Below the pieces are notes generated by a model. The model was not told the origin of the DNA. It searched no databases and saw only the letters and a list, made by a program, of their open reading frames with translations. The position numbers and the translations under genes were made by a program. From Mesorhizobium onobrychidis (GTDB lineage: Bacteria > Pseudomonadota > Alphaproteobacteria > Rhizobiales > Rhizobiaceae), in the NCBI RefSeq assembly GCF_024707545.1, contig NZ_CP062229.1, positions 2,089,501-2,153,500 of the forward strand: 64,000 nt of DNA, written 5' to 3'. Every line of letters starts with the position of its first letter. Positions within the stretch are counted from its first letter, which is position 1. Positions 1 through 64,000 of this stretch are shown here, one piece after another.

Positions 1-1909
1 TTGCCCGCTCGGCAGGCGCAGCCTCGGCTGGTTTGGCCGGTTCCGCCGCAGGAGCCGGTGCCGCGGGCGCCGTCTCGGCCGGTTTAGCCGGCTCGGCAGG
101 TGCCGGCGCTGCCGGGGCGGGTTCCGCCGGCACGGTCGGCGGCGTCGTGGCGATATCGTCCGAACCGGTCGGCAGTTCGGGCATCGCCGGCTCCGCAGTT
201 GCGGCTGGAGCCGTTTCTGCTGGTTTTGCCGGCTCGGCCGGAGCTGGCGCGGCTTCAGCCGGCTTGGCCGGTTCCTGGGCCGGTTCCGCTGCGGCGGCCG
301 TCGCGGTCTCGGTGATGCGGCCATCGAGCTTCGGCGTATAGGGCCGATGCGCGCCGAGATAATCGGCGACCACCTGTTCGAGGCCCGGACCGTAATCGTA
401 GGCGTTCTTGGCCTTGTCGGCGAATACGTCGTAGCCGTCGCCGCCCTGGCGCACAAAGTTGTTGGTGGCGACCAGGTAATCCTTATCCGGATCGATCGTG
501 GTCCACGCGCCGCCTTGCATGACTTCGACCGACTTGACGCGCCCGGCATTCGGGGCGGCCGATTTGTCGAATGAATACTTCAGGCCGGCAACCTGCGGGA
601 AGCGTCCGGCGCCGTCCTCGATCTGGCTGAGACCGTTCTCTAGCCCGGCAACCAGATCCCTGCCGGAAATCTGGAAGGTCGCCACTGTGTTCTGGAATGG
701 CAGCACGTTCAGCACCTCGCCCATGGTGACGGTGCCCTGGTCGATCGAAGCGCGCAGGCCGCCGCCATTCGTGATGACGATCTCGACACCCTGGTCCTTG
801 ACGCGGTCGAGGACGGCATCGGAGACAAGATTGCCCATCTCGCACTCGCGGGTGCGGCAGTTCTCGCGGCTGCCGTCGATCGCCTTGGTGGTCTCGGCGA
901 CCTCCTTGTTCTTCAACGCCTCGATCGGCGCGCCGAGCTCCTTGATGCGGGCAAGCACGGCGGGATCCGGCGTGATCGACTTGTCGAGGTAGATCGGGTC
1001 GCCGCTGGCTTGCTTGACGACGCCGTTGTCGTCGAACACGACCTTGAACTCGCCGAGATATTTCGAAAAGGACGCCGCCTGGACGACCGGCACCTTGTAG
1101 CCGTCCGGATTGTCGACCATCGTCGGGTAGGGGCCTTCAGCCTTGGGGTCGGTGTTGGACAGCAGCGAATGGCTGTGGCCGCCGACCACCACGTCGACAC
1201 CCGGGATCTTGGCGATGACGTCGCGCTCTCGCTTGTAGCCGATATGGGTGACCGCGATGATTTTGTTGACGCCTTCTCCCTTCAGCTTCTCGACCTCGGC
1301 CGTGATCGACTTGACGTCGTCCTCGATCGTGACGTTAGGGCCTGGCGAAGTGAGTTCCGGCGTGTCGTTGGTGACCGCGCCGACGACGCCGATCTTCTGG
1401 CCGCCGACCTCAATCACGATCGACGGTTTCACGCGGTCACCGAGCTTGGATTGCGCGTCGGCCTTCACATTGGCGCCTAGCACCGGAAACTTGATCATAT
1501 CCAAAAACGGCGCCAGCGCCGCCTCGCCGTCGTCGAACTCGTGATTGCCGACCGCCATGGCATCGAATTTCATCTGGTTGAGGAATTCGCCTTCGGTCTT
1601 GCCCTTGTAGGTGATGTAGAAGAGCGAACCCTGGAAATTATCGCCGGCGCTGAGCAGCAGCACGTTCTGGCCTTCCAGCTTCTTGCGCTCCTGGATGATC
1701 GCGGTGATCAGCCGCGCCGCGCCGCCGATGCACTCGCCCTTGGTCTCCTCTTCGGCCGAGCAGGTCGATTCATATTTGTTGTTGCTTTCGATGCGGCTGT
1801 GCCAGTCGTTGATGTGCAGGATGTTCAGCGTGTAGTCGGCAAAGGACACGCCGGCCGACAGGCCAAGCGTGGACGCCGACAGGGCGACAATGGCGGCGAT
1901 CTTCTTCAT
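1..1909 (-). CDS. 5'-nucleotidase / 2',3'-cyclic phosphodiesterase family protein (C-terminus runs off the window)
   Basis: Secreted metallophosphoesterase of the UshA/5'-nucleotidase family, expected to dephosphorylate nucleotides in the periplasm. The protein opens with a signal peptide (about residues 1-24, ending VSFA-DY). The two-metal catalytic motifs follow in order: NDWHSR (about 34-39), GDNFQGS (89-95), GNHEFD (121-126), THIGY and GGHSHS. The C-terminal substrate-binding domain includes TNGGGLR and NNFVRQGGDGYD. From about residue 533 the protein becomes a low-complexity tail of Pro, Ala, Glu and Lys (PAEPAKPAE-type units) that is still open at base 1, so the true C-terminus lies outside. 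This tail is longer than usual for the family and could span the cell wall or precede an anchor. The start at 1909 precedes a clear signal peptide. The family assignment is strong; the natural substrate is not determinable. Confidence 0.88.
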   Translation of the reverse strand, partial: MKKIAAIVALSASTLGLSAGVSFADYTLNILHINDWHSRIESNNKYESTCSAEEETKGECIGGAARLITAIIQERKKLEGQNVLLLSAGDNFQGSLFYITYKGKTEGEFLNQMKFDAMAVGNHEFDDGEAALAPFLDMIKFPVLGANVKADAQSKLGDRVKPSIVIEVGGQKIGVVGAVTNDTPELTSPGPNVTIEDDVKSITAEVEKLKGEGVNKIIAVTHIGYKRERDVIAKIPGVDVVVGGHSHSLLSNTDPKAEGPYPTMVDNPDGYKVPVVQAASFSKYLGEFKVVFDDNGVVKQASGDPIYLDKSITPDPAVLARIKELGAPIEALKNKEVAETTKAIDGSRENCRTRECEMGNLVSDAVLDRVKDQGVEIVITNGGGLRASIDQGTVTMGEVLNVLPFQNTVATFQISGRDLVAGLENGLSQIEDGAGRFPQVAGLKYSFDKSAAPNAGRVKSVEVMQGGAWTTIDPDKDYLVATNNFVRQGGDGYDVFADKAKNAYDYGPGLEQVVADYLGAHRPYTPKLDGRITETATAAAAEPAQEPAKPAEAAPAPAEPAKPAETAPAATAEPAMPELPTGSDDIATTPPTVPAEPAPAAPAPAEPAKPAETAPAAPAPAAEPAKPAEAAPAERA

Positions 1910-2033
1910 CTTCGTCTCCCGGATGACCTGTTTAACGCCCTTGCTTGACTGGAACATAACAGCCAGCTTTTCGCCCATGTTCACATCGCGTTTTAGCCGA
2001 TGCAAGCGGAATCGGGGACAGCTTAGCCGGCGC

Positions 2034-2064
2034 AAAAAGGACGGCGGCCTCAAGCCGCCGTCCT
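2034..2064 (-). terminator. Rho-independent terminator
   Basis: A perfect 11-bp stem (2038-2048 with 2054-2064) has a 5-nt loop and, read on the minus strand, ends in a run of five T (2034-2038). It lies just beyond the stop of the Omp10-like lipoprotein gene. Confidence 0.8.
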
Positions 2065-2087
2065 TTGCAAAGCAGTTCAGTAGGGGC

Positions 2088-2462
2088 TCAGGTGCGTCGC
2101 GTCAGCACGAAGTTCTGCCCGCTCGCGCTGGTGCAATTAAGCTGGGAGGTGGAGATCAACAAGCAGTTGAAGCTGATCGGCGTCTGGCGGATCAGCGAAG
2201 TGCCCTGGATCTCGACCGAGGTGCCGCCGGTCATGGTGTAGCTGCCGTCGGCAAGTTTCTGGCCGGTGTCGGTCGCGACGGTGTTGAAGCTGCCGCCGGC
2301 GAAGGTCGACAGGCCCGTGCCTTGCGCGTCGATCCATGAGCCTTCGACCGGGCTCCGCGCGGCCAATGGCGGCCCGCCCGGGCCGGCGGTGGTGCACGCC
2401 GCCAAGGCGGCAGCGGCCGCGACAATGCCGGCCGAAAGCAATTTGCGCGCAATCGTCATCAT
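2088..2462 (-). CDS. Omp10-like outer-membrane lipoprotein
   Basis: Small 124-residue lipoprotein resembling Brucella Omp10. The N-terminus is a lipoprotein signal: a basic start, a hydrophobic Ala-rich stretch, and the lipobox LAAC with the acylated Cys at about residue 23. The mature part has the Omp10-type pattern: EGSW followed by D and G, a Phe-Gly-Gly segment, TDTGQKLADGSY, a FNC...LNC pair of cysteines that may form a disulfide, and a final LTRR. An in-frame upstream extension exists, but the ATG at 2462 has a strong GAGGAG-type ribosome site and starts directly at the signal peptide. It is a single gene followed by its own terminator. The function of Omp10 proteins is poorly defined; they contribute to envelope integrity in Brucella. 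Family call from remembered sequence similarity. Confidence 0.78.
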   Translation of the reverse strand: MMTIARKLLSAGIVAAAAALAACTTAGPGGPPLAARSPVEGSWIDAQGTGLSTFAGGSFNTVATDTGQKLADGSYTMTGGTSVEIQGTSLIRQTPISFNCLLISTSQLNCTSASGQNFVLTRRT

Positions 2463-2484
2463 CAAAATCCTCTCCTCTCGCATC

Positions 2485-2579
2485 GGCCCGAAAATCGATC
2501 CGATTTTTCGGAAAGCACGATGCGCACATTTCAAGCGCTGGAGCGCACTTTGTGCGTCCAAATGGACGCACGTCGCTCT
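2485..2579 (-). repeat. Dispersed intergenic repeat, copy A
   Basis: On the minus strand this 95-bp stretch matches the copy at 19829-19933 almost along its whole length: an AGAGCGACGTGCGTCC start, the inverted TTGGACGCAC, a GCATCGTGCTTTCCGAAAA core and an ATCGATTTTCGGGCC end. It contains internal inverted repeats. It lies in the upstream region of the lipoprotein gene. Confidence 0.75.
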
Positions 2580-2636
2580 GGGCCACCTTCCTTCAATCGC
2601 CCGATTTCCAGGCGATTGCAAGGCAGTGAGACATTG

Positions 2637-2673
2637 CTATCGAACGAGGATGCTACACTATCGAACGAGGATG
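2637..2673. repeat. 21-bp tandem duplication at the 3' end of the homospermidine synthase gene
   Basis: The 16-mer CTATCGAACGAGGATG occurs at 2637-2652 and again at 2658-2673, a 21-bp period. The second copy holds the last codons and stop of hss; the first lies just beyond it, in the same frame, and carries another stop. Confidence 0.8.
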
Positions 2674-4103
2674 TTGCGGAATTGCCATGGGTCGTTTTTG
2701 TCGAGGTCTTCCGGGAACAGACCAGGGCGGTTATCGAGCGGCGTCCAATCGGTGTAGTAGCCCTTGATCGGCCCCAGATAGGGGGACTGCACTTCCAGGC
2801 AGCGCCTGTAGTCCATCTCGTCGGCCTCGACGATGCCGGCCTCGGGATTTTCCAGCGCCCAGACCATGCCCGCCAGCACTGCCGACGTGACCTGCATGCC
2901 CGTGGCGTTCTGATACGGCGCCAGCTTGCGCGCTTCCGCCAGCGACAGTTGCGAACCATACCAATAGGCGTTCTTGTCGTGGCCGTAGAGCAGCACGCCG
3001 AGCTCGTCGACACCGTCGACCAGTTCGTTCTCATCGAGCACGTGATGCACGGGTTGTGCCTTGCCGGCGGCACCGAACATCTCGTGCAGCGACACCACGG
3101 CGTCGTTGCAGGGATGGTAGGCATAGTGACAGGTCGGGCGATATTGAACTTTGCCCTTCTTGCCGCGCAGGGTGAAGAAGTCGGCGATCGAAATCGACTC
3201 GTTGTGCGTCACCAGGAAGCCGTATTGCGGGCCGGGCGTCGGGCACCAGCTGCGCACACGCGTGTTGGCGCCCGGCTGCTCCAGATAGATTGCGGCCCTC
3301 GAGCCATGCTTGTGCTTCTTGCCGTTCTTCGGCATCCACGTCTCATGCGTGCCCCAGCCGAGCTCGGCCGGTTGAAGCCCTTCCGAGATGAAGCCTTCGA
3401 CCGACCAGGTGTTCCAGAACACGTTCATCGGCTTCGGCTTCTTGGTGCGCTGTGTGTCGCGCTCGGCGATGTGGATACCCTTGACGCCGGCCTTCTTCAT
3501 CAGCCTCGCCCAGCCTTCGCGATCATGCTGCGCAGGCTCCGAGAACTCGAGGCCAAGATCGGTGGCGAGGTTGACCAGCGCCTGCTTGACGAACCAAGAG
3601 ACCATGCCTGGATTGGCGCCGCAGGTGGAGATTGCGGTCGCCCCGCCGGGATGCGCGTGCTTTTCTTCGATCATGGATTCACGCAGCGCGTAGTTGCTGC
3701 GGCTGGCATTGTCGGCCTTGGTATCGAAATAGAAGCCGAGCCACGGCTCTACGACGGTGTCGATGTAAAGCACACCCAGCTTGCGACAGAGCCGCATCAA
3801 ATCCACTGAGCCGGTGTCGACCGAGAGGTTGACGCAAAAGCCCTGGCCACCGCCTTTGGTCAGCAGCGGCGTCAGCAGCTTCTTGTAGTTCTTCTTGGTC
3901 ACCGCATCCTGCACGAAGGTGATGTCGCGCTCGTCGAGCAGCTTGCGATCGGTATCGCGTGGGTCGATGACCGTCATGCGCGACTTGTCGAACTTGAAAT
4001 GGCGCTCGATCAGCGGCAGCGTTCCCCGTCCGATCGAGCCGAAGCCGATCATCACGACAGGGCCGGTGATCTCGCCGTAAACGGGCCAGTTTTCATTCGC
4101 CAT
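2658..4103 (-). CDS. hss: Homospermidine synthase
   Basis: NAD-dependent enzyme that makes sym-homospermidine from two putrescines (EC 2.5.1.44), a major polyamine of many Rhizobiales. The 481-residue protein has the usual bacterial length. A dinucleotide-binding loop GFGSIGRG is at about residues 20-27, followed by characteristic family stretches: DTVVEPW, TCGANPGMVSWF, ELGWGTHE, YLEQPG and NPEAGIVEADEMD. The start at 4103 was chosen over a longer in-frame version because a GAGGGAG ribosome site precedes it and the family begins close to MANENWPVYG. It is monocistronic. The ornithine decarboxylase at 31457 could supply putrescine. The 3' end carries a 21-bp duplication that repeats the stop codon. 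Confidence 0.95.
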   Translation of the reverse strand: MANENWPVYGEITGPVVMIGFGSIGRGTLPLIERHFKFDKSRMTVIDPRDTDRKLLDERDITFVQDAVTKKNYKKLLTPLLTKGGGQGFCVNLSVDTGSVDLMRLCRKLGVLYIDTVVEPWLGFYFDTKADNASRSNYALRESMIEEKHAHPGGATAISTCGANPGMVSWFVKQALVNLATDLGLEFSEPAQHDREGWARLMKKAGVKGIHIAERDTQRTKKPKPMNVFWNTWSVEGFISEGLQPAELGWGTHETWMPKNGKKHKHGSRAAIYLEQPGANTRVRSWCPTPGPQYGFLVTHNESISIADFFTLRGKKGKVQYRPTCHYAYHPCNDAVVSLHEMFGAAGKAQPVHHVLDENELVDGVDELGVLLYGHDKNAYWYGSQLSLAEARKLAPYQNATGMQVTSAVLAGMVWALENPEAGIVEADEMDYRRCLEVQSPYLGPIKGYYTDWTPLDNRPGLFPEDLDKNDPWQFRNILVR

Positions 4104-4470
4104 TTTATCGATTACTCCCTCAGATAGGCTGAAAAGCCGGGCAAACAGACGCAAAGCGGAGCATTTTTTTTGCCCGACCGCCACGCGCTACAACCACAGA
4201 TCATTGTCATAAACCAGCGAAAAGCCGCGAGCTACGCCGCATTCGTCATGTGGTTAAGGAGGACGACCAGTCGCTGACGGTCGGCGGTCATTGCCTTGTG
4301 GTCGAGTTGGGCGAAGTCGAGCGCCAGCAATGGCGCGGAAAAGATGCGGCGAGCACTAGCTCTCGTCGATGGTCCCCGATCCGGGCCACAGCCCTATGCC
4401 TCGGTAACTCTTCTGCCGCGCCCCCAGCTTTGGCCGACAGGCCAAGCAACCTGCAGATACGCCGATCTAT
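4104..4470. other. Intergenic region, possible coding remnant
   Basis: No convincing intact gene. It holds the hss upstream region, with an A/T-rich run at 4163-4171 (plus strand). On the minus strand, about 4241-4350 can be read as a short protein-like C-terminus (ALDFAQLDHKAMTADRQRL...), which might be the end of a lost gene, but I cannot identify it. Confidence 0.3.
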
Positions 4471-4731
4471 TCACCCTTGCGGCAGATCCTGCGAGGTCAC
4501 ATTGGCGATTGCCTTGTTGACTCGGATCGTCTCGATTTTCTCGCCGGGACGCATTATGCCGATCACCGTTTCGATGTCGGGACAGCCATCTTTGCGGCAT
4601 ACCAGCTCCGTGACGGACACGACGACATCGTCATCGAGCCCGCGGGCCTCACGAACCCAGACCTTGATCTGGCTGGTCTTCTCCAGAAGGGCAAACCCGC
4701 GCGGGGCGAGTGGGTTCGCGAGACGATTCAT
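4471..4731 (-). CDS. Small conserved-looking protein next to COG0523 GTPase
   Basis: An 86-residue cytoplasmic protein that I do not recognise by name. It has no signal peptide or membrane segment. A central CRKDGCP motif gives two cysteines four residues apart, followed by ETVIGIMRPGEK and a basic stretch with a TSQDL ending. Similar small proteins with a GCPxxET motif are, to my memory, commonly found next to CobW-type GTPases, suggesting a metal-linked role; that is inference. It lies downstream of the GTPase gene on the same strand, so it may be the last gene of a zur-GTPase-small protein transcript, although about 80 bases separate it from the old GTPase stop. A GGGACGGGAT sequence upstream may serve as ribosome site. 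Confidence 0.6.
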   Translation of the reverse strand: MNRLANPLAPRGFALLEKTSQIKVWVREARGLDDDVVVSVTELVCRKDGCPDIETVIGIMRPGEKIETIRVNKAIANVTSQDLPQG

Positions 4732-4916
4732 GTACGATCCCGTCCCGAAGACGAAGACGCTCGGGCTGACCCAAGGGATAAAGGCCGCGCGGTCTTGTCA
4801 GCGTTGCCGAACCTATGCACTCACGGCCCCTACAGCGTCCACGTCGGCACGGCATTTGAGGAAACCATCTTCAATCAGGCCTTTGGGCAGGTTGCGGCCG
4901 ATAAACACCAGACGGC

Positions 4917-5828
4917 TCACGCGCTTCTCCCCCTCTTTCCAACCTCTTTCCAGGGGCGCTGGTGGTCGCCTTCCAGCAGCATGTGGACGGCCTGGACGAC
5001 AAAGCGGTCATCATCGCCCTTGAATGCCAGGATGCCCTTCATGCGCAGCATGTCGACGCCGAATTTCTGTGTGATCATCTGGATCCATGGCAAGAACTTG
5101 CGCGGATCGATCGAAGCTTCCGTGACGAGAGAAAAGCTGGTGACGTGATCGTCATGCTCATGGTCGTGTTCCGCATCGAGAAAGTCCGGCTCGACTTCTA
5201 GGACACGGTTCAGATCGAACGCGCCGCGATCCAGAACCTCGCCGAGTGGAACATTGCAACGTGTGGAATGCTTGATCGCAGCCGTCGGGTTGATCCTGCG
5301 AATGCGCGCCTCCACTGCCTTGAGTTCGGTCGGCGTTACCAAGTCGATCTTGTTGAGTGTGACGATATCGGCAAAGGCGAGTTGCTCCTGCGCCTCGTGC
5401 GCATGATCCAACTCGCCGAGGAGATGCTTCGCATCGACAACGATAACGATCGCGTCGAGTTTCGTCTTCTGCCTGATGTCATCGTCGACGAAGAAGGTCT
5501 GGGCGACGGGTGCGGGATCGGCGAGGCCGGTCGTCTCGATCAGGATTGCGTCGAAATGGTCCCTGCGCCGCATCAAGCTCTCAATGATACGGATCAGGTC
5601 GCCGCGCACCGTGCAGCAGATGCAGCCGTTATTCATCTCGAAGACTTCTTCGTCGGTATCGACAATGAGGTCGTTGTCGATGCCAACCTCGCCGAACTCG
5701 TTGACGATCACGGCGTATCGCCTGCCATGCTGTTCGGTCAGAATGCGGTTGAGCAGCGTCGTCTTGCCAGCGCCGAGGTAACCGGTAAGAACCGTGACGG
5801 GCATTTGCTGGGAGGCTTCAAGAGGCAT
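4917..5828 (-). CDS. COG0523 (CobW/ZigA-type) GTPase, C-terminus frameshifted
   Basis: G3E-family GTPase proposed to act as a metallochaperone under zinc limitation. Visible motifs: Walker [10 protein letters not shown] (about residues 16-24), the metal site GCICC (68-72), NKID guanine-specificity motif, and a His/Asp-rich EHDHEHDDH segment (about 220). The start at 5828 has a GGAG site. The C-terminal CobW_C domain is cut short: an 11-bp near-perfect tandem duplication (4932-4953) shifts the frame, giving a short novel end. Deleting one repeat unit restores [20 protein letters not shown] and continues to a stop at 4813-4815, about 35 residues further. The gene follows zur with an 84-bp gap and is probably transcribed with it. 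Whether the shortened protein works is unknown. Confidence 0.88.
4932..4953. repeat. 11-bp tandem duplication causing a frameshift in the GTPase gene
   Basis: CCTCTTTCCAA (4932-4942) is followed directly by CCTCTTTCCAG (4943-4953), matching at 10 of 11 positions. Removal of one unit restores the expected CobW C-terminal reading frame on the minus strand. Confidence 0.85.
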
Positions 5829-5912
5829 GGTCGTCTCCGGATGTAGGATTGCGGATTTCAGCTGGTTCAGGCGCGAGCCAATTGGATCGCCCGTAGACGT
5901 AAGGCGGGCGTC

Positions 5913-6296
5913 TCATCGATGCGCGCAAGCCTCGCAGAGACCCGAAAGCTCCACCGTGGCCGACTTGGTTTGGAAGCCCTGCCGTCGGGCAATCCGGCGC
6001 AGCACCCGCTCCAATGCCTGGTCATGAACTTCACTTGCCCGCCCGCAATTCGCGCAGATTGCAAAAGCGGCGCGCCCATGGGTGCCGCATTCGCTGTGGA
6101 GGCAGAGCGCAAACGCGCTCAGGCTCTCGATCCTGTGAACCAGGCCCTCCTCGATGAGCCGATCCAGAGCGCGATAGATCTGTAGCGGTGAGCGGAGCCC
6201 TTCCTGGCGAAGAAGTTCAAGCAGTTCGTAGGCCCCCATCGGCCTCTCGGAGCGCGTCAACGCGTCGAGCACCAACTGCTGGTTGCGTCCAGGCAT
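5913..6296 (-). CDS. zur: Zur, zinc-responsive Fur-family repressor
   Basis: DNA-binding repressor that, with zinc bound, shuts off zinc-uptake genes. The 127-residue protein has a winged-helix N-terminus (RSPLQIYRALDRLIEEGLVHRIES) typical of Fur-family proteins, a zinc-sensing stretch HSECGTHGR, and two CxxC pairs (CANC and CEAC) that form the structural zinc site. A longer in-frame version with a GTG start at 6332 exists, but the ATG at 6296 has a GAGGGAA ribosome site at good spacing. A perfect Zur box lies about 50 bases upstream, so the gene is probably autoregulated. It heads the minus-strand group with the COG0523 GTPase and is divergent from the azt genes. Confidence 0.9.
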   Translation of the reverse strand: MPGRNQQLVLDALTRSERPMGAYELLELLRQEGLRSPLQIYRALDRLIEEGLVHRIESLSAFALCLHSECGTHGRAAFAICANCGRASEVHDQALERVLRRIARRQGFQTKSATVELSGLCEACAHR

Positions 6297-6345
6297 CCAC
6301 TGTTCCCTCGTGTTCCAGGCAGTTTTGAGCACAGCGGTATCGTTA

Positions 6346-6358
6346 GTTATAATATAAC
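6346..6358. promoter_or_regulatory. Zur box between zur and the azt genes
   Basis: GTTATAATATAAC is a perfect inverted repeat around one central base and matches the alphaproteobacterial Zur operator pattern. It is placed to control both zur and the divergent azt genes. Confidence 0.8.
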
Positions 6359-6378
6359 GTTTTCGATTGACGAACGTG

Positions 6379-6393
6379 ATAACATAACATAAC
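6379..6393. promoter_or_regulatory. Three tandem ATAAC units, possible second Zur-binding region
   Basis: ATAAC occurs three times in direct succession, each equal to one half-site of the neighbouring Zur box. No full inverted repeat is formed, so this may be a degenerate site or simple tandem repeat. Confidence 0.4.
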
Positions 6394-6444
6394 GGATCGT
6401 CAACAGCTGGGCTGACTTTGATGGCTCCCGCGGAGATGGATCGA

Positions 6445-6633
6445 ATGGCTGCCTGTGTGATCTTTCAAGACCTGACGCTGGGCTACAACAGCCATCCCGC
6501 CGTGCATCACCTCGATGGGATCGTCCGGCGCGGCGATCATCTGTCGGCGGGCACGATCTACGCTTCTTCCATCTCTGCCGGGACGCGCGGCTGCTCGCCA
6601 CGCGTCCGGCACGTCTCCCACAGAACCGCTTGA
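6445..6633 (+). pseudogene. N-terminal stub of zinc ABC transporter ATPase (AztA-like)
   Basis: The ATG at 6445, with a GGAG ribosome site, opens a reading frame whose first residues (VIFQDLTLGYNSHPAVHHL, then DGIVRRGD) match the start of AztA/ZnuC-type ATPases. The frame should then continue into Walker A, but the resemblance stops at about residue 32 and a short unrelated sequence runs to a stop at 6633. No Walker A, signature or Walker B motif and no permease gene follow; the zinc-binding protein gene begins 17 bases later. The simplest reading is a deletion that removed most of aztA and all of aztB. The origin of the last 90 bases is unresolved; one alternative frame contains an HDL triplet like an ABC H-loop, which is weak. 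Confidence 0.72.
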
Positions 6634-6650
6634 ACAAAGGAGTTGATCGA

Positions 6651-7637
6651 ATGTCCAGGACGCTGAAGCTCGCCGCCGTGATGGGCGTCATAACATCGTT
6701 GCCAATCATCCCGTCGGTGGCCGCGGCCGAGAACCTCAAGGTTGTCGCCAGTTTCTCGATCATTGGCGATTTCGCCAAGAATGTCGGCGGTGACCGTGTC
6801 GACATCATCACGCTGGTCGGCCCGAATGGTGACGCCCATGTCTACGAACCGAAGCCGGCCGACGCGGCCACTGTCGGTTCTGCCGACGTGGTGCTGGTCA
6901 ACGGCCTCCAGTTCGAGGGCTTCCTCCAGCGTCTCGTCGAGGCGAGCGCGACGAAAGCGCCGGTCGTGGAATTGACCAAAGGCGGCGAGGTGTTGCGCAA
7001 CACCGAGGAAGAAGGTCACCACGATCAGGATAAAGCCGCCAAGGGTGAGGAAGGGCACGCCGCGGAGGCGAAAGAGGGCCATGAGGAAGGGCACCATCAT
7101 CACGGCGAGTTCGATCCTCATGCATGGCAGTCGGTGCATAATGCCGAACTCTATGTGAAGAACATCGCCGATGCCTTCTGTGCCGCCGATGCAGCCGGCT
7201 GCGACACTTATCGGGCCAATGCCGAATCATACGGCCAGCAGCTCGCGGCATTGGAAGAGGAGATCAAGGCTGCTGTAGCTGAGATCCCCGAGGACAAGCG
7301 CACGATCATCACCTCGCACGACGCCTATGGGTATTTCGAGCACGAATACGGCATAAAATTCCTCGCACCGGAGGGCGTCTCCACCGAATCTGAGGCTTCA
7401 GCCGCCGATGTCGCGGCCCTCATCAAACAGATCAGGCAAGACAAGGCTTCGGCAATCTTCGTGGAAAACGTCACCAATCCGCGCCTGATCGAGCAGATCG
7501 CCAGCGAGACGGGCCTGAAAATCGGCGGTGAACTCTACTCCGACGCCCTGTCGGACGAGAACGGTCCGGCGGCGACCTATCTCGAGATGATGCGGCACAA
7601 CATCACGGCGATCAAAGGCGCGATCCTCGGAAGCTGA
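6651..7637 (+). CDS. aztC: Zinc ABC transporter periplasmic binding protein (AztC/ZnuA)
   Basis: Periplasmic cluster A-I binding protein that captures zinc. The 328-residue protein has a signal peptide ending near SVAAA-EN. Metal ligands typical of the family are visible: GDAHVYEP, FDPHAW, TSHDAYGYF and the acidic YSDALS near the end. A flexible His/Glu-rich loop (about residues 120-155, with GHHHHGEF) precedes the second ligand, as in ZnuA proteins. The start at 6651 has an AAAGGAG site. It is the first intact gene of the azt operon; its ATPase and permease partners are missing here, so it must work with a transporter encoded elsewhere, act only as a zinc-binding protein, or be stranded. Named aztC rather than znuA because of the aztD neighbour. 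Confidence 0.9.
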   Translation: MSRTLKLAAVMGVITSLPIIPSVAAAENLKVVASFSIIGDFAKNVGGDRVDIITLVGPNGDAHVYEPKPADAATVGSADVVLVNGLQFEGFLQRLVEASATKAPVVELTKGGEVLRNTEEEGHHDQDKAAKGEEGHAAEAKEGHEEGHHHHGEFDPHAWQSVHNAELYVKNIADAFCAADAAGCDTYRANAESYGQQLAALEEEIKAAVAEIPEDKRTIITSHDAYGYFEHEYGIKFLAPEGVSTESEASAADVAALIKQIRQDKASAIFVENVTNPRLIEQIASETGLKIGGELYSDALSDENGPAATYLEMMRHNITAIKGAILGS

Positions 7638-7648
7638 TCGTCGCGCCA

Positions 7649-7681
7649 CGACGGAAAGGCGGAGCAATCCGCCTTTCGTCG
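7649..7681 (+). terminator. Hairpin between aztC and aztD
   Basis: A long inverted repeat (about 14 bp, CGACGGAAAGGCGGA with its complement) sits 12 bases after the aztC stop and just before the aztD Zur box. It lacks a T run, so it may be an attenuator or mRNA-stabilising stem rather than a true terminator. Confidence 0.5.
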
Positions 7682-7691
7682 ACCGCAATCA

Positions 7692-7704
7692 GTTATGTAA
7701 TAAC
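7692..7704. promoter_or_regulatory. Zur box upstream of aztD
   Basis: GTTATGTAATAAC has inverted half-sites GTTAT and ATAAC separated by three bases, the same architecture as the box at 6346. It lies 18 bases before the aztD start, implying a separate zinc-regulated promoter for aztD. Confidence 0.7.
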
Positions 7705-7721
7705 ATCCAAGGGAGAATACC

Positions 7722-8933
7722 GTGAGGACAAATTTGGCGTCGGCCACGGCCATCGCGCTGTTTCTGTCTCTATCAACAAGTGCGGCCCATGCCGAGGAGG
7801 TGACCGCCTGGCGCCTCTTCATCTCGGATCACGCGGATCCGAAGGTGACCGTAATCGATGCGGTCGATGGCGGAAAGCTCGACACGTTTAAGATCAAAGG
7901 GCCGGCGTCGCTCCATCGCAGCGAAAGCGGCCGGACCGTGTTCGCCGTGCAGGGCTCGGCCGGCGTCGTTACCGGGATTGCGAGCGGCATTTCCTTCGAG
8001 GACCACGGCGAACACGGCGACATCGACGTCGAAGCGCCAAAGCTTGCCGGCGTCGAGATCACAGGCAAGAAGCCGTCGCATTTCGTCGAGCATGACGGAG
8101 ACTTCGCCGCTTTTTTCGACGGCGAAGGTGTCGCCCGTATCATCTCCGAGAAGGTCGTCCTGGAAGGCAAATCGGACTTCAGGGAAGTGAAGACGGACGC
8201 GCCTCAGCACGGCGTCGCAGTCACCTATGGCTCCCATGTCCTCCTGTCGGAGCCGAACAGGGAAAAGCCGGATGAACTCCCGGTCGGCATCAGGGTCGCT
8301 GACGAAGCCGGCGCGCCGATCGGCGGCATCCACGCCTGCCCCGACCTCCACGGCGAGGCGTCTTCCGGCAATATCCTGGCTTTCGCCTGCGCGACCGGCC
8401 TGCTTGTCGTCAGCCATCGCGACGGCACCCCCGCGATCCGTCATTTGCCCTATGCCGACAGCCTTCCGGACGGCAAAACGACGACGCTGATCGGCGGCAG
8501 GGGTCTGCAATATTTCCTCGGCAACTACGGCGCCGACAAGGTGGTGCTGATCGATCCGACGGTCGAGAGCAACGCATTCCGGCTGATCAGCCTTCCGACG
8601 CGCCGCGTGCATTTCGCGGTCGATCCGGTTCGTGCGAAGTACGCCTACGTCTTCACCGAGGACGGCCAGCTTCATCAACTCGACGTGGTGAAGGCGGAGA
8701 TCGCAAACTCGCTCAAGCTGACCGATCCCTATTCGATGGACGGTCACTGGAGCGAGCCGAGGCCGCGTGTCGCGGTCGCCGGCGACAAGATCGTGGTTAC
8801 GGACCCTTTGAAAGGTGTGCTGCATCTCGTTGACGCGACGTCGTTCGAAAAAACCGGCGACATTGCCGTCGAAGGCAAACCCTTCAACATCGTTTCCGTC
8901 GGCGGCTCCGGTCAGACCCACGAAGGCGAATAG
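7722..8933 (+). CDS. aztD: AztD zinc metallochaperone
   Basis: Periplasmic beta-propeller protein that binds zinc and hands it to AztC (established for AztD of Paracoccus and Citrobacter). The 403-residue protein has a signal peptide ending AAHA-EE. Possible zinc ligands include HGEHGD and the ACPDLHGEAS segment in the middle, plus HFVEHDGDF. Repeated blade-like motifs occur (KVTVIDAVDGGK, KVVLIDP, VLHLVDA, GDIAVEGKPF). The start is GTG at 7722 with an AAGGGAG site; no better ATG exists. It follows aztC after a hairpin and its own Zur box and is closed by a strong terminator. Confidence 0.88.
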   Translation: MRTNLASATAIALFLSLSTSAAHAEEVTAWRLFISDHADPKVTVIDAVDGGKLDTFKIKGPASLHRSESGRTVFAVQGSAGVVTGIASGISFEDHGEHGDIDVEAPKLAGVEITGKKPSHFVEHDGDFAAFFDGEGVARIISEKVVLEGKSDFREVKTDAPQHGVAVTYGSHVLLSEPNREKPDELPVGIRVADEAGAPIGGIHACPDLHGEASSGNILAFACATGLLVVSHRDGTPAIRHLPYADSLPDGKTTTLIGGRGLQYFLGNYGADKVVLIDPTVESNAFRLISLPTRRVHFAVDPVRAKYAYVFTEDGQLHQLDVVKAEIANSLKLTDPYSMDGHWSEPRPRVAVAGDKIVVTDPLKGVLHLVDATSFEKTGDIAVEGKPFNIVSVGGSGQTHEGE

Positions 8934-8957
8934 TCGCTCCTCCCAAGCGGCAGCCAC

Positions 8958-8996
8958 GCGTCCGGCCCATTCTTTCTCGGGCCGGACGCATCTTTT
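8958..8996 (+). terminator. Rho-independent terminator after aztD
   Basis: Perfect 11-bp stem GCGTCCGGCCC (8958-8968) with its complement (8979-8989), a 10-nt loop, then ATCTTTT. Confidence 0.8.
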
Positions 8997-9064
8997 CCAA
9001 CTCGCAAGGGAAACATGCTTGAGACACAACCATGGGCGTGTCGTCGGTATCTTTTGGTTGCATT

Positions 9065-9727
9065 TCAGCCCAGCCGCGCCGGGATCAATCCGCGCAGTGA
9101 ATTGCCAACGAACAGCGATTTGGCCGACTTCAGATCATCCAAGCTGTAGATCGCCTCGCGGGCGCGACCTTCGTCCAGCAATTCGCCGCGCAATACGCCC
9201 GGCAGCAGGCCGCAATCGAGCCGCGGCGTTGCCAGCGCGCCGTCGCCGAAATCGGCAAAGAGATTGGTGATCGTGCCCTCACAGATTTCGCCACGCTCGT
9301 TGGCCAGCAGCACCTCGTCGGCCCGGCTGATCAGATATTCGGCTCGCGCCCGCTGATAGGTGTCCCGGCGACTCGTCTTGTGGCGCAGCAGCGTGTCGCT
9401 TGAATCGAGCCGCACCCGCGCCAGTTGCAGCCTCCACACTTTGTCGGCTGCATGCGGCTCATAAGGCAGCGCCGAGACCGTCACCTTGCCGCTGCGCGAC
9501 AGGACGAGGCGTGTGCGCAAGGCTATGTCCGGCCGGTCGACGGCGTTCCTGAGCATCTCGCCGACCTTCTGCGGATCGCAGGCAAAACCCAGTTCGGCTG
9601 CCGAGCCATAAAGGCGTGCCAAATGGCGGTCGAAACGGAGGAAGCCCTGCCCCGGCTGCCAGCGCATGGTTTCGATCAACTCGAAATCGGCGGTGTTCCC
9701 GTCGCGTAGCGCGCTTTCAGCAGGCAC
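9065..9727 (-). CDS. Class IV aminotransferase family protein, PabC-like aminodeoxychorismate lyase
   Basis: PLP enzyme probably converting aminodeoxychorismate to p-aminobenzoate for folate synthesis. The 220-residue protein has class-IV features: FDRHLARL, TRLVLSRSGK, a lysine in LLRHKTSRRDTYQRA that probably binds PLP, ANERGEICEGTITNLF and the CGLLPGVLRGELL segment. The start is inferred: a GTG at 9727 preceded by GGAGGAGTATCAAGA, a very good ribosome site; an in-frame ATG far upstream lies inside pabB. The gene overlaps the 3' end of pabB by about 50 bases, pointing to translational coupling. The role is inferred from family plus neighbour. Confidence 0.85.
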   Translation of the reverse strand: MPAESALRDGNTADFELIETMRWQPGQGFLRFDRHLARLYGSAAELGFACDPQKVGEMLRNAVDRPDIALRTRLVLSRSGKVTVSALPYEPHAADKVWRLQLARVRLDSSDTLLRHKTSRRDTYQRARAEYLISRADEVLLANERGEICEGTITNLFADFGDGALATPRLDCGLLPGVLRGELLDEGRAREAIYSLDDLKSAKSLFVGNSLRGLIPARLG

Positions 9728-10821
9728 TCTTGATACTCCTCCTCGGCCGTCGAATCGAAGACGACGCCACCACCGATATTGTAGACGGCTTCGCCACTGG
9801 AAAAGAGCGATATGGTGCGGATCGCAACCGAAAAGCGCATCCTGCCGCCGGGCGCGATCCAGCCGATGGCGCCGCAATAGACATCGCGCGGTGTGGCTTC
9901 CAGATCGTGCAGGATTTCCATGGCGCGGATTTTTGGGGCGCCGGTGATCGATCCGCATGGAAACAGCGCAGCGAAGATCTGGCGGATGGTGAGGTCGGGC
10001 AAGAGCTTGGCCCGCACGCGGCTCACCATTTGGTGGACGGTCGGGTAGCTCTCGATGCGGAAAAGCTCCGGCACCTCCAGCGTGCCGACCTCGCTGATCA
10101 GCGAGATGTCGTTGCGCAGGAGATCGACGATCATCCGGTTCTCAGCCTGGTTCTTTTCGTCATTGAGCAAGAACGCCTTCAGCCGCTTGTCCTCTGCCTT
10201 GGTCGCCCCGCGCGGGGCGGTGCCCTTCATCGGATGAGTCTCGATCATGCCTTCGGCATCGACCTCGAAGAACAGTTCCGGCGAACGCGACAAAACGACC
10301 GGATCGCCGAGCGCGATCAGCGCGCCGTATTTTACCGGCTGGCGCTCGGTCAGCGCGTCGAAGGCGGCCAGCGGATCGCCCGACCACTGCGCATGAACCG
10401 GAAAGGTCAGATTGCCCTGATAGCAATCGCCCTTGCGAATGTGATTGTGGAGCCGCGCAAAGCGTTTTGCGTAGTCTTCTGAAGACCAGGCAGCCCTCGC
10501 GTCGAAGATCGGACCGTTGGTCGCCGGCGCGTTGCTGGGCACGACCGCCTGTTTGACAGGCGCGTCGAAGATCCCCAGGCAGACAAGCGGGGCGCGGCGT
10601 CCGCCCGGCAGCAGCGGAACGAGCTTCGGTTCGAGCAGGTAGCCGGCCTCGTAGGAGAAATAGCCGGCCAGCCATTTGCCGGCGTCATGCGCGGCCTGCG
10701 CAATTTCCAGCGCCGGCAGGAAATCCTCCGCCTCGTGCGCCACGATGATGCCGGCCGGGCGGTCGAAAACGAGCTGATGGGCGCGCTCGTCATTCCGGAA
10801 AATTGCAGAGGGCAGGGACAT
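9676..10821 (-). CDS. pabB: Aminodeoxychorismate synthase component I
   Basis: Makes 4-amino-4-deoxychorismate from chorismate for folate synthesis. The 381-residue protein belongs to the anthranilate/para-aminobenzoate synthase component I family, in the shorter bacterial form. Chorismate-binding core motifs are clear: SRSPELFFEV, HPMKGTAPRG, NRMIVDLLRND, FPCGSITGAPK and GGGVVFDSTAEEEYQECL. The start at 10821 gives MSLPSAIFRND, normal for the family. It overlaps the PabC-like gene downstream; together they form a two-gene p-aminobenzoate unit. Confidence 0.92.
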   Translation of the reverse strand: MSLPSAIFRNDERAHQLVFDRPAGIIVAHEAEDFLPALEIAQAAHDAGKWLAGYFSYEAGYLLEPKLVPLLPGGRRAPLVCLGIFDAPVKQAVVPSNAPATNGPIFDARAAWSSEDYAKRFARLHNHIRKGDCYQGNLTFPVHAQWSGDPLAAFDALTERQPVKYGALIALGDPVVLSRSPELFFEVDAEGMIETHPMKGTAPRGATKAEDKRLKAFLLNDEKNQAENRMIVDLLRNDISLISEVGTLEVPELFRIESYPTVHQMVSRVRAKLLPDLTIRQIFAALFPCGSITGAPKIRAMEILHDLEATPRDVYCGAIGWIAPGGRMRFSVAIRTISLFSSGEAVYNIGGGVVFDSTAEEEYQECLLKARYATGTPPISS

Positions 10822-10926
10822 GGGACTCGGATGCTGCGGTCGATGACGCCAGCTATCGCTCTATATGGAGGCTCGATCGCGCGCAATCGAGAGCGCGGCG
10901 TCTTAAGACGCAAAGGCAGCCTTGGT

Positions 10927-10963
10927 GCAAAGCAAACTGGCGGCACCTCGAGGCGCCGCCAGT
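10927..10963 (-). terminator. Probable terminator downstream of the HhH membrane protein gene
   Basis: A 9-bp inverted repeat ACTGGCGGC/GCCGCCAGT (10936-10944 with 10955-10963) lies 20 bases after the minus-strand stop, followed on that strand by a T-rich TTTGCTTTG. Confidence 0.55.
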
Positions 10964-10983
10964 GCTCGATGCCGGCAGGCAAT

Positions 10984-11754
10984 TCAGGTGTTGCTCGCGG
11001 TCCCCGCGGTCGGGAAGCGGCGCGCGAATTCCTTCTCGTCGCCGGCGGCAAGCAGTTTCGCCTGCTCGATCCAGCGCTCACGCTCGATGCGGCCGTCGAA
11101 CTGGAGAACGTCTTCGATCCGCTTGATATCCGCCGCCGTCCAGGCGGCGATCTGAGCGTAGGTTCTAACCCCCAGGCCGTGCAGCTTCCGCTCGTTGACC
11201 GGGCCGATGCCGATCAAGCGACGCAGACTGTCGGTCTTATCAGCTGCTGCCGCTGTTGCCTTGCCGGCGGTGGCCTCCTTTGCCGCCGGCGCAGCCTTCC
11301 TGGCTGTGGTGCTCGTTTCCGACGCGGCCGCTTTCGACGCACTGGCCTTTGGCGCAGCTGCCGCCTTGGCGGCCGCCGGTTTCTTGGACGCGGTCTTGGC
11401 CGGTGTCGACTTGGCCGGCGCGGTCTTTGCTGGCGCGGACTTGGCCGGCGTGGGCTTGGCCGGCGCGGATGTCGACATCAACGCCGACGGTGCCGGGATT
11501 GCTGCCTTTGTCGCGCCGGTCTTGGCGCCTTGTGCCTCGGCCAACTGGTGCTCCAGGTCGGCGCGGGCGCCGCGGCATACTTCCAGCTCACCGGTCAGGC
11601 GGTCGGCGTCGGCGCGCAGCCTGTCGCGCTCGCTGCGCGTGCGGTCCATGTCACCGCGCAGGCTGTCGCGCTCGCCACGCAGGCGTCTCCAGATGAACCA
11701 GCCAACCAACACACCTACCAGGAACGCCAGGAGCATGTAGAAAAAAGTGCCCAT
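10984..11754 (-). CDS. Membrane-anchored protein with histone-H1-like linker and helix-hairpin-helix end
   Basis: 256-residue protein of unknown role. In order: one N-terminal membrane helix (about residues 2-22, FFYMLLAFLVGVLVGWFIW), a charged coiled-coil stretch (about 25-75, rich in Arg/Glu/Asp), a long Ala/Pro/Lys linker (about 80-170) with PAKSAPAKTAPAKS-type repeats resembling histone-H1 tails, and a C-terminal domain LIGIGPVNERKLHGLGVRTYAQIAAW, which is a helix-hairpin-helix of the kind seen in DNA-binding proteins and in proteins annotated near NADH-quinone oxidoreductase. The start at 11754 has a GGAGAGAGAGACA site and sits directly at the membrane helix. A Lys-rich linker and HhH on a membrane anchor suggest tethering to nucleic acid, which is inference. 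Related proteins occur in Rhizobiales. Confidence 0.75.
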   Translation of the reverse strand: MGTFFYMLLAFLVGVLVGWFIWRRLRGERDSLRGDMDRTRSERDRLRADADRLTGELEVCRGARADLEHQLAEAQGAKTGATKAAIPAPSALMSTSAPAKPTPAKSAPAKTAPAKSTPAKTASKKPAAAKAAAAPKASASKAAASETSTTARKAAPAAKEATAGKATAAAADKTDSLRRLIGIGPVNERKLHGLGVRTYAQIAAWTAADIKRIEDVLQFDGRIERERWIEQAKLLAAGDEKEFARRFPTAGTASNT

Positions 11755-12130
11755 TGTCTCTCTCTCCAGTCCGATCCATCTGCCACGGCCTGGAGTGGTG
11801 ACCTTGGCACAAGGACCATTCAATGGTGGCTCCGCTGTTCGCGGAACAGCCGGCTTAGATCGAGCTGTCGGCGACCGGCTTTTCCTGCCATGGCCAACGG
11901 CCGCTGTCGCACTCGCCGAAGCGCCGTGACCGGCCGAAGATTTTTTCCTGGCCTGAGCCCCGCGCCCGACTGAGCTTGAGGCGGGACGCTATCATACAGC
12001 TTCCCGAAAGCTAACGGAAAAATTCCACGGAGAGTTATTTAAGAACAGATATTTAGGGCAAGAATAGAACGGCCTCAATATGCATTGCGGCTAAACTGTT
12101 CTGTCAGCCCCGGATGTTCAGCGCTGTGCG
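11755..12130. other. Intergenic region without recognised gene
   Basis: It holds the upstream region of the HhH gene and the 3' flank of pepF. A small inverted repeat GCTGTTC-GCG-GAACAGC is near 11834-11850. An A/T-rich stretch with AAAAATTCCACGGAGAG (about 12017-12033) resembles a sequence near the right end of the window. I see no coding signal. Confidence 0.4.
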
Positions 12131-13969
12131 TCAATTGTCCAAAGCTTCGAGCTCGTCGATCAGCCCGCCGATCACGCCAAGTCCGATCTGCCAGAAGGCA
12201 GGATCAGTGGCGTCAAGACCGAAGGGTGCCAGGAGTTCGGAATGATGCTTGGTGCCGCCGGCGCGCAGCATGGCAAAATATTTCTCCTGAAAGCCATGCT
12301 CTGCATTTTGATAGACCGCATAGAGCGAATTCACCAGGCAGTCGCCGAAAGCATAGGCGTAGACGTAGAAGGGCGAATGGATGAAGTGTGGAATATAGGT
12401 CCAGAAGACCTCGTAACCATCGCGCAGCTTGATCGCCGGCCCGAGGCTTTCCGCCTGCACTTCCAGCCAGAACTGGCCGAGCCTGTCGGATGTCAGTTCG
12501 CCGTTCTTGCGCTCGGCATGCACCTTGCGCTCGAACTCGTAGAAAGCGATCTGGCGCACGACCGTGTTGATCATGTCCTCGACCTTCTGGGCGAGCATGG
12601 CCTTGCGCTCGCGCTTGTCCGTGGTCTGGTCCAGCAGCGAGCGGAAGGTCAGCATCTCGCCGAAGACGGATGCCGTCTCGGCCAGCGTCAGCGGCGTCGA
12701 AGCCATCAGCGCGCCCTGGCCTGCGGCCAGCACCTGATGCACGCCATGGCCAAGCTCATGCGCCAGCGTCATCACGTCGCGCGGCTTGCCCATGTAGTTG
12801 AGCAGAACATAGGGATGCGCCGACGGCACGGTCGGATGCGCGAAGGCGCCCGGCGACTTGCCCGGCCTGACCGGCGCGTCGATCCAGTTGCGGTCGAAGA
12901 AAACCCGGGCGATCTCCGCCATGTCAGGTGAAAAGCGCTGATAGGCGGAAAGCACCGTGTTCTTGGCCTCGTCCCAGCCGATGATCGCTTGCGGGGTCTC
13001 TGGCAACGGCGCGTTGCGATCCCAGTGGTTCATCACTTCCATGCTGAGCCAGCGCGCCTTCATCGCGTAGTAGCGGTGCGACAGGCGCGGATAGGCGTCG
13101 CGAACGGCTGAGGCCAGCGCATCCACCACGCTGCGCTCGACGCGGTTGGCGAGATGGCGCGAATCGGCGATGTCCTCGAAGCCGCGCCAGCGGTCGGAAA
13201 TCTCCTTGTCCTTGGCCAGTGTGTTGGTGACCAGCGTGAACGTGCGCAGATTCTTGCGGAAGGTTGCGGCCAGCGCTTCAGAGGCCCGGCGGCGCACCTC
13301 GCCATCGGCGTGCTGGAGGCGGTTCAGCGCCGGCTCCAGGGTAAGCTCCTCGCCATCGATGTCGAAGCGCAGATCGGTCATCGTCTCGTCGAACAGGCGG
13401 TTCCAGGCGCCGCGTCCGGTAATCGACTTCTCGTGGAAAAGCTGCTCGACCCGATCCTCAAGCTGGTAGGGTTTGTCCATGCGCAGATCGTGCACCCACG
13501 GCCGGTAGTGAGCGAAGGCGGGATCGGCAGCAAGCGCGGTTTCGATCGCGGCATCGTCGATGAGGTTCAGTTCGAGCGCGAAAAACAGAAGATGCGCGCT
13601 GGCGTCGGTCATCTTCTCCTGAATGTCACCATAGAGCTTGGCGCGCTGCGGATCCGCGGTGTTGCCGGCATAGATCAGTCCGGCATAGGAGACGATCCTG
13701 CCGATCAGTTCCTCCAGCCCCTCATAGGCGGCAAGCGCCTCGCCCAGCCTGCCGCTGTCGGCACGCTCCGCCTCGGCGGCGAGCGTGCCTTTCCAGCGGC
13801 TCTCGAAGCTGATGGCATCGGCCGCCGCCCTGGCGATGTCGCGCTTCAGCTCGGGGGCGTCCATGCCAGAATAGAGATCGGCGAGATCCCATTCCGGCAG
13901 ATTGCCAAGCTCCGCCGCGCCCTGACCGGACGCCGCCGCCGCAAGCTGCCGACCAAAAACCATGCGCAT
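12131..13969 (-). CDS. pepF: Oligoendopeptidase F family M3 metallopeptidase
   Basis: Cytoplasmic zinc peptidase that degrades short peptides. The 612-residue protein has the usual PepF length and the thermolysin-like zinc site HELGH (in TLAHELGHGVHQ), with the downstream glutamate ligand in the ETASVFGE segment. An N-terminal helical domain (LYSGMDAPELKRDI onwards) and a C-terminal PHFIHSPFYVYAYAFG stretch are typical. The ATG at 13969 was chosen because a GGAAAG site precedes it; another ATG lies two codons on. It is divergent from the sigma-54 regulator gene. No signal peptide is visible. Confidence 0.92.
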   Translation of the reverse strand: MRMVFGRQLAAAASGQGAAELGNLPEWDLADLYSGMDAPELKRDIARAAADAISFESRWKGTLAAEAERADSGRLGEALAAYEGLEELIGRIVSYAGLIYAGNTADPQRAKLYGDIQEKMTDASAHLLFFALELNLIDDAAIETALAADPAFAHYRPWVHDLRMDKPYQLEDRVEQLFHEKSITGRGAWNRLFDETMTDLRFDIDGEELTLEPALNRLQHADGEVRRRASEALAATFRKNLRTFTLVTNTLAKDKEISDRWRGFEDIADSRHLANRVERSVVDALASAVRDAYPRLSHRYYAMKARWLSMEVMNHWDRNAPLPETPQAIIGWDEAKNTVLSAYQRFSPDMAEIARVFFDRNWIDAPVRPGKSPGAFAHPTVPSAHPYVLLNYMGKPRDVMTLAHELGHGVHQVLAAGQGALMASTPLTLAETASVFGEMLTFRSLLDQTTDKRERKAMLAQKVEDMINTVVRQIAFYEFERKVHAERKNGELTSDRLGQFWLEVQAESLGPAIKLRDGYEVFWTYIPHFIHSPFYVYAYAFGDCLVNSLYAVYQNAEHGFQEKYFAMLRAGGTKHHSELLAPFGLDATDPAFWQIGLGVIGGLIDELEALDN

Positions 13970-14164
13970 TGCCGATACTTTCCAGATTGCAGGACCCAAG
14001 CGGCCAGACTCGAAGATTCAAGAGGGGGATTAGAAAGCCGGTCAAATCCTAAGGAATTCGTTCACCGGGTTTTTTGAAACCTTATTTAGAACCCTGTGCC
14101 AAGATGATCCATGGGGTGGATTGCCCTTGGGTGGGCATATTGGGCGAGCATCGTTGAACCAGTC

Positions 14165-15700
14165 ATGACAGGTTCCATACTCATAGTCGATGACGATCCC
14201 GTGCAGCGCAGGCTGCTCGAGGCGGCGGTGACGAAATTCGGCCACAGCGCGATCATCACGGATGGCGGCGAGGCCGGTCTCGACGCCCTCGACGGGCCCA
14301 ATGCGCGCGACGTGTCGGTGGTCATCCTCGACCTCGTCATGCCGGGCCTCGACGGCATCGGCGTGCTGAAGGCGATGCGCGAGCGCGGCATCCAAGTTCC
14401 GGTCATCGTACAAACCGCCCAGGGCGGCATCGAGACGGTCGTTTCGGCCATGCGTCACGGTGCTTTCGATTTCGTCGTGAAGCCGGCCTCTCCCGACAGG
14501 CTGCAGGCATCGATCGGCAATGCGCTCAAGGTCGAAGCGGTCGAGGGTGAAGTGAAGCGCACGTCGCGGCGGCGCGGCGGCCATCTGACCTTCAAGGACA
14601 TGATCACGCACAGCCCGGCGATGGACCGGGTGATCCGTCTCGGCCAGAAGGCGGCCGCGTCCAACATCCCGATCCTTATCGAGGGCGAATCCGGTGTCGG
14701 CAAGGAGCTGGTGGCGCGCGCCATCCAGGGCAGCGGCGACCGCCGCTCAAAACCCTTCGTTACCGTCAATTGCGGCGCCATCCCCGACAATCTGGTCGAA
14801 TCGATCCTGTTCGGCCACGAGAAGGGCTCGTTCACCGGCGCCACCGAAAAACACACCGGCAAGTTCGTCGAGGCGCATTCGGGCACGCTCTTCCTCGACG
14901 AGATCGGCGACCTGCCGCTCGACGTGCAGGTCAAGCTGCTGCGCGCCGTTCAGGACGGTGAGGTCGATCCGGTCGGCGGGCGTTCGACCGTCAGGGTCGA
15001 CATCAGGCTGATCTCGGCGACACACCGCAATCTTCTGCAGCAGGTCAAGGACGGCAAGTTCCGCGAGGATCTGTTCTATCGCCTGAATGTCTATCCGATC
15101 TTCGTGCCGCCGCTGCGCAATCGTCGCGACGACATCCCGTATTTGGTCGAGCACTTCCTGGAGAAGGTTGCGCCCACCGATCCACGTCACCGCCTGCACG
15201 GCATTTCGGCTGCGGCGCTCGCCATGCTGCAGGCCTACGACTGGCCGGGAAACATCCGGCAGCTGGAAAACGCCGTCTTCCGGGCCTCAGTGCTTTGTGA
15301 AGGCGATGTGCTGACCGAAGAGGAGTTTCCGCAGATACGGGCGCAGGTCGAGGGCACCGTCAACCTCGATGCGGATGGCGCGTTGCCCGCCTCGCCTTTG
15401 GTCATCGAGCCGCCTGGCGAGGACGCCCCGGCCAATGACGGCATCGCTGCGACGGAGCGCGATCCGCCGGCTTGGCCGCAGCCCCGCTTCGGCACGCTGC
15501 GGGCACTCGACGAACGCGGCAATGTGCGGGCGCTGGCCGATGTCGAACTCGAAATGATCAAGCTCGCCATCGACCATTACAACGGCCAGATGAGCGAGGT
15601 TGCCCGCCGCCTCGGCATCGGCCGCTCCACGCTCTACAGGAAGCTCAAGGAATACGGCATCGATCCGGAAACAGGCCGTATCGACCGGCTTGCTTCCTGA
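14165..15700 (+). CDS. Sigma-54-dependent response regulator (NtrC family)
   Basis: Two-component activator of sigma-54 promoters. The 511-residue protein has a receiver domain (about 1-120: DDD at the acidic pocket, phosphoacceptor Asp in VILDLVMPGLDG, Lys in FDFVVKPA), an AAA+ domain (GESGVGKE Walker A, GTLFLDEIGDLPLD Walker B, RLISATHRNL, FREDLFYRLNV), and a Fis-type helix-turn-helix at the end (MSEVARRLGIGRSTLYRKLKEYG). The sigma-54 contact loop reads GSFTGA rather than the canonical GAFTGA. The start at 14165 gives MTGSILIVDDDP; its ribosome site is weak. A linker of about 85 residues before the DNA-binding domain is Pro/Ala-rich. No histidine kinase is adjacent, so the signal is unknown. 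Confidence 0.92.
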   Translation: MTGSILIVDDDPVQRRLLEAAVTKFGHSAIITDGGEAGLDALDGPNARDVSVVILDLVMPGLDGIGVLKAMRERGIQVPVIVQTAQGGIETVVSAMRHGAFDFVVKPASPDRLQASIGNALKVEAVEGEVKRTSRRRGGHLTFKDMITHSPAMDRVIRLGQKAAASNIPILIEGESGVGKELVARAIQGSGDRRSKPFVTVNCGAIPDNLVESILFGHEKGSFTGATEKHTGKFVEAHSGTLFLDEIGDLPLDVQVKLLRAVQDGEVDPVGGRSTVRVDIRLISATHRNLLQQVKDGKFREDLFYRLNVYPIFVPPLRNRRDDIPYLVEHFLEKVAPTDPRHRLHGISAAALAMLQAYDWPGNIRQLENAVFRASVLCEGDVLTEEEFPQIRAQVEGTVNLDADGALPASPLVIEPPGEDAPANDGIAATERDPPAWPQPRFGTLRALDERGNVRALADVELEMIKLAIDHYNGQMSEVARRLGIGRSTLYRKLKEYGIDPETGRIDRLAS

Positions 15701-16081
15701 CAAAGCAAGTCCGGACCAGCTTGTCAGCCTGGCATCAGGACAATCGACAGTCATCGATCGGGCGTGACGTGCGTCGGGCGACGCGTCGCTTGCGGCGGTG
15801 TTCACGCATTAAGGCGGCCGGTAACAGATCGTGTTCATGGCAAAGGCCGAAACATGATCTAAACCAGCAGTTTACCAAGAAACCCTGCGCAATATTTTTG
15901 ACGGGATATCGCCACGCTGTTACCGCATTTCGGCTTCAATAAGCGATGATTAACCATTAGGATCGATATTCGGATGCGAACACCACCGCATCCGTTGGTC
16001 AAATCCGGGGACAAACGGCAGCCTGCAAGGCCTTTTGATTTGAACAAAGTCGAACGACACACAAACGGGCGGCATTATCAC
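15701..16081. other. Intergenic region without recognised gene
   Basis: It probably contains the promoter of the DUF882 gene; the last 150 bases are relatively A/T-rich. No conserved reading frame or strong terminator was found. Confidence 0.4.
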
Positions 16082-17971
16082 ATGAGCGTCTGGCCGAGAT
16101 GGCTGGCAGCGGTGATCCTCGCCTTTGGCTTCCTTACAGCGGCTGCGACCGGCGCCAGCGCCCAGACGCGTTCGCTGAAACTCTATAACCTCCACACCAA
16201 AGAGAAGGCGGAGATCGTCTTCAAGCGCGGCGGCCGCTACGACCAGGCGGGTCTGAAAAAGATCAACGTCATCCTGCGCGACTGGCGCCGCAACGAGCCG
16301 ACCAAGATGGATCCGCGCCTGCTGGACCTGGTCTGGGAGGCTTACCGGCAGAGCGGCGCCACCGACTATATCCAGGTCGTGTGTGGTTATCGCTCGTCGT
16401 CGACGAACTCGATGCTGCGCAGCCGCAGCAGGGGCGTCGCCAAGAAAAGCCAGCACATGCTCGGCAAGGCAATGGACTTCTACATTCCCGGCGTGCCGCT
16501 GAAGAAACTGCGCGACGTCGGTCTGCGGATGCAGGGCGGCGGCGTCGGCTATTATCCGAGGTCAGGCTCGCCCTTTGTCCACATGGATGTCGGCAATGTG
16601 CGCCACTGGCCGGGCATCAGCCGCCAGGAACTGGCGCGCGTGTTCCCCAATGGCAAGACGCTGCATGTGCCGAGCGACGGCAAGCCGCTGCCCGGCTATT
16701 CACAGGCGCTCGCCTCCTACAAGGCGCGCAAGGGCGCCGGCGCTCCCGCCATCGAACTGGCCAGCGCAGGTGGCGGTTCCAAAAGATCCGGTGGTCTGCT
16801 GGCGGCTTTCTTCGGCGGCGGTGAAGACGAGGCCGATGACAGCGCCGATGTGGCAGCCGCGCCAACACCGAAGTCGAAGAGCGTGAAGCTGGCGAACGCG
16901 AAGCCGGCGCCGGCTGCCAAGAACAGCAAGCTTCCGGGCATTGCCATCGTGTCGCCTCAGGATGCGAAGCGCGCCGAGATTCCGCAAATCGCCGATGCGC
17001 CCGCTCCGGAACCGGAGGAGGACACGCCGGAAACGATCATCGCGGCGCTGCCGGCGCGCAGCGTCCCGCTGCCTGGTTTCGCCCCGCGTCCGAAGTCCGA
17101 TGTCGGCGCTCAGCCGCCTGAAAACGTTCCGTTCGGCGTGGCGGATGCCACCGCCACCACGGAACAGGCTGTGGCGACCGCGCAAGCGCCGGCAAGCGCT
17201 CCCTTCGGCATGGCCGAGCCGTCTGCTGTCGCCGATGCGGCGCAGGTTGCAGCCAGCAACATTCCGTTGCCGACCTGGCGTCCCGATCACTCGCTGCCGG
17301 CCGACCTTGCAGCGGCCGACCTTGCGCCGCAGGACAAGGATGTGCTTTTGGCGCTCGCGGATACGGCCGGACACGGCAAGACCGCTACCGATGCGTTCTC
17401 GGTGCTGCCGTCGGCTCGGCCCGACCTGGCCCAGCCCGACTTAGCCCAGCCCGACTTGGAGCGGCCCGACTTGGCCCAGACGGACCACGTCCAATCCGAC
17501 GCGGTCAAGGCCGTCCTCGAGCGGGTCAGCGCAACCGACGAATACCAGGTCGCATCGCTCTCCCAGCCGAGCTCGGTTCTCAGCAATCCGGCGAACGTCA
17601 ATGCCGCATCGCCGCGCGAGGCTGTGTTTGCCCGTCCGGCCGGCTCGGATCCGGCCGCGGCGATCGGTGCGGGTGTGAAGACTACCCGCAAGGCAGCCAG
17701 GGCAACCGCCCGTGACCTGAAGCCTGGTCCCAAGTCCGTGGTGGTCGCCGCCGAGCCGAAGGCCGCGCGCTGGGCATTGAACAGCGGCGAGAATGTCGCC
17801 ACCGTCTCCAGCGCAACGACGGCGCCGCGCTATGCCTACAATATCGTGCACACGCCGCCGACCGAGGTCTACACCGCGGGCTTCCAGCCGAACGATCAGC
17901 TGGCCGACGCCAACCGGTTCACCGGCAATGCCGTCAAGTTCATGTCGGTAGCCCGCTTCCAGACCAAGTAG
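16082..17971 (+). CDS. DUF882 (peptidase M15-like) secreted protein with long repetitive C-terminus
   Basis: Probable periplasmic murein endopeptidase of the MepK/YcbK group. The 629-residue protein starts with a signal peptide (cleavage near GASA-QT). The DUF882 domain (about 20-190) includes VVCGYRSSSTN, the metal-ligand region SQHMLGKAMDF and the second histidine region FVHMDVGNVRHWPG. The remaining two thirds is low-complexity Ala/Pro/Asp sequence, with a short tandem repeat DLAQP (about residues 440-465), and a final region that ends PNDQLADANRFTGNA. Longer in-frame starts upstream would bury the signal peptide, so ATG at 16082 is preferred although its ribosome site is weak. The enzymatic role is inferred from the domain; the long tail has no assigned function. 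Confidence 0.85.
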   Translation: MSVWPRWLAAVILAFGFLTAAATGASAQTRSLKLYNLHTKEKAEIVFKRGGRYDQAGLKKINVILRDWRRNEPTKMDPRLLDLVWEAYRQSGATDYIQVVCGYRSSSTNSMLRSRSRGVAKKSQHMLGKAMDFYIPGVPLKKLRDVGLRMQGGGVGYYPRSGSPFVHMDVGNVRHWPGISRQELARVFPNGKTLHVPSDGKPLPGYSQALASYKARKGAGAPAIELASAGGGSKRSGGLLAAFFGGGEDEADDSADVAAAPTPKSKSVKLANAKPAPAAKNSKLPGIAIVSPQDAKRAEIPQIADAPAPEPEEDTPETIIAALPARSVPLPGFAPRPKSDVGAQPPENVPFGVADATATTEQAVATAQAPASAPFGMAEPSAVADAAQVAASNIPLPTWRPDHSLPADLAAADLAPQDKDVLLALADTAGHGKTATDAFSVLPSARPDLAQPDLAQPDLERPDLAQTDHVQSDAVKAVLERVSATDEYQVASLSQPSSVLSNPANVNAASPREAVFARPAGSDPAAAIGAGVKTTRKAARATARDLKPGPKSVVVAAEPKAARWALNSGENVATVSSATTAPRYAYNIVHTPPTEVYTAGFQPNDQLADANRFTGNAVKFMSVARFQTK

Positions 17972-17989
17972 CGGATCGACCAGCAATAC

Positions 17990-18019
17990 AAAGCCGCCGG
18001 GTAACCCGCGCGGCTTTTT
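17990..18019 (+). terminator. Rho-independent terminator
   Basis: AAGCCG pairs with CGGCTT around an inner CGGG/CCCG stem, followed by a T run (18015-18019). It ends the DUF882 transcript and may partly serve the convergent KDPG aldolase gene. Confidence 0.78.
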
Positions 18020-18077
18020 GCTGTTCGCAAACAAAAACGCCGCGATGCTGCCAGTCCACTTGGGGATAAGAGTTTCT

Positions 18078-18716
18078 CTACCGCCCGAGCTTGCTCGCCG
18101 CGCGCGCCAACGCCTCGATTTCGTCCCACCTGCCGGCCTTGACCAAATCGTCCGGCGCCACCCAGGAGCCGCCGACGCAGATGACGTTGGGCAAGCTCAG
18201 ATAGTCGGCGGCGTTCTTGCCGGTGATGCCGCCGGTCGGGCAGAATTGCACATCGGCGAGCGGCGAGGCGAATGCCTTGAGCGATGCGATGCCGCCCGAC
18301 TGTTCCGCCGGGAAGAATTTCAGGAAACGCAAGCCCGCCTCGCGGGCGGCCATGATCTCACCCGGCGTGATGGCGCCGGGCAGCAACGGAACGTCGCTGT
18401 CCTTCGCCGCCGCCAGAAGCTCGCGGGTGATGCCGGGGCTTACGATGAACTTGGAGCCGGCTGCTGCCGCCTCGCCGAACTGGCGGGCGTCCAGAATGGT
18501 GCCGGCCCCGACGATGGCGTCCTCGACTTCGCTTGCCACAAGCCGGATCGCCTCCAGCGCGTCAGCTGTCCGCAGCGTGATCTCGATCGCCGGCAGGCCG
18601 CCGCGTGCCAGGGCACGCGCCAGCGGCACGGCATCGGCGAGATTGGCGATCTTCAGCACCGGGATAACCGGTTGGCCGTTGAGGAGCGACGGGAGCTTTT
18701 CGGTCATGCTGGGCAT
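18078..18716 (-). CDS. eda: KDPG/KHG aldolase
   Basis: Class I aldolase of the Entner-Doudoroff pathway that splits 2-keto-3-deoxy-6-phosphogluconate into pyruvate and glyceraldehyde 3-phosphate. The 212-residue protein has family motifs: PVLKI, the catalytic Glu in IEITLRT, GAGTIL, SPGIT, the Schiff-base lysine in FLKFFPAE, and the phosphate-binding PTGGIT. ATG at 18716 is chosen for its GGAGAGACGACAA ribosome site; a second ATG three codons on is possible, and the longer upstream frame is not supported. It is monocistronic and convergent with the DUF882 gene. Confidence 0.94.
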   Translation of the reverse strand: MPSMTEKLPSLLNGQPVIPVLKIANLADAVPLARALARGGLPAIEITLRTADALEAIRLVASEVEDAIVGAGTILDARQFGEAAAAGSKFIVSPGITRELLAAAKDSDVPLLPGAITPGEIMAAREAGLRFLKFFPAEQSGGIASLKAFASPLADVQFCPTGGITGKNAADYLSLPNVICVGGSWVAPDDLVKAGRWDEIEALARAASKLGR

Positions 18717-18906
18717 TTGTCGTCTCTCCGGTATTGATCCGTTCAACCGGTTAGCAGAAGGCCGTTTTTCTGTCCACGAAACGAAGCGTGTCGCGATGTC
18801 ACGCACTGCCGGCAATTCCGGCAGCCCGGCCGTCAAAGCAACAAGAAGAGGCGGTTCCACGCGTCAGCCTTGAATCGGCTTTCATGAGCGTTTAGTGGCT
18901 TCGGCG

Positions 18907-19830
18907 ATGACACTGCCCAATCCACCTTTCCGCGTTGCCGCGCTCTACAGGTTTGCCCGTCTCGACGACTTCGAGGCATTGCGCGCGCCGCTCGCCGCCT
19001 TCTGCTGCGGACGCGGTATCAAGGGCACCCTGCTTCTGGCGCATGAGGGCATCAACGGCACGGTCGCCGGCAGTGAAGCCGACATCGCCGCGCTCATCGA
19101 TCATCTCGAATCCATCGAAGGTCTCGCTGGTCTCGAGGTCAAGTACAGCAGCGCCACGCAGATGCCGTTCCACCGCATGAAGGTGCGGCTGAAGCGCGAG
19201 ATCGTCACCATGGGCGTTAGGGATATCGATCCGACGGCAAGCGCCGGCACCTATGTCGCACCGGCCGACTGGAACGCGTTGATCTCGGATGCGGACACGA
19301 TCGTCATCGACACGCGCAATGCCTACGAGGTATCGATCGGCACCTTCAAGGGCGCGGTCGATCCCGCTACGGCGAGCTTTCGCGAATTCCCGGCCTGGGT
19401 CGAGCAGCACCAAGCCGAGCTCGTCGGCCGGAAGGTGGCCATGTTCTGCACCGGCGGCATACGCTGCGAGAAGGCAACGGCCTATGTGAAGTCGCTCGGC
19501 TTCGAGGATGTGTTCCATCTCAAGGGCGGTATCCTGAAATATCTGCAAGAGGTGCCCGCCGAACAGAGCCTCTGGCAGGGCGAGTGCTTCGTCTTCGACG
19601 AGCGCGTCTCGGTGTCGCACGGGCTGGTCGAGGGTGAGGCGGAACTGTGCCGCGCCTGCCGGCATCCGCTGATCGGGCAGGACCTGTTATCGCCGAAATA
19701 CGCCGCCGGCATCTCATGCCCGCATTGCTTCGATGCCCGTTCCGACGAGGATCGCGCGCGCTATGCCGAGCGTCAGCGCCAGGTCGAGCTTGCAGAAGCG
19801 CAAGGCAGGGCTCCGCACGTCGGACGTTAG
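18907..19830 (+). CDS. trhO: Oxygen-dependent tRNA uridine(34) hydroxylase (rhodanese family)
   Basis: Rhodanese-like enzyme that hydroxylates U34 of certain tRNAs (formerly YceA). The 307-residue protein has an N-terminal domain with [14 protein letters not shown], a conserved [17 protein letters not shown] segment, the rhodanese domain with DTRNAYEV and the active cysteine in [12 protein letters not shown], and a C-terminal zinc-knuckle-like region (CRAC, CPHC). Start is uncertain: GTG at 18895 or ATG at 18907; neither has a strong ribosome site and the ATG matches the usual family length. The stop codon TAG (19828-19830) overlaps the first bases of a dispersed repeat. Confidence 0.92.
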
Positions 19831-19933
19831 AGCGACGTGCGTCCGCTTGGACGCACTTGGACGCACAAAGTACGCTCTAACACTTTGAATCTACGCATCG
19901 TGCTTTCCGAAAATCGATTCCGATTTTCGGGCC
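19829..19933 (+). repeat. Dispersed intergenic repeat, copy B
   Basis: This 105-bp stretch is the reverse-oriented counterpart of the copy at 2485-2579. It starts with the AG of the trhO stop codon and has nested GTGCGTCC/GGACGCAC palindromes and the AAAATCGATTCCGATTTTCGG palindrome near the end. Confidence 0.78.
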
Positions 19934-20080
19934 GACACTGCAGATCCTGACATCATCTTGTTTTCGCCATCATTGGCAAAGCGCTCATCCGTCATTGTAA
20001 TGTCAATATGCGGGGCCTACCTCTTCAACGTCCGAAAACCTGCCCGTCCACGTTCGGCCGGGCCAATTCTGGAGGCATTG

Positions 20081-20878
20081 ATGTTCGATCCCAAGAAGCT
20101 CCTCGACGATCTGCTCGGCTCGCAAATTCCCGGAACGGGGTCGACCGTCCGCGACAAAGGGGGTCAGGCGGTGCAGATGGCCAAGGACAATCCGCTGGCG
20201 GCCGGCGCGCTGGCCGCGGTGCTGCTCGGAACCGGCGCTGGCCGTCAGGTCACCGGCACCGCGGTGAAGCTCGGCGGCCTGGCCGTGATCGGCGGCCTCG
20301 CCTACAAGGCCTACCAGAACTACAAGAACGGCAAGGCGCCTGCGGAGACGGCCGCAGCCGGCTCGCCGGAATTGCTGCCGCCGCCCGCGGACACCAGCTT
20401 CCATCCCTCGGAAGCGCCGCAAGGCGAGGACGAATTCACGCTGACACTGGTGCGGGCGATGATTTCGGCGGCGAAGGCCGACGGCCATATCGACGACGAC
20501 GAACGGCAAAAGATCGCCGGCAAGCTCAGCCTCGCGGGCATCGGCTCCGACGCGGAGAAATTCCTGATGTCTGAGCTGGAAACGCCGCTCGACCTGGATA
20601 CGCTGGTCGCCGGCGCCCAAACCGACGCGCAGAAGCTCGAACTCTACACCGCCTCGCGCCTCACCATCGATCCGGATACGCGTGCCGAACGCGGCTATCT
20701 CGATCTGCTCGCCGGCCGCCTCGGGCTGCCGGACGCACTGGTCGACCATGTCGAGGCGACGGTGTCGGCGGCAAAGGTACCGGCGCCAGAGGTGCCGGAG
20801 TCAGGGGTGCCGGAGTCAGGGGTGCCGGAGTCAGGGGTGCCGGCGTCGGGCAAGGCAACCGCCGGTTCGCGCTGGTAG
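20081..20878 (+). CDS. DUF533 (YebE-type) membrane-associated protein
   Basis: 265-residue protein of unknown function. An N-terminal region (MFDPKKLLDDLLGSQIPG) is followed by a hydrophobic Gly/Ala stretch (about 40-75, AAGALAAVLLGTGAG...VIGGLAYKAYQNY) likely to insert in the membrane, a Pro-rich linker, and a C-terminal TerB-like helical domain with AMISAAKADGHIDDDERQKI, where the acidic residues resemble a TerB metal site. The start has a GGAGG site. The extreme C-terminus contains a 15-bp tandem repeat encoding VPESG units. Single gene between a dispersed repeat and a strong terminator. Confidence 0.82.
   Translation: MFDPKKLLDDLLGSQIPGTGSTVRDKGGQAVQMAKDNPLAAGALAAVLLGTGAGRQVTGTAVKLGGLAVIGGLAYKAYQNYKNGKAPAETAAAGSPELLPPPADTSFHPSEAPQGEDEFTLTLVRAMISAAKADGHIDDDERQKIAGKLSLAGIGSDAEKFLMSELETPLDLDTLVAGAQTDAQKLELYTASRLTIDPDTRAERGYLDLLAGRLGLPDALVDHVEATVSAAKVPAPEVPESGVPESGVPESGVPASGKATAGSRW
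20792..20851 (+). repeat. 15-bp coding tandem repeat (VPESG units)
   Basis: GTGCCGGAGTCAGGG occurs three times in succession (20792-20836), followed by a fourth, degenerate unit (GTGCCGGCGTCGGGC). It preserves the reading frame of the DUF533 gene and may vary in copy number. Confidence 0.88.
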
Positions 20879-21000
20879 GCTTCCGGGCCGCGGAGAGCGG
20901 GAATCCGGGCGCCGCTCTCGCGTTAATGTCTCGTTTACCTAGGAAGCGCATGATTTTAGGTAGTCGGATCGGCTTTCCTCCTCCCAAGCCGGTTCAGATC

Positions 21001-21028
21001 AGGGCGGCCGCCAATGGCCGCCCTTTTT
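21001..21028 (+). terminator. Rho-independent terminator
   Basis: AGGGCGGCC/GGCCGCCCT stem of 9 bp with a 6-nt loop and five T, downstream of the DUF533 gene. Confidence 0.85.
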
Positions 21029-21042
21029 CGAGGCTAGTTAGC

Positions 21043-21084
21043 GCATGAGCCGAAATCGGAATCGATTTTTGGAAGCGATCATGC
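21043..21084. repeat. Short palindromic repeat related to the dispersed family
   Basis: GCATGA...TCATGC ends enclose the palindrome AAATCGGAATCGATTT, the same core seen at the ends of the larger repeats. It lies upstream of the SDR gene. Confidence 0.6.
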
Positions 21085-21157
21085 ACAAAATCAAACTGCT
21101 CGATATCAAGGTGCTATGGCGTCCTTTGCGGACACGCGGCGCTGTAGGAGGACAGTT

Positions 21158-21913
21158 ATGACAGACTACAAAACAGCCATCGTAACCGGCGCCGGCACGG
21201 GAATCGGCAAAGCCGTCGCTACGGCGCTGCTCAGGGCCGGCTGGAACACGGTGTTCTGCGGACGCCGCAAGCCGGTGCTGAACAAGGCGATCGCTGATGC
21301 CGGATCTACACAAGCCAAGGCGCTGGCGGTCGCCTGCGACATCAGCAAGGCCGATCAGGTCGACGAGATGTTCGAGACGGTGGCGGCGGCCTTCGGCCGT
21401 GTCGACCTGCTCTTCAACAATGCCGGCACAAGCTACAAGTCGACATTGATAGACGAGATCCCCGTCGAGGTGTGGAACGAAGTTGTCGGGGTCAATCTCA
21501 CCGGCTCGTTCCTGTGCGCCCGCGCCGCCTTCGGCGCCATGCGCAGGCAACAGCCGATAGGTGGCCGCATCATCAACAACGGCTCGGTGTCTGCCTACGC
21601 GCCGCGTCCGGGCTCGGTGCCTTATACCGCGACCAAGCACGCTATTACCGGGCTGACCAAGACGCTGGCGCTGGACGGCCGGCCCTATGACATCGCCTGC
21701 GGCCAGATCGACATCGGCAACGCCTTGACCGACATGGCGCAGGCGATGACGGTCGGGGTACCGCAAGCCAATGGCTCCATCGCCGCCGAAGCGGTGATGG
21801 ATGTACAGCAGGTCGCCAATGCCGTCGTCCACATGGCCAGCCTGCCGCTCGACGCCAATGTGCTGTTCATGACCGTGATGGCGACGAAGATGCCGTATGT
21901 CGGGCGAGGGTGA
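21158..21913 (+). CDS. Short-chain dehydrogenase/reductase
   Basis: 251-residue NAD(P)-dependent oxidoreductase of the classical SDR type. Cofactor loop TGAGTGIG (about residues 10-17), structural NNAG, catalytic Ser in INNGSVSAY, and YTATK with the catalytic Tyr and Lys. The start at 21158 is preceded by TAGGAGGACAG, a near-consensus ribosome site; an upstream in-frame ATG is not needed. No specificity-determining neighbour is visible, so the substrate is unknown. Confidence 0.92.
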   Translation: MTDYKTAIVTGAGTGIGKAVATALLRAGWNTVFCGRRKPVLNKAIADAGSTQAKALAVACDISKADQVDEMFETVAAAFGRVDLLFNNAGTSYKSTLIDEIPVEVWNEVVGVNLTGSFLCARAAFGAMRRQQPIGGRIINNGSVSAYAPRPGSVPYTATKHAITGLTKTLALDGRPYDIACGQIDIGNALTDMAQAMTVGVPQANGSIAAEAVMDVQQVANAVVHMASLPLDANVLFMTVMATKMPYVGRG

Positions 21914-22024
21914 GCGGCCGGTTCGCGTAAGCGAATTCATCGTGCCCGTGGCACGATGAAGGCCAGCGAACGCCGGGACGCAGCGTAGCAGCGGGGACCC
22001 GGCCGGGCGGCGTTCAAATTTTGG

Positions 22025-22405
22025 CTAGGACTGCCTAACCGAAAGCGGCACGCCGGGAAGATACAGCGAAATGGGGCGGATTTCGTAGACGGCGGTCGGA
22101 TTGACGCGGCGGAGGTCGCGCGCAATCGCGATCGCGGCATCACGCGTGGCACAATCGACGACGTAAAGTCCCAACAATTGCTCCTTGGTCTCGGCGAAGG
22201 GCCCGTCAATGACCATTCCAGTGCCCGGCCCGCGCAAAGTGCAGGCGTCTTGTGTCGCCCCGAGCCGCGCCGCCGGGCCAAGGGTGCCTTCCCGGTATAG
22301 CCGTTCGTTTATCTGGAGCAGGTCGGTCATCAGCGCCGCATCCTCGTCCGGAGTCAGCGCCGTGATCACTTCCTCAACGTGATAGGCGAGGATGGCATAA
22401 AACAT
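22025..22405 (-). CDS. YCII-related domain protein
   Basis: 126-residue protein of the YciI-like superfamily, a ferredoxin-like fold often found beside ECF sigma factors. Characteristic segments are MFYAILAYH at the start and DGPFAETKEQLLGLYVVD in the middle, followed by EIRPI. The start at 22405 has an AAAGGTGA ribosome site. Members are sometimes proposed to be enzymes using a His/Asp pair, but most have no defined activity. No sigma factor gene is adjacent here. Confidence 0.85.
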   Translation of the reverse strand: MFYAILAYHVEEVITALTPDEDAALMTDLLQINERLYREGTLGPAARLGATQDACTLRGPGTGMVIDGPFAETKEQLLGLYVVDCATRDAAIAIARDLRRVNPTAVYEIRPISLYLPGVPLSVRQS

Positions 22406-22465
22406 CTGACGTCACCTTTCTTCGGTCGTGAATTCTATCGCCGACGACAGCGATCTCCTTGTTGC

Positions 22466-22560
22466 TACAGCGTCGCGCGTCCTATCGGGCGCGCAAAGGA
22501 CGCCGTAGCACCTTGATTTGCGCCTCCGCGAAAATCGATTCCGATTTCGGGGTCATGCGC
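22466..22560 (+). repeat. Dispersed intergenic repeat, copy C (diverged)
   Basis: Same order of elements as copy B: an AGCGTCGCGCGTCC start, inverted GGGCGCGCAAAGGACGC, a CACCTTGATTTGCGC middle and the AAAATCGATTCCGATTTCGG end, ending six bases before the aminotransferase stop. Confidence 0.6.
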
Positions 22561-22566
22561 TTGTTC

Positions 22567-23751
22567 TCACTTGCCCAGAAACGCCTCGATCCGCTCCAGC
22601 GCGCGCAGGATGTTCTCCTCGGAATTGGCGTAGGACAACCTGATATAGCCTTCGCCGAGAATGCCGAAATCGGGTCCGCCGATCAGCGCCACGCCGGCAT
22701 CCTCAAGCAGGGCAGACGCCAGCTTCTTGGCCTTCCAGCCGGTTTTTGAGACATTGGGGAAGGCATAGAACGCGCCCTTCGGTGTGATGCAGGAAACGCC
22801 GGGCAAGGCGTTCAGCCCTTCGACCACGACTTTCCTGCGGCGGTCGAAGGCGCGCATCATCTTGTCGACGTCGTCCTGCGGACCGTCGATGGCCGCGATA
22901 CCGGCATACTGGCTCGGCGCGTTGACGCAGGACCAGCAATTGACCGCCAGCTTGCGCACCTTGTCGTAGAGGTGGGCGCCCTTGTCGTCGTTCGGCCAGA
23001 TCGACCAGCCCATGCGCCAGCCGGTCATCGCCCAGGTCTTCGACCAGCCGTTGAGCACGATCAGCCTGTCGCGGATCTCAGGGAAATTCAGCAGCGAGCA
23101 ATGGGTCTCGCCGTCGTAGGTCATCACGTCGTAGATCTCGTCGGAGAGGATGGCGACATCAGGGTGCGCTTCCAGCCCTTTGACCAGCTTCTCGATCTCG
23201 GCGCGGGGGGTGACCCCGCCGGTCGGGTTGGCCGGCGAGTTTAAGATCAGCAGCCTGGTCTTCGGCGTGATCAGCGCCAGCGTCTCCTGCGCCGAGAAGG
23301 CAAAGCCGTTCTCCTCGCGCATCGGAACCGGTACCGGAGCAGCACCTGTGAACTCGATCATCGAGCGATAGATGGGAAAGCCGGGATCGGGATAGAGGAT
23401 CTCGGCGCCCGGTTCACCGAACATCAGGATCGCGGCAAACATGGTCGGCTTGCCGCCGGGCAGGATCATCACCGCCTCCGGCGAAACCTCGACGCCGGTG
23501 GTGGTCAGCGTGCGGCGCACCACCGCTTCGCGTGTCGCCAGCAGGCCGTTGGCCGGCGTATAGCCGTGGTGGCCGTCGCGCAGCGCCTTGATCGCCGCCT
23601 CGACGATGTGCTGCGGCGTCTTGAAGTCGGGCTGGCCGATGCCGAGATTGACGATATCGCGGCCCTGATGGGCGAGCGCGGTGGCACGAGCCAGCACCGC
23701 GAAGGCGTTTTCCTCGCCGAGACGATCGAAGGCCGAAATCGTGTGGAGCAT
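22567..23751 (-). CDS. Class I/II pyridoxal-phosphate aminotransferase
   Basis: 394-residue fold-type I aminotransferase. Visible motifs: NLGIGQPDF near the start, the aromatic-stacking HHGYTPANG region, NSPANPTGG, the Asp of AILSDEIYD, the PLP lysine in LNGWSKTWAMTGWRMGW, and the substrate-carboxylate Arg in GYIRLSYANS. The start at 23751 gives MLHTISAFDRLGEE with a CAGGAAAA site. It resembles aspartate/aromatic aminotransferases of subgroup I-alpha; the amino acid specificity cannot be fixed. It is divergent from an acetyltransferase gene with about 80 bases between. Confidence 0.92.
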   Translation of the reverse strand: MLHTISAFDRLGEENAFAVLARATALAHQGRDIVNLGIGQPDFKTPQHIVEAAIKALRDGHHGYTPANGLLATREAVVRRTLTTTGVEVSPEAVMILPGGKPTMFAAILMFGEPGAEILYPDPGFPIYRSMIEFTGAAPVPVPMREENGFAFSAQETLALITPKTRLLILNSPANPTGGVTPRAEIEKLVKGLEAHPDVAILSDEIYDVMTYDGETHCSLLNFPEIRDRLIVLNGWSKTWAMTGWRMGWSIWPNDDKGAHLYDKVRKLAVNCWSCVNAPSQYAGIAAIDGPQDDVDKMMRAFDRRRKVVVEGLNALPGVSCITPKGAFYAFPNVSKTGWKAKKLASALLEDAGVALIGGPDFGILGEGYIRLSYANSEENILRALERIEAFLGK

Positions 23752-23834
23752 TTTTCCTGTCCGTGTGGTTCTTTCACCGAGCGAGCGTTTTTGTGAGCGT
23801 CCTTTCGCAAAAGTCAAACGGATTGGAGCTTTGG

Positions 23835-24521
23835 GTGTCGGAAAACCTCAAGAATTGGCAACCGCGCCCGCGGCCCGAACGCAAAGTCCTGGAGGGGCGC
23901 ACTGTCAGGCTGGAACCGCTCAACGCCGAAAAGCACGGCGACGGCCTGTTCGAGGCGTCGTCGGTGCCTGACGTCGATGGCCGCTTCGCCTGGCTGTTCG
24001 ACTATCCACCGCAGACCCGCGCCGCCTTCCAGCCATGGCTGGACAAGGCCGAAGCCAGCGAGGACCCGCTGTTCTTCGCGGTCATCGACAAGGCCAGCGG
24101 CAAGGTCGCCGGACGCCAGACGCTGATGCGAATCGATCCGGCCCATGGCGTGATCGAGATCGGCAACATCTATTGGGGGCCGCTGATCTCGCGCAAGCCG
24201 GCGGCGACGGAGGCGCAGTTCCTGTTCATGAAATATATCTTCAATGAACTTGGCTATCGCCGCTACGAATGGAAATGTAACAACCGCAACGAGCCGTCGA
24301 AGCGCGCGGCGGAGCGTTTCGGCTTCAAGTTCGAGGGCATTTTCCGCCAGCATCTTGTGGTCAAGGGCGAAAACCGCGATACCGCGTGGTACGCGATCAT
24401 CGACAAGGAGTGGCCGGCACTGCGCAGAGCCTATGAGGCATGGCTCGATCCGGCCAATTTCGATGGGGACGGTCGCCAGAAGCGACGGCTCGAGGATTTC
24501 CGCGCCGAGTTCGGCGCCTGA
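23835..24521 (+). CDS. GNAT-family N-acetyltransferase (RimJ/RimL-like)
   Basis: 228-residue acetyltransferase. The RimL-type pattern includes GRTVRLEPLNAEKHGDGLF at the N-terminus, a central strand-rich region EIGNIYWGP, and YEWKCNNRNEPSKRAAERFGFKFEGIFRQH, the coenzyme A-binding and C-terminal part typical of ribosomal-protein or small-molecule acetylases. The start is inferred as GTG at 23835; a GGAG lies about 12 bases before. No ATG begins at a sensible place. The stop codon shares its last base with a palindromic repeat. The substrate is unknown. Confidence 0.86.
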   Translation: MSENLKNWQPRPRPERKVLEGRTVRLEPLNAEKHGDGLFEASSVPDVDGRFAWLFDYPPQTRAAFQPWLDKAEASEDPLFFAVIDKASGKVAGRQTLMRIDPAHGVIEIGNIYWGPLISRKPAATEAQFLFMKYIFNELGYRRYEWKCNNRNEPSKRAAERFGFKFEGIFRQHLVVKGENRDTAWYAIIDKEWPALRRAYEAWLDPANFDGDGRQKRRLEDFRAEFGA

Positions 24522-24588
24522 CCATGATCCCGAAAAGTGGAGGCCTGATCCCGAAAAGTGGAAGCCGGTTTTCGGGCAAGATCATGGT
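24521..24588. repeat. REP-like palindrome with internal direct repeat
   Basis: ACCATGAT...ATCATGGT ends and inner CCCGAAAA...TTTTCGGG arms form an inverted repeat. TGATCCCGAAAAGTGGA is repeated directly at 24525-24541 and 24546-24562 (21-bp period). This sequence type is common between genes of Rhizobiales. Confidence 0.8.
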
Positions 24589-24656
24589 CAAACAGGAAGA
24601 TTGAGCCTCCATCCCGATTCTGCCGGGATGGATCAGGCTCTAACAGGAGTTTGCAG

Positions 24657-25631
24657 ATGGCGCATGACCATGGTTCGCAAGGGCATGACCACAGCCACGG
24701 CGCCGGTCATGTGCACGGCTCGACCGACAAGAAACGGGTGCTGATCGCAGCCTGCCTGACCGCCGGCTTCATGGTCGTGGAGGCGCTTGGCGGTCTCTTC
24801 ACCGGATCGCTGGCGCTGCTGGCGGATGCCGGCCACATGCTGGCCGACTGTATTGCGCTCGGCCTTGCCTGGTATGCTTTTCATCTGGCCGGCCGGCCGG
24901 CCACCGTTCGCCTCACCTATGGTTTCGGCCGGGTCAAAACGCTGGTCGCCTATACCAACGGCATCGCCATCTTCGCCATTGCGCTGTGGATCATCTATGA
25001 GGCTTGGGAACGCCTGCTGACGCCTGCGCCCGTGCTCGGCGGGCCGATGCTGGTCGTCGCGATCGCCGGTCTGCTGGTCAATATCGGCTCCTTCTTCGTG
25101 CTGCATGGCGGCGACCGCGACAGCCTGAACATGCGCGGTGCCATCCTGCACGTGCTCGGCGACCTGCTTGGCTCGGCGGCGGCGATCATAGCTGCGCTGG
25201 TCATCCTGGCAACGGGCTGGACGCCTATCGATCCGATCCTGTCCGTCCTTGTCTCGCTGCTGATCCTGTCCACGGCCTGGTCGCTGATGCGCGAAGCAGC
25301 CCATGTCCTGCTCGAAGGCGTGCCGGCGAGCCTCGATCGCGACCTGATCGCCAGGGACATAGAGGGGACAGTCAAGGGCGTGCGCGAGGTGCATCACATG
25401 CATGTCTGGTCGCTCGACGGGTCAAGCAACATGGCGACCTTGCATGCTTGCCTCAGCGATGGCGTCGATGCCCACAAGGCGGTCAGCGCCATCAAGAAGC
25501 GGCTTGCCGCCGAGCATGGCATTGCCCACGCCACCGTAGAACCGGAATTCGGCCATTGCGCCGACAGCCATGATGGCCACGATGGCGAGCACGACCATGC
25601 GCACGATGCGGCTCCGCATCATGGCCACTGA
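24657..25631 (+). CDS. Cation diffusion facilitator (zinc/cobalt efflux)
   Basis: Membrane antiporter exporting divalent metals. The 324-residue protein has a His-rich N-terminus (MAHDHGSQGHDHSHG), six membrane helices, the zinc-site motif LADAGHMLADCIALGL in helix 2 and HVLGDLLGSA in helix 5 (HxxxD), a cytoplasmic domain with HHMHVWSLDG, and a His/Asp-rich tail. ATG at 24657 has an AACAGGAG site. A small hairpin (24609-24631) sits ahead of the ribosome site. HxxxD sites usually indicate zinc, cobalt or nickel rather than manganese. It is convergent in theme with the zinc-uptake genes at 6.3-8.9 kb. Confidence 0.93.
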   Translation: MAHDHGSQGHDHSHGAGHVHGSTDKKRVLIAACLTAGFMVVEALGGLFTGSLALLADAGHMLADCIALGLAWYAFHLAGRPATVRLTYGFGRVKTLVAYTNGIAIFAIALWIIYEAWERLLTPAPVLGGPMLVVAIAGLLVNIGSFFVLHGGDRDSLNMRGAILHVLGDLLGSAAAIIAALVILATGWTPIDPILSVLVSLLILSTAWSLMREAAHVLLEGVPASLDRDLIARDIEGTVKGVREVHHMHVWSLDGSSNMATLHACLSDGVDAHKAVSAIKKRLAAEHGIAHATVEPEFGHCADSHDGHDGEHDHAHDAAPHHGH

Positions 25632-25694
25632 CTCCGGGAGTTCCATGGCATTGGTAACGAACTTGATGAATTCCCGCCGGGTCAGGGCCGCGTG

Positions 25695-25901
25695 ATGGAT
25701 CGCGACACGCGCAACGCGGCGATAGGTGCCCTCTGGGTGCTGCTGCTGTTCGGCATCGCCGCCTACTATTTGCCAACCGTGATGCTGGCGGCCGGCCGCG
25801 TCTCGACCATTCTTGCCGCTGTAATTGCCGCTGTCTTCATGGTGGCCATTTTCGTCGTGTTTTGGCTGCGTGGCCGCAGCCAGCGCAAAAAGGATCATTG
25901 A
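25695..25901 (+). CDS. Small two-helix membrane protein
   Basis: 68-residue protein (or 69 from a GTG one codon earlier) that I do not recognise. Two hydrophobic helices (about residues 8-27, GALWVLLLFGIAAYYLP, and 36-58) are followed by a basic tail RGRSQRKKDH. Its stop TGA is followed one base later by the ATG of denD, so the two are probably translationally coupled. The ribosome site is weak (GTCAGGGCCGCG). Confidence 0.6.
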   Translation: MDRDTRNAAIGALWVLLLFGIAAYYLPTVMLAAGRVSTILAAVIAAVFMVAIFVVFWLRGRSQRKKDH

Positions 25902-25902
25902 T

Positions 25903-26880
25903 ATGCGTGTTTTGATTACCGGCGCGGCAGGCATGGTCGGCCGCAAGCTCATCGCCCGGCTGGCGACGGACGGAACGCTCAGCGGCCGGAAGATCGCCGC
26001 GCTCGAGCTTCACGATATCGTGCCGCCGCAGGCGCCGGCGCTGGAAGGCGTCGGCGTCACCATCCATACAGGCGATCTCGCCGCGGCGAGCGCGATGGAA
26101 CGGCTGGTCGCGTCGCGCCCCGACGTGATCTTCCATCTCGCCGGCGTCGTGTCGGGCGAGGCGGAAGCCAATTTCGATCTCGGCTATCGCGTCAATCTCG
26201 ACGGCACAAGGGCGCTGTTCGATGCCATAAGGCTGGCGGGGTTTGCGCCGCGCGTCGTCTTCACCTCGTCGATCGCCGTTTTCGGCGCACCGTTTCCGGA
26301 CGTCATCCCCGACGAATTCCACCCGACGCCATTGACCTCCTACGGCACGCAGAAGCTGATGGGCGAAGCGTTGCTCGCCGATTATACGCGGCGCGGCTTC
26401 TTCGACGGCGTCGGCATCAGGCTGCCGACCATCTGCGTCAGGCCCGGAAAGCCGAACAAGGCGGCCTCGGGCTTCTTCTCCGGCATCATCCGCGAGCCGT
26501 TGAGCGGCCAGGAAGCAATATTGCCGGTGCCGCGCTCTGTCGTGCACACCCACGCCAGCCCGCGCTCCGCGGTGAATTTTTTGATCCACGCAGCAGGGAT
26601 CGACGGCAGCGCCGTCGGGCCGCGCCGCAATCTGACGATGCCCGGGGTCGCCGTCACCGTCGGCGAGCAGATCGAGGCCTTGGAACGCGTTGCCGGCGCC
26701 AAGGCGGTGAAACTGATCCGCGAGGAGCCCGACGATACGATCTGGGCGATCGTCAAGGGCTGGCCGACACGCTTCGAGGCGCGGCGGTCGAGGGAGCTTG
26801 GCTTTGCCGCCGAAACCAGCTTCGACGACATCATCCGCGCCCATATCGAGGACGAGCTGGGCGGCAGAATCGCAAGCTAG
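25903..26880 (+). CDS. denD: D-erythronate dehydrogenase-type NAD-dependent epimerase/dehydratase
   Basis: 325-residue extended-SDR enzyme. It has the Rossmann loop TGAAGMVG, HLAGVVSGEAEANF, TSSIAVFG, the catalytic Tyr-Lys in YGTQK, and a distinctive RLPTICVRPGKPNKAASGFFS block shared with DenD proteins that oxidise D-erythronate in four-carbon acid-sugar catabolism. The assignment rests on that similarity; no kinase or isomerase genes of the pathway are adjacent. The start at 25903 follows the upstream stop after one base. The stop codon overlaps a short copy of the dispersed repeat. Confidence 0.82.
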   Translation: MRVLITGAAGMVGRKLIARLATDGTLSGRKIAALELHDIVPPQAPALEGVGVTIHTGDLAAASAMERLVASRPDVIFHLAGVVSGEAEANFDLGYRVNLDGTRALFDAIRLAGFAPRVVFTSSIAVFGAPFPDVIPDEFHPTPLTSYGTQKLMGEALLADYTRRGFFDGVGIRLPTICVRPGKPNKAASGFFSGIIREPLSGQEAILPVPRSVVHTHASPRSAVNFLIHAAGIDGSAVGPRRNLTMPGVAVTVGEQIEALERVAGAKAVKLIREEPDDTIWAIVKGWPTRFEARRSRELGFAAETSFDDIIRAHIEDELGGRIAS

Positions 26881-26911
26881 AGCGCTGCGTCCAATCGGAC
26901 GCGCAAAGGCG
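26879..26911 (+). repeat. Dispersed intergenic repeat, copy D (truncated)
   Basis: AGAGCGCTGCGTCCAATCGG followed by ACGCGCAAAGG matches the first third of copy B and, as there, begins with the last two bases of a TAG stop codon. Confidence 0.6.
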
Positions 26912-28054
26912 TCATCCGCCAGCCGTCAGGCTGGCCGACAACAACAGCAACCCGAACAGGAAGACGAAGGCTGCGCCGCCGATCTCGACGATCGAGTGGA
27001 TGCGGTTGCCCATGCGGCCGTCACCGGCGAAATAGACTGCCCAGTTCTTGGCCGTCACCGCCAGCGTCGCCAGGATCGAGACCGTGATCGCGGTGCCGAG
27101 CGCCATCGCCAGCACCGACAGGATGCCGCCGAACCACAGCCCGTTGAGCATGGCAAAGCTCAGCACGATCAGCGCGCCCGAGCAGGGCCGGATACCGACG
27201 GCAGCCACCGCCGACCAGGCGGTGCGCCAGTCGAAACGGTCGCCGGAAAGCAGCGCCGGGTCTGGCGCGTGTGAATGTCCACACGTCTCGCAGACTTCGC
27301 CCGCCGCATGGTGATGATGATCGTGCCCGCCATGGTCATGGCGATGGTCGTGTGCGCCATGATCATGGTTGTGTCCATCGTGGCCATGTGCGTGAAGCGC
27401 ATGGGAATGCGCCGAATGAGCATGTGCGGAATGTGAGTGGCCTGTTTGCAAATGGCCGGCATGGGCCGCCGACAGGCTGTAGGCAGGGTTCGCGCCGAAC
27501 AGACGAAGGATAGCGGGGCCGGCCTTGCGCCACAAAAGCCAGGCGCCGAACAGGGTGACGAAGACAAAACTCATGACTTCGAGGAACCAGGCCGCATCGG
27601 TCATCGATATGGTGGTGCCGCGCAGGACGAAGTAGGCGAGCATCATCACGAGGATCGCCGTCAGCGCCTGCAGCAGGGCCGAGACGAACGACAGCATGAT
27701 GCCGCGCTTGAGCGCGACTTCGTTCGCCACCATGTAGGACGAGATCACCGCCTTGCCGTGACCGGGGCCGGCAGCATGGAAGATGCCATAGGCGAAGGAC
27801 AGGCCGATAAGCAGCCACAGCTTGCTGCCGTCCTCGCGCATCGCCTTCATCGCGCCGGCAAGCGCGCGGTAGAATTCCTGCTGGCGCAGGTTGATCCACA
27901 TCAGGATATGGGCGAACGGGCCGGTGGTTGGAGCTATCCCGTCATTGGTGCCGATGCCGAGCGAGCTCTGGGCGTGGGCGGCGCCGAGGAAGTGCGTCAT
28001 CACAAGGGCGACGGCCAAAAGGCCGAAGGCCAAACGCAGGGACGGTTTCGTCAC
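26912..28054 (-). CDS. NicO-family nickel/cobalt transporter (RcnA-like)
   Basis: 380-residue membrane protein with a signal-like N-terminus (ending GAAHA-QS), six or more membrane segments, the family motif HAAGPGHGKAVISSY, a very His-rich loop of about 60 residues (GHDGHNHDHG, HDHHHHAAGE) including CETCGH, and the second conserved site GIRPCSGALIVL. NicO proteins include RcnA exporters and uptake systems. It lies four bases downstream of a DUF1007 gene, a pairing seen in metal-linked loci where direction of transport is disputed. The start is GTG at 28054. Confidence 0.85.
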   Translation of the reverse strand: MTKPSLRLAFGLLAVALVMTHFLGAAHAQSSLGIGTNDGIAPTTGPFAHILMWINLRQQEFYRALAGAMKAMREDGSKLWLLIGLSFAYGIFHAAGPGHGKAVISSYMVANEVALKRGIMLSFVSALLQALTAILVMMLAYFVLRGTTISMTDAAWFLEVMSFVFVTLFGAWLLWRKAGPAILRLFGANPAYSLSAAHAGHLQTGHSHSAHAHSAHSHALHAHGHDGHNHDHGAHDHRHDHGGHDHHHHAAGEVCETCGHSHAPDPALLSGDRFDWRTAWSAVAAVGIRPCSGALIVLSFAMLNGLWFGGILSVLAMALGTAITVSILATLAVTAKNWAVYFAGDGRMGNRIHSIVEIGGAAFVFLFGLLLLSASLTAGG

Positions 28055-28058
28055 CGGA

Positions 28059-28727
28059 TTATCCTTCTGGCCGACAGTTCAGTTCAAGCTTGGTCGCAAA
28101 GATCTTGCTCATATCGGTGCCTGTCGGATCGTTGAAGAAGGCGTCCGTCAGGGTCTTCTGGTTCGCGGCGATCGCCTCGTCGGGGTTCGGACGAACGACC
28201 TTGCTCGTGCATGTCGACGGCAAGCCGGCGACCTGCAGATTGGCATCCTCGGTGAAATCGATCGCCGTGTAGAAGGTCGGGTCATAGACGCCGATATCGA
28301 TCTTGCCGGCCAGCCTGGTCGGCGCCTTAGGTTCGGATTCGAACAGGATGATGAGCTGGTCGTTGTCAAAATTCGCCATCAGCTGCGGCGGCGGGCTCAT
28401 CGCCTCATCCTTGCCGTCGACGGTGACGAGCTGGAAGTAATTGAACTCCGCCAGCGAAGCATGGACGGTGTCGGCGACTGCCTTCAGCTCCGTGTCATCG
28501 AGCTTCAGGTCGGAATTCTTGTCGAACTCCATCATCACCGTGCTCGAAAACAAATCGTCGAAGCGCCAGACATGGCGCAAGGCCTTCACACTTTGGTGAT
28601 CCGGGCTGAGGATCACTTCGAGGCGAGCCTCGGCGAAGACATGGGGATGCACATTTGCTGGCCCGACCGTGGCAAATGTCGCCGCCATGGCCGAAGCCAT
28701 CATGATTGCTTGCCGTTTCAGGTGCAT
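28059..28727 (-). CDS. DUF1007 family periplasmic protein
   Basis: 222-residue secreted protein of the DUF1007 family, typically encoded next to NicO transporters. Signal peptide with cleavage near GPANV-HP, then HPHVFAEARLEV at the mature N-terminus, which offers histidines as metal ligands, followed by FDDLFSS, a DKNSDLKLDD loop resembling an EF-hand, and SPPPQLMANFDNDQLI. One pair of cysteines lies near the C-terminus. ATG at 28727 is chosen as the one that starts the signal peptide. It probably presents metal to the transporter or senses it; this is inference from pairing. Confidence 0.8.
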   Translation of the reverse strand: MHLKRQAIMMASAMAATFATVGPANVHPHVFAEARLEVILSPDHQSVKALRHVWRFDDLFSSTVMMEFDKNSDLKLDDTELKAVADTVHASLAEFNYFQLVTVDGKDEAMSPPPQLMANFDNDQLIILFESEPKAPTRLAGKIDIGVYDPTFYTAIDFTEDANLQVAGLPSTCTSKVVRPNPDEAIAANQKTLTDAFFNDPTGTDMSKIFATKLELNCRPEG

Positions 28728-28812
28728 TCTGGGTGGTGATTCCATCGACTTCGGTGACTGTCGAGAGTTACCAGAAAGGGGGCGAAAATGGGACCCCCCG
28801 GCGGCTAAAAGC

Positions 28813-29712
28813 TCAAGCATTGTCAATCGTCTTGAACCACTGCACCAGGAAATCGACAAAGACGCGAACTTTCGCAGGCAAATAGCGTCGGTGCGGATAG
28901 ACCGCAAAGATGCCGCCACCCGGCAGGATGCGGTCATCCAGCGCGGTGACCAGCCGGCCACTTTCGATATCGGGCGCGGCGATGAAATCCGGCAGGATGG
29001 AAAATCCCAATCCCGCCACGGCGGCGGCCCTTGCCGCCATCGGGCTGTTGACCTCAATCGGACCGGAGACCGAAACGGTTACCGTGTCGCCGCTGTCGCC
29101 CTTGAACGGCCAGTTGGTCAGCCAGCGGCCATTGGTGTCGATGATGCAGGGCACGCGGCCAAGGTCCTGCGGCCGCACCGGCATGCCGTGCTTTACGATC
29201 AGTTCGGGCGATGCGCAGAGCCGCACCGAAAACGGCGCCAGACGCCTCGCGATCAGCGAGGAGTTCTCCAGCCGCGAAATGCGCACAGCGAGATCGAAAC
29301 CTTCCTCGACCAGATCGACGAAGCGGTCGTCGAGATGAATGTCGAGCACGATGTCGGGATGCTGCTTGGCGAAGTCGATCAGCGATTGGCCGATCGGTGC
29401 GTCAGCAAAAGTGCGCGGTGCTGAAAGTTTGATCCTGCCGCGCACGTCGCCGGAGGATTCGCGCACCGCATCGGCCAGGCTGTCGACCTCGCGGACGATT
29501 TCCGAGGCGCGACGGTAATAGGTGTGGCCGGCCTCGGTTAGGGAGAACTGCCTGGTGGTGCGGTTGAGCAGCAACGCGCCGAGCTCGTCCTCCAACTCGC
29601 GCACATATTTCGACAGCAGCGCCTTGGAGCGGCCGATCTTGCGCGCTGCTGCCGAAAAACCTTCGGCCTCGACCACGTCGATGAAGGCGCGCATGCGGGT
29701 CAGCGTGTCCAT
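28813..29712 (-). CDS. LysR-family transcriptional regulator
   Basis: 299-residue regulator. N-terminal winged helix-turn-helix (MRAFIDVVEAEGFSAAARKIGRSKALLSKYVRELE region) and a C-terminal effector domain with LDIHLDDRFVDLVEEGFDLAVRI, typical of the CrgA/DsdC-like branch. The start at 29712 is preceded by AAAGGAG. Unusually for LysR genes, it lies directly downstream of a catabolic gene: the amidase stop TGA (29714-29716) is separated from this ATG by one base, so the pair is co-transcribed rather than divergent. The target and ligand are unknown; the amidase is a plausible target. Confidence 0.9.
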   Translation of the reverse strand: MDTLTRMRAFIDVVEAEGFSAAARKIGRSKALLSKYVRELEDELGALLLNRTTRQFSLTEAGHTYYRRASEIVREVDSLADAVRESSGDVRGRIKLSAPRTFADAPIGQSLIDFAKQHPDIVLDIHLDDRFVDLVEEGFDLAVRISRLENSSLIARRLAPFSVRLCASPELIVKHGMPVRPQDLGRVPCIIDTNGRWLTNWPFKGDSGDTVTVSVSGPIEVNSPMAARAAAVAGLGFSILPDFIAAPDIESGRLVTALDDRILPGGGIFAVYPHRRYLPAKVRVFVDFLVQWFKTIDNA

Positions 29713-29713
29713 G

Positions 29714-30946
29714 TCATGCGCTCCTTTGGTGGCCTGAAAGGATGCGCGCGGCAAGCGCCATTAGCTGCCGGTCGCTGTTCTCAGGTCCGAGCAGCGAGAG
29801 GCCGAAAGGGGCGCCGTCGACATGGCCCAGCGGCAGGGTGATCTGCGGAAAGCCCGACAGACCGGAAAGACACAGCAGTCTCAGCGCGCGTTCGCGATAG
29901 GTCTGCAAATCGTCGAAGGAATCAGCCTTGAGCGGGGCGGCACCCGGAACGGTCGGCAGCACAAGGACGCCGTCCTCGCCAAGCAGGTCGGCAAGTTCAA
30001 GACGAAACGAAACGCGACGTTCCGTTTCACGTTGTGCGGTTGCCGCGTCGATGGTCGCGCCATGCTCGAAGCGGTCCTTGACGCCGGGACCGAGCATCCG
30101 GTCACCCTGCGAGATCCAGGCACCATTATTTTGCCAGGCCTCGTACCCCTGCAGCTTGCGGAAGCACCAGTAGAGATCGTCGGTGGAATGCGAGAGCGGC
30201 GCAATGACCCGCGGCGCGCCTATCACCGAAGAGACATGGCGGACCAGGCCGCGATATTCATCGGCTTCCCGCGGGCCGAGCACGAGCCCGTCCAGCGCAT
30301 CCAGGGCGAGCGGACGCTGCAATTCGTGGCGATGCAGATCATTGCCGAGCAGCACCGCGCCGACCTTGTCATAGGTCGCCATATCCTTGGCAAACCACCC
30401 GAACGTATCGAGGGACGGGGCCAGCGGCATGGTGCCAACGAGCGAGATGCGGCCATGCGTGACCCTGAGGCCGATCAGACCGCAAAAGCTTGCCGGGGCT
30501 CGGATCGAGCCGCCGGTGTCGGATCCGGTGGCGATGTCGGCCAGCCCGCCGGCGACCGCGGCGGCGGAACCGGAGGACGAGCCGCCGGTGATGCGGTCCG
30601 GTGCTGCCGAATTGACCGGCGACGCAAAATGCGCGTTCAGCCCCATCAGGGAGAAGGCCAGTTCATCGGTCTGCGTCTTGCCGACGAAGCGCGCGCCCGA
30701 ATCAAGCAGCGCCTGGACGGCCGGCGCTGTCGCCAAGGCGGGGGAAGCCTCCTGGTATTTCTGCGGATTGCCGCAGCCGGTGCGGTAGCCGGCCACGTCG
30801 TAAATATCCTTGACGGCCAGCCGCAGGCCGGCAAGCGGGCCGGATTGCGCATTGGATACAGGGACATCGTCAAGGTCGAGAAAAGCGTTCAGGGGGCCGC
30901 GAGTGCCTGTCATGCGTTCGATATCCGGATACAGTCTGTCCAACAT
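29714..30946 (-). CDS. Amidase-signature family hydrolase
   Basis: 410-residue amidase. The Ser-cisSer-Lys triad is visible: Lys46 in AVKDIYD, the cis-Ser in GGSSSGSAAAV and the nucleophile region TGSDTGGSIRAPASFCG. The family includes GatA-like, indoleacetamide and other amide hydrolases; at 410 residues it is shorter than GatA and has no GatB/C neighbours, so it is a stand-alone amidase of unknown substrate. The ATG at 30946 begins MLDRLYPDIER. It is the first gene of a two-gene unit with the LysR regulator. Confidence 0.88.
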   Translation of the reverse strand: MLDRLYPDIERMTGTRGPLNAFLDLDDVPVSNAQSGPLAGLRLAVKDIYDVAGYRTGCGNPQKYQEASPALATAPAVQALLDSGARFVGKTQTDELAFSLMGLNAHFASPVNSAAPDRITGGSSSGSAAAVAGGLADIATGSDTGGSIRAPASFCGLIGLRVTHGRISLVGTMPLAPSLDTFGWFAKDMATYDKVGAVLLGNDLHRHELQRPLALDALDGLVLGPREADEYRGLVRHVSSVIGAPRVIAPLSHSTDDLYWCFRKLQGYEAWQNNGAWISQGDRMLGPGVKDRFEHGATIDAATAQRETERRVSFRLELADLLGEDGVLVLPTVPGAAPLKADSFDDLQTYRERALRLLCLSGLSGFPQITLPLGHVDGAPFGLSLLGPENSDRQLMALAARILSGHQRSA

Positions 30947-31099
30947 TGTGCGCTGCCGGAAATTTTACAACCTGCCATACGATTTTTATTGATTGTGAAA
31001 TCCTTCGACCTTATATCGCCCTTGCCCAAAGTCGCACGTGCCTGTGGGTGTCCGCCGATCCTCAAAATGGTGAGGGATATCGGTAAGGTAACTGGAGCT

Positions 31100-31450
31100 A
31101 ACCCCTCCAGTCGGTTTAGCGGCCAACCGCCAGATCGAGGACACCTTGAAGCAACGACGGTGCGGGCCTTTCTGGTGTTCTGCCGGTTGTCCAAAGACCG
31201 GGGTTACTGAAGAGGCACACCTTCATTGCCGGCAGTGCGGACGGGTCTCCCATCCAAGCCAAGGCAGACAAAGCGAACCGAGGCCGGGCAAGGCCAAGGT
31301 TCACCGCCGCGAGACGGCGCTTCATGGTTCCGGGGTCTCCACCGGCTGGTTCCATGGATTTGACGTCCCGCCTTTGTCCACCGCGTGTTCGCGAGGTCGA
31401 TGACCCGCGTCCCGCAGCCTTTGTGCGCGCCGAAAGGCGCTGATGGAGAG
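31100..31450 (+). ncRNA. Candidate speF-type structured leader of ornithine decarboxylase
   Basis: About 500 bases lie between the amidase and ornithine decarboxylase genes with no coding signal, and the last 350 are rich in nested inverted repeats: GAACC-GGCC...GGCC-GGTTC (31275-31302), GCCGCGAGACGGC (about 31306-31318) and CGCGCCGAAAGGCGC just before the ribosome site. Established knowledge: a conserved RNA motif named speF occurs upstream of ornithine decarboxylase genes in alphaproteobacteria. Position, size and structure content fit, but I could not align it to the family model. It may regulate the gene in response to polyamines. Boundaries are approximate. Confidence 0.55.
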
Positions 31451-31456
31451 ACCCCG

Positions 31457-32590
31457 ATGGCTACCCAGCGCATCCTTGACTTCCTCGCCACCCGACGTCC
31501 GAACGGCCCATGCCTCGTCGTCGATCTCGATGTCGTGCGCGACAATTTCCGCGCCTTCGAGAAGGCGCTTCCCGATTCCAAAATCTACTATGCGGTGAAA
31601 GCAAATCCGGCGCCGGAAATCCTGCGCCTCCTTGCTGCGATGGGCTCGTCCTTCGACACCGCTTCCGTTGCCGAAGTCGAGATGGCGATGGACGCCGGTG
31701 CGCCGGCGGACCGCATCTCCTTCGGCAACACCATCAAGAAGGAGCGCGACATCCAGCGCGCCTATCAGCTCGGCATCCGGCTGTTCGCGGTGGACTGCGT
31801 CGAGGAGGTCGAGAAGATCGCCCGCGTTGCACCCGGCGCCCGTGTGTTCTGCCGCGTGCTGACCGACGGCGAAGGCGCCGAATGGCCGCTGTCGCGCAAG
31901 TTCGGCTGCGTGCCGGCGATGGCGGTCGACGTGCTGCGCCATGCCAGGACCCTAGGGCTCGACGCCTATGGCGTGTCGTTCCATGTCGGCTCGCAGCAGA
32001 CCGACCTGACCGCCTGGGACCGCGCGCTCGGCGATGCCAAAAAGGTGTTCGCGTCGCTCGCCGAGGAAGGCATCGTGCTCAAGATGGTCAATATGGGCGG
32101 CGGCTTCCCGACCCGTTACCTCAGGGATGTGCCGGTGGCACAGGCCTATGGCCAGGCGATCTTCTCGGCGCTGCGCAAGCATTTTGGCAACGCGATTCCC
32201 GAGACGATCATCGAACCGGGCCGTGGCATGGTCGGCAATGCCGGCGTCATCAAGTCGGAAGTCGTGCTGATCTCGAAGAAGGCCGACAACGACAATGTGC
32301 GCTGGGTCTTCCTCGACATCGGCAAGTTCGGCGGTCTCGCCGAGACGATGGACGAGGCGATCCGCTACCCGATCGTGACCGCGCATGACGGCACCGAGAC
32401 CGCTCCGTGCGTGCTCGCCGGCCCGACCTGCGATTCGGCCGACGTGATGTACGAGAAGACGCCGTATCCGCTGCCCCTGTCGCTGACCATCGGCGACGAG
32501 GTGCTGATCGAGGGCACCGGCGCCTACACGACGACCTACGCTTCGGTCGCCTTCAACGGCTTCGAGCCTCTCCGATCCTACGTGATCTGA
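31457..32590 (+). CDS. Ornithine/lysine decarboxylase, alanine-racemase fold
   Basis: PLP enzyme that decarboxylates ornithine to putrescine (fold type III, group IV decarboxylase). The 377-residue protein has the PLP lysine at residue 48 (YYAVKANP), SFGNTIKKERDI, SFHVGSQQTD, the Gly-rich phosphate site MGGGFPTRY, EPGRGMVG, and the active-site cysteine in GPTCDSADVM. The length and GPTCDSAD motif match alphaproteobacterial ornithine/lysine decarboxylases. The start at 31457 has a GGAGAG site and directly follows the structured leader. Its product feeds the homospermidine synthase encoded at 2658-4103. Confidence 0.93.
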   Translation: MATQRILDFLATRRPNGPCLVVDLDVVRDNFRAFEKALPDSKIYYAVKANPAPEILRLLAAMGSSFDTASVAEVEMAMDAGAPADRISFGNTIKKERDIQRAYQLGIRLFAVDCVEEVEKIARVAPGARVFCRVLTDGEGAEWPLSRKFGCVPAMAVDVLRHARTLGLDAYGVSFHVGSQQTDLTAWDRALGDAKKVFASLAEEGIVLKMVNMGGGFPTRYLRDVPVAQAYGQAIFSALRKHFGNAIPETIIEPGRGMVGNAGVIKSEVVLISKKADNDNVRWVFLDIGKFGGLAETMDEAIRYPIVTAHDGTETAPCVLAGPTCDSADVMYEKTPYPLPLSLTIGDEVLIEGTGAYTTTYASVAFNGFEPLRSYVI

Positions 32591-32616
32591 CGGCTTCGGC
32601 CCTCAGATCACCCGGT

Positions 32617-32640
32617 GCGGGCGACGAGATCGCCCGCTTC
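32617..32640 (+). terminator. Weak terminator-like hairpin
   Basis: GCGGGCGA (32617-32624) pairs with TCGCCCGC (32630-32637) around CGAGA. Only a short TTC follows, so termination efficiency is doubtful. Confidence 0.4.
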
Positions 32641-32681
32641 GGTTCGCCTGTGGAACAATCCGCTCGTGAAGGATCGCGGAA

Positions 32682-33290
32682 ATGGAAATTGTGGATTTCA
32701 TTGTTGAAGGCGCTGCGCAGCGGTCGATCTCCCCCTCGAGGGGGGAGACTGCTTGCGCCTTCGTCATCACCGCCGAAACCGCTGCTGACGTTTCGGCGCG
32801 CGAGGCTTTGCTCGATCGCGCCATGGGGCCGAAGCGCCGGAAAAAATCATCGGAAAAGCTGCGGCGCGGCCGCCGGCCTTCGGAAGGCCTGACCTTTGTC
32901 GCGCGCGATGCATCGGGTGCTGTCGCCGGCACCGTGCGGCTATGGGATGTCGTGCTGGGCGAGGGCGGTCGGGCAGCCCTTCTGCTTGGCCCGCTCGCCG
33001 TCGATCCCGCAATCAAGAATACCGGCATCGGCTCGGCGCTGATGCGCCATGCGATCGCTGAAGCCGCGCGCCTCGGCCATGCGGCGATCCTCCTGGTCGG
33101 CGATGCGCCCTATTACCAGCGCTTCGGGTTTTCGGCCGAAAAAACCGGCTCGCTTGCGATGCCGGGCCCTTATGAGCGGCACCGCCTGCTGGCGCTGGAA
33201 CTGGTGGAAGGCGCACTCGCCGGCGCCCAGGGCACGCTGAAGGCGGCAGGGCGCAAACTGAAGGCACAGCGACTGCCGCTCGCGGCCTGA
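32682..33290 (+). CDS. GNAT-family N-acetyltransferase
   Basis: 202-residue acetyltransferase of the YhbS-like type. LGPLAVDPAIKNTGIGSALMRHA contains the coenzyme A-binding loop, followed by LVGDAPYYQRFGFSAEK and a C-terminal tail of about 40 residues ending KLKAQRLPLAA. A palindrome resembling an intergenic repeat lies inside the coding sequence near residues 15-23 and keeps the frame. An AAGGATCGCGGAA site precedes the ATG. The substrate is unknown. Confidence 0.85.
   Translation: MEIVDFIVEGAAQRSISPSRGETACAFVITAETAADVSAREALLDRAMGPKRRKKSSEKLRRGRRPSEGLTFVARDASGAVAGTVRLWDVVLGEGGRAALLLGPLAVDPAIKNTGIGSALMRHAIAEAARLGHAAILLVGDAPYYQRFGFSAEKTGSLAMPGPYERHRLLALELVEGALAGAQGTLKAAGRKLKAQRLPLAA
32728..32748. 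repeat. Palindrome inside the acetyltransferase coding region
   Basis: TCTCCCCC-TCGA-GGGGGGAGA is a near-perfect inverted repeat of a type common in intergenic DNA of Mesorhizobium; here it encodes part of SISPSRGE near the protein N-terminus. Confidence 0.6.
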
Positions 33291-33302
33291 CGGATCGGAA
33301 AT

Positions 33303-33334
33303 AAGCCGCCGCCCATCGGGCGGCGGCTTGTTTT
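33303..33334 (+). terminator. Strong Rho-independent terminator
   Basis: Perfect 12-bp stem (33303-33314 with 33318-33329), 3-nt loop, then GTTTT. It lies between the convergent acetyltransferase and SCP2 genes and may serve both. Confidence 0.88.
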
Positions 33335-33352
33335 CATCCCGAATTGGTTGGA

Positions 33353-33637
33353 TCAGCCGATCAACTGGCTCAGCGCCATGGCGACGCTCATGTCGCCTTC
33401 GACCTTTATCTTGCCGGACATGAACGCCATGGTCGGGTTGAGATCGCCTGATATCAGCGACTCCAGATCGTCGAGCGAAAGCTTTATGGTGCAGTCGGCC
33501 GGCGCGTCGGTGGTCGAGACATCAGCGCCGTCGATGACGATGACACCGTCGCCGCCGGTATCGAATTTCACGGAACGATCGAACCCGGCACTCGCCACGC
33601 GCGCGCTGATCTTGTCGGCAATTTCCTGAACGCTCAT
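33353..33637 (-). CDS. SCP2 sterol-carrier domain protein
   Basis: 94-residue single-domain SCP2 protein, a small lipid-binding fold with a hydrophobic cavity for acyl chains. Conserved segments are VKFDTGGDGVIVIDG, DCTIKLSLDDLESLISGDLNPTMAFMSGKIKVEGDM. The start at 33637 has a GAGGAG site. A perfect 16-bp inverted repeat lies about 110 bases upstream and could be its operator. Partner enzymes are not adjacent. Confidence 0.9.
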   Translation of the reverse strand: MSVQEIADKISARVASAGFDRSVKFDTGGDGVIVIDGADVSTTDAPADCTIKLSLDDLESLISGDLNPTMAFMSGKIKVEGDMSVAMALSQLIG

Positions 33638-34082
33638 GGCCGTTCTCCTCGTCTCGTTGCGTTTGTGGCAGATTGGCACTTCGATCTGGCCGAAGTCGCC
33701 GTCTTGCGCATTTCGCGATCACGGTCGCTGGCGCATATAGCTTTGGGTTGACGTTTACGTCAACGCGGTTCCCCGAGATGAGGATGGGTTCTATCGCCGC
33801 AGCGAAGCTGGGTTGTCCACGAGAGGCAGCCGGGAGAGGAATGGCGGTCCCATCGCATTTAGCTGGACACCGCCGGCAAATGACCGCCACCATCGCGGTG
33901 TGCACCAGATTTCACCTGGAGCCAGGTTTCACCTGGAGATCGAGTGCTCGAAGAACCGAACAGAAATCCCGGATCCCATCGTTATGGGAAGCCGAGTTTG
34001 TGGTGGCCACCACCGCTGGGTTGATGGCCTGCGGGCCTGATCCAAGCTGAAAATTTAATTTCGTGTTCAGAGAGACACAATC
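33638..34082. other. Intergenic region with palindrome and short direct repeat
   Basis: No convincing gene. It contains the inverted repeat at 33748-33763 and a direct repeat of TTTCACCTGGAG (about 33909-33937). It lies between the SCP2 gene and a degenerate dioxygenase gene and marks the left edge of the decayed segment. Confidence 0.5.
33748..33763. promoter_or_regulatory. Candidate operator, perfect inverted repeat
   Basis: TTGACGT-TT-ACGTCAA is a perfect two-fold repeat. It resembles operators of MerR-type regulators of branched-chain amino acid and fatty-acid degradation in proteobacteria, from memory. The divergent SCP2 gene starts about 110 bases away. Confidence 0.5.
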
Positions 34083-34236
34083 ATGAATACCATGCTTTCC
34101 GTGGAAGCCCGGGAGACCGCGCTTGCCGTGACTTTCTCGTCAGGCGAAACAGTCTGCTATCCCTGGCTTTGGCTAAAGGATAATGCACCATCGGCGTTTC
34201 ACCCACAGACCGAAGAGCGAATATTCGACCTGACTA

Positions 34237-35288
34237 GAGCGGGATGAATTTAGGTTGGCGCATAGCCGGCCTCGATGAAGTAATTTCTGCATTCGGTTGA
34301 AGTGACAGTGCCGAGGATTTGGCCGATGGCGTCACAGACGGTCTCGACCGTTCGCTTGGCAGCCTTGCGCAGCCAATGCTTGAGCTTGGCGAAGAATTTC
34401 TCAATAGGGTTGAGGTCGGGGGAGTATTTGGGCAGCAAGAACAGCCTGGCGCCGGCCGAGCGGATGGCACGGCGCACGGCCTTGCCCTTGTGCGAACCGA
34501 GATTGTCCATGATGACGATGTCACCGGGCTTGAGGGTTGGGACGAGAACCGCATCGACATAGAGCTGGAAACGCTCGCCGTTGATCGGTCCGTCGATCAG
34601 CCATGGTGCATCGACACGGTCGTGGCGCAGTGCCGCCAAGAAGGTCATGGTCTTCCAATGACCGTGCGGCACCTTGGCCTTGATCCTCTCGCCGCGCGGC
34701 GCCCATCCTCTGAGCGGCGCCATATTGGTCTTGGTCCAGGTCTCGTCGATGAACACCAGGCGGGAAGGATCGATGCGGTCCTGATACTTTACCCACTGTG
34801 CCCGCCGGCGCGCCACATCCGGGCGATCCTGCTCACTGGCGATCAGCGTCTTTTTTTGTGACTGAGCTTCTCGGCGTGAACGAACTCCCACACCGAGCGG
34901 TAATCGACCTTCAGGCCGTGATCGCCAAGCTCGGCCACAAGACCGCGCAGTGTGAACTCCGCCGCCCGGCAGCGCCGCAGCAGCCACTCCCGATGCTCTC
35001 CGGCAATCTTCTTCGGTCTGTGCCCACCCATCTTGCCGGGTGTCAGCTTGTTCGTCTCGCGCAAGCGGCGCACCCATCGGATGACCGTGCTGATTCCAAC
35101 CCCGTAGCGCTCTGCCGCCTGACGTCGCGACAGGCCCTCCTGCTCAACCGACGCTACCACCCGCGTGCGAAGATCCATCGAGTAAGGCTTGCCCATCCAT
35201 GCTGGCCTCCTGACCCAGCCAGCAGGTTGAATCAGATTTGCTCGCCTTCGGGAATCCCCTTTCGATTCAGACTCAATTCATCCCGCTC
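34237..35288 (-). mobile_element. IS630-family insertion sequence
   Basis: 1052-bp element with perfect terminal inverted repeats GAGCGGGATGAATT at both ends (34237-34250 and 35275-35288 inverted). It is flanked by TA dinucleotides (34235-34236 and 35289-35290), the target duplication typical of IS630/mariner elements. It carries one two-phase transposase reading frame on the minus strand and interrupts the dioxygenase pseudogene. Confidence 0.92.
34250..35196 (-). CDS. IS630-family transposase, two overlapping frames joined by -1 frameshift
   Basis: DDE-type transposase. The first frame (from 35196, ending at 34843) encodes a helix-turn-helix region (SRRQAAERYGVGISTVIRWVRR). The second frame, in the -1 phase, encodes the catalytic part: the first Asp in LVFIDETWTKTNM, the second in IVIMDNLGSHKG, and the Glu in PKYSPDLNPIEKFFAKLK. 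The switch probably occurs at a seven-A slippery run on the minus strand (34851-34857), giving a product of about 315 residues. All three acidic residues are intact, so the element may still be active. Confidence 0.88.
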
Positions 35289-36245
35289 TAGCGTAGACGC
35301 CTCGCTCAGACCCCTCAACGTGTAGGACAGACGCGGCGCGGTGAGCATTGTCTGGCCGAACGACCAGGCCGAGGAGGAAATACCGGGCCATTTCTTTGAA
35401 TCCTACCGCCCGGGCAGAAAGCGGGACGATCCGGCTGAGATCGCTCCGAAACTCTGGGACGGCTCGATGATCTTGAAACCATACCGCGTTACTCTGCCGG
35501 GGACCTCTTTCAAAGCGATGCCGATCTGCTTGCCTGGCTGAAGGCGACGGCTGCATACGGGCTCTCCATCGTCGAGGGGCTTGGCGATGATCCCGACGCC
35601 GGGCGGCGTGCGGCAGAGCGGGTAGGTTTCCCGCGCCAGACAAATTTCGGCACTATGTTCGAAGTCGTGTCGATGCCGAACCCGAACAACCTGGCCTACA
35701 CCCCAGTCGCCCTGCCGTTACACACCGATCTCGCCAACCAGGAGGTGCCGCCCGGCTATCAATTCCTGCATTGTATCGCCAATGAAGCTGAAGGCGGTGG
35801 ATCGGTCTTTGCCGACGGGTTTGCGGTCGTGGCCGCATTACAGGCGGAAGATCCGGAAGCCTACCGTCTCTTGTGCGAGGTCGATATCCCCTATCGTTTT
35901 CACGACGAAAACTACGATCTGCGCGGTCGGTTTCCTGTGATCGTAACTCGACGCAATGGAGACGTGACAGAGTTGCGGTTCAACGCCCATCTTGTCGATG
36001 TCATCGACCTTCCCTCCGAGATATGCACCCCCTTCTAGGCGGCTTATCGCGAGCTGATGATGATCCGCAGCTCGCGTTTTCAAATAGCCTACCGCCTCAA
36101 GGCCGGCGAAATGGCGGTCTTCGACAATCGCCGGGTGCTTCACGGCCGCCAATCGTTCAACCCAAACACGGGGCTGAGACATCTGCGGGGATGCTATGTC
36201 GATCGGGGTGAGTTTCAGAGCCGCATTCGCGTCCTCTCCCGATAG

Positions 36246-36521
36246 CGGCACGACGATGATCGCGGATGTGCGGTCAGTAGCTGTCGGTACCCAAGGTCTT
36301 GAACTCCGGCGGACGTTCCTCCGGTGGGTTGTTTGCCCGAAAGCCCGCGACAATCAGGGCAGTTACAGTTTGCATCATTCAAACAGACGAGGACAGTGGC
36401 CAAGCCTGTCCCTAGCGTAGGCTCGGCCTTTTGCGCTCAGAGGTGGTGTAAACGGGACCACGACAGGAGAATCAAGAGCGGTCATCTCACGCGGCGACCG
36501 CGGACGATCAGGGGAGGTAAG
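36246..36521. other. Intergenic region
   Basis: Follows the dioxygenase pseudogene and leads to the coupled small ORF and coiled-coil gene. No recognised gene; it should contain the coiled-coil promoter. Confidence 0.35.
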
Positions 36522-36593
36522 ATGAACCCGTATCCGGGAGGCGATGATCGACATCTGATGGTGGCGCTAGAAGGGGGGGACGTTCAGTCATGA
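36522..36593 (+). CDS. 23-codon leader-like ORF coupled to the coiled-coil gene
   Basis: ATG at 36522 is preceded by AGGGGAGGTAAG, the best ribosome site in this neighbourhood. It encodes 23 residues (MNPYPGGDDRHLM then VALEGGDVQS) and its TGA stop overlaps the ATG of the coiled-coil gene (ATGA, 36590-36593). The coupling suggests it is translated and drives translation of the next gene. It could be a regulatory leader peptide or the surviving end of a shortened upstream gene. I do not recognise the sequence. Confidence 0.5.
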   Translation: MNPYPGGDDRHLMVALEGGDVQS

Positions 36594-38011
36594 GAATCAA
36601 AAGTCTGATCAAGCGTGCCGAGAAGGTGGACAGAGCATTCAAGGAGCTCGAAGCCGATTTGGCGGATGCATTCGACGAGTGTCTCAACCTGGACTACCAA
36701 TCGCCGTTGAATGACGTCCCGGATGAGAATCTCGCGGCAAGGAATGACAACTCTCAGCCTGAGGACGATGCGGACACTCCCGAGATCGCATTACGGCTGA
36801 CTTCCCATACACAAACCCGCCTGGCTGCGTTAAATGCCGTTGATGGGCTCTTTGACGATGCACGGGAGTATCTGGAGGAGATCAACACGAAACTGTCGGA
36901 GATCGCGACCTCGCATCATCTGACAGGCGAATTCCTGAAGCTGCTTCACGGGGACATTCTTCGCGCCAACGAACTGGAACTGGCAAATGTCAGCCTGACC
37001 ACGCAGCAAAGAGTGCTGTCGGAGCAGCTCCACGACGCGACCAGAAAGCAGCGCGAGCGTGAAAGCGCTGTCGAGGCCCTGCAGCAGCGCGAGATAGGCC
37101 TGGTCGAGGACAAGGAGGCACTTCGCGGTGCGCTGGCTGCAGCAAGGCTGGAACTCGTCGTGGCAGGCAATGCGAGCGCAGAACGCGAAGCGGAGTTCGG
37201 CGACCTCGTCAAAACGCTTTCGGCCAAAACGACCGAGGCCAACAGATGCGCACGCGAGAACGAGATACTGAGGGAAAAACATGTCAGCCTGTCGATCGAT
37301 CTCGACAAGGCGCTGAAACGGGAAGCTGAGGCGCGGCACAGGCTGGATGAACTCTCGACGATTCATGCCAATGACGCGGCGCGACTTTCGGAACTGCTGG
37401 CTGCGCTTGGCAAGAGCGAGAAAGAGGAAATGCGGCTGCAGAAATCGCTCGATATCGCGCAAGCGAAACTGTCGGAAATGACGGAAGCGGCCCGTATCAT
37501 GGAAGGTGACAGGGAGGCCGAGCGTGCGCGTAGTTTCACGGAGATCGGCGGCCTGCGCTCTGAAATTCGCAACCTCCAATCACGATTGGAAGTTGCCTCG
37601 AACGAGAACAGTCAAGCCGCCAGCGAGATCGCCAATCTCAAGGCTCAATGGAGCGACGCTGTGGCCGAAAAGCAAATTGCGGAGGAAAGGTTGTCCGCTC
37701 TCAGAAAGGAGAACGAAAACGACAAGTTGCACCTTTCGACGGTGAGCGCGAATTTTTCGCAGCTTTCCCTGCAGCAGGCATCCGAACAGATACAGCTCGA
37801 TGTCCAGAGGCAGGAATGCGAGGATCTGCGAGCCGAAGTCGCGTTGCTCGATGCCCGCGTCAAGGAACTGTTGCCCTATGAGCGTCTCCACAAGGTGACA
37901 AACGCCAGGCCGCATGAGAACGGCGTGGTCGAGATCACCGGTGTCGTGGCGGAGAAGGCCCGCGCCACAAGCAGGCGGCGCGTCCGTACAAGCCTGCGCG
38001 CTGCATCCTGA
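36590..38011 (+). CDS. Large coiled-coil protein of unknown function
   Basis: 473 residues with almost continuous heptad-like helical sequence from about residue 75 to 440 (stretches rich in Glu, Leu, Ala, Arg such as REAEARHRLDELSTI and LQSRLEVASNENSQAA). A short acidic N-terminal region (about 40-70) and a basic C-terminus (RATSRRRVRTSLRAAS) flank it. No signal peptide, membrane helix or enzymatic motif. Such proteins act as cytoskeletal or scaffolding filaments, polar organisers or partners of polysaccharide machinery in Rhizobiales; none can be chosen from sequence. Translation appears coupled to the 23-codon ORF. Confidence 0.75.
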   Translation: MRIKSLIKRAEKVDRAFKELEADLADAFDECLNLDYQSPLNDVPDENLAARNDNSQPEDDADTPEIALRLTSHTQTRLAALNAVDGLFDDAREYLEEINTKLSEIATSHHLTGEFLKLLHGDILRANELELANVSLTTQQRVLSEQLHDATRKQRERESAVEALQQREIGLVEDKEALRGALAAARLELVVAGNASAEREAEFGDLVKTLSAKTTEANRCARENEILREKHVSLSIDLDKALKREAEARHRLDELSTIHANDAARLSELLAALGKSEKEEMRLQKSLDIAQAKLSEMTEAARIMEGDREAERARSFTEIGGLRSEIRNLQSRLEVASNENSQAASEIANLKAQWSDAVAEKQIAEERLSALRKENENDKLHLSTVSANFSQLSLQQASEQIQLDVQRQECEDLRAEVALLDARVKELLPYERLHKVTNARPHENGVVEITGVVAEKARATSRRRVRTSLRAAS

Positions 38012-38113
38012 GGCGCGGGTAGGGTGCGCCGATTGGTGTTCGGTGTGACCCGTTAGGGTTAGCGCATGGATTGGAGCGTCATGTGCTCATCCAGCTGGAC
38101 ACACCGGCACGGC

Positions 38114-39757
38114 CTAATGCTCGATCGGTCCTTTCGGCATGACGATCGCCGTTCCGGCGGTTGTCGGGCGTTCGATCATGCGACGGACGCGTGGCGGCTC
38201 GTCGCCGCTGTGCAGCGCCCGTACGCGCTCGCCGATAACAGCGTCGGCATGGGTGGCCCGCTTGTTGTGGCGGATGTATTCGAGCCATGTCGGCGTGTGA
38301 TAGTGCTCGATCCATATTGCCGGATTTTCGAGATCGCGCGCCAGCGTCCAGTTGCGGGCGCCGTCACGGCGGCGGATGCGGCCGCGTTCAGCCATGGTGG
38401 CTAGGAATTCCGGCACGTCCTCCTCGCGAATGATGTACTCGATCATGATGGCGATGGGGCCGCTGCGCAGTTTTAGGTCGAGCGCAAGATGCGGCTCCTT
38501 GAAACGGTTCAGCGGATCGAGGTTGAGCACCGCCTGCTGCGGCAACGGCAACAACAGGCCAACCGCGGCGCCCGCCAGCATCGCGACAGCGGCCGCGATC
38601 AGCGCGAATTCGGCGCCATGCGCATCGGCGACGACACCCCAAATCCAGCTGCCGAGCGCGATGCCGCCGAAGGTCGCCGTCTGATAGACCGAGAGCACCC
38701 GGCCGACCACCCAGCGCGGCGTCGACATCTGCACGGTGACGTTGAAATGCGACAGCGCGATCACCCAGCAGGCGCCGCCGATGAACAGCCCGAGCGACGT
38801 CTGCCAGGCGTGGTCGCTGACGGCGGCATTGAAGGCGCAGAGCGCGAAGCCGGCGAATGCCATGCGCACCATCGTCTCGCTGGACAGGATCTGCCTCAGC
38901 CGGACGCTGATCAGCGCGCCGCCGACGGCACCGACACCGAAAGCACCGAGCATGATGCCGTAGGTCAAGGCATCGCCCTTGACGACATCGCGCGCCACCA
39001 GCGGCAGCAGCGCCAGAACCGCGCCGGCGCTGAAGCCAAAAGCCGCACCCCTGACCAGCACCTTGCCGATATTGGGCGACATGGCGACGTAGCGCAGGCC
39101 GGCGCCCATCGCCGCGCCCAGCGTCTCGCGCGGCAGTGTCGAGGCTGGCAGGTCCGGCTTCCAGCGGGCAAGCACGATGAGGAGCCCGACATAACTCAAA
39201 GCGTTGGCGGCAAAAGCCGCTGCAGCACCTGCGGCGGCAACGATGATGCCGCCGATCGCCGGGCCGACGCTGCGCGTCAGGTTGAAGCCCAAGGAGTTGA
39301 GCGCGACGGCCGCAGGCAGCTTGGCGCGCGGCACCATGTCACCGACAGAAGCCTGCCATGACGGGTTGTAAAGCGCCGTGCCGCTGTTGATCAGGAAGGC
39401 GAAGGCGAGCAGCGTCCACGGCGTCATCAAGCCAAGATAGGTGAACACGGTCAACAGAACCGAGATGACCAGCATGAAGATCTGGGCAATCAGCATGACC
39501 TTGCGCCGATTAAAGCTGTCGGCGATCGCACCGGCAACGAGCGCAAACAGCATGATCGGCAAGGTGGTCGAGGCCTGGACCAGCGCAACCTGATAGGACG
39601 AGGTGGCGATCGTGGTCATCATCCAGGCAGCGCCGACGCCCTGGATCAAGCCACCGAAATTCGAAACCAGACTGGCGGACCATACGGCGCGGAAAATGCC
39701 GTGCCGGAACGGCGCCAGCGCCGAGACGCGTTCGCTGTCCGGCTCGTCGTCGATCAT
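38114..39757 (-). CDS. MFS transporter (EntS/MFS_3 type) with C-terminal extra domain
   Basis: 547-residue membrane protein. The first ~410 residues form a 12-helix major facilitator transporter of the MFS_3 type (VWSASLVSNFGGLIQGVGAAW, FNRRKVMLIAQ loop after helix 2, NSGTALYNPSWQASVGDMVPR). The last ~120 residues are soluble and read like an antibiotic-biosynthesis-monooxygenase or ferredoxin-like domain (IEYIIREEDVPEFLATM, ENPAIWIEHYHTPTWLEYI). This fused architecture is known in proteobacterial MFS proteins. The substrate is unknown; relatives export siderophores or small drugs. The start at 39757 gives MIDDEPDSERV. Confidence 0.85.
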   Translation of the reverse strand: MIDDEPDSERVSALAPFRHGIFRAVWSASLVSNFGGLIQGVGAAWMMTTIATSSYQVALVQASTTLPIMLFALVAGAIADSFNRRKVMLIAQIFMLVISVLLTVFTYLGLMTPWTLLAFAFLINSGTALYNPSWQASVGDMVPRAKLPAAVALNSLGFNLTRSVGPAIGGIIVAAAGAAAAFAANALSYVGLLIVLARWKPDLPASTLPRETLGAAMGAGLRYVAMSPNIGKVLVRGAAFGFSAGAVLALLPLVARDVVKGDALTYGIMLGAFGVGAVGGALISVRLRQILSSETMVRMAFAGFALCAFNAAVSDHAWQTSLGLFIGGACWVIALSHFNVTVQMSTPRWVVGRVLSVYQTATFGGIALGSWIWGVVADAHGAEFALIAAAVAMLAGAAVGLLLPLPQQAVLNLDPLNRFKEPHLALDLKLRSGPIAIMIEYIIREEDVPEFLATMAERGRIRRRDGARNWTLARDLENPAIWIEHYHTPTWLEYIRHNKRATHADAVIGERVRALHSGDEPPRVRRMIERPTTAGTAIVMPKGPIEH

Positions 39758-40224
39758 GGATGCTTCCCCGACTTCAAATGCTGCGTTCTTCCAGAATCGG
39801 TGCCCTCATGCCGTCCCTTCAAAGTAGAGCATGACTTCGCAAAGGGCGAACGCCTTTTCAAAGAAGATCATGGTCCAACAATAAGATAGCGGTGGCTGGA
39901 ACAGGTCAGCGGCCATTCTTGCAGGCCGCGTGAAGCGCTTCGGTGAGGTGGCCGACTTTCCGCCCCGCCGCGCCCCCTGCCTTCTGCCGTGAACCCATAA
40001 AACGCGAACGGCTGAGATTGGTGGGAAGCGGACTGGCGGCTTCAGGGAATTTGTCTTTGATTGCAGGCATCGGCCTGCGCTCGCATCGCTGCGAGCAACT
40101 TTCTCAGCGGACTCGGCAACAGAAGCCGCCTGCTCCAAGAACTCGGCCCGTTGGGCAAAAAATACTTAGCGACTTGACGAAGTTTTTGCTTGCGCCACCG
40201 GCAAATTGGGCGATAGTTAGCGAC
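39758..40224. other. Intergenic region upstream of ArsR gene
   Basis: Contains a palindromic repeat (39826-39875) and two copies of TTAGCGAC (40166-40173 and 40217-40224), the second directly before the ArsR start. No gene is supported here. Confidence 0.5.
39826..39875. repeat. REP-like palindromic repeat
   Basis: AGAGCATGACTT...AAGATCATGGTC with inner GCAAAGGGCG/CGCCTTTT arms, a diverged member of the palindromic repeat types in this window. Confidence 0.5.
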
Positions 40225-40566
40225 ATGGCTAAGCATGATCTTGATCTCTCGCTGCTCTTCCACGCGCTCGCTGATCCGACCCGCCGGTCGATCCTGACCC
40301 GGCTCGCCGAAACACCTGCGCGGGTAACGGATCTGGCTGGGCCCACGGGACTGCGGCTGCCCACGGTGATGCGGCACCTTTCCGTGCTGGAGGAGGCAGG
40401 GTTGATCACCACGTCCAAGGACGGGCGGATACGCACCTGCGCCATCGTGCCCAAGGCCCTGGATCCGGTGCGGACATGGCTCGATGAACAGCGGGCCATC
40501 TGGGAGGCTCGGCTCGACCGGTTGGATGCATTTGTGATGAACGTGATGAAGGAAAGCGAAGAATGA
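40225..40566 (+). CDS. ArsR-family transcriptional regulator
   Basis: 113-residue winged-helix regulator. LFHALADPTRRSILTRLAE is the typical ArsR opening, with the recognition region LRLPTVMRHLSVLEEAGLITTSKDGR. It lacks the CxC metal-binding motif of metal sensors, and it overlaps a downstream AHSA1 gene by ATGA (40563-40566), the usual layout for the ArsR-SRPBCC class. It probably represses its own operon; a TTAGCGAC direct repeat upstream is a candidate site. Confidence 0.9.
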   Translation: MAKHDLDLSLLFHALADPTRRSILTRLAETPARVTDLAGPTGLRLPTVMRHLSVLEEAGLITTSKDGRIRTCAIVPKALDPVRTWLDEQRAIWEARLDRLDAFVMNVMKESEE

Positions 40567-41489
40567 CACAGAACCTCGCTACAAACAGTGCGACCCGTGC
40601 GGTGCCTGATGATAGGAAAGGCCGCTTTGCGACGCTCACCTTCGAACGGGACGTGGCCGCGCCATTGGCCGTGCTGTGGGAGGCATGGACGGCCCCGGCC
40701 GCGCGGGCGAACTGGGCTGCGCCATCGCCCTCGGTCACCGTGGAGTTCCTGGAGGCCGACACCAGGGTGGGTGGACGCGAGGTCTCGCTCTGCAAGGTAG
40801 AGGGCCATCCGGACATCCGCTGCGAGTGCGGCTGGCTGGCGCTGCAGCCGGCGCTGTGCAGCGTGAATTACGAGGTGATCTCATCCGAAGGCGTGACGCA
40901 ATCGGTCGCGCTGGTGACGGCGGATATCTCGGGCACGCACGAGCGCAGCCGGTTGGTCGTGACGGTGCAGCTTTCCTCGCTGGCGGAGGACATGGAGGCA
41001 GGCTATCGAGAAGGGTTTGGCGCGGGACTAGACAACCTCGCGGGCGCGGCTGAACGGACCATGGTGCTGCAGCGGGTGATTCAGGCGCCGCGGTCCGTCG
41101 TGTGGGGCGCCTGGATGAACTCTGAAACGCTGCCGCAATGGTGGGGGCCGGAAGGCTTCTCCTGTCGAACGAAGAGGATCGACTTGCGAACGGGCGGCGA
41201 ATGGGTATTCGACATGATCGCGCCTGACGGCACGGTCTTCCCGAACCACCATCTCTATAACGAGGTCCGGCCCGAGGAGAGGATCGGCTATACGCTGCAT
41301 TGGGGTGAAAACGGGCCGAAACATGCCGACGCCTGGGCCTCGTTCGAGGATCAAGACGGGGCAACGAAGGTAACGCTGGGCATGGTATTCAGCACGGCTG
41401 CCGAGTTCCAGGAGGCGAAGGGCTTCGGTGCCGTGGAACTGGGACTGCAAACTCTGGGTAAACTGGAACGCTTCGTCGCATCCCGCTGA
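40563..41489 (+). CDS. Tandem AHSA1/SRPBCC-domain protein
   Basis: 308-residue cytoplasmic protein with two START/Bet v1-like (AHSA1) domains in tandem. Domain 1 (about 20-160) has FERDVAAPLAVLWEAWTAP; domain 2 (about 165-305) has LQRVIQAPRSVVWGAWMNSETLPQWWGPEGF, the classic AHSA1 pattern, and ends VELGLQTLGKLERF. Most members have one domain, so this looks like a fusion of two consecutive genes. SRPBCC proteins bind hydrophobic ligands. It is coupled to the ArsR gene. Confidence 0.88.
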   Translation: MTQNLATNSATRAVPDDRKGRFATLTFERDVAAPLAVLWEAWTAPAARANWAAPSPSVTVEFLEADTRVGGREVSLCKVEGHPDIRCECGWLALQPALCSVNYEVISSEGVTQSVALVTADISGTHERSRLVVTVQLSSLAEDMEAGYREGFGAGLDNLAGAAERTMVLQRVIQAPRSVVWGAWMNSETLPQWWGPEGFSCRTKRIDLRTGGEWVFDMIAPDGTVFPNHHLYNEVRPEERIGYTLHWGENGPKHADAWASFEDQDGATKVTLGMVFSTAAEFQEAKGFGAVELGLQTLGKLERFVASR

Positions 41490-41519
41490 AATGCTGCGAC
41501 TTCCCGTCGGCCCGAATTA

Positions 41520-41678
41520 GGGCTTGTGGACGAGGTCCTCATCCATGTCGCGCCCGTCCTCATCGGCGACGGCATCCGCCTCTTCAGTCAGATGGGCATG
41601 GAGCCGGTCAGGCTGGAGAAGACCGAGGTCTCGGAAGCGGGGCAGATCACCAGCATGCGCTTCCGCTTCGCGGGATAG
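41520..41678 (+). pseudogene. C-terminal fragment of a dihydrofolate reductase/RibD-family protein
   Basis: A frame beginning about 30 bases after the AHSA1 stop reads LVDEVLIHVAPVLIGDGIR and continues through RLEKTEVSEAG to MRFRFAG and a TAG stop. This is the C-terminal end of the RibD-C/DHFR-like fold. No start codon or N-terminal half is present, so it is a truncated remnant. A complete relative follows at 41720. Confidence 0.78.
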
Positions 41679-41719
41679 GGCCGAGAATTCACGAAGGGAT
41701 ACACGAAGAGGAGGGTTCT

Positions 41720-42268
41720 ATGAGAAAACTGATCATATGGGACATGGTGACCGTCGACGGCTTCTTCGAAGGTCCGGACAGGGACATCAGCTGGTTCGTC
41801 TTCGAAGAAGAACTCGAGAACTACATTCGTGAGACCCAGGAAAAGGCCGACACGCTGATCTTCGGCCGCGTAACCTACGAGGTCATGGCAGCCTATTGGC
41901 CGTCCGAGCAAGGCTGGATCGCGGATTTCATGAACAAGATCGAGAAGGTGGTCTTCTCGCGCACGCTGAAAAGCGCCGACTGGAACTACACGAAGCTCTT
42001 CAACGGCAATGTCGCGGAAGAAGTCTCCAAGCTGAAGACCAGGGACGGCGGAGACATCTTCGTGTTCGGCAGCGCCGACCTCACGGCGACCCTGATGGAG
42101 CACGGCCTGATCGACGAGTATCACCTCGGGATCAACCCCGTCATTCTCGGGAGAGGCATGCCGCTCTTCAAGGGCGGCCCGAACCGGATACCCCTGAAGC
42201 ATCTGGAGACGAGGACGCTCAAGTCAGGTGTTGTCATCCTCCATTACGCGCCGGAGAGCAGACAATGA
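41720..42268 (+). CDS. Dihydrofolate reductase family protein (RibD C-terminal domain)
   Basis: 182-residue single-domain protein with the RibD-C/DHFR-like fold: MRKLIIWDMVTVDGFFEGPD, ADTLIFGRVTYEVMAAYWP, the NADPH-binding IFVFGSADLTATLMEHGLIDEYHLGINPVILGRGMPLF. This family includes YyaP/YwjB-like reductases of unknown substrate. An AAGAGGAGG ribosome site precedes the start. It sits after the ArsR/AHSA1 operon, a common neighbour set, and after a fragment of a related gene. Confidence 0.9.
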   Translation: MRKLIIWDMVTVDGFFEGPDRDISWFVFEEELENYIRETQEKADTLIFGRVTYEVMAAYWPSEQGWIADFMNKIEKVVFSRTLKSADWNYTKLFNGNVAEEVSKLKTRDGGDIFVFGSADLTATLMEHGLIDEYHLGINPVILGRGMPLFKGGPNRIPLKHLETRTLKSGVVILHYAPESRQ

Positions 42269-42490
42269 CGATCGATCCGCTCTTTCCCGTCAACTAGGCT
42301 TGTCGAAATGGGAGGGCCCGGGAAGAGGCGCGCTCCAGACGATCGGCGGCCAAGGGGCGTAGCTGCCATCACCTTAAATCTGTGAATGACCGCCTATGGG
42401 TATGGCGCGGCCGGCTCGGAACGGCTGAATTGGGGGCTTTTGCCGACAGGCTGCTTTCACATCGCGCCGGATTCTGATTCAGGGCTCACC

Positions 42491-42786
42491 ATGAGCCGAT
42501 ATGACCTGACAGACTTGGAATGGCGCGTAATCGAGCCGCTGCTACCCAACAAGCCAAGAGGCGTGTTGATGATCGGCGCGTGCTGAACGGCATCTTCTGG
42601 GTGCTGCGATCTGGTGCGCCTTGGCGCGACCTGCCCGGGCGCTATGGCCCGCGCACCACCTGCTACAACAGCTTCGTGCGATGGCGGAAGGCAGGCGTGT
42701 GGGGCCGACTGATGGAGAGTATCACGGCTGCGCACGACGGCGAGAACTCAATGCGGCTGTGGCTCCGCGCTATGAGTCTACGGCCT
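42491..42786 (+). pseudogene. IS5-family transposase N-terminal remnant
   Basis: ATG at 42491 reads MSRYDLTDLEWRVIEPLLPN, the usual start of IS5-type transposases, then goes out of frame after KPRGV. The other frame continues with VDDRRVLNGIFWVLRSGAPW and WGRLMESITAAHDGE. A deletion of about 7 bp explains the shift. The rest of the transposase, including the catalytic part, is absent, and the sequence ends at a REP-type palindrome. Non-functional remnant. Confidence 0.85.
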
Positions 42787-42799
42787 AGATTTTTTACGA

Positions 42800-42870
42800 A
42801 TGTCGTTGCCCAAAACCGCAGCGCTCTCTCGGGTCGAACGCCCCGGGGCAGCCCTTTGGGCGACATGCAT
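42800..42870. repeat. REP-like palindrome at the deacetylase 3' end
   Basis: ATGTCGTTGCCCAAA (42800-42814) is mirrored by TTTGGGCGACATGCAT (42855-42870). The repeat touches the stop codon of the minus-strand amidohydrolase gene and borders the IS5 remnant. Confidence 0.65.
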
Positions 42871-43898
42871 TACCGATCTTCGAATCCGGTCAGCACGCCG
42901 ACGGCGTTGATGCCGATTTCCTCGACGGCATAACCGCCTTCCATGACGAACAGCGTCGGCAGGCCGAGCTTGGCGATGCGACGGCCAATCTTGGGATAGT
43001 CGGCGCTTTTCAGCTTGAACTTGCTGATCGGGTCCTTCTCGAACGTGTCGACGCCGAGCGAGACGACAACGACATCGGGAGCGTAAGCCGCAAGTTTCGC
43101 GCAGGCGTCTTCCAGCGAAGCATTCCAGGCATCCCATGCGGTGCCGAACGGCAGGGGATAGTTGACATTGAAGCCTTCGCCGGGCCCGGAGCCGCGCTCG
43201 TCGGCATGGCCAAGGAAGAACGGATATTCGGTCATCGGGTCGCCATGCAGGTTCAGCACCTGCACGTCGCCGCGGCTGTAGAAGATCTCCTGCGTGCCGT
43301 TGCCGTGATGGTAGTCGACATCGAGGATCGAGACGTGCCTGGCGCCGTGGTCGCGGAACCATTGCGCGGCAACGGCGGCATTGTTGATGAAGCAATAGCC
43401 GCCCATGAAGGCAGCGCCGGCGTGATGGCCGGGCGGGCGGCAGAGCGCGAAGGCTGACGTCTCACCGCCCTTGACCAGAGCGGCCGCAGTCAGCGCCACG
43501 TCGTAGGATGACTTGATCGCCTCCCAGGTGCCTTTGACGAAGGTGGCGCCGCCGTCGAAGGAATAAAAGCCAAGCAGCGCATCGATGGTTTGGGGGCGCA
43601 CATCGCCGCGCAAGCCGCGCGTCGGCCAGGTGAAGGGGATGGCCGAACCTGTTCGGCCCGACGCTTCCCAGAGCGGCCATACGGTCGGCAGGAAATCGAT
43701 GTAGTCGCTGGTATGCACCTTCCTGGCGGCGGCGAGGTCGTGGGTCTCGGGTGGCAGGATCGGGCCGAGCTCGCTCTCCACCCTCGCCTTGATGAACTCG
43801 GCGCGCGAGGGCTTCTCGAAGGCCGGCACAATGGCGCCTGAAATCAGTTCGAAATTGCCGGCATGACCGGCGTGGAGAGGGGAGAAAACAGTCTTCAT
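42870..43898 (-). CDS. Histone deacetylase-family amidohydrolase (acetylpolyamine amidohydrolase-like)
   Basis: Zinc hydrolase removing acetyl groups, in bacteria typically from acetylpolyamines. The 342-residue protein starts MKTVFSPLHAGHAG. Active-site motifs are present: CRPPGHHAGAAFMGGYCFIN, ILDVDYHHGNGTQEIFY with the zinc Asp and His, and VVVSLGVDTFEKDP with the second Asp, then MEGGYAVEEIG. An upstream ATG at 43931 is also possible; 43898 is chosen from the family start. It is divergent from an amidohydrolase gene and near a polyamine-type ABC transporter, supporting polyamine substrates. Confidence 0.88.
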   Translation of the reverse strand: MKTVFSPLHAGHAGNFELISGAIVPAFEKPSRAEFIKARVESELGPILPPETHDLAAARKVHTSDYIDFLPTVWPLWEASGRTGSAIPFTWPTRGLRGDVRPQTIDALLGFYSFDGGATFVKGTWEAIKSSYDVALTAAALVKGGETSAFALCRPPGHHAGAAFMGGYCFINNAAVAAQWFRDHGARHVSILDVDYHHGNGTQEIFYSRGDVQVLNLHGDPMTEYPFFLGHADERGSGPGEGFNVNYPLPFGTAWDAWNASLEDACAKLAAYAPDVVVVSLGVDTFEKDPISKFKLKSADYPKIGRRIAKLGLPTLFVMEGGYAVEEIGINAVGVLTGFEDR

Positions 43899-44067
43899 TT
43901 GGGCGGCTGGCTCGCTCTTCGAGTTGCGCATCTATCATTGACGGACTGCTTTGTGGCAGAGAGTTTCAGCGCCGCCAAGAGGCATTCCGGACCGCTGTTG
44001 CGAGTGGCAGCGGCCGGCTTGCCAGACGCCAATACTCTGCTAGCCTAAGCTCAAACGGGAGAAACTT

Positions 44068-45735
44068 ATGCCGCCATCGGCCGATCTGATCGTCGAGAAC
44101 GCCAGCATATTGACAATGGATCCCGATACTCCCCGCGCCGAAGCCATAGCCATCAAGGGCGGCGAAATCATTGCGATCGCAGATCGCGCGACCGTGCTGG
44201 AGCACAAGGGACCCGGCACGCGCGTCATCGATGCCGGCCGCGGCTCCGTCGTCCCCGGCTTCATCGAAGCGCATATGCATCTTTTCGCCGGCGCGGCCGA
44301 ACTCGATCACCTCCAGCTGATGGGCGTCCACGGTTTCGAGGCGCTTTGCGACGCTATACGCCATTATGCAGCAAAGCGGCCGGACCTGCCCATTCTGCAG
44401 GCGCAAGGCGCCGACTACACCATCCTGTCGGCGACTGAGCGGGTCAGCCGCCATCACCTCGACCGCATCCTGCCGGACCGGCCCTTCGTCATGGCGGCGC
44501 CCGACCACCACACAATGTGGGCGAACACCAAGGCATTGGAACTGGCCGGCCTGCTGAGAGGCAAGCGGCTTGGTCCCGGCAACGAGATCGTCATGGGCGA
44601 CGACGGGCTGGCCAGTGGCGAATTGCGCGAGGGCGAGGCTTTTGGGCCGTTGATCGCGCTGGCCGGCGAGGATCGCGTGCGGCTCGGCCTGGCCACTGGC
44701 GGCGAGCCGGACCCGAAGCCGACGCCGGCGGAGCAGGCCTCCGACCGGGCGATCATGCGCCGCGGGCTGGAATGGTGTGCCAGGCACGGCATCACATCGA
44801 TCCAGAACATGGACGGCAATTTGCACCAGCTCGAACTCCTGTCCGAGATCGAGGCCGAGGGCGGCTTGCTGTGCCGCGTGCAGGTGCCGTTCCACTATAA
44901 GAATTTCATGACGCTCGACATGCTCGACAAAGCCTCAGTGATGGCTGAGCGCTACAATGGCGAATGGCTGTCGTCGGGCATGGTCAAGGTGTTCTACGAC
45001 GGCGTGCTCGATTCATGGACGGCGGTGATGGTCGAGCCATATGCGGACCGTCCGGATTGGGTGGGCGAGCCGCTTTTCACGCCGCAGCAGTTCATCGACC
45101 TTGCCGTGGCTGTCGACCGGCGCGGGCTGCAGATGGCGGTGCACTCGATTGGCGACGGCGCCGTGCGTGTCGTGCTTGACGGCTATGACGCAGCGCAAAA
45201 GGCGAATGGCAGGCGCGACAGCCGGCATCGGGTCGAGCATATCGAGGTGGTCACCGCCGCCGACGTACCGCGTTTCGCGAAGCTTGGCGTCATTGCCTCG
45301 ATGCAGCCACCGCATCCGCCGGGCAGCATGGGCTTGCCGCTGGAACCAACAGTGTCGCGCATCGGGCCCGCCCGCTGGCCGCTGAGCTATGCGTGGCGGA
45401 CGCTGAAGAATGCCGGCGCGCGCGTCGTCTTCGCCTCCGATTGGCCGGTGTCGCCGATCGATCCGATCCTGGGCATTCAGGCGGCAATGCTGCGCAAACC
45501 ATGGGCAGACAGCGATCCCGACCAGAGCTTCTCGCTGCATGAATCGCTCGGCGGCTATACGGTGGAAGGCGCCTATGCCGAGTTCATGGAGCACCGCAAG
45601 GGCCGCTTGAAGTCAGGCTTTGTGGCCGATCTCGTGGTGCTCTCAGGCGACATCGAGGCGACTGCGCCAGAAGCGCTGCATACGGTGCGGCCGGTGACGA
45701 CGATCTGCGGCGGCAAGATCACTTACCAGGCCTGA
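44068..45735 (+). CDS. YtcJ-type amidohydrolase
   Basis: 555-residue metal-dependent hydrolase of amidohydrolase family 3. Features: N-terminal composite beta-sandwich (IVENASILTMD), the metal HxH site in GFIEAHMHLFAG, the VKVFYDGVLDS and QMAVHSIGDGAVR stretches, HRVEHIE, and a final VFASDWPVSPIDPILGIQAA. YtcJ-like enzymes hydrolyse amides or related bonds; their natural substrates are mostly unknown. A GGGAGAAACTT site precedes the ATG. It is the first of a plus-strand run that continues with an ABC transporter; polyamine conjugates are a reasonable but unproven substrate. Confidence 0.88.
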   Translation: MPPSADLIVENASILTMDPDTPRAEAIAIKGGEIIAIADRATVLEHKGPGTRVIDAGRGSVVPGFIEAHMHLFAGAAELDHLQLMGVHGFEALCDAIRHYAAKRPDLPILQAQGADYTILSATERVSRHHLDRILPDRPFVMAAPDHHTMWANTKALELAGLLRGKRLGPGNEIVMGDDGLASGELREGEAFGPLIALAGEDRVRLGLATGGEPDPKPTPAEQASDRAIMRRGLEWCARHGITSIQNMDGNLHQLELLSEIEAEGGLLCRVQVPFHYKNFMTLDMLDKASVMAERYNGEWLSSGMVKVFYDGVLDSWTAVMVEPYADRPDWVGEPLFTPQQFIDLAVAVDRRGLQMAVHSIGDGAVRVVLDGYDAAQKANGRRDSRHRVEHIEVVTAADVPRFAKLGVIASMQPPHPPGSMGLPLEPTVSRIGPARWPLSYAWRTLKNAGARVVFASDWPVSPIDPILGIQAAMLRKPWADSDPDQSFSLHESLGGYTVEGAYAEFMEHRKGRLKSGFVADLVVLSGDIEATAPEALHTVRPVTTICGGKITYQA

Positions 45736-45861
45736 CGACGGCACGGGAATTGCGTTCTGGATCGACATTCAGATGTATGCTTGCCAAGCCATGCGCCGTG
45801 TGCTGACAATCGAGTGGGAACTGGATCCGCCCTGAAGAGCGGACACAAGAATGGGGTAATC

Positions 45862-46956
45862 GTGCCGGAACAACCGGGTAAAAGTGCAATTGAAGTTCGT
45901 GGCGTCCGCAAGGTATTCGGTACCGGGGAGTCACAGGTCGCCGCCCTCGACACGGTTTCGGTGTCGATCCGCGAAAATGAGTTCTTCACGCTGCTTGGTC
46001 CATCCGGCTGCGGGAAGACGACGCTTCTGCGGCTGATCGCCGGCTTCGATTTCCCGAGCGCCGGCGAGATCCTGCTGCATGGCCAGGACATCGCGCCGCT
46101 GCCGCCGTTCAAGCGGCCGGTCAATACCGTGTTCCAGAATTATGCGCTGTTCCCGCATATGACGGTGGCCGAGAACATTGGCTTCGGCCTCGAAATGCTC
46201 GGCAAGCCCAAGGCCGAAGTGAAGGCGCGGGTCGCCGAGATGCTGAAGCTGGTCAAGATGGAGGCGCTCAGCGGTCGCCGCACCAGCCAGATTTCCGGCG
46301 GCCAGCAGCAGCGCGTGGCGCTGGCGCGGGCACTGGCGCCGCAGCCGAAAGTGCTGCTGCTCGACGAGCCGCTGTCGGCGCTCGACTTCAAGCTGCGCAA
46401 GGAGATGCAGATCGAGCTGAAGCGGCTGCAGCACGAGACCGGCATCACCTTCATCTTCGTCACCCACGACCAGGAAGAAGCGCTGACCATGTCGGACCGC
46501 ATCGCGGTGATGTCGTCGGGCAAGATCCTGCAGGTCGGAACGCCCTGGGATATCTACGACAAGCCGGCGGAGCGCTTCGTCGCCGACTTCATCGGCGAAA
46601 CCAATTTCCTGACCGCGGCCATATCAGGAATGGGCAACGGCAAGGCAAGCGCAACGCTCAAATCCGGCGCCACGATCGACGCGACCGTGGCCGAGGGCTT
46701 TCAGCCGAAGGACAATGCCACCGTGGTGGTCAGGCCGGAACATGCCAAGCTGACCAGCGGCAAGGGCGACCTGTCGGGCACGGTCGAAAACATCGTCTAT
46801 TTCGGCACCGACACGCATATCCATGTTCGACTGGACAGCAGCGAGTCCTTCACCGTGCGCCAGCAGAACACGCGCAGCGCCGGCTGCGGTTTTGAGCGGG
46901 GCGACAAGGTCGGCATTTCGATCGGCAACGACGCCGCACAAGTGCTGAGGGACTGA
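45862..46956 (+). CDS. potA: Spermidine/putrescine-type ABC transporter ATPase
   Basis: 364-residue ATP-binding subunit of a PotABCD-type importer. Walker [11 protein letters not shown]-loop [10 protein letters not shown], signature [15 protein letters not shown], Walker [13 protein letters not shown]-loop [10 protein letters not shown], and a C-terminal TOBE domain ([10 protein letters not shown] onward). An upstream ATG would add 27 residues unlike the family; GTG at 45862 follows AATGGGGTAATC and is preferred. Its TGA overlaps the ATG of the permease gene by one base. Confidence 0.9.
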
Positions 46957-47876
46957 TGGCGAGCGCGGAACAAGTCGCCAAGGACGCCGAACGCCGTGAA
47001 ATCCGCGATCGCTGGCTGCTGTCGGCGCCGGCACTGATCATCATCTTTCTCGCGGCGACCGGCCCTCTGCTGATCGTCGTGATCTACTCATTCCTGACGC
47101 CGGGGCCCTACGGCGATGTGGTTTGGAAATTCTCCACGGACGGCTGGCTGTCGGTGTTGATGCAGCGCGACATCTTCGACGATACGCTGGCCTTCGCCGA
47201 CGCGCATCTGTCGATCTTCTGGCGCTCGGCCAAGCTGTCGTTTATGACAACGATCTTCACGCTGCTCTTTGGCTTCCCTACCGCCTATTTCATCGCCACA
47301 CGGCCCGCGCGGCAGCGCAACGTCTGGCTGTTCCTGATCACCATCCCCTTCTGGACCAATCTGCTGATCCGCACCTTCGCCATCCAGGAGGTGATCCGCA
47401 ACGAGGGCATCGTCAACACGGTGCTCATCAAGCTCGGCATCATCAGCCAGCCGATCCAGATGATGTTCACCGATTTCGCGCTGATGGTCGGCATGACCTA
47501 TGTCTATCTGCCGCTGATGGTGCTGCCGCTCTATGCCAGCATGGAGAAGATCGACTTCCGGCTGGTCGAGGCGGGTTACGACCTCTACGCCAACCGGTTC
47601 CAGGTGCTGAGGCGTGTCATCATTCCGCTGGTCAAGCCTGGCATCATCGCCGGCTCGATCCTCGTTTTCATCCCGGCGCTGGGCGCCTATGTCACCCCGC
47701 GCGTGCTCGGCGGGTCGAAGAATATGATGCTCGGCAATCTGATCGAGCTGCAGTTCGGGCAAGGCCGTAACTGGCCGCTCGGCTCGGCGCTGTCGCTCTC
47801 GCTGATGGCGATCGTGATGGTCGCGCTGCTCTTCTATGTCCGCTCCGCCGGGCGCCAGGGCGGCGCGCATGGCTAG
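46956..47876 (+). CDS. potB: Polyamine-type ABC transporter permease, PotB
   Basis: 306-residue inner-membrane permease with six helices. The binding-protein-dependent transport motif (EAA loop) is ..LVEAGYDLYANRFQVLRRV, and LLIRTFAIQEVIRNEG is typical of PotB/PotH. A cytoplasmic charged N-terminus precedes the first helix. It overlaps the ATPase gene at its start and the second permease at its end, an operon arrangement. Confidence 0.92.
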   Translation: MASAEQVAKDAERREIRDRWLLSAPALIIIFLAATGPLLIVVIYSFLTPGPYGDVVWKFSTDGWLSVLMQRDIFDDTLAFADAHLSIFWRSAKLSFMTTIFTLLFGFPTAYFIATRPARQRNVWLFLITIPFWTNLLIRTFAIQEVIRNEGIVNTVLIKLGIISQPIQMMFTDFALMVGMTYVYLPLMVLPLYASMEKIDFRLVEAGYDLYANRFQVLRRVIIPLVKPGIIAGSILVFIPALGAYVTPRVLGGSKNMMLGNLIELQFGQGRNWPLGSALSLSLMAIVMVALLFYVRSAGRQGGAHG

Positions 47877-48675
47877 CCGCTTCGACATTCGCCGGCAGAC
47901 CGGCTTCACGACCATCGCGATGATCTGCTTTTTCGCGCTGTACCTGCCGATTGTCACGGTTGTCGTCTATGCCTTCAACGCCGGCAATTCGATCGCGATC
48001 TGGGAAGGCGTGTCGCTGCGCTGGTTCTACCAGGCCTGGAACAACAGCCAGGTCGTCGATGCCTCCATCCGGTCGCTGCAAATCGCTTCGGTCGCCGCGA
48101 CTATTGGCACGATCGTCGCCACCATGGCTGCACTCGCTACGACCCGGACGAAACCCTATCCCGGCCTCGGCTTCAAATACGCCTTCATCAACCAGCCGCT
48201 GATGGTGCCGGAGATCGTCACCGCGGTGGCGCTGCTGATCTTTTTCTCTCGCATCAAGATCTGGACCGGCTATTCGGGGCTGGGCTACCTGATGGCCGCG
48301 CATACGGCCTTTTGCATTCCCTTTGCCTATCTGCCGATCCGGGCGCGGCTCGAGAACATGGATCTGTCGTTGGAGATCGCGGCGGCCGACCTCTACGCGA
48401 CACCCTGGAAGGCTTTTCGGCGCGTCACCTTTCCGCTGCTCTGGCCAGGCATCCTTGCCGGGCTGATGCTGGCTTTCGTCATCTCGCTGGACGACGTCGT
48501 CATCACGGAGTTCGTCAAGTCCGGCGGCCAGGACACGTTGCCGACCTACATGCTCGGCCAGTTCCGGCGCGTTATCACGCCGGAAATCAACGCGATTTCG
48601 ACGGTGTTCCTGCTGATCTCGATATTGATCGTCACCGTCTTCTTTTTCATCAGCAGGAAAAAGGATCAGGAGTGA
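47869..48675 (+). CDS. potC: Polyamine-type ABC transporter permease, PotC
   Basis: 268-residue second permease with six helices: [23 protein letters not shown] near the start, [15 protein letters not shown], the EAA loop [23 protein letters not shown], and [17 protein letters not shown]. The start at 47869 lies inside the end of potB by 8 bases. Pairs with PotB to form the membrane channel. Confidence 0.92.
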
Positions 48676-48686
48676 CAGGAGAAACA

Positions 48687-49721
48687 ATGAAGTGGAAACT
48701 GACTGCGACGGCACTCAGCGCCGCGCTGTTCGCCTCGGCGGGTCTCGCCCGCGCCGATGGCGAACTCAACATCTACAATTGGGGCAACTACACCAGCCCC
48801 GACCTCATCAAGAAATTCGAGGAAAAATACAAGGTCAAGGTGACAGTCACCGACTACGATTCCAACGACACCGCGCTCGCCAAGATCAGGCAAGGCGGCA
48901 GCGGCTTCGACATCGTGGTGCCTTCGGCGAGCTTCGTGCCGATCTGGATTCAGGAAGGGCTGCTCTCGGAGACAGAGCCCAGCAAGATGGAGAACTTCAA
49001 GAACATGGACCCGAAATGGGTCGACGTTCCCTTCGATCCAGGCCGCAAATACACCGTACCGTGGCAGTGGGGCACGACCGGCGTGACGGTCAACACCTCC
49101 GTCTACAAGGGCGATCCCAACACTTCCGCCATCTTCATGGACCCGCCGCAGGAACTGGTCGGCAAGGTCAACGTCGTTCCCGAAATGGCCGATGTCATGC
49201 ATCTCGCTATCAGATATGTCGGCGGCGAGCCCTGCACCGGCGACAAGGAGGTGCTGAAGAAGGTGCGCGATGCGCTGGTGGCGGCCAAGCCGAAATGGAT
49301 CTCCATGGACTACGGCACGGTCGAGAAGTTCGCCAAGGGCGACTTCGCAGCCAGCGTCGACTGGAACGGCGCGTCCTTCCGCTCCCGCCTGCAGAACAAG
49401 GACATCGTCTATGGCTATCCGAAGGAGGGCTATCCGATCTGGATGGACAATCTCGCGGTGCTGAAGGACGCCAAGAACGTCGAAAACGCCAAGTTGTTCC
49501 AGAACTTCATCATGGATCCCGAGAACGCCGCGCTGATCTCGTCTTTCGCCCGCTACGCCAACGGCATCAAGGGATCGGAAGCCTTCATGCCTGAGGACAT
49601 GAAAACGGCGCCGGAGGTCAACATCCCCGCCGAGTTCGTCGACAAGGGCAAGTTCATGCTGAACTGCGCGCCCGACGTGCAGGCACTCTACACCAGGATA
49701 TGGACCGAACTGCAGAAGTGA
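48687..49721 (+). CDS. potD: Polyamine-type ABC transporter substrate-binding protein
   Basis: 344-residue periplasmic binding protein of the PotD/PotF family. Signal peptide [19 protein letters not shown] ending near LARA-DG; the mature N-terminus [16 protein letters not shown] is diagnostic. [27 protein letters not shown] continues the family pattern. An AGGAGAAACA site precedes the start. A strong terminator follows, closing the potABCD operon. Spermidine/putrescine is the usual ligand, but PotF-like relatives bind other compounds. Confidence 0.92.
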
Positions 49722-49733
49722 TCGCATTGTGAC

Positions 49734-49766
49734 GGACCCGGCGGCGGGTGCCGCCGGGTCCGTTTT
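49734..49766 (+). terminator. Strong Rho-independent terminator after potD
   Basis: 12-bp perfect stem GGACCCGGCGGC/GCCGCCGGGTCC, loop GGGT, then GTTTT. It separates the transporter operon from the serine hydrolase genes. Confidence 0.9.
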
Positions 49767-49788
49767 CATGTTTGCCGGGATGCATCTC

Positions 49789-50985
49789 ATGACTTCCTAC
49801 CGCAACACCGAACCGGTGCCGCCGATCATGCAGGGCTCGCCGCCCAAAATGGTGCCGCCGAAGCTTGACTGGGACAGGGGACCATGGAACCGCTGGGCGT
49901 TCCAGCACATCCGCGAAATTCTGCCAACCGTCGAAGTCTGGCGCGGCAATGGCCATCGCCGCCGGTTCGAGCGGACCGAGGTCGATCTCGATGCGCTGCC
50001 GGTGAGCGACAGCACGGGGCAGCCTACGACGCTGACCGGGCTGCTGGACGAAACCTATACGGACGGCTTCCTCGTGCTCAAGGACGGCAAGATCGCCTAT
50101 GAGCGCTATTGCAACGGCATGACCGAGCGCACGCTGCATTTGTCGCAGTCGATGGCGAAATCGGTCACGGGCTCGGTGTTCGGCATACTGGCCGGGCGCG
50201 GGCTTATCGATCCTGCCTTGCCGGTGACGACCTATTTGCCGGAGCTGGAAGCTACCGGCTGGGCCGGCGCCAGCGTGCAGCATGTGCTCGATATGACGAC
50301 CGGCGTGCGTTTTTCCGAGGAATACACCGACCGCTATTCCGATATCGGCCAGGTCGATGTCGCCAGCGGCTGGAAACCGGTGCCGCCGGACAGCGATCCG
50401 GCCTTCGAATGGCCGTCGCATATGTTCGAATTGATCCTGCGGCTCAAGGAGACAGGCCGGCCGCATGGCGCTGCCTTCGAATACCGTTCGATCGAGACCG
50501 ACGTGCTCGCCTTCATCATGGAACGAATATCCGGCATGCGGCTGGCGCAGCTGGTTTCGGAGGAACTCTGGCAAAAGCTTGGCGCGGATGAAAGCGCCTG
50601 CTTCACCGTCGACAGTGCCGGCTACGCCATCGCCGACGGCGGCTTCAACGCCACGCTGCGCGACTATGGCCGCTTCGGCCAGCTGATCCTCGACAATGGC
50701 GGCGGCGTGGTGCCGGCCGACTGGGTCGAAGCGACGCGCAACGGCAGGCATGGACCGGACTTCAATCCCAGCCTGCCGGAAGGCAGCTACCGCAACCAGT
50801 TCTGGATCGAGGATCCGCGCTCGCGCGCGCTGATGTGCCGGGGCGTGTTCGGCCAGCTGATCCATATCGACTGGAACACGAGAATGGTGGTGGTGAAGCT
50901 TTCGAGTTACCCGGATTTCACCGACATCGCCTACTCGGTGGCGACGATGAAGGCCGTGCACGCGATCGCCGCCGCGCTGGCCTAA
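49789..50985 (+). CDS. Beta-lactamase-fold serine hydrolase, first paralogue
   Basis: 398-residue enzyme of the class C/6-aminohexanoate-dimer hydrolase group (COG1680). Catalytic Ser and Lys are in SQSMAKSVTG (SxxK); the tyrosine motif reads AFEYRSIETDVLAF, that is Tyr-Arg-Ser rather than the Tyr-x-Asn of beta-lactamases; a later ADWVEATRNGRHGPDF segment follows. No signal peptide is obvious, so it is probably cytoplasmic. Start choice is uncertain: ATGs at 49768, 49780 and 49789 follow the terminator; 49789 has the best-spaced GGGAT. A tandem paralogue lies 28 bases downstream. The substrate is unknown, perhaps an amide. Confidence 0.85.
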   Translation: MTSYRNTEPVPPIMQGSPPKMVPPKLDWDRGPWNRWAFQHIREILPTVEVWRGNGHRRRFERTEVDLDALPVSDSTGQPTTLTGLLDETYTDGFLVLKDGKIAYERYCNGMTERTLHLSQSMAKSVTGSVFGILAGRGLIDPALPVTTYLPELEATGWAGASVQHVLDMTTGVRFSEEYTDRYSDIGQVDVASGWKPVPPDSDPAFEWPSHMFELILRLKETGRPHGAAFEYRSIETDVLAFIMERISGMRLAQLVSEELWQKLGADESACFTVDSAGYAIADGGFNATLRDYGRFGQLILDNGGGVVPADWVEATRNGRHGPDFNPSLPEGSYRNQFWIEDPRSRALMCRGVFGQLIHIDWNTRMVVVKLSSYPDFTDIAYSVATMKAVHAIAAALA

Positions 50986-51013
50986 GTTCCAAAGAAAATC
51001 GAGAGGGAACGCC

Positions 51014-52195
51014 ATGACCGGCAAGACCGCGTTCGAGACCAGACATGGCTTTGCCCGCAACCAGGTGCTGCTCGACAACTGGCGCGAAAGCCCGTTCAGC
51101 CGGTGGTCGTTCCAGAATGTCGGCGAGTTGGTGCCGAGCGTACGTGTCGCAGCCGTGCCGGGCAGTGGCGAAATACCGGTTCAGGATTTCGGTGGGCTGC
51201 TTGACGAAAAGGTCGCGCTGGCCGGCGGGCCGGAGACCGTTGCGGCCTTTCTCACGCGTTCCGATACCGACGCGCTGACAATCATGAAAGCCCGCAAGAT
51301 CGTCGGCGACTGGTTTGCACCGCATATGCAGTTCGGCGCCCGCCACATCATCTTCTCGATCAGCAAGTCGCTGACCGCCATTCTGGCCGGCATATTGGAA
51401 GGCGGGGGGATTTTTGATCCGCAGGCTCCGGTGACCCACTATCTGCCGGAAGCTGCCGGCTCGGCCTATGGCGATGCCAGTGTGCGGCATGTGCTCGACA
51501 TGACCGTCAGCCTTGACTTCGAAGAAGCCTATCTCGATCCGGAAAGCGCCTTTGCCCGCTATCGCCGCGCGACGCTGTGGAATCCGGGTGGCGGCACGGA
51601 AAGCCTGACCGATTTCATCCTGACGCTGCAGCGCCTTGCCGAGCCGCATGGCCGGACGTTCCGCTACCGCTCGCCCAATTCCGACCTACTCGGCATCCTG
51701 CTCGAGCGCGCGTCCGGCCAGTGCTTCGCCGAACTGATGCGCGAGAAATTGTGGCTGCCGCTTGGTGCAACGAGCGAAGCGTCGGTGACGGTCGACAGGG
51801 AAGGCACCGCGCGCACGGCCGGCGGCATTTCGGTGACGCCGCGCGACCTGGCGCGGGTCGGCGAGATGATGCGGCAAGGCGGCATGGCCAATGGCCGGCG
51901 CGTCGTGCCGGAAGCCTGGGTGCGCGACACTGTCAGCACAGGCGGAGACACTGAGGCCTGGCAGCGTGGCACGATGGCGTTCCTCTTTCCGCAAGGCCGC
52001 TACCGCAACAAATGGTACCAGACCGGTGCGGCAAGCGGCGCCTTCTGCGGCATCGGCATCCACGGCCAGTGGCTCTACGTCAATCCGACGGCCGAGGTCG
52101 TCATCGCCAAGATGTCGTCGCAGCCGGAGCCGGTCGACGAGCCGCTCGATCTCGACATGATTGCTTTCTTCGAGGCACTGACCCGGATGGTCTGA
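51014..52195 (+). CDS. Beta-lactamase-fold serine hydrolase, second paralogue
   Basis: 393-residue relative of the preceding gene with the same layout: [10 protein letters not shown] (SxxK), [21 protein letters not shown] (Tyr motif), [20 protein letters not shown] and [34 protein letters not shown] site precedes the ATG. The pair is probably a duplication that has diverged (similar motifs, different N-termini) and is likely cotranscribed. Family-level function is peptide, ester or amide hydrolysis. Confidence 0.86.
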
Positions 52196-52323
52196 GCCGA
52201 TCCAGACCGACCGCGATGGCAGCTTTCCTGTGGAGCTATTGGGCGGTTGAAGACGCCGCGGTTGGCGGAGCGACGCTCTGCGCCTATGGTCGCTGCTCTT
52301 TTCTACAGGACGGCAGGAACGAC

Positions 52324-54636
52324 ATGGCATCCGACATCAAGCGCATCGCAGCAATCATCGCAGCCGAGATCACTGCCCGGCCCGAACAGGCCGCGGCGGC
52401 GATCGGGCTGCTGGACGAAGGTGCGACGGTGCCGTTCGTGGCGCGCTACCGCAAGGAAGTCACCGGCGGCCTGGACGACACGCAACTGCGCCTGCTTGCC
52501 GAACGGCTCGCCTATCTGCGCGAGCTCGACGCGCGCCGCGACACCATCCTCGGTTCGATCCGCGAGCAGGGCAAGCTGACCGAAGAGCTTGAAACCAAGA
52601 TCGCGGCGGCCGTCACCAAGGCGGAACTCGAAGACGTCTATCTGCCCTACAAGCCGAAACGCCGGACCAAGGCGGAGATCGCGCGCGAGCGTGGCTTGGG
52701 ACCGCTGGCAGACGCTATCCTTGCCGACCGCGCGGCGGTGCCCGCCGAACTGGCGCTGGCCTACATCAGTGAAGAGGTGGCCGACGGCAAGGCGGCGCTC
52801 GAGGGCGCGCGCGACATCCTGTCCGAGCAGTTCGCTGAGAATGCCGATCTGGTCGGCAGACTGCGGACCTACATGAAGGAACGCGCCTTCATGCGGTCAC
52901 GCGTCGTCGACGGCAAGCAGGAAGCCGGCGCGAAATTCTCCGACTATTTCGACCATGTCGAGCGCTGGGCCAATGTGCCGAGCCATCGCGCGCTGGCCAT
53001 GCTGCGCGGCCGCAACGAAGAAGTGCTGTCGCTCGACATCGAGGTCGATGCCGACGACGCGTCTCCGGTGAAGCCGGTCGAACGGATGATTGCCGACGCC
53101 TACGCCATCGGCCGCCAGTTGCCGGGCGATCGCTGGCTGATGGAGGTGGCCGGCTGGACCTGGCGTATAAAGCTGTCGCTGCACCTGACGCTCGATTTGA
53201 TGCGGGATCTGCGCGAGCGGGCCGAGGAGGAGGCGATCCATGTCTTCGCCCGCAATCTGAAGGATTTGCTGCTCGCTGCCCCGGCCGGCTCGCGCGCCAC
53301 GATGGGGCTCGACCCCGGCATCCGCACCGGCGTCAAGGTGGCGGTTGTGGACGGCACCGGCAAGCTGCTGGCGACGACGACGGTCTATCCGTTTCCGCCA
53401 AGGAACGATGTGCGCGGCACGCAAGCCGAACTCGCAAAGCTCATCCGCCTGCACAAGGTCGAGTTGATTTCCATCGGCAACGGCACCGGCAGCCGCGAGA
53501 CGGAAAGGCTGGTGACCGACATGCTGTCGGACATGCCGTCGGATTCTGGGCCGAAGCCGCTCAAGGTGATCGTCAGCGAAGCGGGTGCTTCGGTCTATTC
53601 CGCCTCGGCAACGGCGGCGGCGGAATTTCCCGGCCTCGACGTGTCGCTGCGCGGCGCGGTGTCGATCGCCAGGCGTCTGCAGGATCCGCTCGCCGAACTG
53701 GTCAAGATCGAGCCGAAGTCGATCGGCGTCGGCCAGTATCAGCATGACGTCGACCAGTATCGGCTCAGCCGCTCGCTGGAAGCGGTGGTCGAGGACGCGG
53801 TCAATGCCGTCGGCGTCGACCTCAACACCGCCTCGGCGCCGCTTCTGGCGCGGGTTTCGGGTCTTGGCGCATCGCTGGCCGAGGCGATCATTGCGCACCG
53901 TGACGCGGCCGGCCCCTTCGCCAGCCGCCGTGACCTGTTGAAGGTCTCTCGCCTTGGACCCCGCGCGTTCGAGCAATGCGCCGGCTTCCTGCGCATTCCC
54001 AACGGCACCGAACCGCTCGATGCCTCGGCCGTGCATCCGGAAGCCTATGGCGTGGCGAAAAAGATTGTAGCGGCCTGCGGACGTGACCTCCGTTCGCTGA
54101 TGGGCGACAGTGCCGCTCTCAAGGCGCTCGATCCGCGTGTCTTCGTCGATGAGCGGTTCGGCCTGCCGACGGTCCGCGATATCCTGGCGGAACTGGAAAA
54201 GCCCGGTCGCGATCCGCGCCCCGGCTTCAAGACCGCGACCTTCGCCGACGGCGTCGATGACATCAAGGATTTGAAGCCAGGCATGCTGCTGGAGGGCACT
54301 GTCACCAATGTCGCCGCTTTCGGCGCCTTCGTCGATATCGGCGTGCATCAGGACGGCTTGGTGCATGTCTCGCAACTGGCCGACCGTTTCGTCAAGGACG
54401 CGCATGAGGTGGTGAAAGCCGGCGACGTGGTCAAGGTGCGCGTCGTCGACATCGACATCAAGCGCAAGCGCATCGGCCTTTCGATGCGCAAGGATGGTGA
54501 CGGCGGTACACCGAAGCCGCGCGACAACGGCAACAGACCGGTGCCGCGCGCGCCGGCGCCGCTGCGTCAGGCGGAAAGGCCGGTGCAACAAGGCGCGTTC
54601 GGCGCCGCGTTGGCCGATGCGTTGAAGCGGAAGTAG
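52324..54636 (+). CDS. tex: Tex, transcription accessory protein
   Basis: 770-residue nucleic-acid-binding protein. Order of domains: N-terminal Tex region ([19 protein letters not shown]), YqgF-like fold ([16 protein letters not shown]), helix-hairpin-helix repeats ([24 protein letters not shown] and [17 protein letters not shown]), and a C-terminal S1 RNA-binding domain ([31 protein letters not shown]). A Pro/Arg-rich tail follows. The start at 52324 has CAGGAACGAC. Stop TAG abuts the converging LysR stop with no gap. Confidence 0.94.
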
Positions 54637-55533
54637 CTACTTCTCCGGCGGCACATGGCCCAGCAGCCAGTCGCGAAAACTGGCGACCGGCGGATGGCCG
54701 CGCTTGTCGTGCGGCACGACGAGATAATAGGCGCTGCGGCTTTGCATCGGCCGACCCGGCGCCGGCACCAACTGGCCGCGCTGTAATTCGCCTGATATGA
54801 GCACCTGCGGCAGCAGCGCCACGCCGAGCCCGGCCATGCAGGCCTGGGCGGCGGTGCCGAATTGCTCGAACTGCATGCCCGGTCCGGTCGGCGCGCTCAA
54901 ACCCTGATGTTCGAACCACTCGGTCCATGCGCCGGGCCGCGTCGCCATATGCAACAGCGGCAGGCGGCCGATATCGGCAGGTGTGGCAAGATCCCGGCCG
55001 GCCAGAAATTCGGGCGAGACCACTGGCACCACCGTCTCGCGCACCAGCAGTGTCGAGTCGGCGTCCGGCCAGTCGGGCAGGCCGAAATGGATGGCGGCGT
55101 CGAGCCTCTCGCGGGCGAAGTCGAAGCGGCCGATGCGAGTGACGAAATTGATGGTGATGTCGGGGTTGTTTTCAACGAAATCCGGGATGAGCGGCATCAG
55201 CCAGCGCGTGCCGAAGGTCGGCAGGATGGCGAGGTTCAAGATGCCACTATGCCGATTGCTCATCAATCCCAGGGCTGCATCGCGCAACTGGCCAAGGGCG
55301 GCGCGCACCGCTTCGGCATAAATCTCGCCTGCCGCCGACAGCCGGACATTGCGGCTGTCGCGTTCGAACAGCCGGCGGCCGAACTGGTCCTCCAGCAGCC
55401 TGATCTGGCGGCTGACGGCGCCTTGAGTCAGATCAAGCTCCTGCGCGGCGGCGGTGAAGCTGCCCAATCGAGCCACCGCCTCGAAAGCGGCAAGGGCGCT
55501 GATACCAGGCAGAAGGCGGCGCTGAACGTTCAT
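54637..55533 (-). CDS. LysR-family regulator, probable activator of glutaryl-CoA dehydrogenase gene
   Basis: 298-residue LysR regulator of the GcvA type. Helix-turn-helix: ALAAFEAVARLGSFTAAAQELDLTQGAVSRQIRLLED. The effector domain begins NLAILPTFGTRWLMPLIPDF. It is divergent from gcdH with a 163-bp shared upstream region, the normal LysR layout, which suggests gcdH is its target (GcdR-like). The inducer would then be a lysine/tryptophan degradation intermediate, by inference. Confidence 0.9.
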   Translation of the reverse strand: MNVQRRLLPGISALAAFEAVARLGSFTAAAQELDLTQGAVSRQIRLLEDQFGRRLFERDSRNVRLSAAGEIYAEAVRAALGQLRDAALGLMSNRHSGILNLAILPTFGTRWLMPLIPDFVENNPDITINFVTRIGRFDFARERLDAAIHFGLPDWPDADSTLLVRETVVPVVSPEFLAGRDLATPADIGRLPLLHMATRPGAWTEWFEHQGLSAPTGPGMQFEQFGTAAQACMAGLGVALLPQVLISGELQRGQLVPAPGRPMQSRSAYYLVVPHDKRGHPPVASFRDWLLGHVPPEK

Positions 55534-55696
55534 GATCCATTACTAGTGCTCATTGATCGCCGAAGCAATTTCGTTTGATTTTTTCAAGCCGGGAGCCGAT
55601 AAGCCGCGCACTTCATGATTTTTGTTTATGCATGTCGTTATCCTAAAACCGCCGAACATTTTTGGGTAACATGCAAGAGTTTGGAGACCGAGAGCC

Positions 55697-56887
55697 ATGG
55701 CCGCCGACAAGAACGCATTCGTCTGGGATGATCCTTTCCTGATCGAGAACCAGCTTTCGGAAGACGAACGGATGGTGCGTGATGGCGCATCGGCATTCGC
55801 CGCCGACAAGCTCGCCCCCAGAATCGAGGAAGCCTATCTCGAGGAAAAGACCGATGCCGGGATCTTTCGCGAGATGGGCGAGGCGGGTCTGCTCGGCATT
55901 ACCATCCCGGAAGAATATGGCGGGCTCGGCGCCAACTACGTCACCTATGGGCTGGTGGCGCGCGAAGTCGAGCGTATCGATTCTGGCTATCGCTCGATGA
56001 TGAGCGTGCAGTCGTCGCTGGTGATGTATCCGATCCATTCCTATGGCTCGGAGGCGCAACGCAAGAAGTACCTGCCGAAGCTGGCGTCGGGCGAATGGAT
56101 CGGCTGCTTCGGCCTGACCGAGCCGGATGCCGGTTCCGACCCCGGCGGCATGAAGACGCGGGCCGAAAAGACGGCGAACGGCTACAAGATCTCCGGCTCG
56201 AAAATGTGGATTTCCAACGCGCCGATCGCCGATGTATTTGTCGTCTGGGCAAAGTCGGCCGCGCATGGAAACGAAATTCGCGGCTTCGTCCTGGAAAAAG
56301 GCATGAAGGGGCTGTCGGCACCGAAGATCGGCGGCAAGCTGTCGCTTCGCGCATCGATCACCGGCGAAGTGGTGATGGAAGGCGTCGAGGTCGGCGAAGA
56401 TGCGCTGCTGCCCAATGTCTCCGGCTTGAAGGGGCCGTTCGGCTGCCTCAACCGGGCGCGTTACGGTATCTCATGGGGCGCGATGGGCGCGGCGGAGGAT
56501 TGCTGGCACCGGGCCCGCCAATACGGCCTCGACCGCAAGCAGTTCGGCAAGCCGCTGGCCGGCACGCAGCTTTTCCAGAAGAAGCTCGCCGACATGCAGA
56601 CCGAGATCGCTCTGGGGCTGCAGGCCAGCCTGCGCGTCGGGCGGCTGATGGATGAAGGCAAGATGGCGCCGGAGATGATCTCGATCGTCAAGCGCAACAA
56701 TTGCGGCAAGGCGCTCGACATTGCCCGCCAGGCCCGTGACATGCATGGCGGCAACGGCATCCAGATCGGCTACCATGTCATGCGCCACGCGCAGAACCTG
56801 GAGACGGTCAACACCTATGAGGGCACGCATGACGTGCATGCGCTGATCCTCGGGCGGGCGCAGACGGGATTGCAGGCGTTTTTCTAA
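55697..56887 (+). CDS. gcdH: Glutaryl-CoA dehydrogenase
   Basis: FAD-dependent acyl-CoA dehydrogenase that oxidises and decarboxylates glutaryl-CoA to crotonyl-CoA in lysine and tryptophan degradation. The 396-residue protein has [21 protein letters not shown], the flavin-binding [16 protein letters not shown] and [16 protein letters not shown], the [20 protein letters not shown] region with conserved Arg and the catalytic-base Glu in [20 protein letters not shown]. This ending, as well as [15 protein letters not shown], is characteristic of GcdH rather than short-chain enzymes. It starts at 55697 with GGAGACCGAGAGCC upstream. Confidence 0.92.
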
Positions 56888-56905
56888 GCCGGCCATGTCC
56901 TTCGC

Positions 56906-56940
56906 TTCGTCATCCTCGGGCTTGACCCGAGGATGACGAA
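56906..56940. repeat. Perfect 15-bp palindromic repeat
   Basis: TTCGTCATCCTCGGG is mirrored by CCCGAGGATGACGAA around CTTGA. It lies 18 bases after gcdH and lacks a T run. This palindrome type recurs in Rhizobiales genomes, from memory. Confidence 0.75.
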
Positions 56941-57122
56941 GACGCGAGGGCTTTCGCCAATCGCAGACGCTGGAGGCCGGTGGTGGCCAGTCGTATTAAG
57001 CGAAATTGCAGCATTCAATAGCCGCTTAAATTAGGTGCACCGCAACATCTCTGCTTGGAGAATGGCCAGCATTTGTGTCAGGGTTCGGCGAATTCGTTTG
57101 AAACGCCGACTTTCGAGGCCCC

Positions 57123-60100
57123 ATGGCAATTCTGGCAGCCGTCTACCACCTGACCCATTACAAATATGACCGGCCGGTTGTTCTCGGCCCTCAGGTCATC
57201 AGGCTGCAGCCGGCGCCGCATTCCCGCACCAAGGTGCTCAGCCATTCGCTGAAGGTCGAGCCGGCGAACCACTTCGTCAATCTGCAGCAGGATCCCTACG
57301 GCAACTTCCTCGCCCGCTTCGTGTTTCCGGAACCGGTGACGGAGCTGAAGATCGAGGTCGACCTCGTCGCCGACATGACGGTCTACAATCCGTTCGATTT
57401 TTTCGTCGAGCCGTCGGCCGAGATCTTTCCGTTCGAATACCCGGAAGAGATCAGCGCCGATCTCGCCATCTACCGGACGCCGGAACCGGCCGGACCGCTG
57501 CTGTCGGCGTTCCTGCAAACCATCGATCGCCACCCAACCAACACCGTCAATTTCGTCGTCGACCTCAATGCGCGCCTGCAGCGCGAGATCGCCTATATCG
57601 TGCGCATGGAAACCGGCGTTTTTTCGCCGGAGGAAACGCTGGCCGCCAAGAAAGGCTCGTGCCGCGATACGAGCTGGCTGCTGGTGCAGATCCTGAGGAA
57701 CCTCGGCATCGCCGCGCGCTTCGTTTCCGGCTACCTGATCCAGCTGAAGCCCGACCTCGTCGCGCTTGACGGTCCGCCCGGCACCGCCGTCGACTTCACC
57801 GATCTCCATGCCTGGTGCGAGGTCTACCTGCCGGGCGCCGGCTGGATCGGCTTCGACCCGACCTCCGGACTGCTCACCGGCGAAAGCCATGTGCCTCTCG
57901 CCGCAACGCCGCATTTCCGCAACGCCGCGCCCATTTCCGGCATGGCGAGCTTCGCCAATGTCGAGTTCGGCTTCGACATGCGGGTCGATCGCATCGCCGA
58001 GCATCCACGCATCACCAAGCCGTTCTCCGACGAAAGCTGGCAGGCGCTCGATGCGCTGGGCAACCAGGTTGACGCCGCGCTGGAAGCCGGGGACGTGCGG
58101 CTGACCATGGGTGGCGAGCCGACCTTCGTGTCGATCGACGATTTCGAGGCGGAGGAGTGGAACACCGCCGCCGTCGGCCCGACAAAACGCGAAAAGGCCG
58201 ATGCGCTGATCCGCCGGCTGCGTGAGCGTTTCGCGCCCGGCGGCTTCCTGCACTACGGGCAGGGCAAGTGGTATCCGGGCGAAAGCCTGCCGCGCTGGAC
58301 CTTCTCGCTGTACTGGCGCGCCGACGGCGAGCCGGTGTGGAGCGACCCGTCGCTGATCGCACGGGAAAACAGCGAAGCAGATGAAGCAGGCGAAGCAGAT
58401 GTCGGGCCGAAGCAGGCTGAAGGCCTGCTGACGGCGATTGCTGATGAACTCGGCATCGACAAGACCATGGTCAGCGAAGCCTATGAGGACCCGGCCGAGT
58501 GGCTGCTCAAGGAAGGCAAGCTGCCGGAGAATGTCGATCCGTCCAATTCGAAGCTGGAGGACCCCGAGGAGCGCAGCCGCATGGCGCGGGTGTTCGAACG
58601 CGGCCTGACCAAGCCGTCGGGCTATGTGCTGCCTGTCCAGCGCTGGAACAGCCAGGCGTCGGGACCGCGCTGGCGTTCGGAGAAATGGAAAACGCGGCGC
58701 GGCAAGCTGTTTCTGGTGCCGGGCGATTCACCGGTCGGCTACCGCCTGCCGCTGGGCACGCTTCCCTATGTGCCGCCGGCGCAGTTCCCCTACATCGTGC
58801 CGGTCGATCCTTCCCTGCCGCGCGGGCCATTGCCGGCGCGCGAGGCTATTTTGCCTGAAGCCGCTCCGTTGCCGGAGGCTGCACCGGCCGAACTTGAAGG
58901 CGCCGACGAAATGGCACGCCGCCAGCAGGCGGCGTCATTCACCGCCGCGACCGGCCAGCAGGACCGTGTCGAACAGGAGATCACCGAGATTGGCGGCGCG
59001 GTGCGCACCGCGCTGTCGGTCGAGCCGCGCGACGGACGGCTTTGTGTGTTCATGCCGCCGGTCGAGGCGCTGGAAGATTACCTCGAACTGGTCGCGGCGG
59101 CCGAGAACGCGGCAAAGGCTATCGGCCTGCCGGTGCATATCGAGGGCTACAGCCCGCCGCACGATCCGCGCCTCAACGTCATCCGCGTGGCTCCGGATCC
59201 CGGCGTCATCGAAGTGAACATCCATCCGGCTGCGAACTGGCAGGACTGCGTGGCGACGACCACAGCGATCTACGAGGAGGCGCGGCAGACGCGGCTTGGC
59301 GCTGACAAGTTCATGATCGACGGCCGCCATACCGGCACCGGCGGCGGCAACCATGTCGTCGTCGGCGGCGCGACACCTAACGACAGTCCGTTCCTGCGTC
59401 GCCCCGACTTGCTGAAGAGCCTGGTGCTGCAATGGCAGCGCCGTCCGTCGCTGTCCTATCTGTTCTCAGGCCTGTTCATCGGCCCGACCAGCCAGGCGCC
59501 GCGTTTCGACGAGGCGCGCCACGATTCGCTCTACGAGCTCGAGATCGCGATGGCGCAGGTGCCGCATCCGGATAAGGGTCAGGCCCCGCTGCCGTGGTTG
59601 GTCGACCGGCTGTTCCGAAATCTTCTGACCGACGTGACGGGGAACACCCACCGCTCGGAAATCTGCATCGACAAGCTGTTTTCGCCGGACGGGCCGACCG
59701 GCCGGTTGGGGCTGGTCGAGTTCCGCGGCTTCGAAATGCCGCCCAATGCGCGCATGAGCCTCGCGCAGCAATTGCTGGTGCGCGCCATTATCGCCCGCGC
59801 CTGGAAGAACCCGCTCGATGGCCGCTTCGTGCGCTGGGGCACGTCGCTGCATGACCGTTTCATGCTGCCGCACTATGTCTGGGCTGACTTTCTCGATGTG
59901 CTGGACGACCTCAAGCTGAACGGCTTTGAATTCCGTCCCGAATGGTTCGACGCGCAGCTCGAATTCCGCTTTCCGTTCTGCGGCGAGGTCCAGCATGCCG
60001 GCATCAAGCTGGAACTGCGGCAAGCGCTGGAGCCATGGCATGTCATGGGCGAGCAGGGCGCCATCGGCGGCACGGTGCGCTTCGTCGATTCCTCGGTCGA

Positions 60101-60518
60101 GCGGCTGCAGGTGAAGACGGAAGGGCTCAACCCGGAGCGTCATGCCGTCGTCTGCAACGGCCGCATCGTGCCGATGAAGGTGACCGACACCAGAGAGATC
60201 GCGGTGGCGGGGGTCCGCTTCAAGGCCTGGCAGCCGGCATCGGGCCTGCATCCCGCGCTGCCGGTCAATACGCCGCTGGTCTTCGACATCTACGATCACT
60301 GGTCGGGCAGGGCGGTCGGCGGCTGCGTCTACCATGTCGCGCATCCCGGCGGGCGCAGCTACGACACCTTCCCGGTCAACGGCAACGAAGCGGAGGCGCG
60401 GCGGCTCGCCCGCTTCGAACCGCGCGGCCATACGCCGTCCGGCTACGTGCTGCGCGACGAACAAGCCTCTGAGGATTTCCCGATGACCCTTGACCTGCGG
60501 CGGCCTGCAAGACTCTGA
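57123..60518 (+). CDS. Transglutaminase-like and DUF2126 fusion protein
   Basis: 1131-residue protein. N-terminal beta-rich domain and transglutaminase-fold domain (about 1-290) with the catalytic Cys in [10 protein letters not shown], His in [12 protein letters not shown] and Asp in FDPTSG. The rest is DUF2126 (about 330-1131): [62 protein letters not shown] and an [15 protein letters not shown] segment. DUF2126 has been placed with the amidoligase/glutamate-cysteine-ligase-like fold, so the protein may both ligate and cleave peptide-type bonds. No signal peptide. ATG at 57123 follows a weak site. It is the first of three closely spaced genes. Confidence 0.9.
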
Positions 60519-60524
60519 TCAGCC

Positions 60525-62930
60525 ATGGCAAAGGGGAATCACAAGAAAATACGCGGCAGGCCGCACAACCTGCTGGAGCACTACCAGCCGATCGACGGCG
60601 TCGTCGACGAGATGGTCGATGCATCAGGCAATCCCCGTCCGGTCTGGAAGGAGTTCATCGAGGCACTGGAAGAACTGGGGCCCGAAAAGCTCGCCCAGCG
60701 TTTCGCCCGCGCCGACCAGTATCTGCGCGACGCCGGCGTCTATTACCGCGTCTATGACAAGGCCGGCGCTAATGAGCGCGAATGGCCGCTGGCGCATGTA
60801 CCGCTGCTGATCGAGGAGCAGGAATGGGCCGCGATCAGTGCCGGCCTGGTTCAGCGGGCCGAGCTGTTCGAGGAAACGATCGCCGATATCTACGGGCCGA
60901 ACCGCCTGGTCGAGAAGGGCATCCTGCCGGCGGGGCTGATCGCGGCCAGCCCGGAATATTTGCGGCCGGTCGTCGGCACCAGACCGGCCAGCGGCCATTT
61001 CCTGCATTTCTGCGCCTTCGAGCTCGGCCGTGGACCGGACGGCCGCTGGTGGGTGCTGGGTGACCGCACGCAGGCGCCGTCGGGTGCCGGCTTTGCGCTG
61101 GAAAACCGCGTCGCCACCACGCGCGCGCTGTCCGACATCTATGGCGAGATGCATGTGCACCGTCTTGCCGGCTTCTTCCGTCGCTTTCGCGACGCGCTGA
61201 ACGGCATGGCCAAAGTATCAGGCGGCCGTGTCGCCATCCTGACGCCGGGGCCGCTAAACGAAACCTACTACGAACATGCCTATATCGCCCGCTATCTCGG
61301 CATCATGCTGCTCGAAGGCGAGGATCTGACCGTCTCCGGCGGCCGGCTTATGGTGCGCACCGTTTCGGGGTTGATGCCGGTCAGCGTGCTTTGGCGGCGG
61401 CTCGACGCTGCCTTCGCCGATCCGCTGGAGTTGCGGCCGGATTCGCAGATCGGCACGCCGGGGCTGGTCGAGGCGATCCGCCGGGGAGCGCTTTCAGCCG
61501 TCAACGCGCTCGGCTCCGGGCTGATGGAAACGCGGGCGCTGTTCGCCTTCCTGCCGAAGATTTCGCGCGAATTGCGCAACGAGGAGCTTCTCTTGCCGAG
61601 CGTCGCGACATGGTGGTGCGGGCGGGACGCAGAACGTGACCATGTGCTGGCTAACCTCGACCGCATGGTGATCGGTCCGGCGCTGTCGACACGGCTTGCC
61701 TTCGAGGACGACGATTGCACCAGGCTTGGCTCGGCGCTGGTTGCCGGGGAGCGGGCCGCACTGATAGCCCTGATCGAGCAGAACGGCGGCGACTTTGTCG
61801 GACAGGAAGCGGTGACGCTTTCGACCACGCCGGTCTATGTCGGCGGCTGGCTGGAGCCGCGGCCAGCAGCCCTGCGCGTCTATCTGGCGCGAACACCGGA
61901 AGGCTGGACGGTGATGCCCGGCGGTTTTGCCCGCGTCGGCTTCTCGCTCGACCCGACGGCCATCGCCATGCAGCGCGGCGGCCAGGCGGCGGATGTGTGG
62001 GTGGTCAGCGACAGACCGGTGGAGCGCGAGACGCTGCTGCCGCAAGAGCGGGACAGCTTCACCCGTACCTTGCCGGGCAGCCTGCCCAGCCGCGCGGCGG
62101 AAAACCTGACGTGGCTCGGCCGCTATATCGAGCGATCGGAAGACACGGTGCGCATCTTGCGCGCCTATCACGTGCGGCTGGCCGAGGCCTCCGACCCGGA
62201 TATGCCGCTGCTTGCCGATATCAGAGATTATCTCGAACCGTTCGGCATCGACGTCGAAACCGCGATCCCGCCGGGGCTGATCGGCACCTTGGACAGCGCC
62301 GTCTACAGCGCCGGACAAATCCGCGACCGCTTCTCGCCCGATGGCTGGCTGGCGCTGAAGGATCTGTCGAAGACCATTCATCAATTCGCGACAACGGTTG
62401 CGCCGGGCGATGACGCAACGCGGGCGATGACGGTCATCCTGCGCAAGCTCGCCGGGTTTTCCGGCCTGCTGCATGAAAATATGTACCGCTTCACCGGCTG
62501 GCGCTTCCTGGAGATCGGCCGGCGGTTGGAACGCGGCATCCAGATCGCCCGCACGCTGGCCCGGTTGACCAGGACTGCGGCGCCGGACGGCGCGCTCGAC
62601 ATGATGCTGGAGATCGGCGACAGCGTCATGACCCACCGGCGGCAGTATCCGGTGCAGGCCGGCCGGCGCACGGTGATCGACCTCCTGGTGCTCGATCCGC
62701 TCAACCCGCGCTCCATCCTGTTCCAACTCGAGCGGCTGAAGGCCGAAATCGCACTGTTGCCTGCTGTCGGCGGCGAGGGGCACATGTCGCCGGCGGCGAA
62801 AGAGATCCTGCAGCTCAACACGGCAATCGCCATCAAGGAGCCCTCGGACATGACGGCGCAGGCCCTGGCCGATCTCGCCAACGAGATCGGCGGCCTCTAC
62901 AACAGCCTCGCCAAGGCCTATTTCGGCTAA
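60525..62930 (+). CDS. Circularly permuted ATP-grasp (DUF404) plus alpha-E (DUF403) fusion
   Basis: 801-residue protein starting 6 bases after the previous stop. About 1-480 is a circularly permuted ATP-grasp ligase (GPNRLVEKGILPAGLIAASPEYLRP, WVLGDRTQAPSGAGFALENR, RVAILTPGPLNETYYEHAYIARYLG, LRPDSQIGTPGLVEAIRRGALSAVNALGSG). About 510-801 is the all-helical alpha-E domain (LPSRAAENLTWLGRYIERSEDTVRILRA, HENMYRFTGWRFLEIGRRLERG). In many genomes these are separate adjacent genes; here they are fused. Predicted to form amide bonds on an unknown peptide or protein, together with the neighbouring transglutaminase-like enzymes. All functional statements beyond domain identity are inference. Confidence 0.9.
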   Translation: MAKGNHKKIRGRPHNLLEHYQPIDGVVDEMVDASGNPRPVWKEFIEALEELGPEKLAQRFARADQYLRDAGVYYRVYDKAGANEREWPLAHVPLLIEEQEWAAISAGLVQRAELFEETIADIYGPNRLVEKGILPAGLIAASPEYLRPVVGTRPASGHFLHFCAFELGRGPDGRWWVLGDRTQAPSGAGFALENRVATTRALSDIYGEMHVHRLAGFFRRFRDALNGMAKVSGGRVAILTPGPLNETYYEHAYIARYLGIMLLEGEDLTVSGGRLMVRTVSGLMPVSVLWRRLDAAFADPLELRPDSQIGTPGLVEAIRRGALSAVNALGSGLMETRALFAFLPKISRELRNEELLLPSVATWWCGRDAERDHVLANLDRMVIGPALSTRLAFEDDDCTRLGSALVAGERAALIALIEQNGGDFVGQEAVTLSTTPVYVGGWLEPRPAALRVYLARTPEGWTVMPGGFARVGFSLDPTAIAMQRGGQAADVWVVSDRPVERETLLPQERDSFTRTLPGSLPSRAAENLTWLGRYIERSEDTVRILRAYHVRLAEASDPDMPLLADIRDYLEPFGIDVETAIPPGLIGTLDSAVYSAGQIRDRFSPDGWLALKDLSKTIHQFATTVAPGDDATRAMTVILRKLAGFSGLLHENMYRFTGWRFLEIGRRLERGIQIARTLARLTRTAAPDGALDMMLEIGDSVMTHRRQYPVQAGRRTVIDLLVLDPLNPRSILFQLERLKAEIALLPAVGGEGHMSPAAKEILQLNTAIAIKEPSDMTAQALADLANEIGGLYNSLAKAYFG

Positions 62931-62955
62931 GGGCGGGCTCAGATAAAGGCGGGGC

Positions 62956-63840
62956 ATGCTCTACGACATCAGGCTCAATCTGCGTTACGACTATGACGCG
63001 GCGGCGGGCGGCGGCCGCCATCAGGTGCGCGTGCTGCCGCCGACGATATCGGGCGTGCAGCGCGTGATCGCCGCTTCGCTGTCCTTCGCGCCGGCGCAGA
63101 GCGAACGCTCGGATTTTTCCGATTTCTTTGGCAACAATGTCACGTCGATCGCCTTTCGCGACGTTCACGATGCGCTCGACATCAGGATGAGCGCGCGCGT
63201 CGCGGTCTCGCGGCCGGAGCCTGGGCTTGACGTGTCGCCCGACATTCGCCGGCTGCGGGAGGAACTCGACGCGGTGCGGTCGCTGTCGCCTGATACACCG
63301 CATCACTTTCTGGCCGCCAGCGACCATGCCGGCATCGATGCTGATATCACGGGTTACGCGCGGAGCAGTGCCGGCAACTCCGCTGTCAGCACGGCCATGG
63401 ACCTGTGCAGCCGTATCTACCGCGATTTCACCTATGATGGCGAGGCGACTACGGTGCAGACCCGGGCAAGCGATGCCTTCGACCTGAAGCGGGGCGTCTG
63501 CCAGGACTTTTCGCATATCATGATCGCCGGCCTACGCGGCCTCGGCATTCCCGCCGGCTATGTCAGCGGGTTCCTGCGCACCATTCCGCCGCGCGGAAAA
63601 CCGCGGCTGGAAGGGGCCGACGCCATGCATGCCTGGGTGAAGGTGTGGTGCGGGCGCGACACCGGATGGCAGGAGTTCGATCCGACCAACGGCATCCGGG
63701 CAAGCAACGACCACATCACCGTCGGCCACGGCCGCGACTACTCGGATGTCGCGCCGATCGTCGGCATCCTGAAGACGACCGGAGGGCAGGTCGGCGAGCA
63801 AGCGGTCGACGTCATTCCGGTCGTGCTCGAGAAAGCATGA
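62956..63840 (+). CDS. Transglutaminase-like protease-family protein
   Basis: 294-residue protein beginning MLYDIRLNLRYDYD, an N-terminal beta-sandwich domain, then a transglutaminase fold (about 165-260) with the catalytic Cys in KRGVCQDFSHIMI, His in DAMHAWVKVWCG and Asp in FDPTNG. Lacks a signal peptide. It follows the ATP-grasp/alpha-E gene after 25 bases. It belongs to the same family that accompanies DUF403/404 genes across proteobacteria and is likely a peptidase acting on the ligase product. The last gene of the block seen here. Confidence 0.92.
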   Translation: MLYDIRLNLRYDYDAAAGGGRHQVRVLPPTISGVQRVIAASLSFAPAQSERSDFSDFFGNNVTSIAFRDVHDALDIRMSARVAVSRPEPGLDVSPDIRRLREELDAVRSLSPDTPHHFLAASDHAGIDADITGYARSSAGNSAVSTAMDLCSRIYRDFTYDGEATTVQTRASDAFDLKRGVCQDFSHIMIAGLRGLGIPAGYVSGFLRTIPPRGKPRLEGADAMHAWVKVWCGRDTGWQEFDPTNGIRASNDHITVGHGRDYSDVAPIVGILKTTGGQVGEQAVDVIPVVLEKA

Positions 63841-63987
63841 CGGCAGGCGATGCCGCATCGATTTGTAGGCGCTGAACATAGACGGAAGACGGGTTCTCAT
63901 GCGGTCAGCCTGACATGTTTGTGAAAGCCATGGCGGAACCAGCGGCCGGTCCGTCGCTTATCTACGGGAAAATTCCGTGGAGAGGAT

Positions 63988-64000
63988 ATGCTGGACAAAT
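63988..64000 (+). CDS. Possible start of a further gene (cut by window end)
   Basis: ATG at 63988 is preceded by GGAGAGGAT, a good ribosome site, and reads MLDK before the window ends. Too little is visible to name it. Confidence 0.25.

Follow-up and report, generated by a model that had tools for sequence, protein, structure and literature searches.

The window, a 64,000-nucleotide stretch of Mesorhizobium onobrychidis DNA, carries a three-gene operon whose second gene encodes, as judged from alignments and a structure model, a very probable pseudoenzyme, and whose kind depends in Pseudomonadota on an unfused alpha-E protein encoded in the same genome. These two points are what the present analysis adds; the trio is a real find and a member of a known, uncharacterised system. 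The three genes, all on the + strand, are gene 1 (57123-60518, an ORF of 1131 aa), encoding a transglutaminase-like domain (residues about 1-250) followed by DUF2126 (residues 278-1126); gene 2 (60525-62930, 801 aa), encoding a putative pseudo-ATP-grasp fused to alpha-E; and gene 3 (62956-63840, 294 aa), encoding a stand-alone transglutaminase-like protein. The intergenic gaps are of 6 and 25 bases, respectively.

Pfam detects two domains in gene 2, CP_ATPgrasp_2 (451 bits; residues 93-471; 60801..61937, + strand) and Alpha-E (188 bits; residues 520-800; 62082..62924, + strand), and the structure model (mean pLDDT 89.2) contains the ATP-grasp fold. The modelled circularly permuted ATP-grasp appears degenerate, retaining its fold and having lost the residues that are invariant in unfused relatives. 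Six core residues were followed, numbered after this genome's unfused copy (L018:3521-4930): E155, N157, K316, K363, D423 and N454. We presume their roles from the chemistry of glutathione synthetase. Gene 2 retains none of them, with G179, R181, R337, G384, A449 and A481 at these positions, the last lying just past the end of the Pfam domain. Among relatives, all 103 fused proteins have none or one of the six and all 30 unfused proteins have all six; 86 of the 103 are alphaproteobacterial by kinship and record title, L049 and L093, being of equal length, apparently derive from the same contig, and the fused copies are hence not independent, while three of the 136 ATP-grasp ORFs, of at most 430 residues (L122 and two pieces in L173), were omitted from the count. 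The glycine-rich loop is also mostly lost from the fused proteins (G369 in 10, G370 in 15, Y371 in 0 and G372 in 20 of 103). The preliminary description had taken this ATP-grasp for a ligase; because the residues invariant in unfused relatives are absent, gene 2 very probably encodes no ATP-dependent ligase. Both ER motifs of the alpha-E domain are retained in gene 2, and each E and R occurs in 23 or 24 of 24 fused copies and likewise of 24 unfused ones. A tree took in 30 of the 103 fused copies. The dN/dS ratios of the domain are rough in the four of seven pairs in which dS exceeded 1, and those of gene 1 are lower (0.06-0.18).

Genes 1 and 3 both match Bact_transglu_N and Transglut_core, with gene 1 in addition matching DUF2126 at 1336 bits. 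The ORFs and their domains agree with the three closely spaced, same-strand genes first described, and the Cys-His-Asp triads reported for both transglutaminase domains are complete (C180, H229 and D245 in gene 1; C182, H225 and D242 in gene 3) and retained in all 23 gene-1-type and all 24 gene-3-type domains aligned. The amidoligase-like domain then proposed was borne out by the match of DUF2126 in gene 1 to the glutamine-synthetase fold (58017..59975, + strand, residues 299-951). This likeness is by fold only: in Foldseek the best glutamine synthetase matched at an E value of 0.04, and hhalign profile comparison of DUF2126 with five of the genome's glutamine synthetases gave a probability of 0.5%, which is not significant. 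Alignments of 17 and of 35 relatives show five residues of DUF2126 (E332, E697, H744, E866 and R868) without variation; position 334 is a Thr, also invariant in the aligned relatives, and we take it to occupy the place of the second glutamate of an E-x-E motif. Presumably active, DUF2126 is probably the ligase of the operon.

Alpha-E was found in 83 of 150 Pseudomonadota genomes, all 83 having an unfused copy and 44 also a fused one, defined as alpha-E in an open frame of at least 800 aa. The ATP-grasp/alpha-E fusion, which had been considered unusual, is thus ordinary. DUF2126 occurs in 46 of the 150 genomes, all of which have unfused alpha-E and 40 of which have the fused protein, always within 6 kb of DUF2126. 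If the genomes were independent, the chance of all 46 falling inside the 83 would be 5e-16, a figure that overstates the case because they are related. Six of the 46 genomes have no fused protein, and four of the 44 with the fused protein have no DUF2126, some genomes being incomplete. Outside Alphaproteobacteria, 27 of 31 genomes have unfused alpha-E no more than 10 kb from DUF2126, but inside the class only one of 15 does; in the stretches retrieved (for 20 of the 46 DUF2126 genomes, and later 20 further stretches) the unfused alpha-E gene, where whole, adjoins an ATP-grasp gene. Anbu was matched in 53 of the 150 genomes; of the 46 that carry DUF2126, 27 gave an Anbu match and 19 gave none. 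Anbu is therefore optional in DUF2126 genomes, unlike unfused alpha-E.

Conservation of the cluster, on which the first proposal hinged, was evident, beyond what chance would give, at 71 of 80 named loci, where the trio stands in the same order (the best 80 of 591 confirmed stretches, from alphaproteobacterial close relatives); the remaining nine have some part missing, some of them at contig ends. One of the 71 has a whole unfused Anbu operon next door. The trio also occurs on a Granulicella plasmid (Acidobacteriota), and a Caballeronia plasmid has the unfused ATP-grasp and alpha-E beside it. The 90.7-kb IncFII plasmid p1_120063 of Enterobacter roggenkampii (L182) carries the unfused ATP-grasp and alpha-E with the whole trio, and its 20-kb stretch also has arsC and an IS26-family transposase. 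In Tsukamurella (Actinomycetota) the fused protein and gene 3 lie in one record, and the unfused ATP-grasp, alpha-E and transglutaminase in another; L169 and L170 from this genus, named plasmid 21 and plasmid 18, look like pieces of chromosome because they carry aspS, alaS, nadD and rpsT. Sinorhizobium meliloti Ak57 (L186, named pSymB) has the fused protein and gene 3, with DUF2126 absent from the 14-kb stretch; at 3.7 Mb, the record is bigger than the name pSymB would suggest.

The M. onobrychidis genome holds, about 2 Mb from the trio, a complete separate operon (C1:4.14 Mb) of unfused ATP-grasp, alpha-E, transglutaminase and Anbu. The proteasome-like Anbu protease sought near the trio is therefore encoded in the genome, at C1:4145239, its sole Anbu match, but in a different operon; the three-gene operon itself has no Anbu gene and lacks the four-part set of an Anbu operon. 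A second proteasome-family match elsewhere in the genome was taken for a putative HslV. Between the ATP-grasp and alpha-E genes of this unfused Anbu operon lies a gene for a 23S rRNA intervening-sequence protein (PF05635; L018:5032-5346); in nine other Anbu operons the corresponding gap is at most 270 bases, too short for a PF05635 gene.

The next + strand ORF of at least 150 aa after gene 3, where a protease had been looked for beyond base 64000, encodes a DNA topoisomerase IB and extends past the window end. A small peptide gene was likewise sought nearby, and no family of small ORFs near the trio occurs at more than nine of 71 loci; among other gene families within 6 kb, none exceeds 16 of 80 loci. 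A putative zinc metallopeptidase (Peptidase_Mx; L171:7225-8286) is present in the stretches of 16 of 127 loci searched, the query's own included, and stands beside the modules also in Hymenobacter. Elsewhere in the window, positions 31024-31327 hold a match to the alphaproteobacterial ar45 sRNA and, immediately after it, one to a speF leader, and 49729-52195 holds two adjoining ORFs of 418 and 393 aa, the second encoding a beta-lactamase-family protein. The ar45 match is consistent with the top protein matches (the best 120 of 7998 and of 7931), which point to Mesorhizobium or a close neighbour.

Related operons respond to nitrogen. In Burkholderia cenocepacia, I35_5080-83, encoding DUF404/407, DUF403, transglutaminase-like and large transglutaminase-like proteins, are sigma54 targets whose expression under nitrogen limitation is 8.2-, 9.4-, 9.4- and 6.0-fold lower in an ntrC mutant (PMC5491218); by its name and place the large protein is probably a DUF2126 protein. 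In Pseudomonas putida, PP_2685 and PP_2688 are reported to be up on nitrate (PMC8050072), PP_2686-2688 to be up 11- to 37-fold under nitrogen limitation, with the Anbu gene PP_2685 changing 1.12-, 4.81- and 1.45-fold in three strains and thus little in two (PMC7801951), and PP2685-2687 to be up 6.6- to 11.1-fold (PMC3325844). A review describes the Anbu operon, in the part drawn on here, as unresponsive to various other conditions (PMC5666114). Matches to the −24/−12 promoter at p ≤0.02 lie upstream of 13 of 26 unfused ATP-grasp genes, where about 0.5 would be expected, and of five of 103 DUF2126 genes, where about two would be expected by chance. Upstream of 57123 there is no sigma54-type −24/−12 consensus with at most one mismatch, a search that a promoter far from consensus would escape, and before this genome's unfused operon there is no match at p ≤0.02. 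Because the data come from relatives and such a match is missing here, nitrogen control of the window's operon is only a guess, and one with evidence against it.

Our preferred reading is that the three-gene operon would be the accessory module of a two-module system acting on amide bonds. DUF2126 would convert a carboxylate, probably that of a glutamate side chain, into an acyl phosphate and couple this to an amine, and it could well be the transglutaminase-like domain of gene 1 together with gene 3 that cut or transfer the bond so made. We give even odds to the pseudo-ATP-grasp-alpha-E protein being a subunit without catalysis of its own that binds or presents the substrate or regulates the ligase. 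More tentatively, the operon might act jointly with the ATP-grasp/alpha-E/transglutaminase/Anbu operon, which is catalytically complete, and serve the cell's nitrogen economy. We assign this two-module chain, apart from its product, a probability of about 0.4. Co-expressed proteins of the Yersinia Anbu operon showed no specific interactions in the experiments concerned (PMC6376114). Going further, we can only speculate, and with considerable doubt, that an ATP-grasp/alpha-E pair, an ancient duplicate, was fused, lost its catalysis a single time and turned into a pseudoenzyme subunit dedicated to a glutamine-synthetase-fold ligase. The two-module system so formed would conjugate or unmake a peptide when nitrogen is limiting, Anbu serving as the other module's peptidase.

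The alternative that survives best, possible though unlikely, is that DUF2126 works like gamma-glutamylmethylamide synthetase, turning small amines into gamma-glutamyl amides, and that the transglutaminase-like domains cleave or shuttle these amides. The glutamine-synthetase fold, with gamma-glutamylmethylamide and 1-naphthylamine enzymes among the DUF2126 matches, would suit such a role, as would the nitrogen response of related operons and a reported link to urea-metabolism domains in marine metagenomes (PMC3597751); however, the gene families within 6 kb include no conserved amine transporter or oxidase, and the presence of Anbu in more than half of the DUF2126 genomes suits a peptide better than a small amine. 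Quite improbable, in our judgement, is that the fused protein gained new chemistry and that the residues replacing the ATP-grasp site form another active site. At 32 positions, 85 or more of 100 fused proteins share a residue that is rare in the unfused ones, examples being R181 (94), Q183 (85), G189 (99), E335 (98), W364 (97), G366 (97), P447 (88) and M482 (86), but the domain alignment has just 15 columns without variation across all 100, few for an enzyme, and a conserved arginine in the former metal site would also be expected of a pseudoenzyme. That gene 2 encodes a working ATP-grasp peptide ligase, the trio alone forming and cutting a peptide tag or storage peptide, is very improbable despite the 451-bit Pfam match and the phosphate reportedly freed from ATP by the Yersinia Anbu-operon ATP-grasp (PMC6376114), for the fused proteins have lost the core residues and most of the loop, the trio has no conserved small ORF, and the Yersinia protein is of the unfused kind, encoded in a four-gene Anbu operon where alpha-E has a gene of its own.

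Should the fused copy not be a ligase, as the accessory-module reading holds, the search for activity shifts to DUF2126 and the unfused copy, and the presence of both modules in one genome becomes understandable. The unfused alpha-E of all DUF2126 genomes and the nitrogen data of relatives together suggest a growth condition and double mutants to try. Public records label the fused copies "circularly permuted type 2 ATP-grasp protein" (among the best 120 of 7931 proteins), and Pfam scores the gene 2 domain as if it were whole.

Among known systems, the closest is the Anbu operon (PMC5666114, PMC6376114), with which the trio shares a circularly permuted ATP-grasp fold, an alpha-E with ER motifs and a transglutaminase-like protein; the published Anbu/ATP-grasp/alpha-E/transglutaminase proposal agrees with the comparative-genomics link drawn in the preliminary description, and in 2017 the published hypotheses on this operon were described as lacking experimental confirmation (PMC6376114). 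The window differs in having a fused, apparently degenerate ATP-grasp-alpha-E, a transglutaminase-DUF2126 protein and no Anbu. Gene 1 has the same architecture as the Rv2566-type family, a transglutaminase-like plus a carboxylate-amine ligase domain; the account of that family, in the parts drawn on here, relates DUF2126-type ligases to Pup ligase and gamma-glutamylcysteine ligases, notes no small Pup-like ORF in the neighbourhood, as at the trio, and leaves aside the fused ATP-grasp-alpha-E protein (PMC2588565). Compared with glutathione and glutathionylspermidine synthetases and with E. coli YgiC and YjfC, gene 2 lacks the residues invariant in unfused circularly permuted ATP-grasps. Finally, unlike glutamine synthetases and gamma-glutamylmethylamide synthetase, DUF2126 is fused to a transglutaminase-like domain, and the five glutamine synthetases of this genome that were compared show no significant similarity to its sequence.
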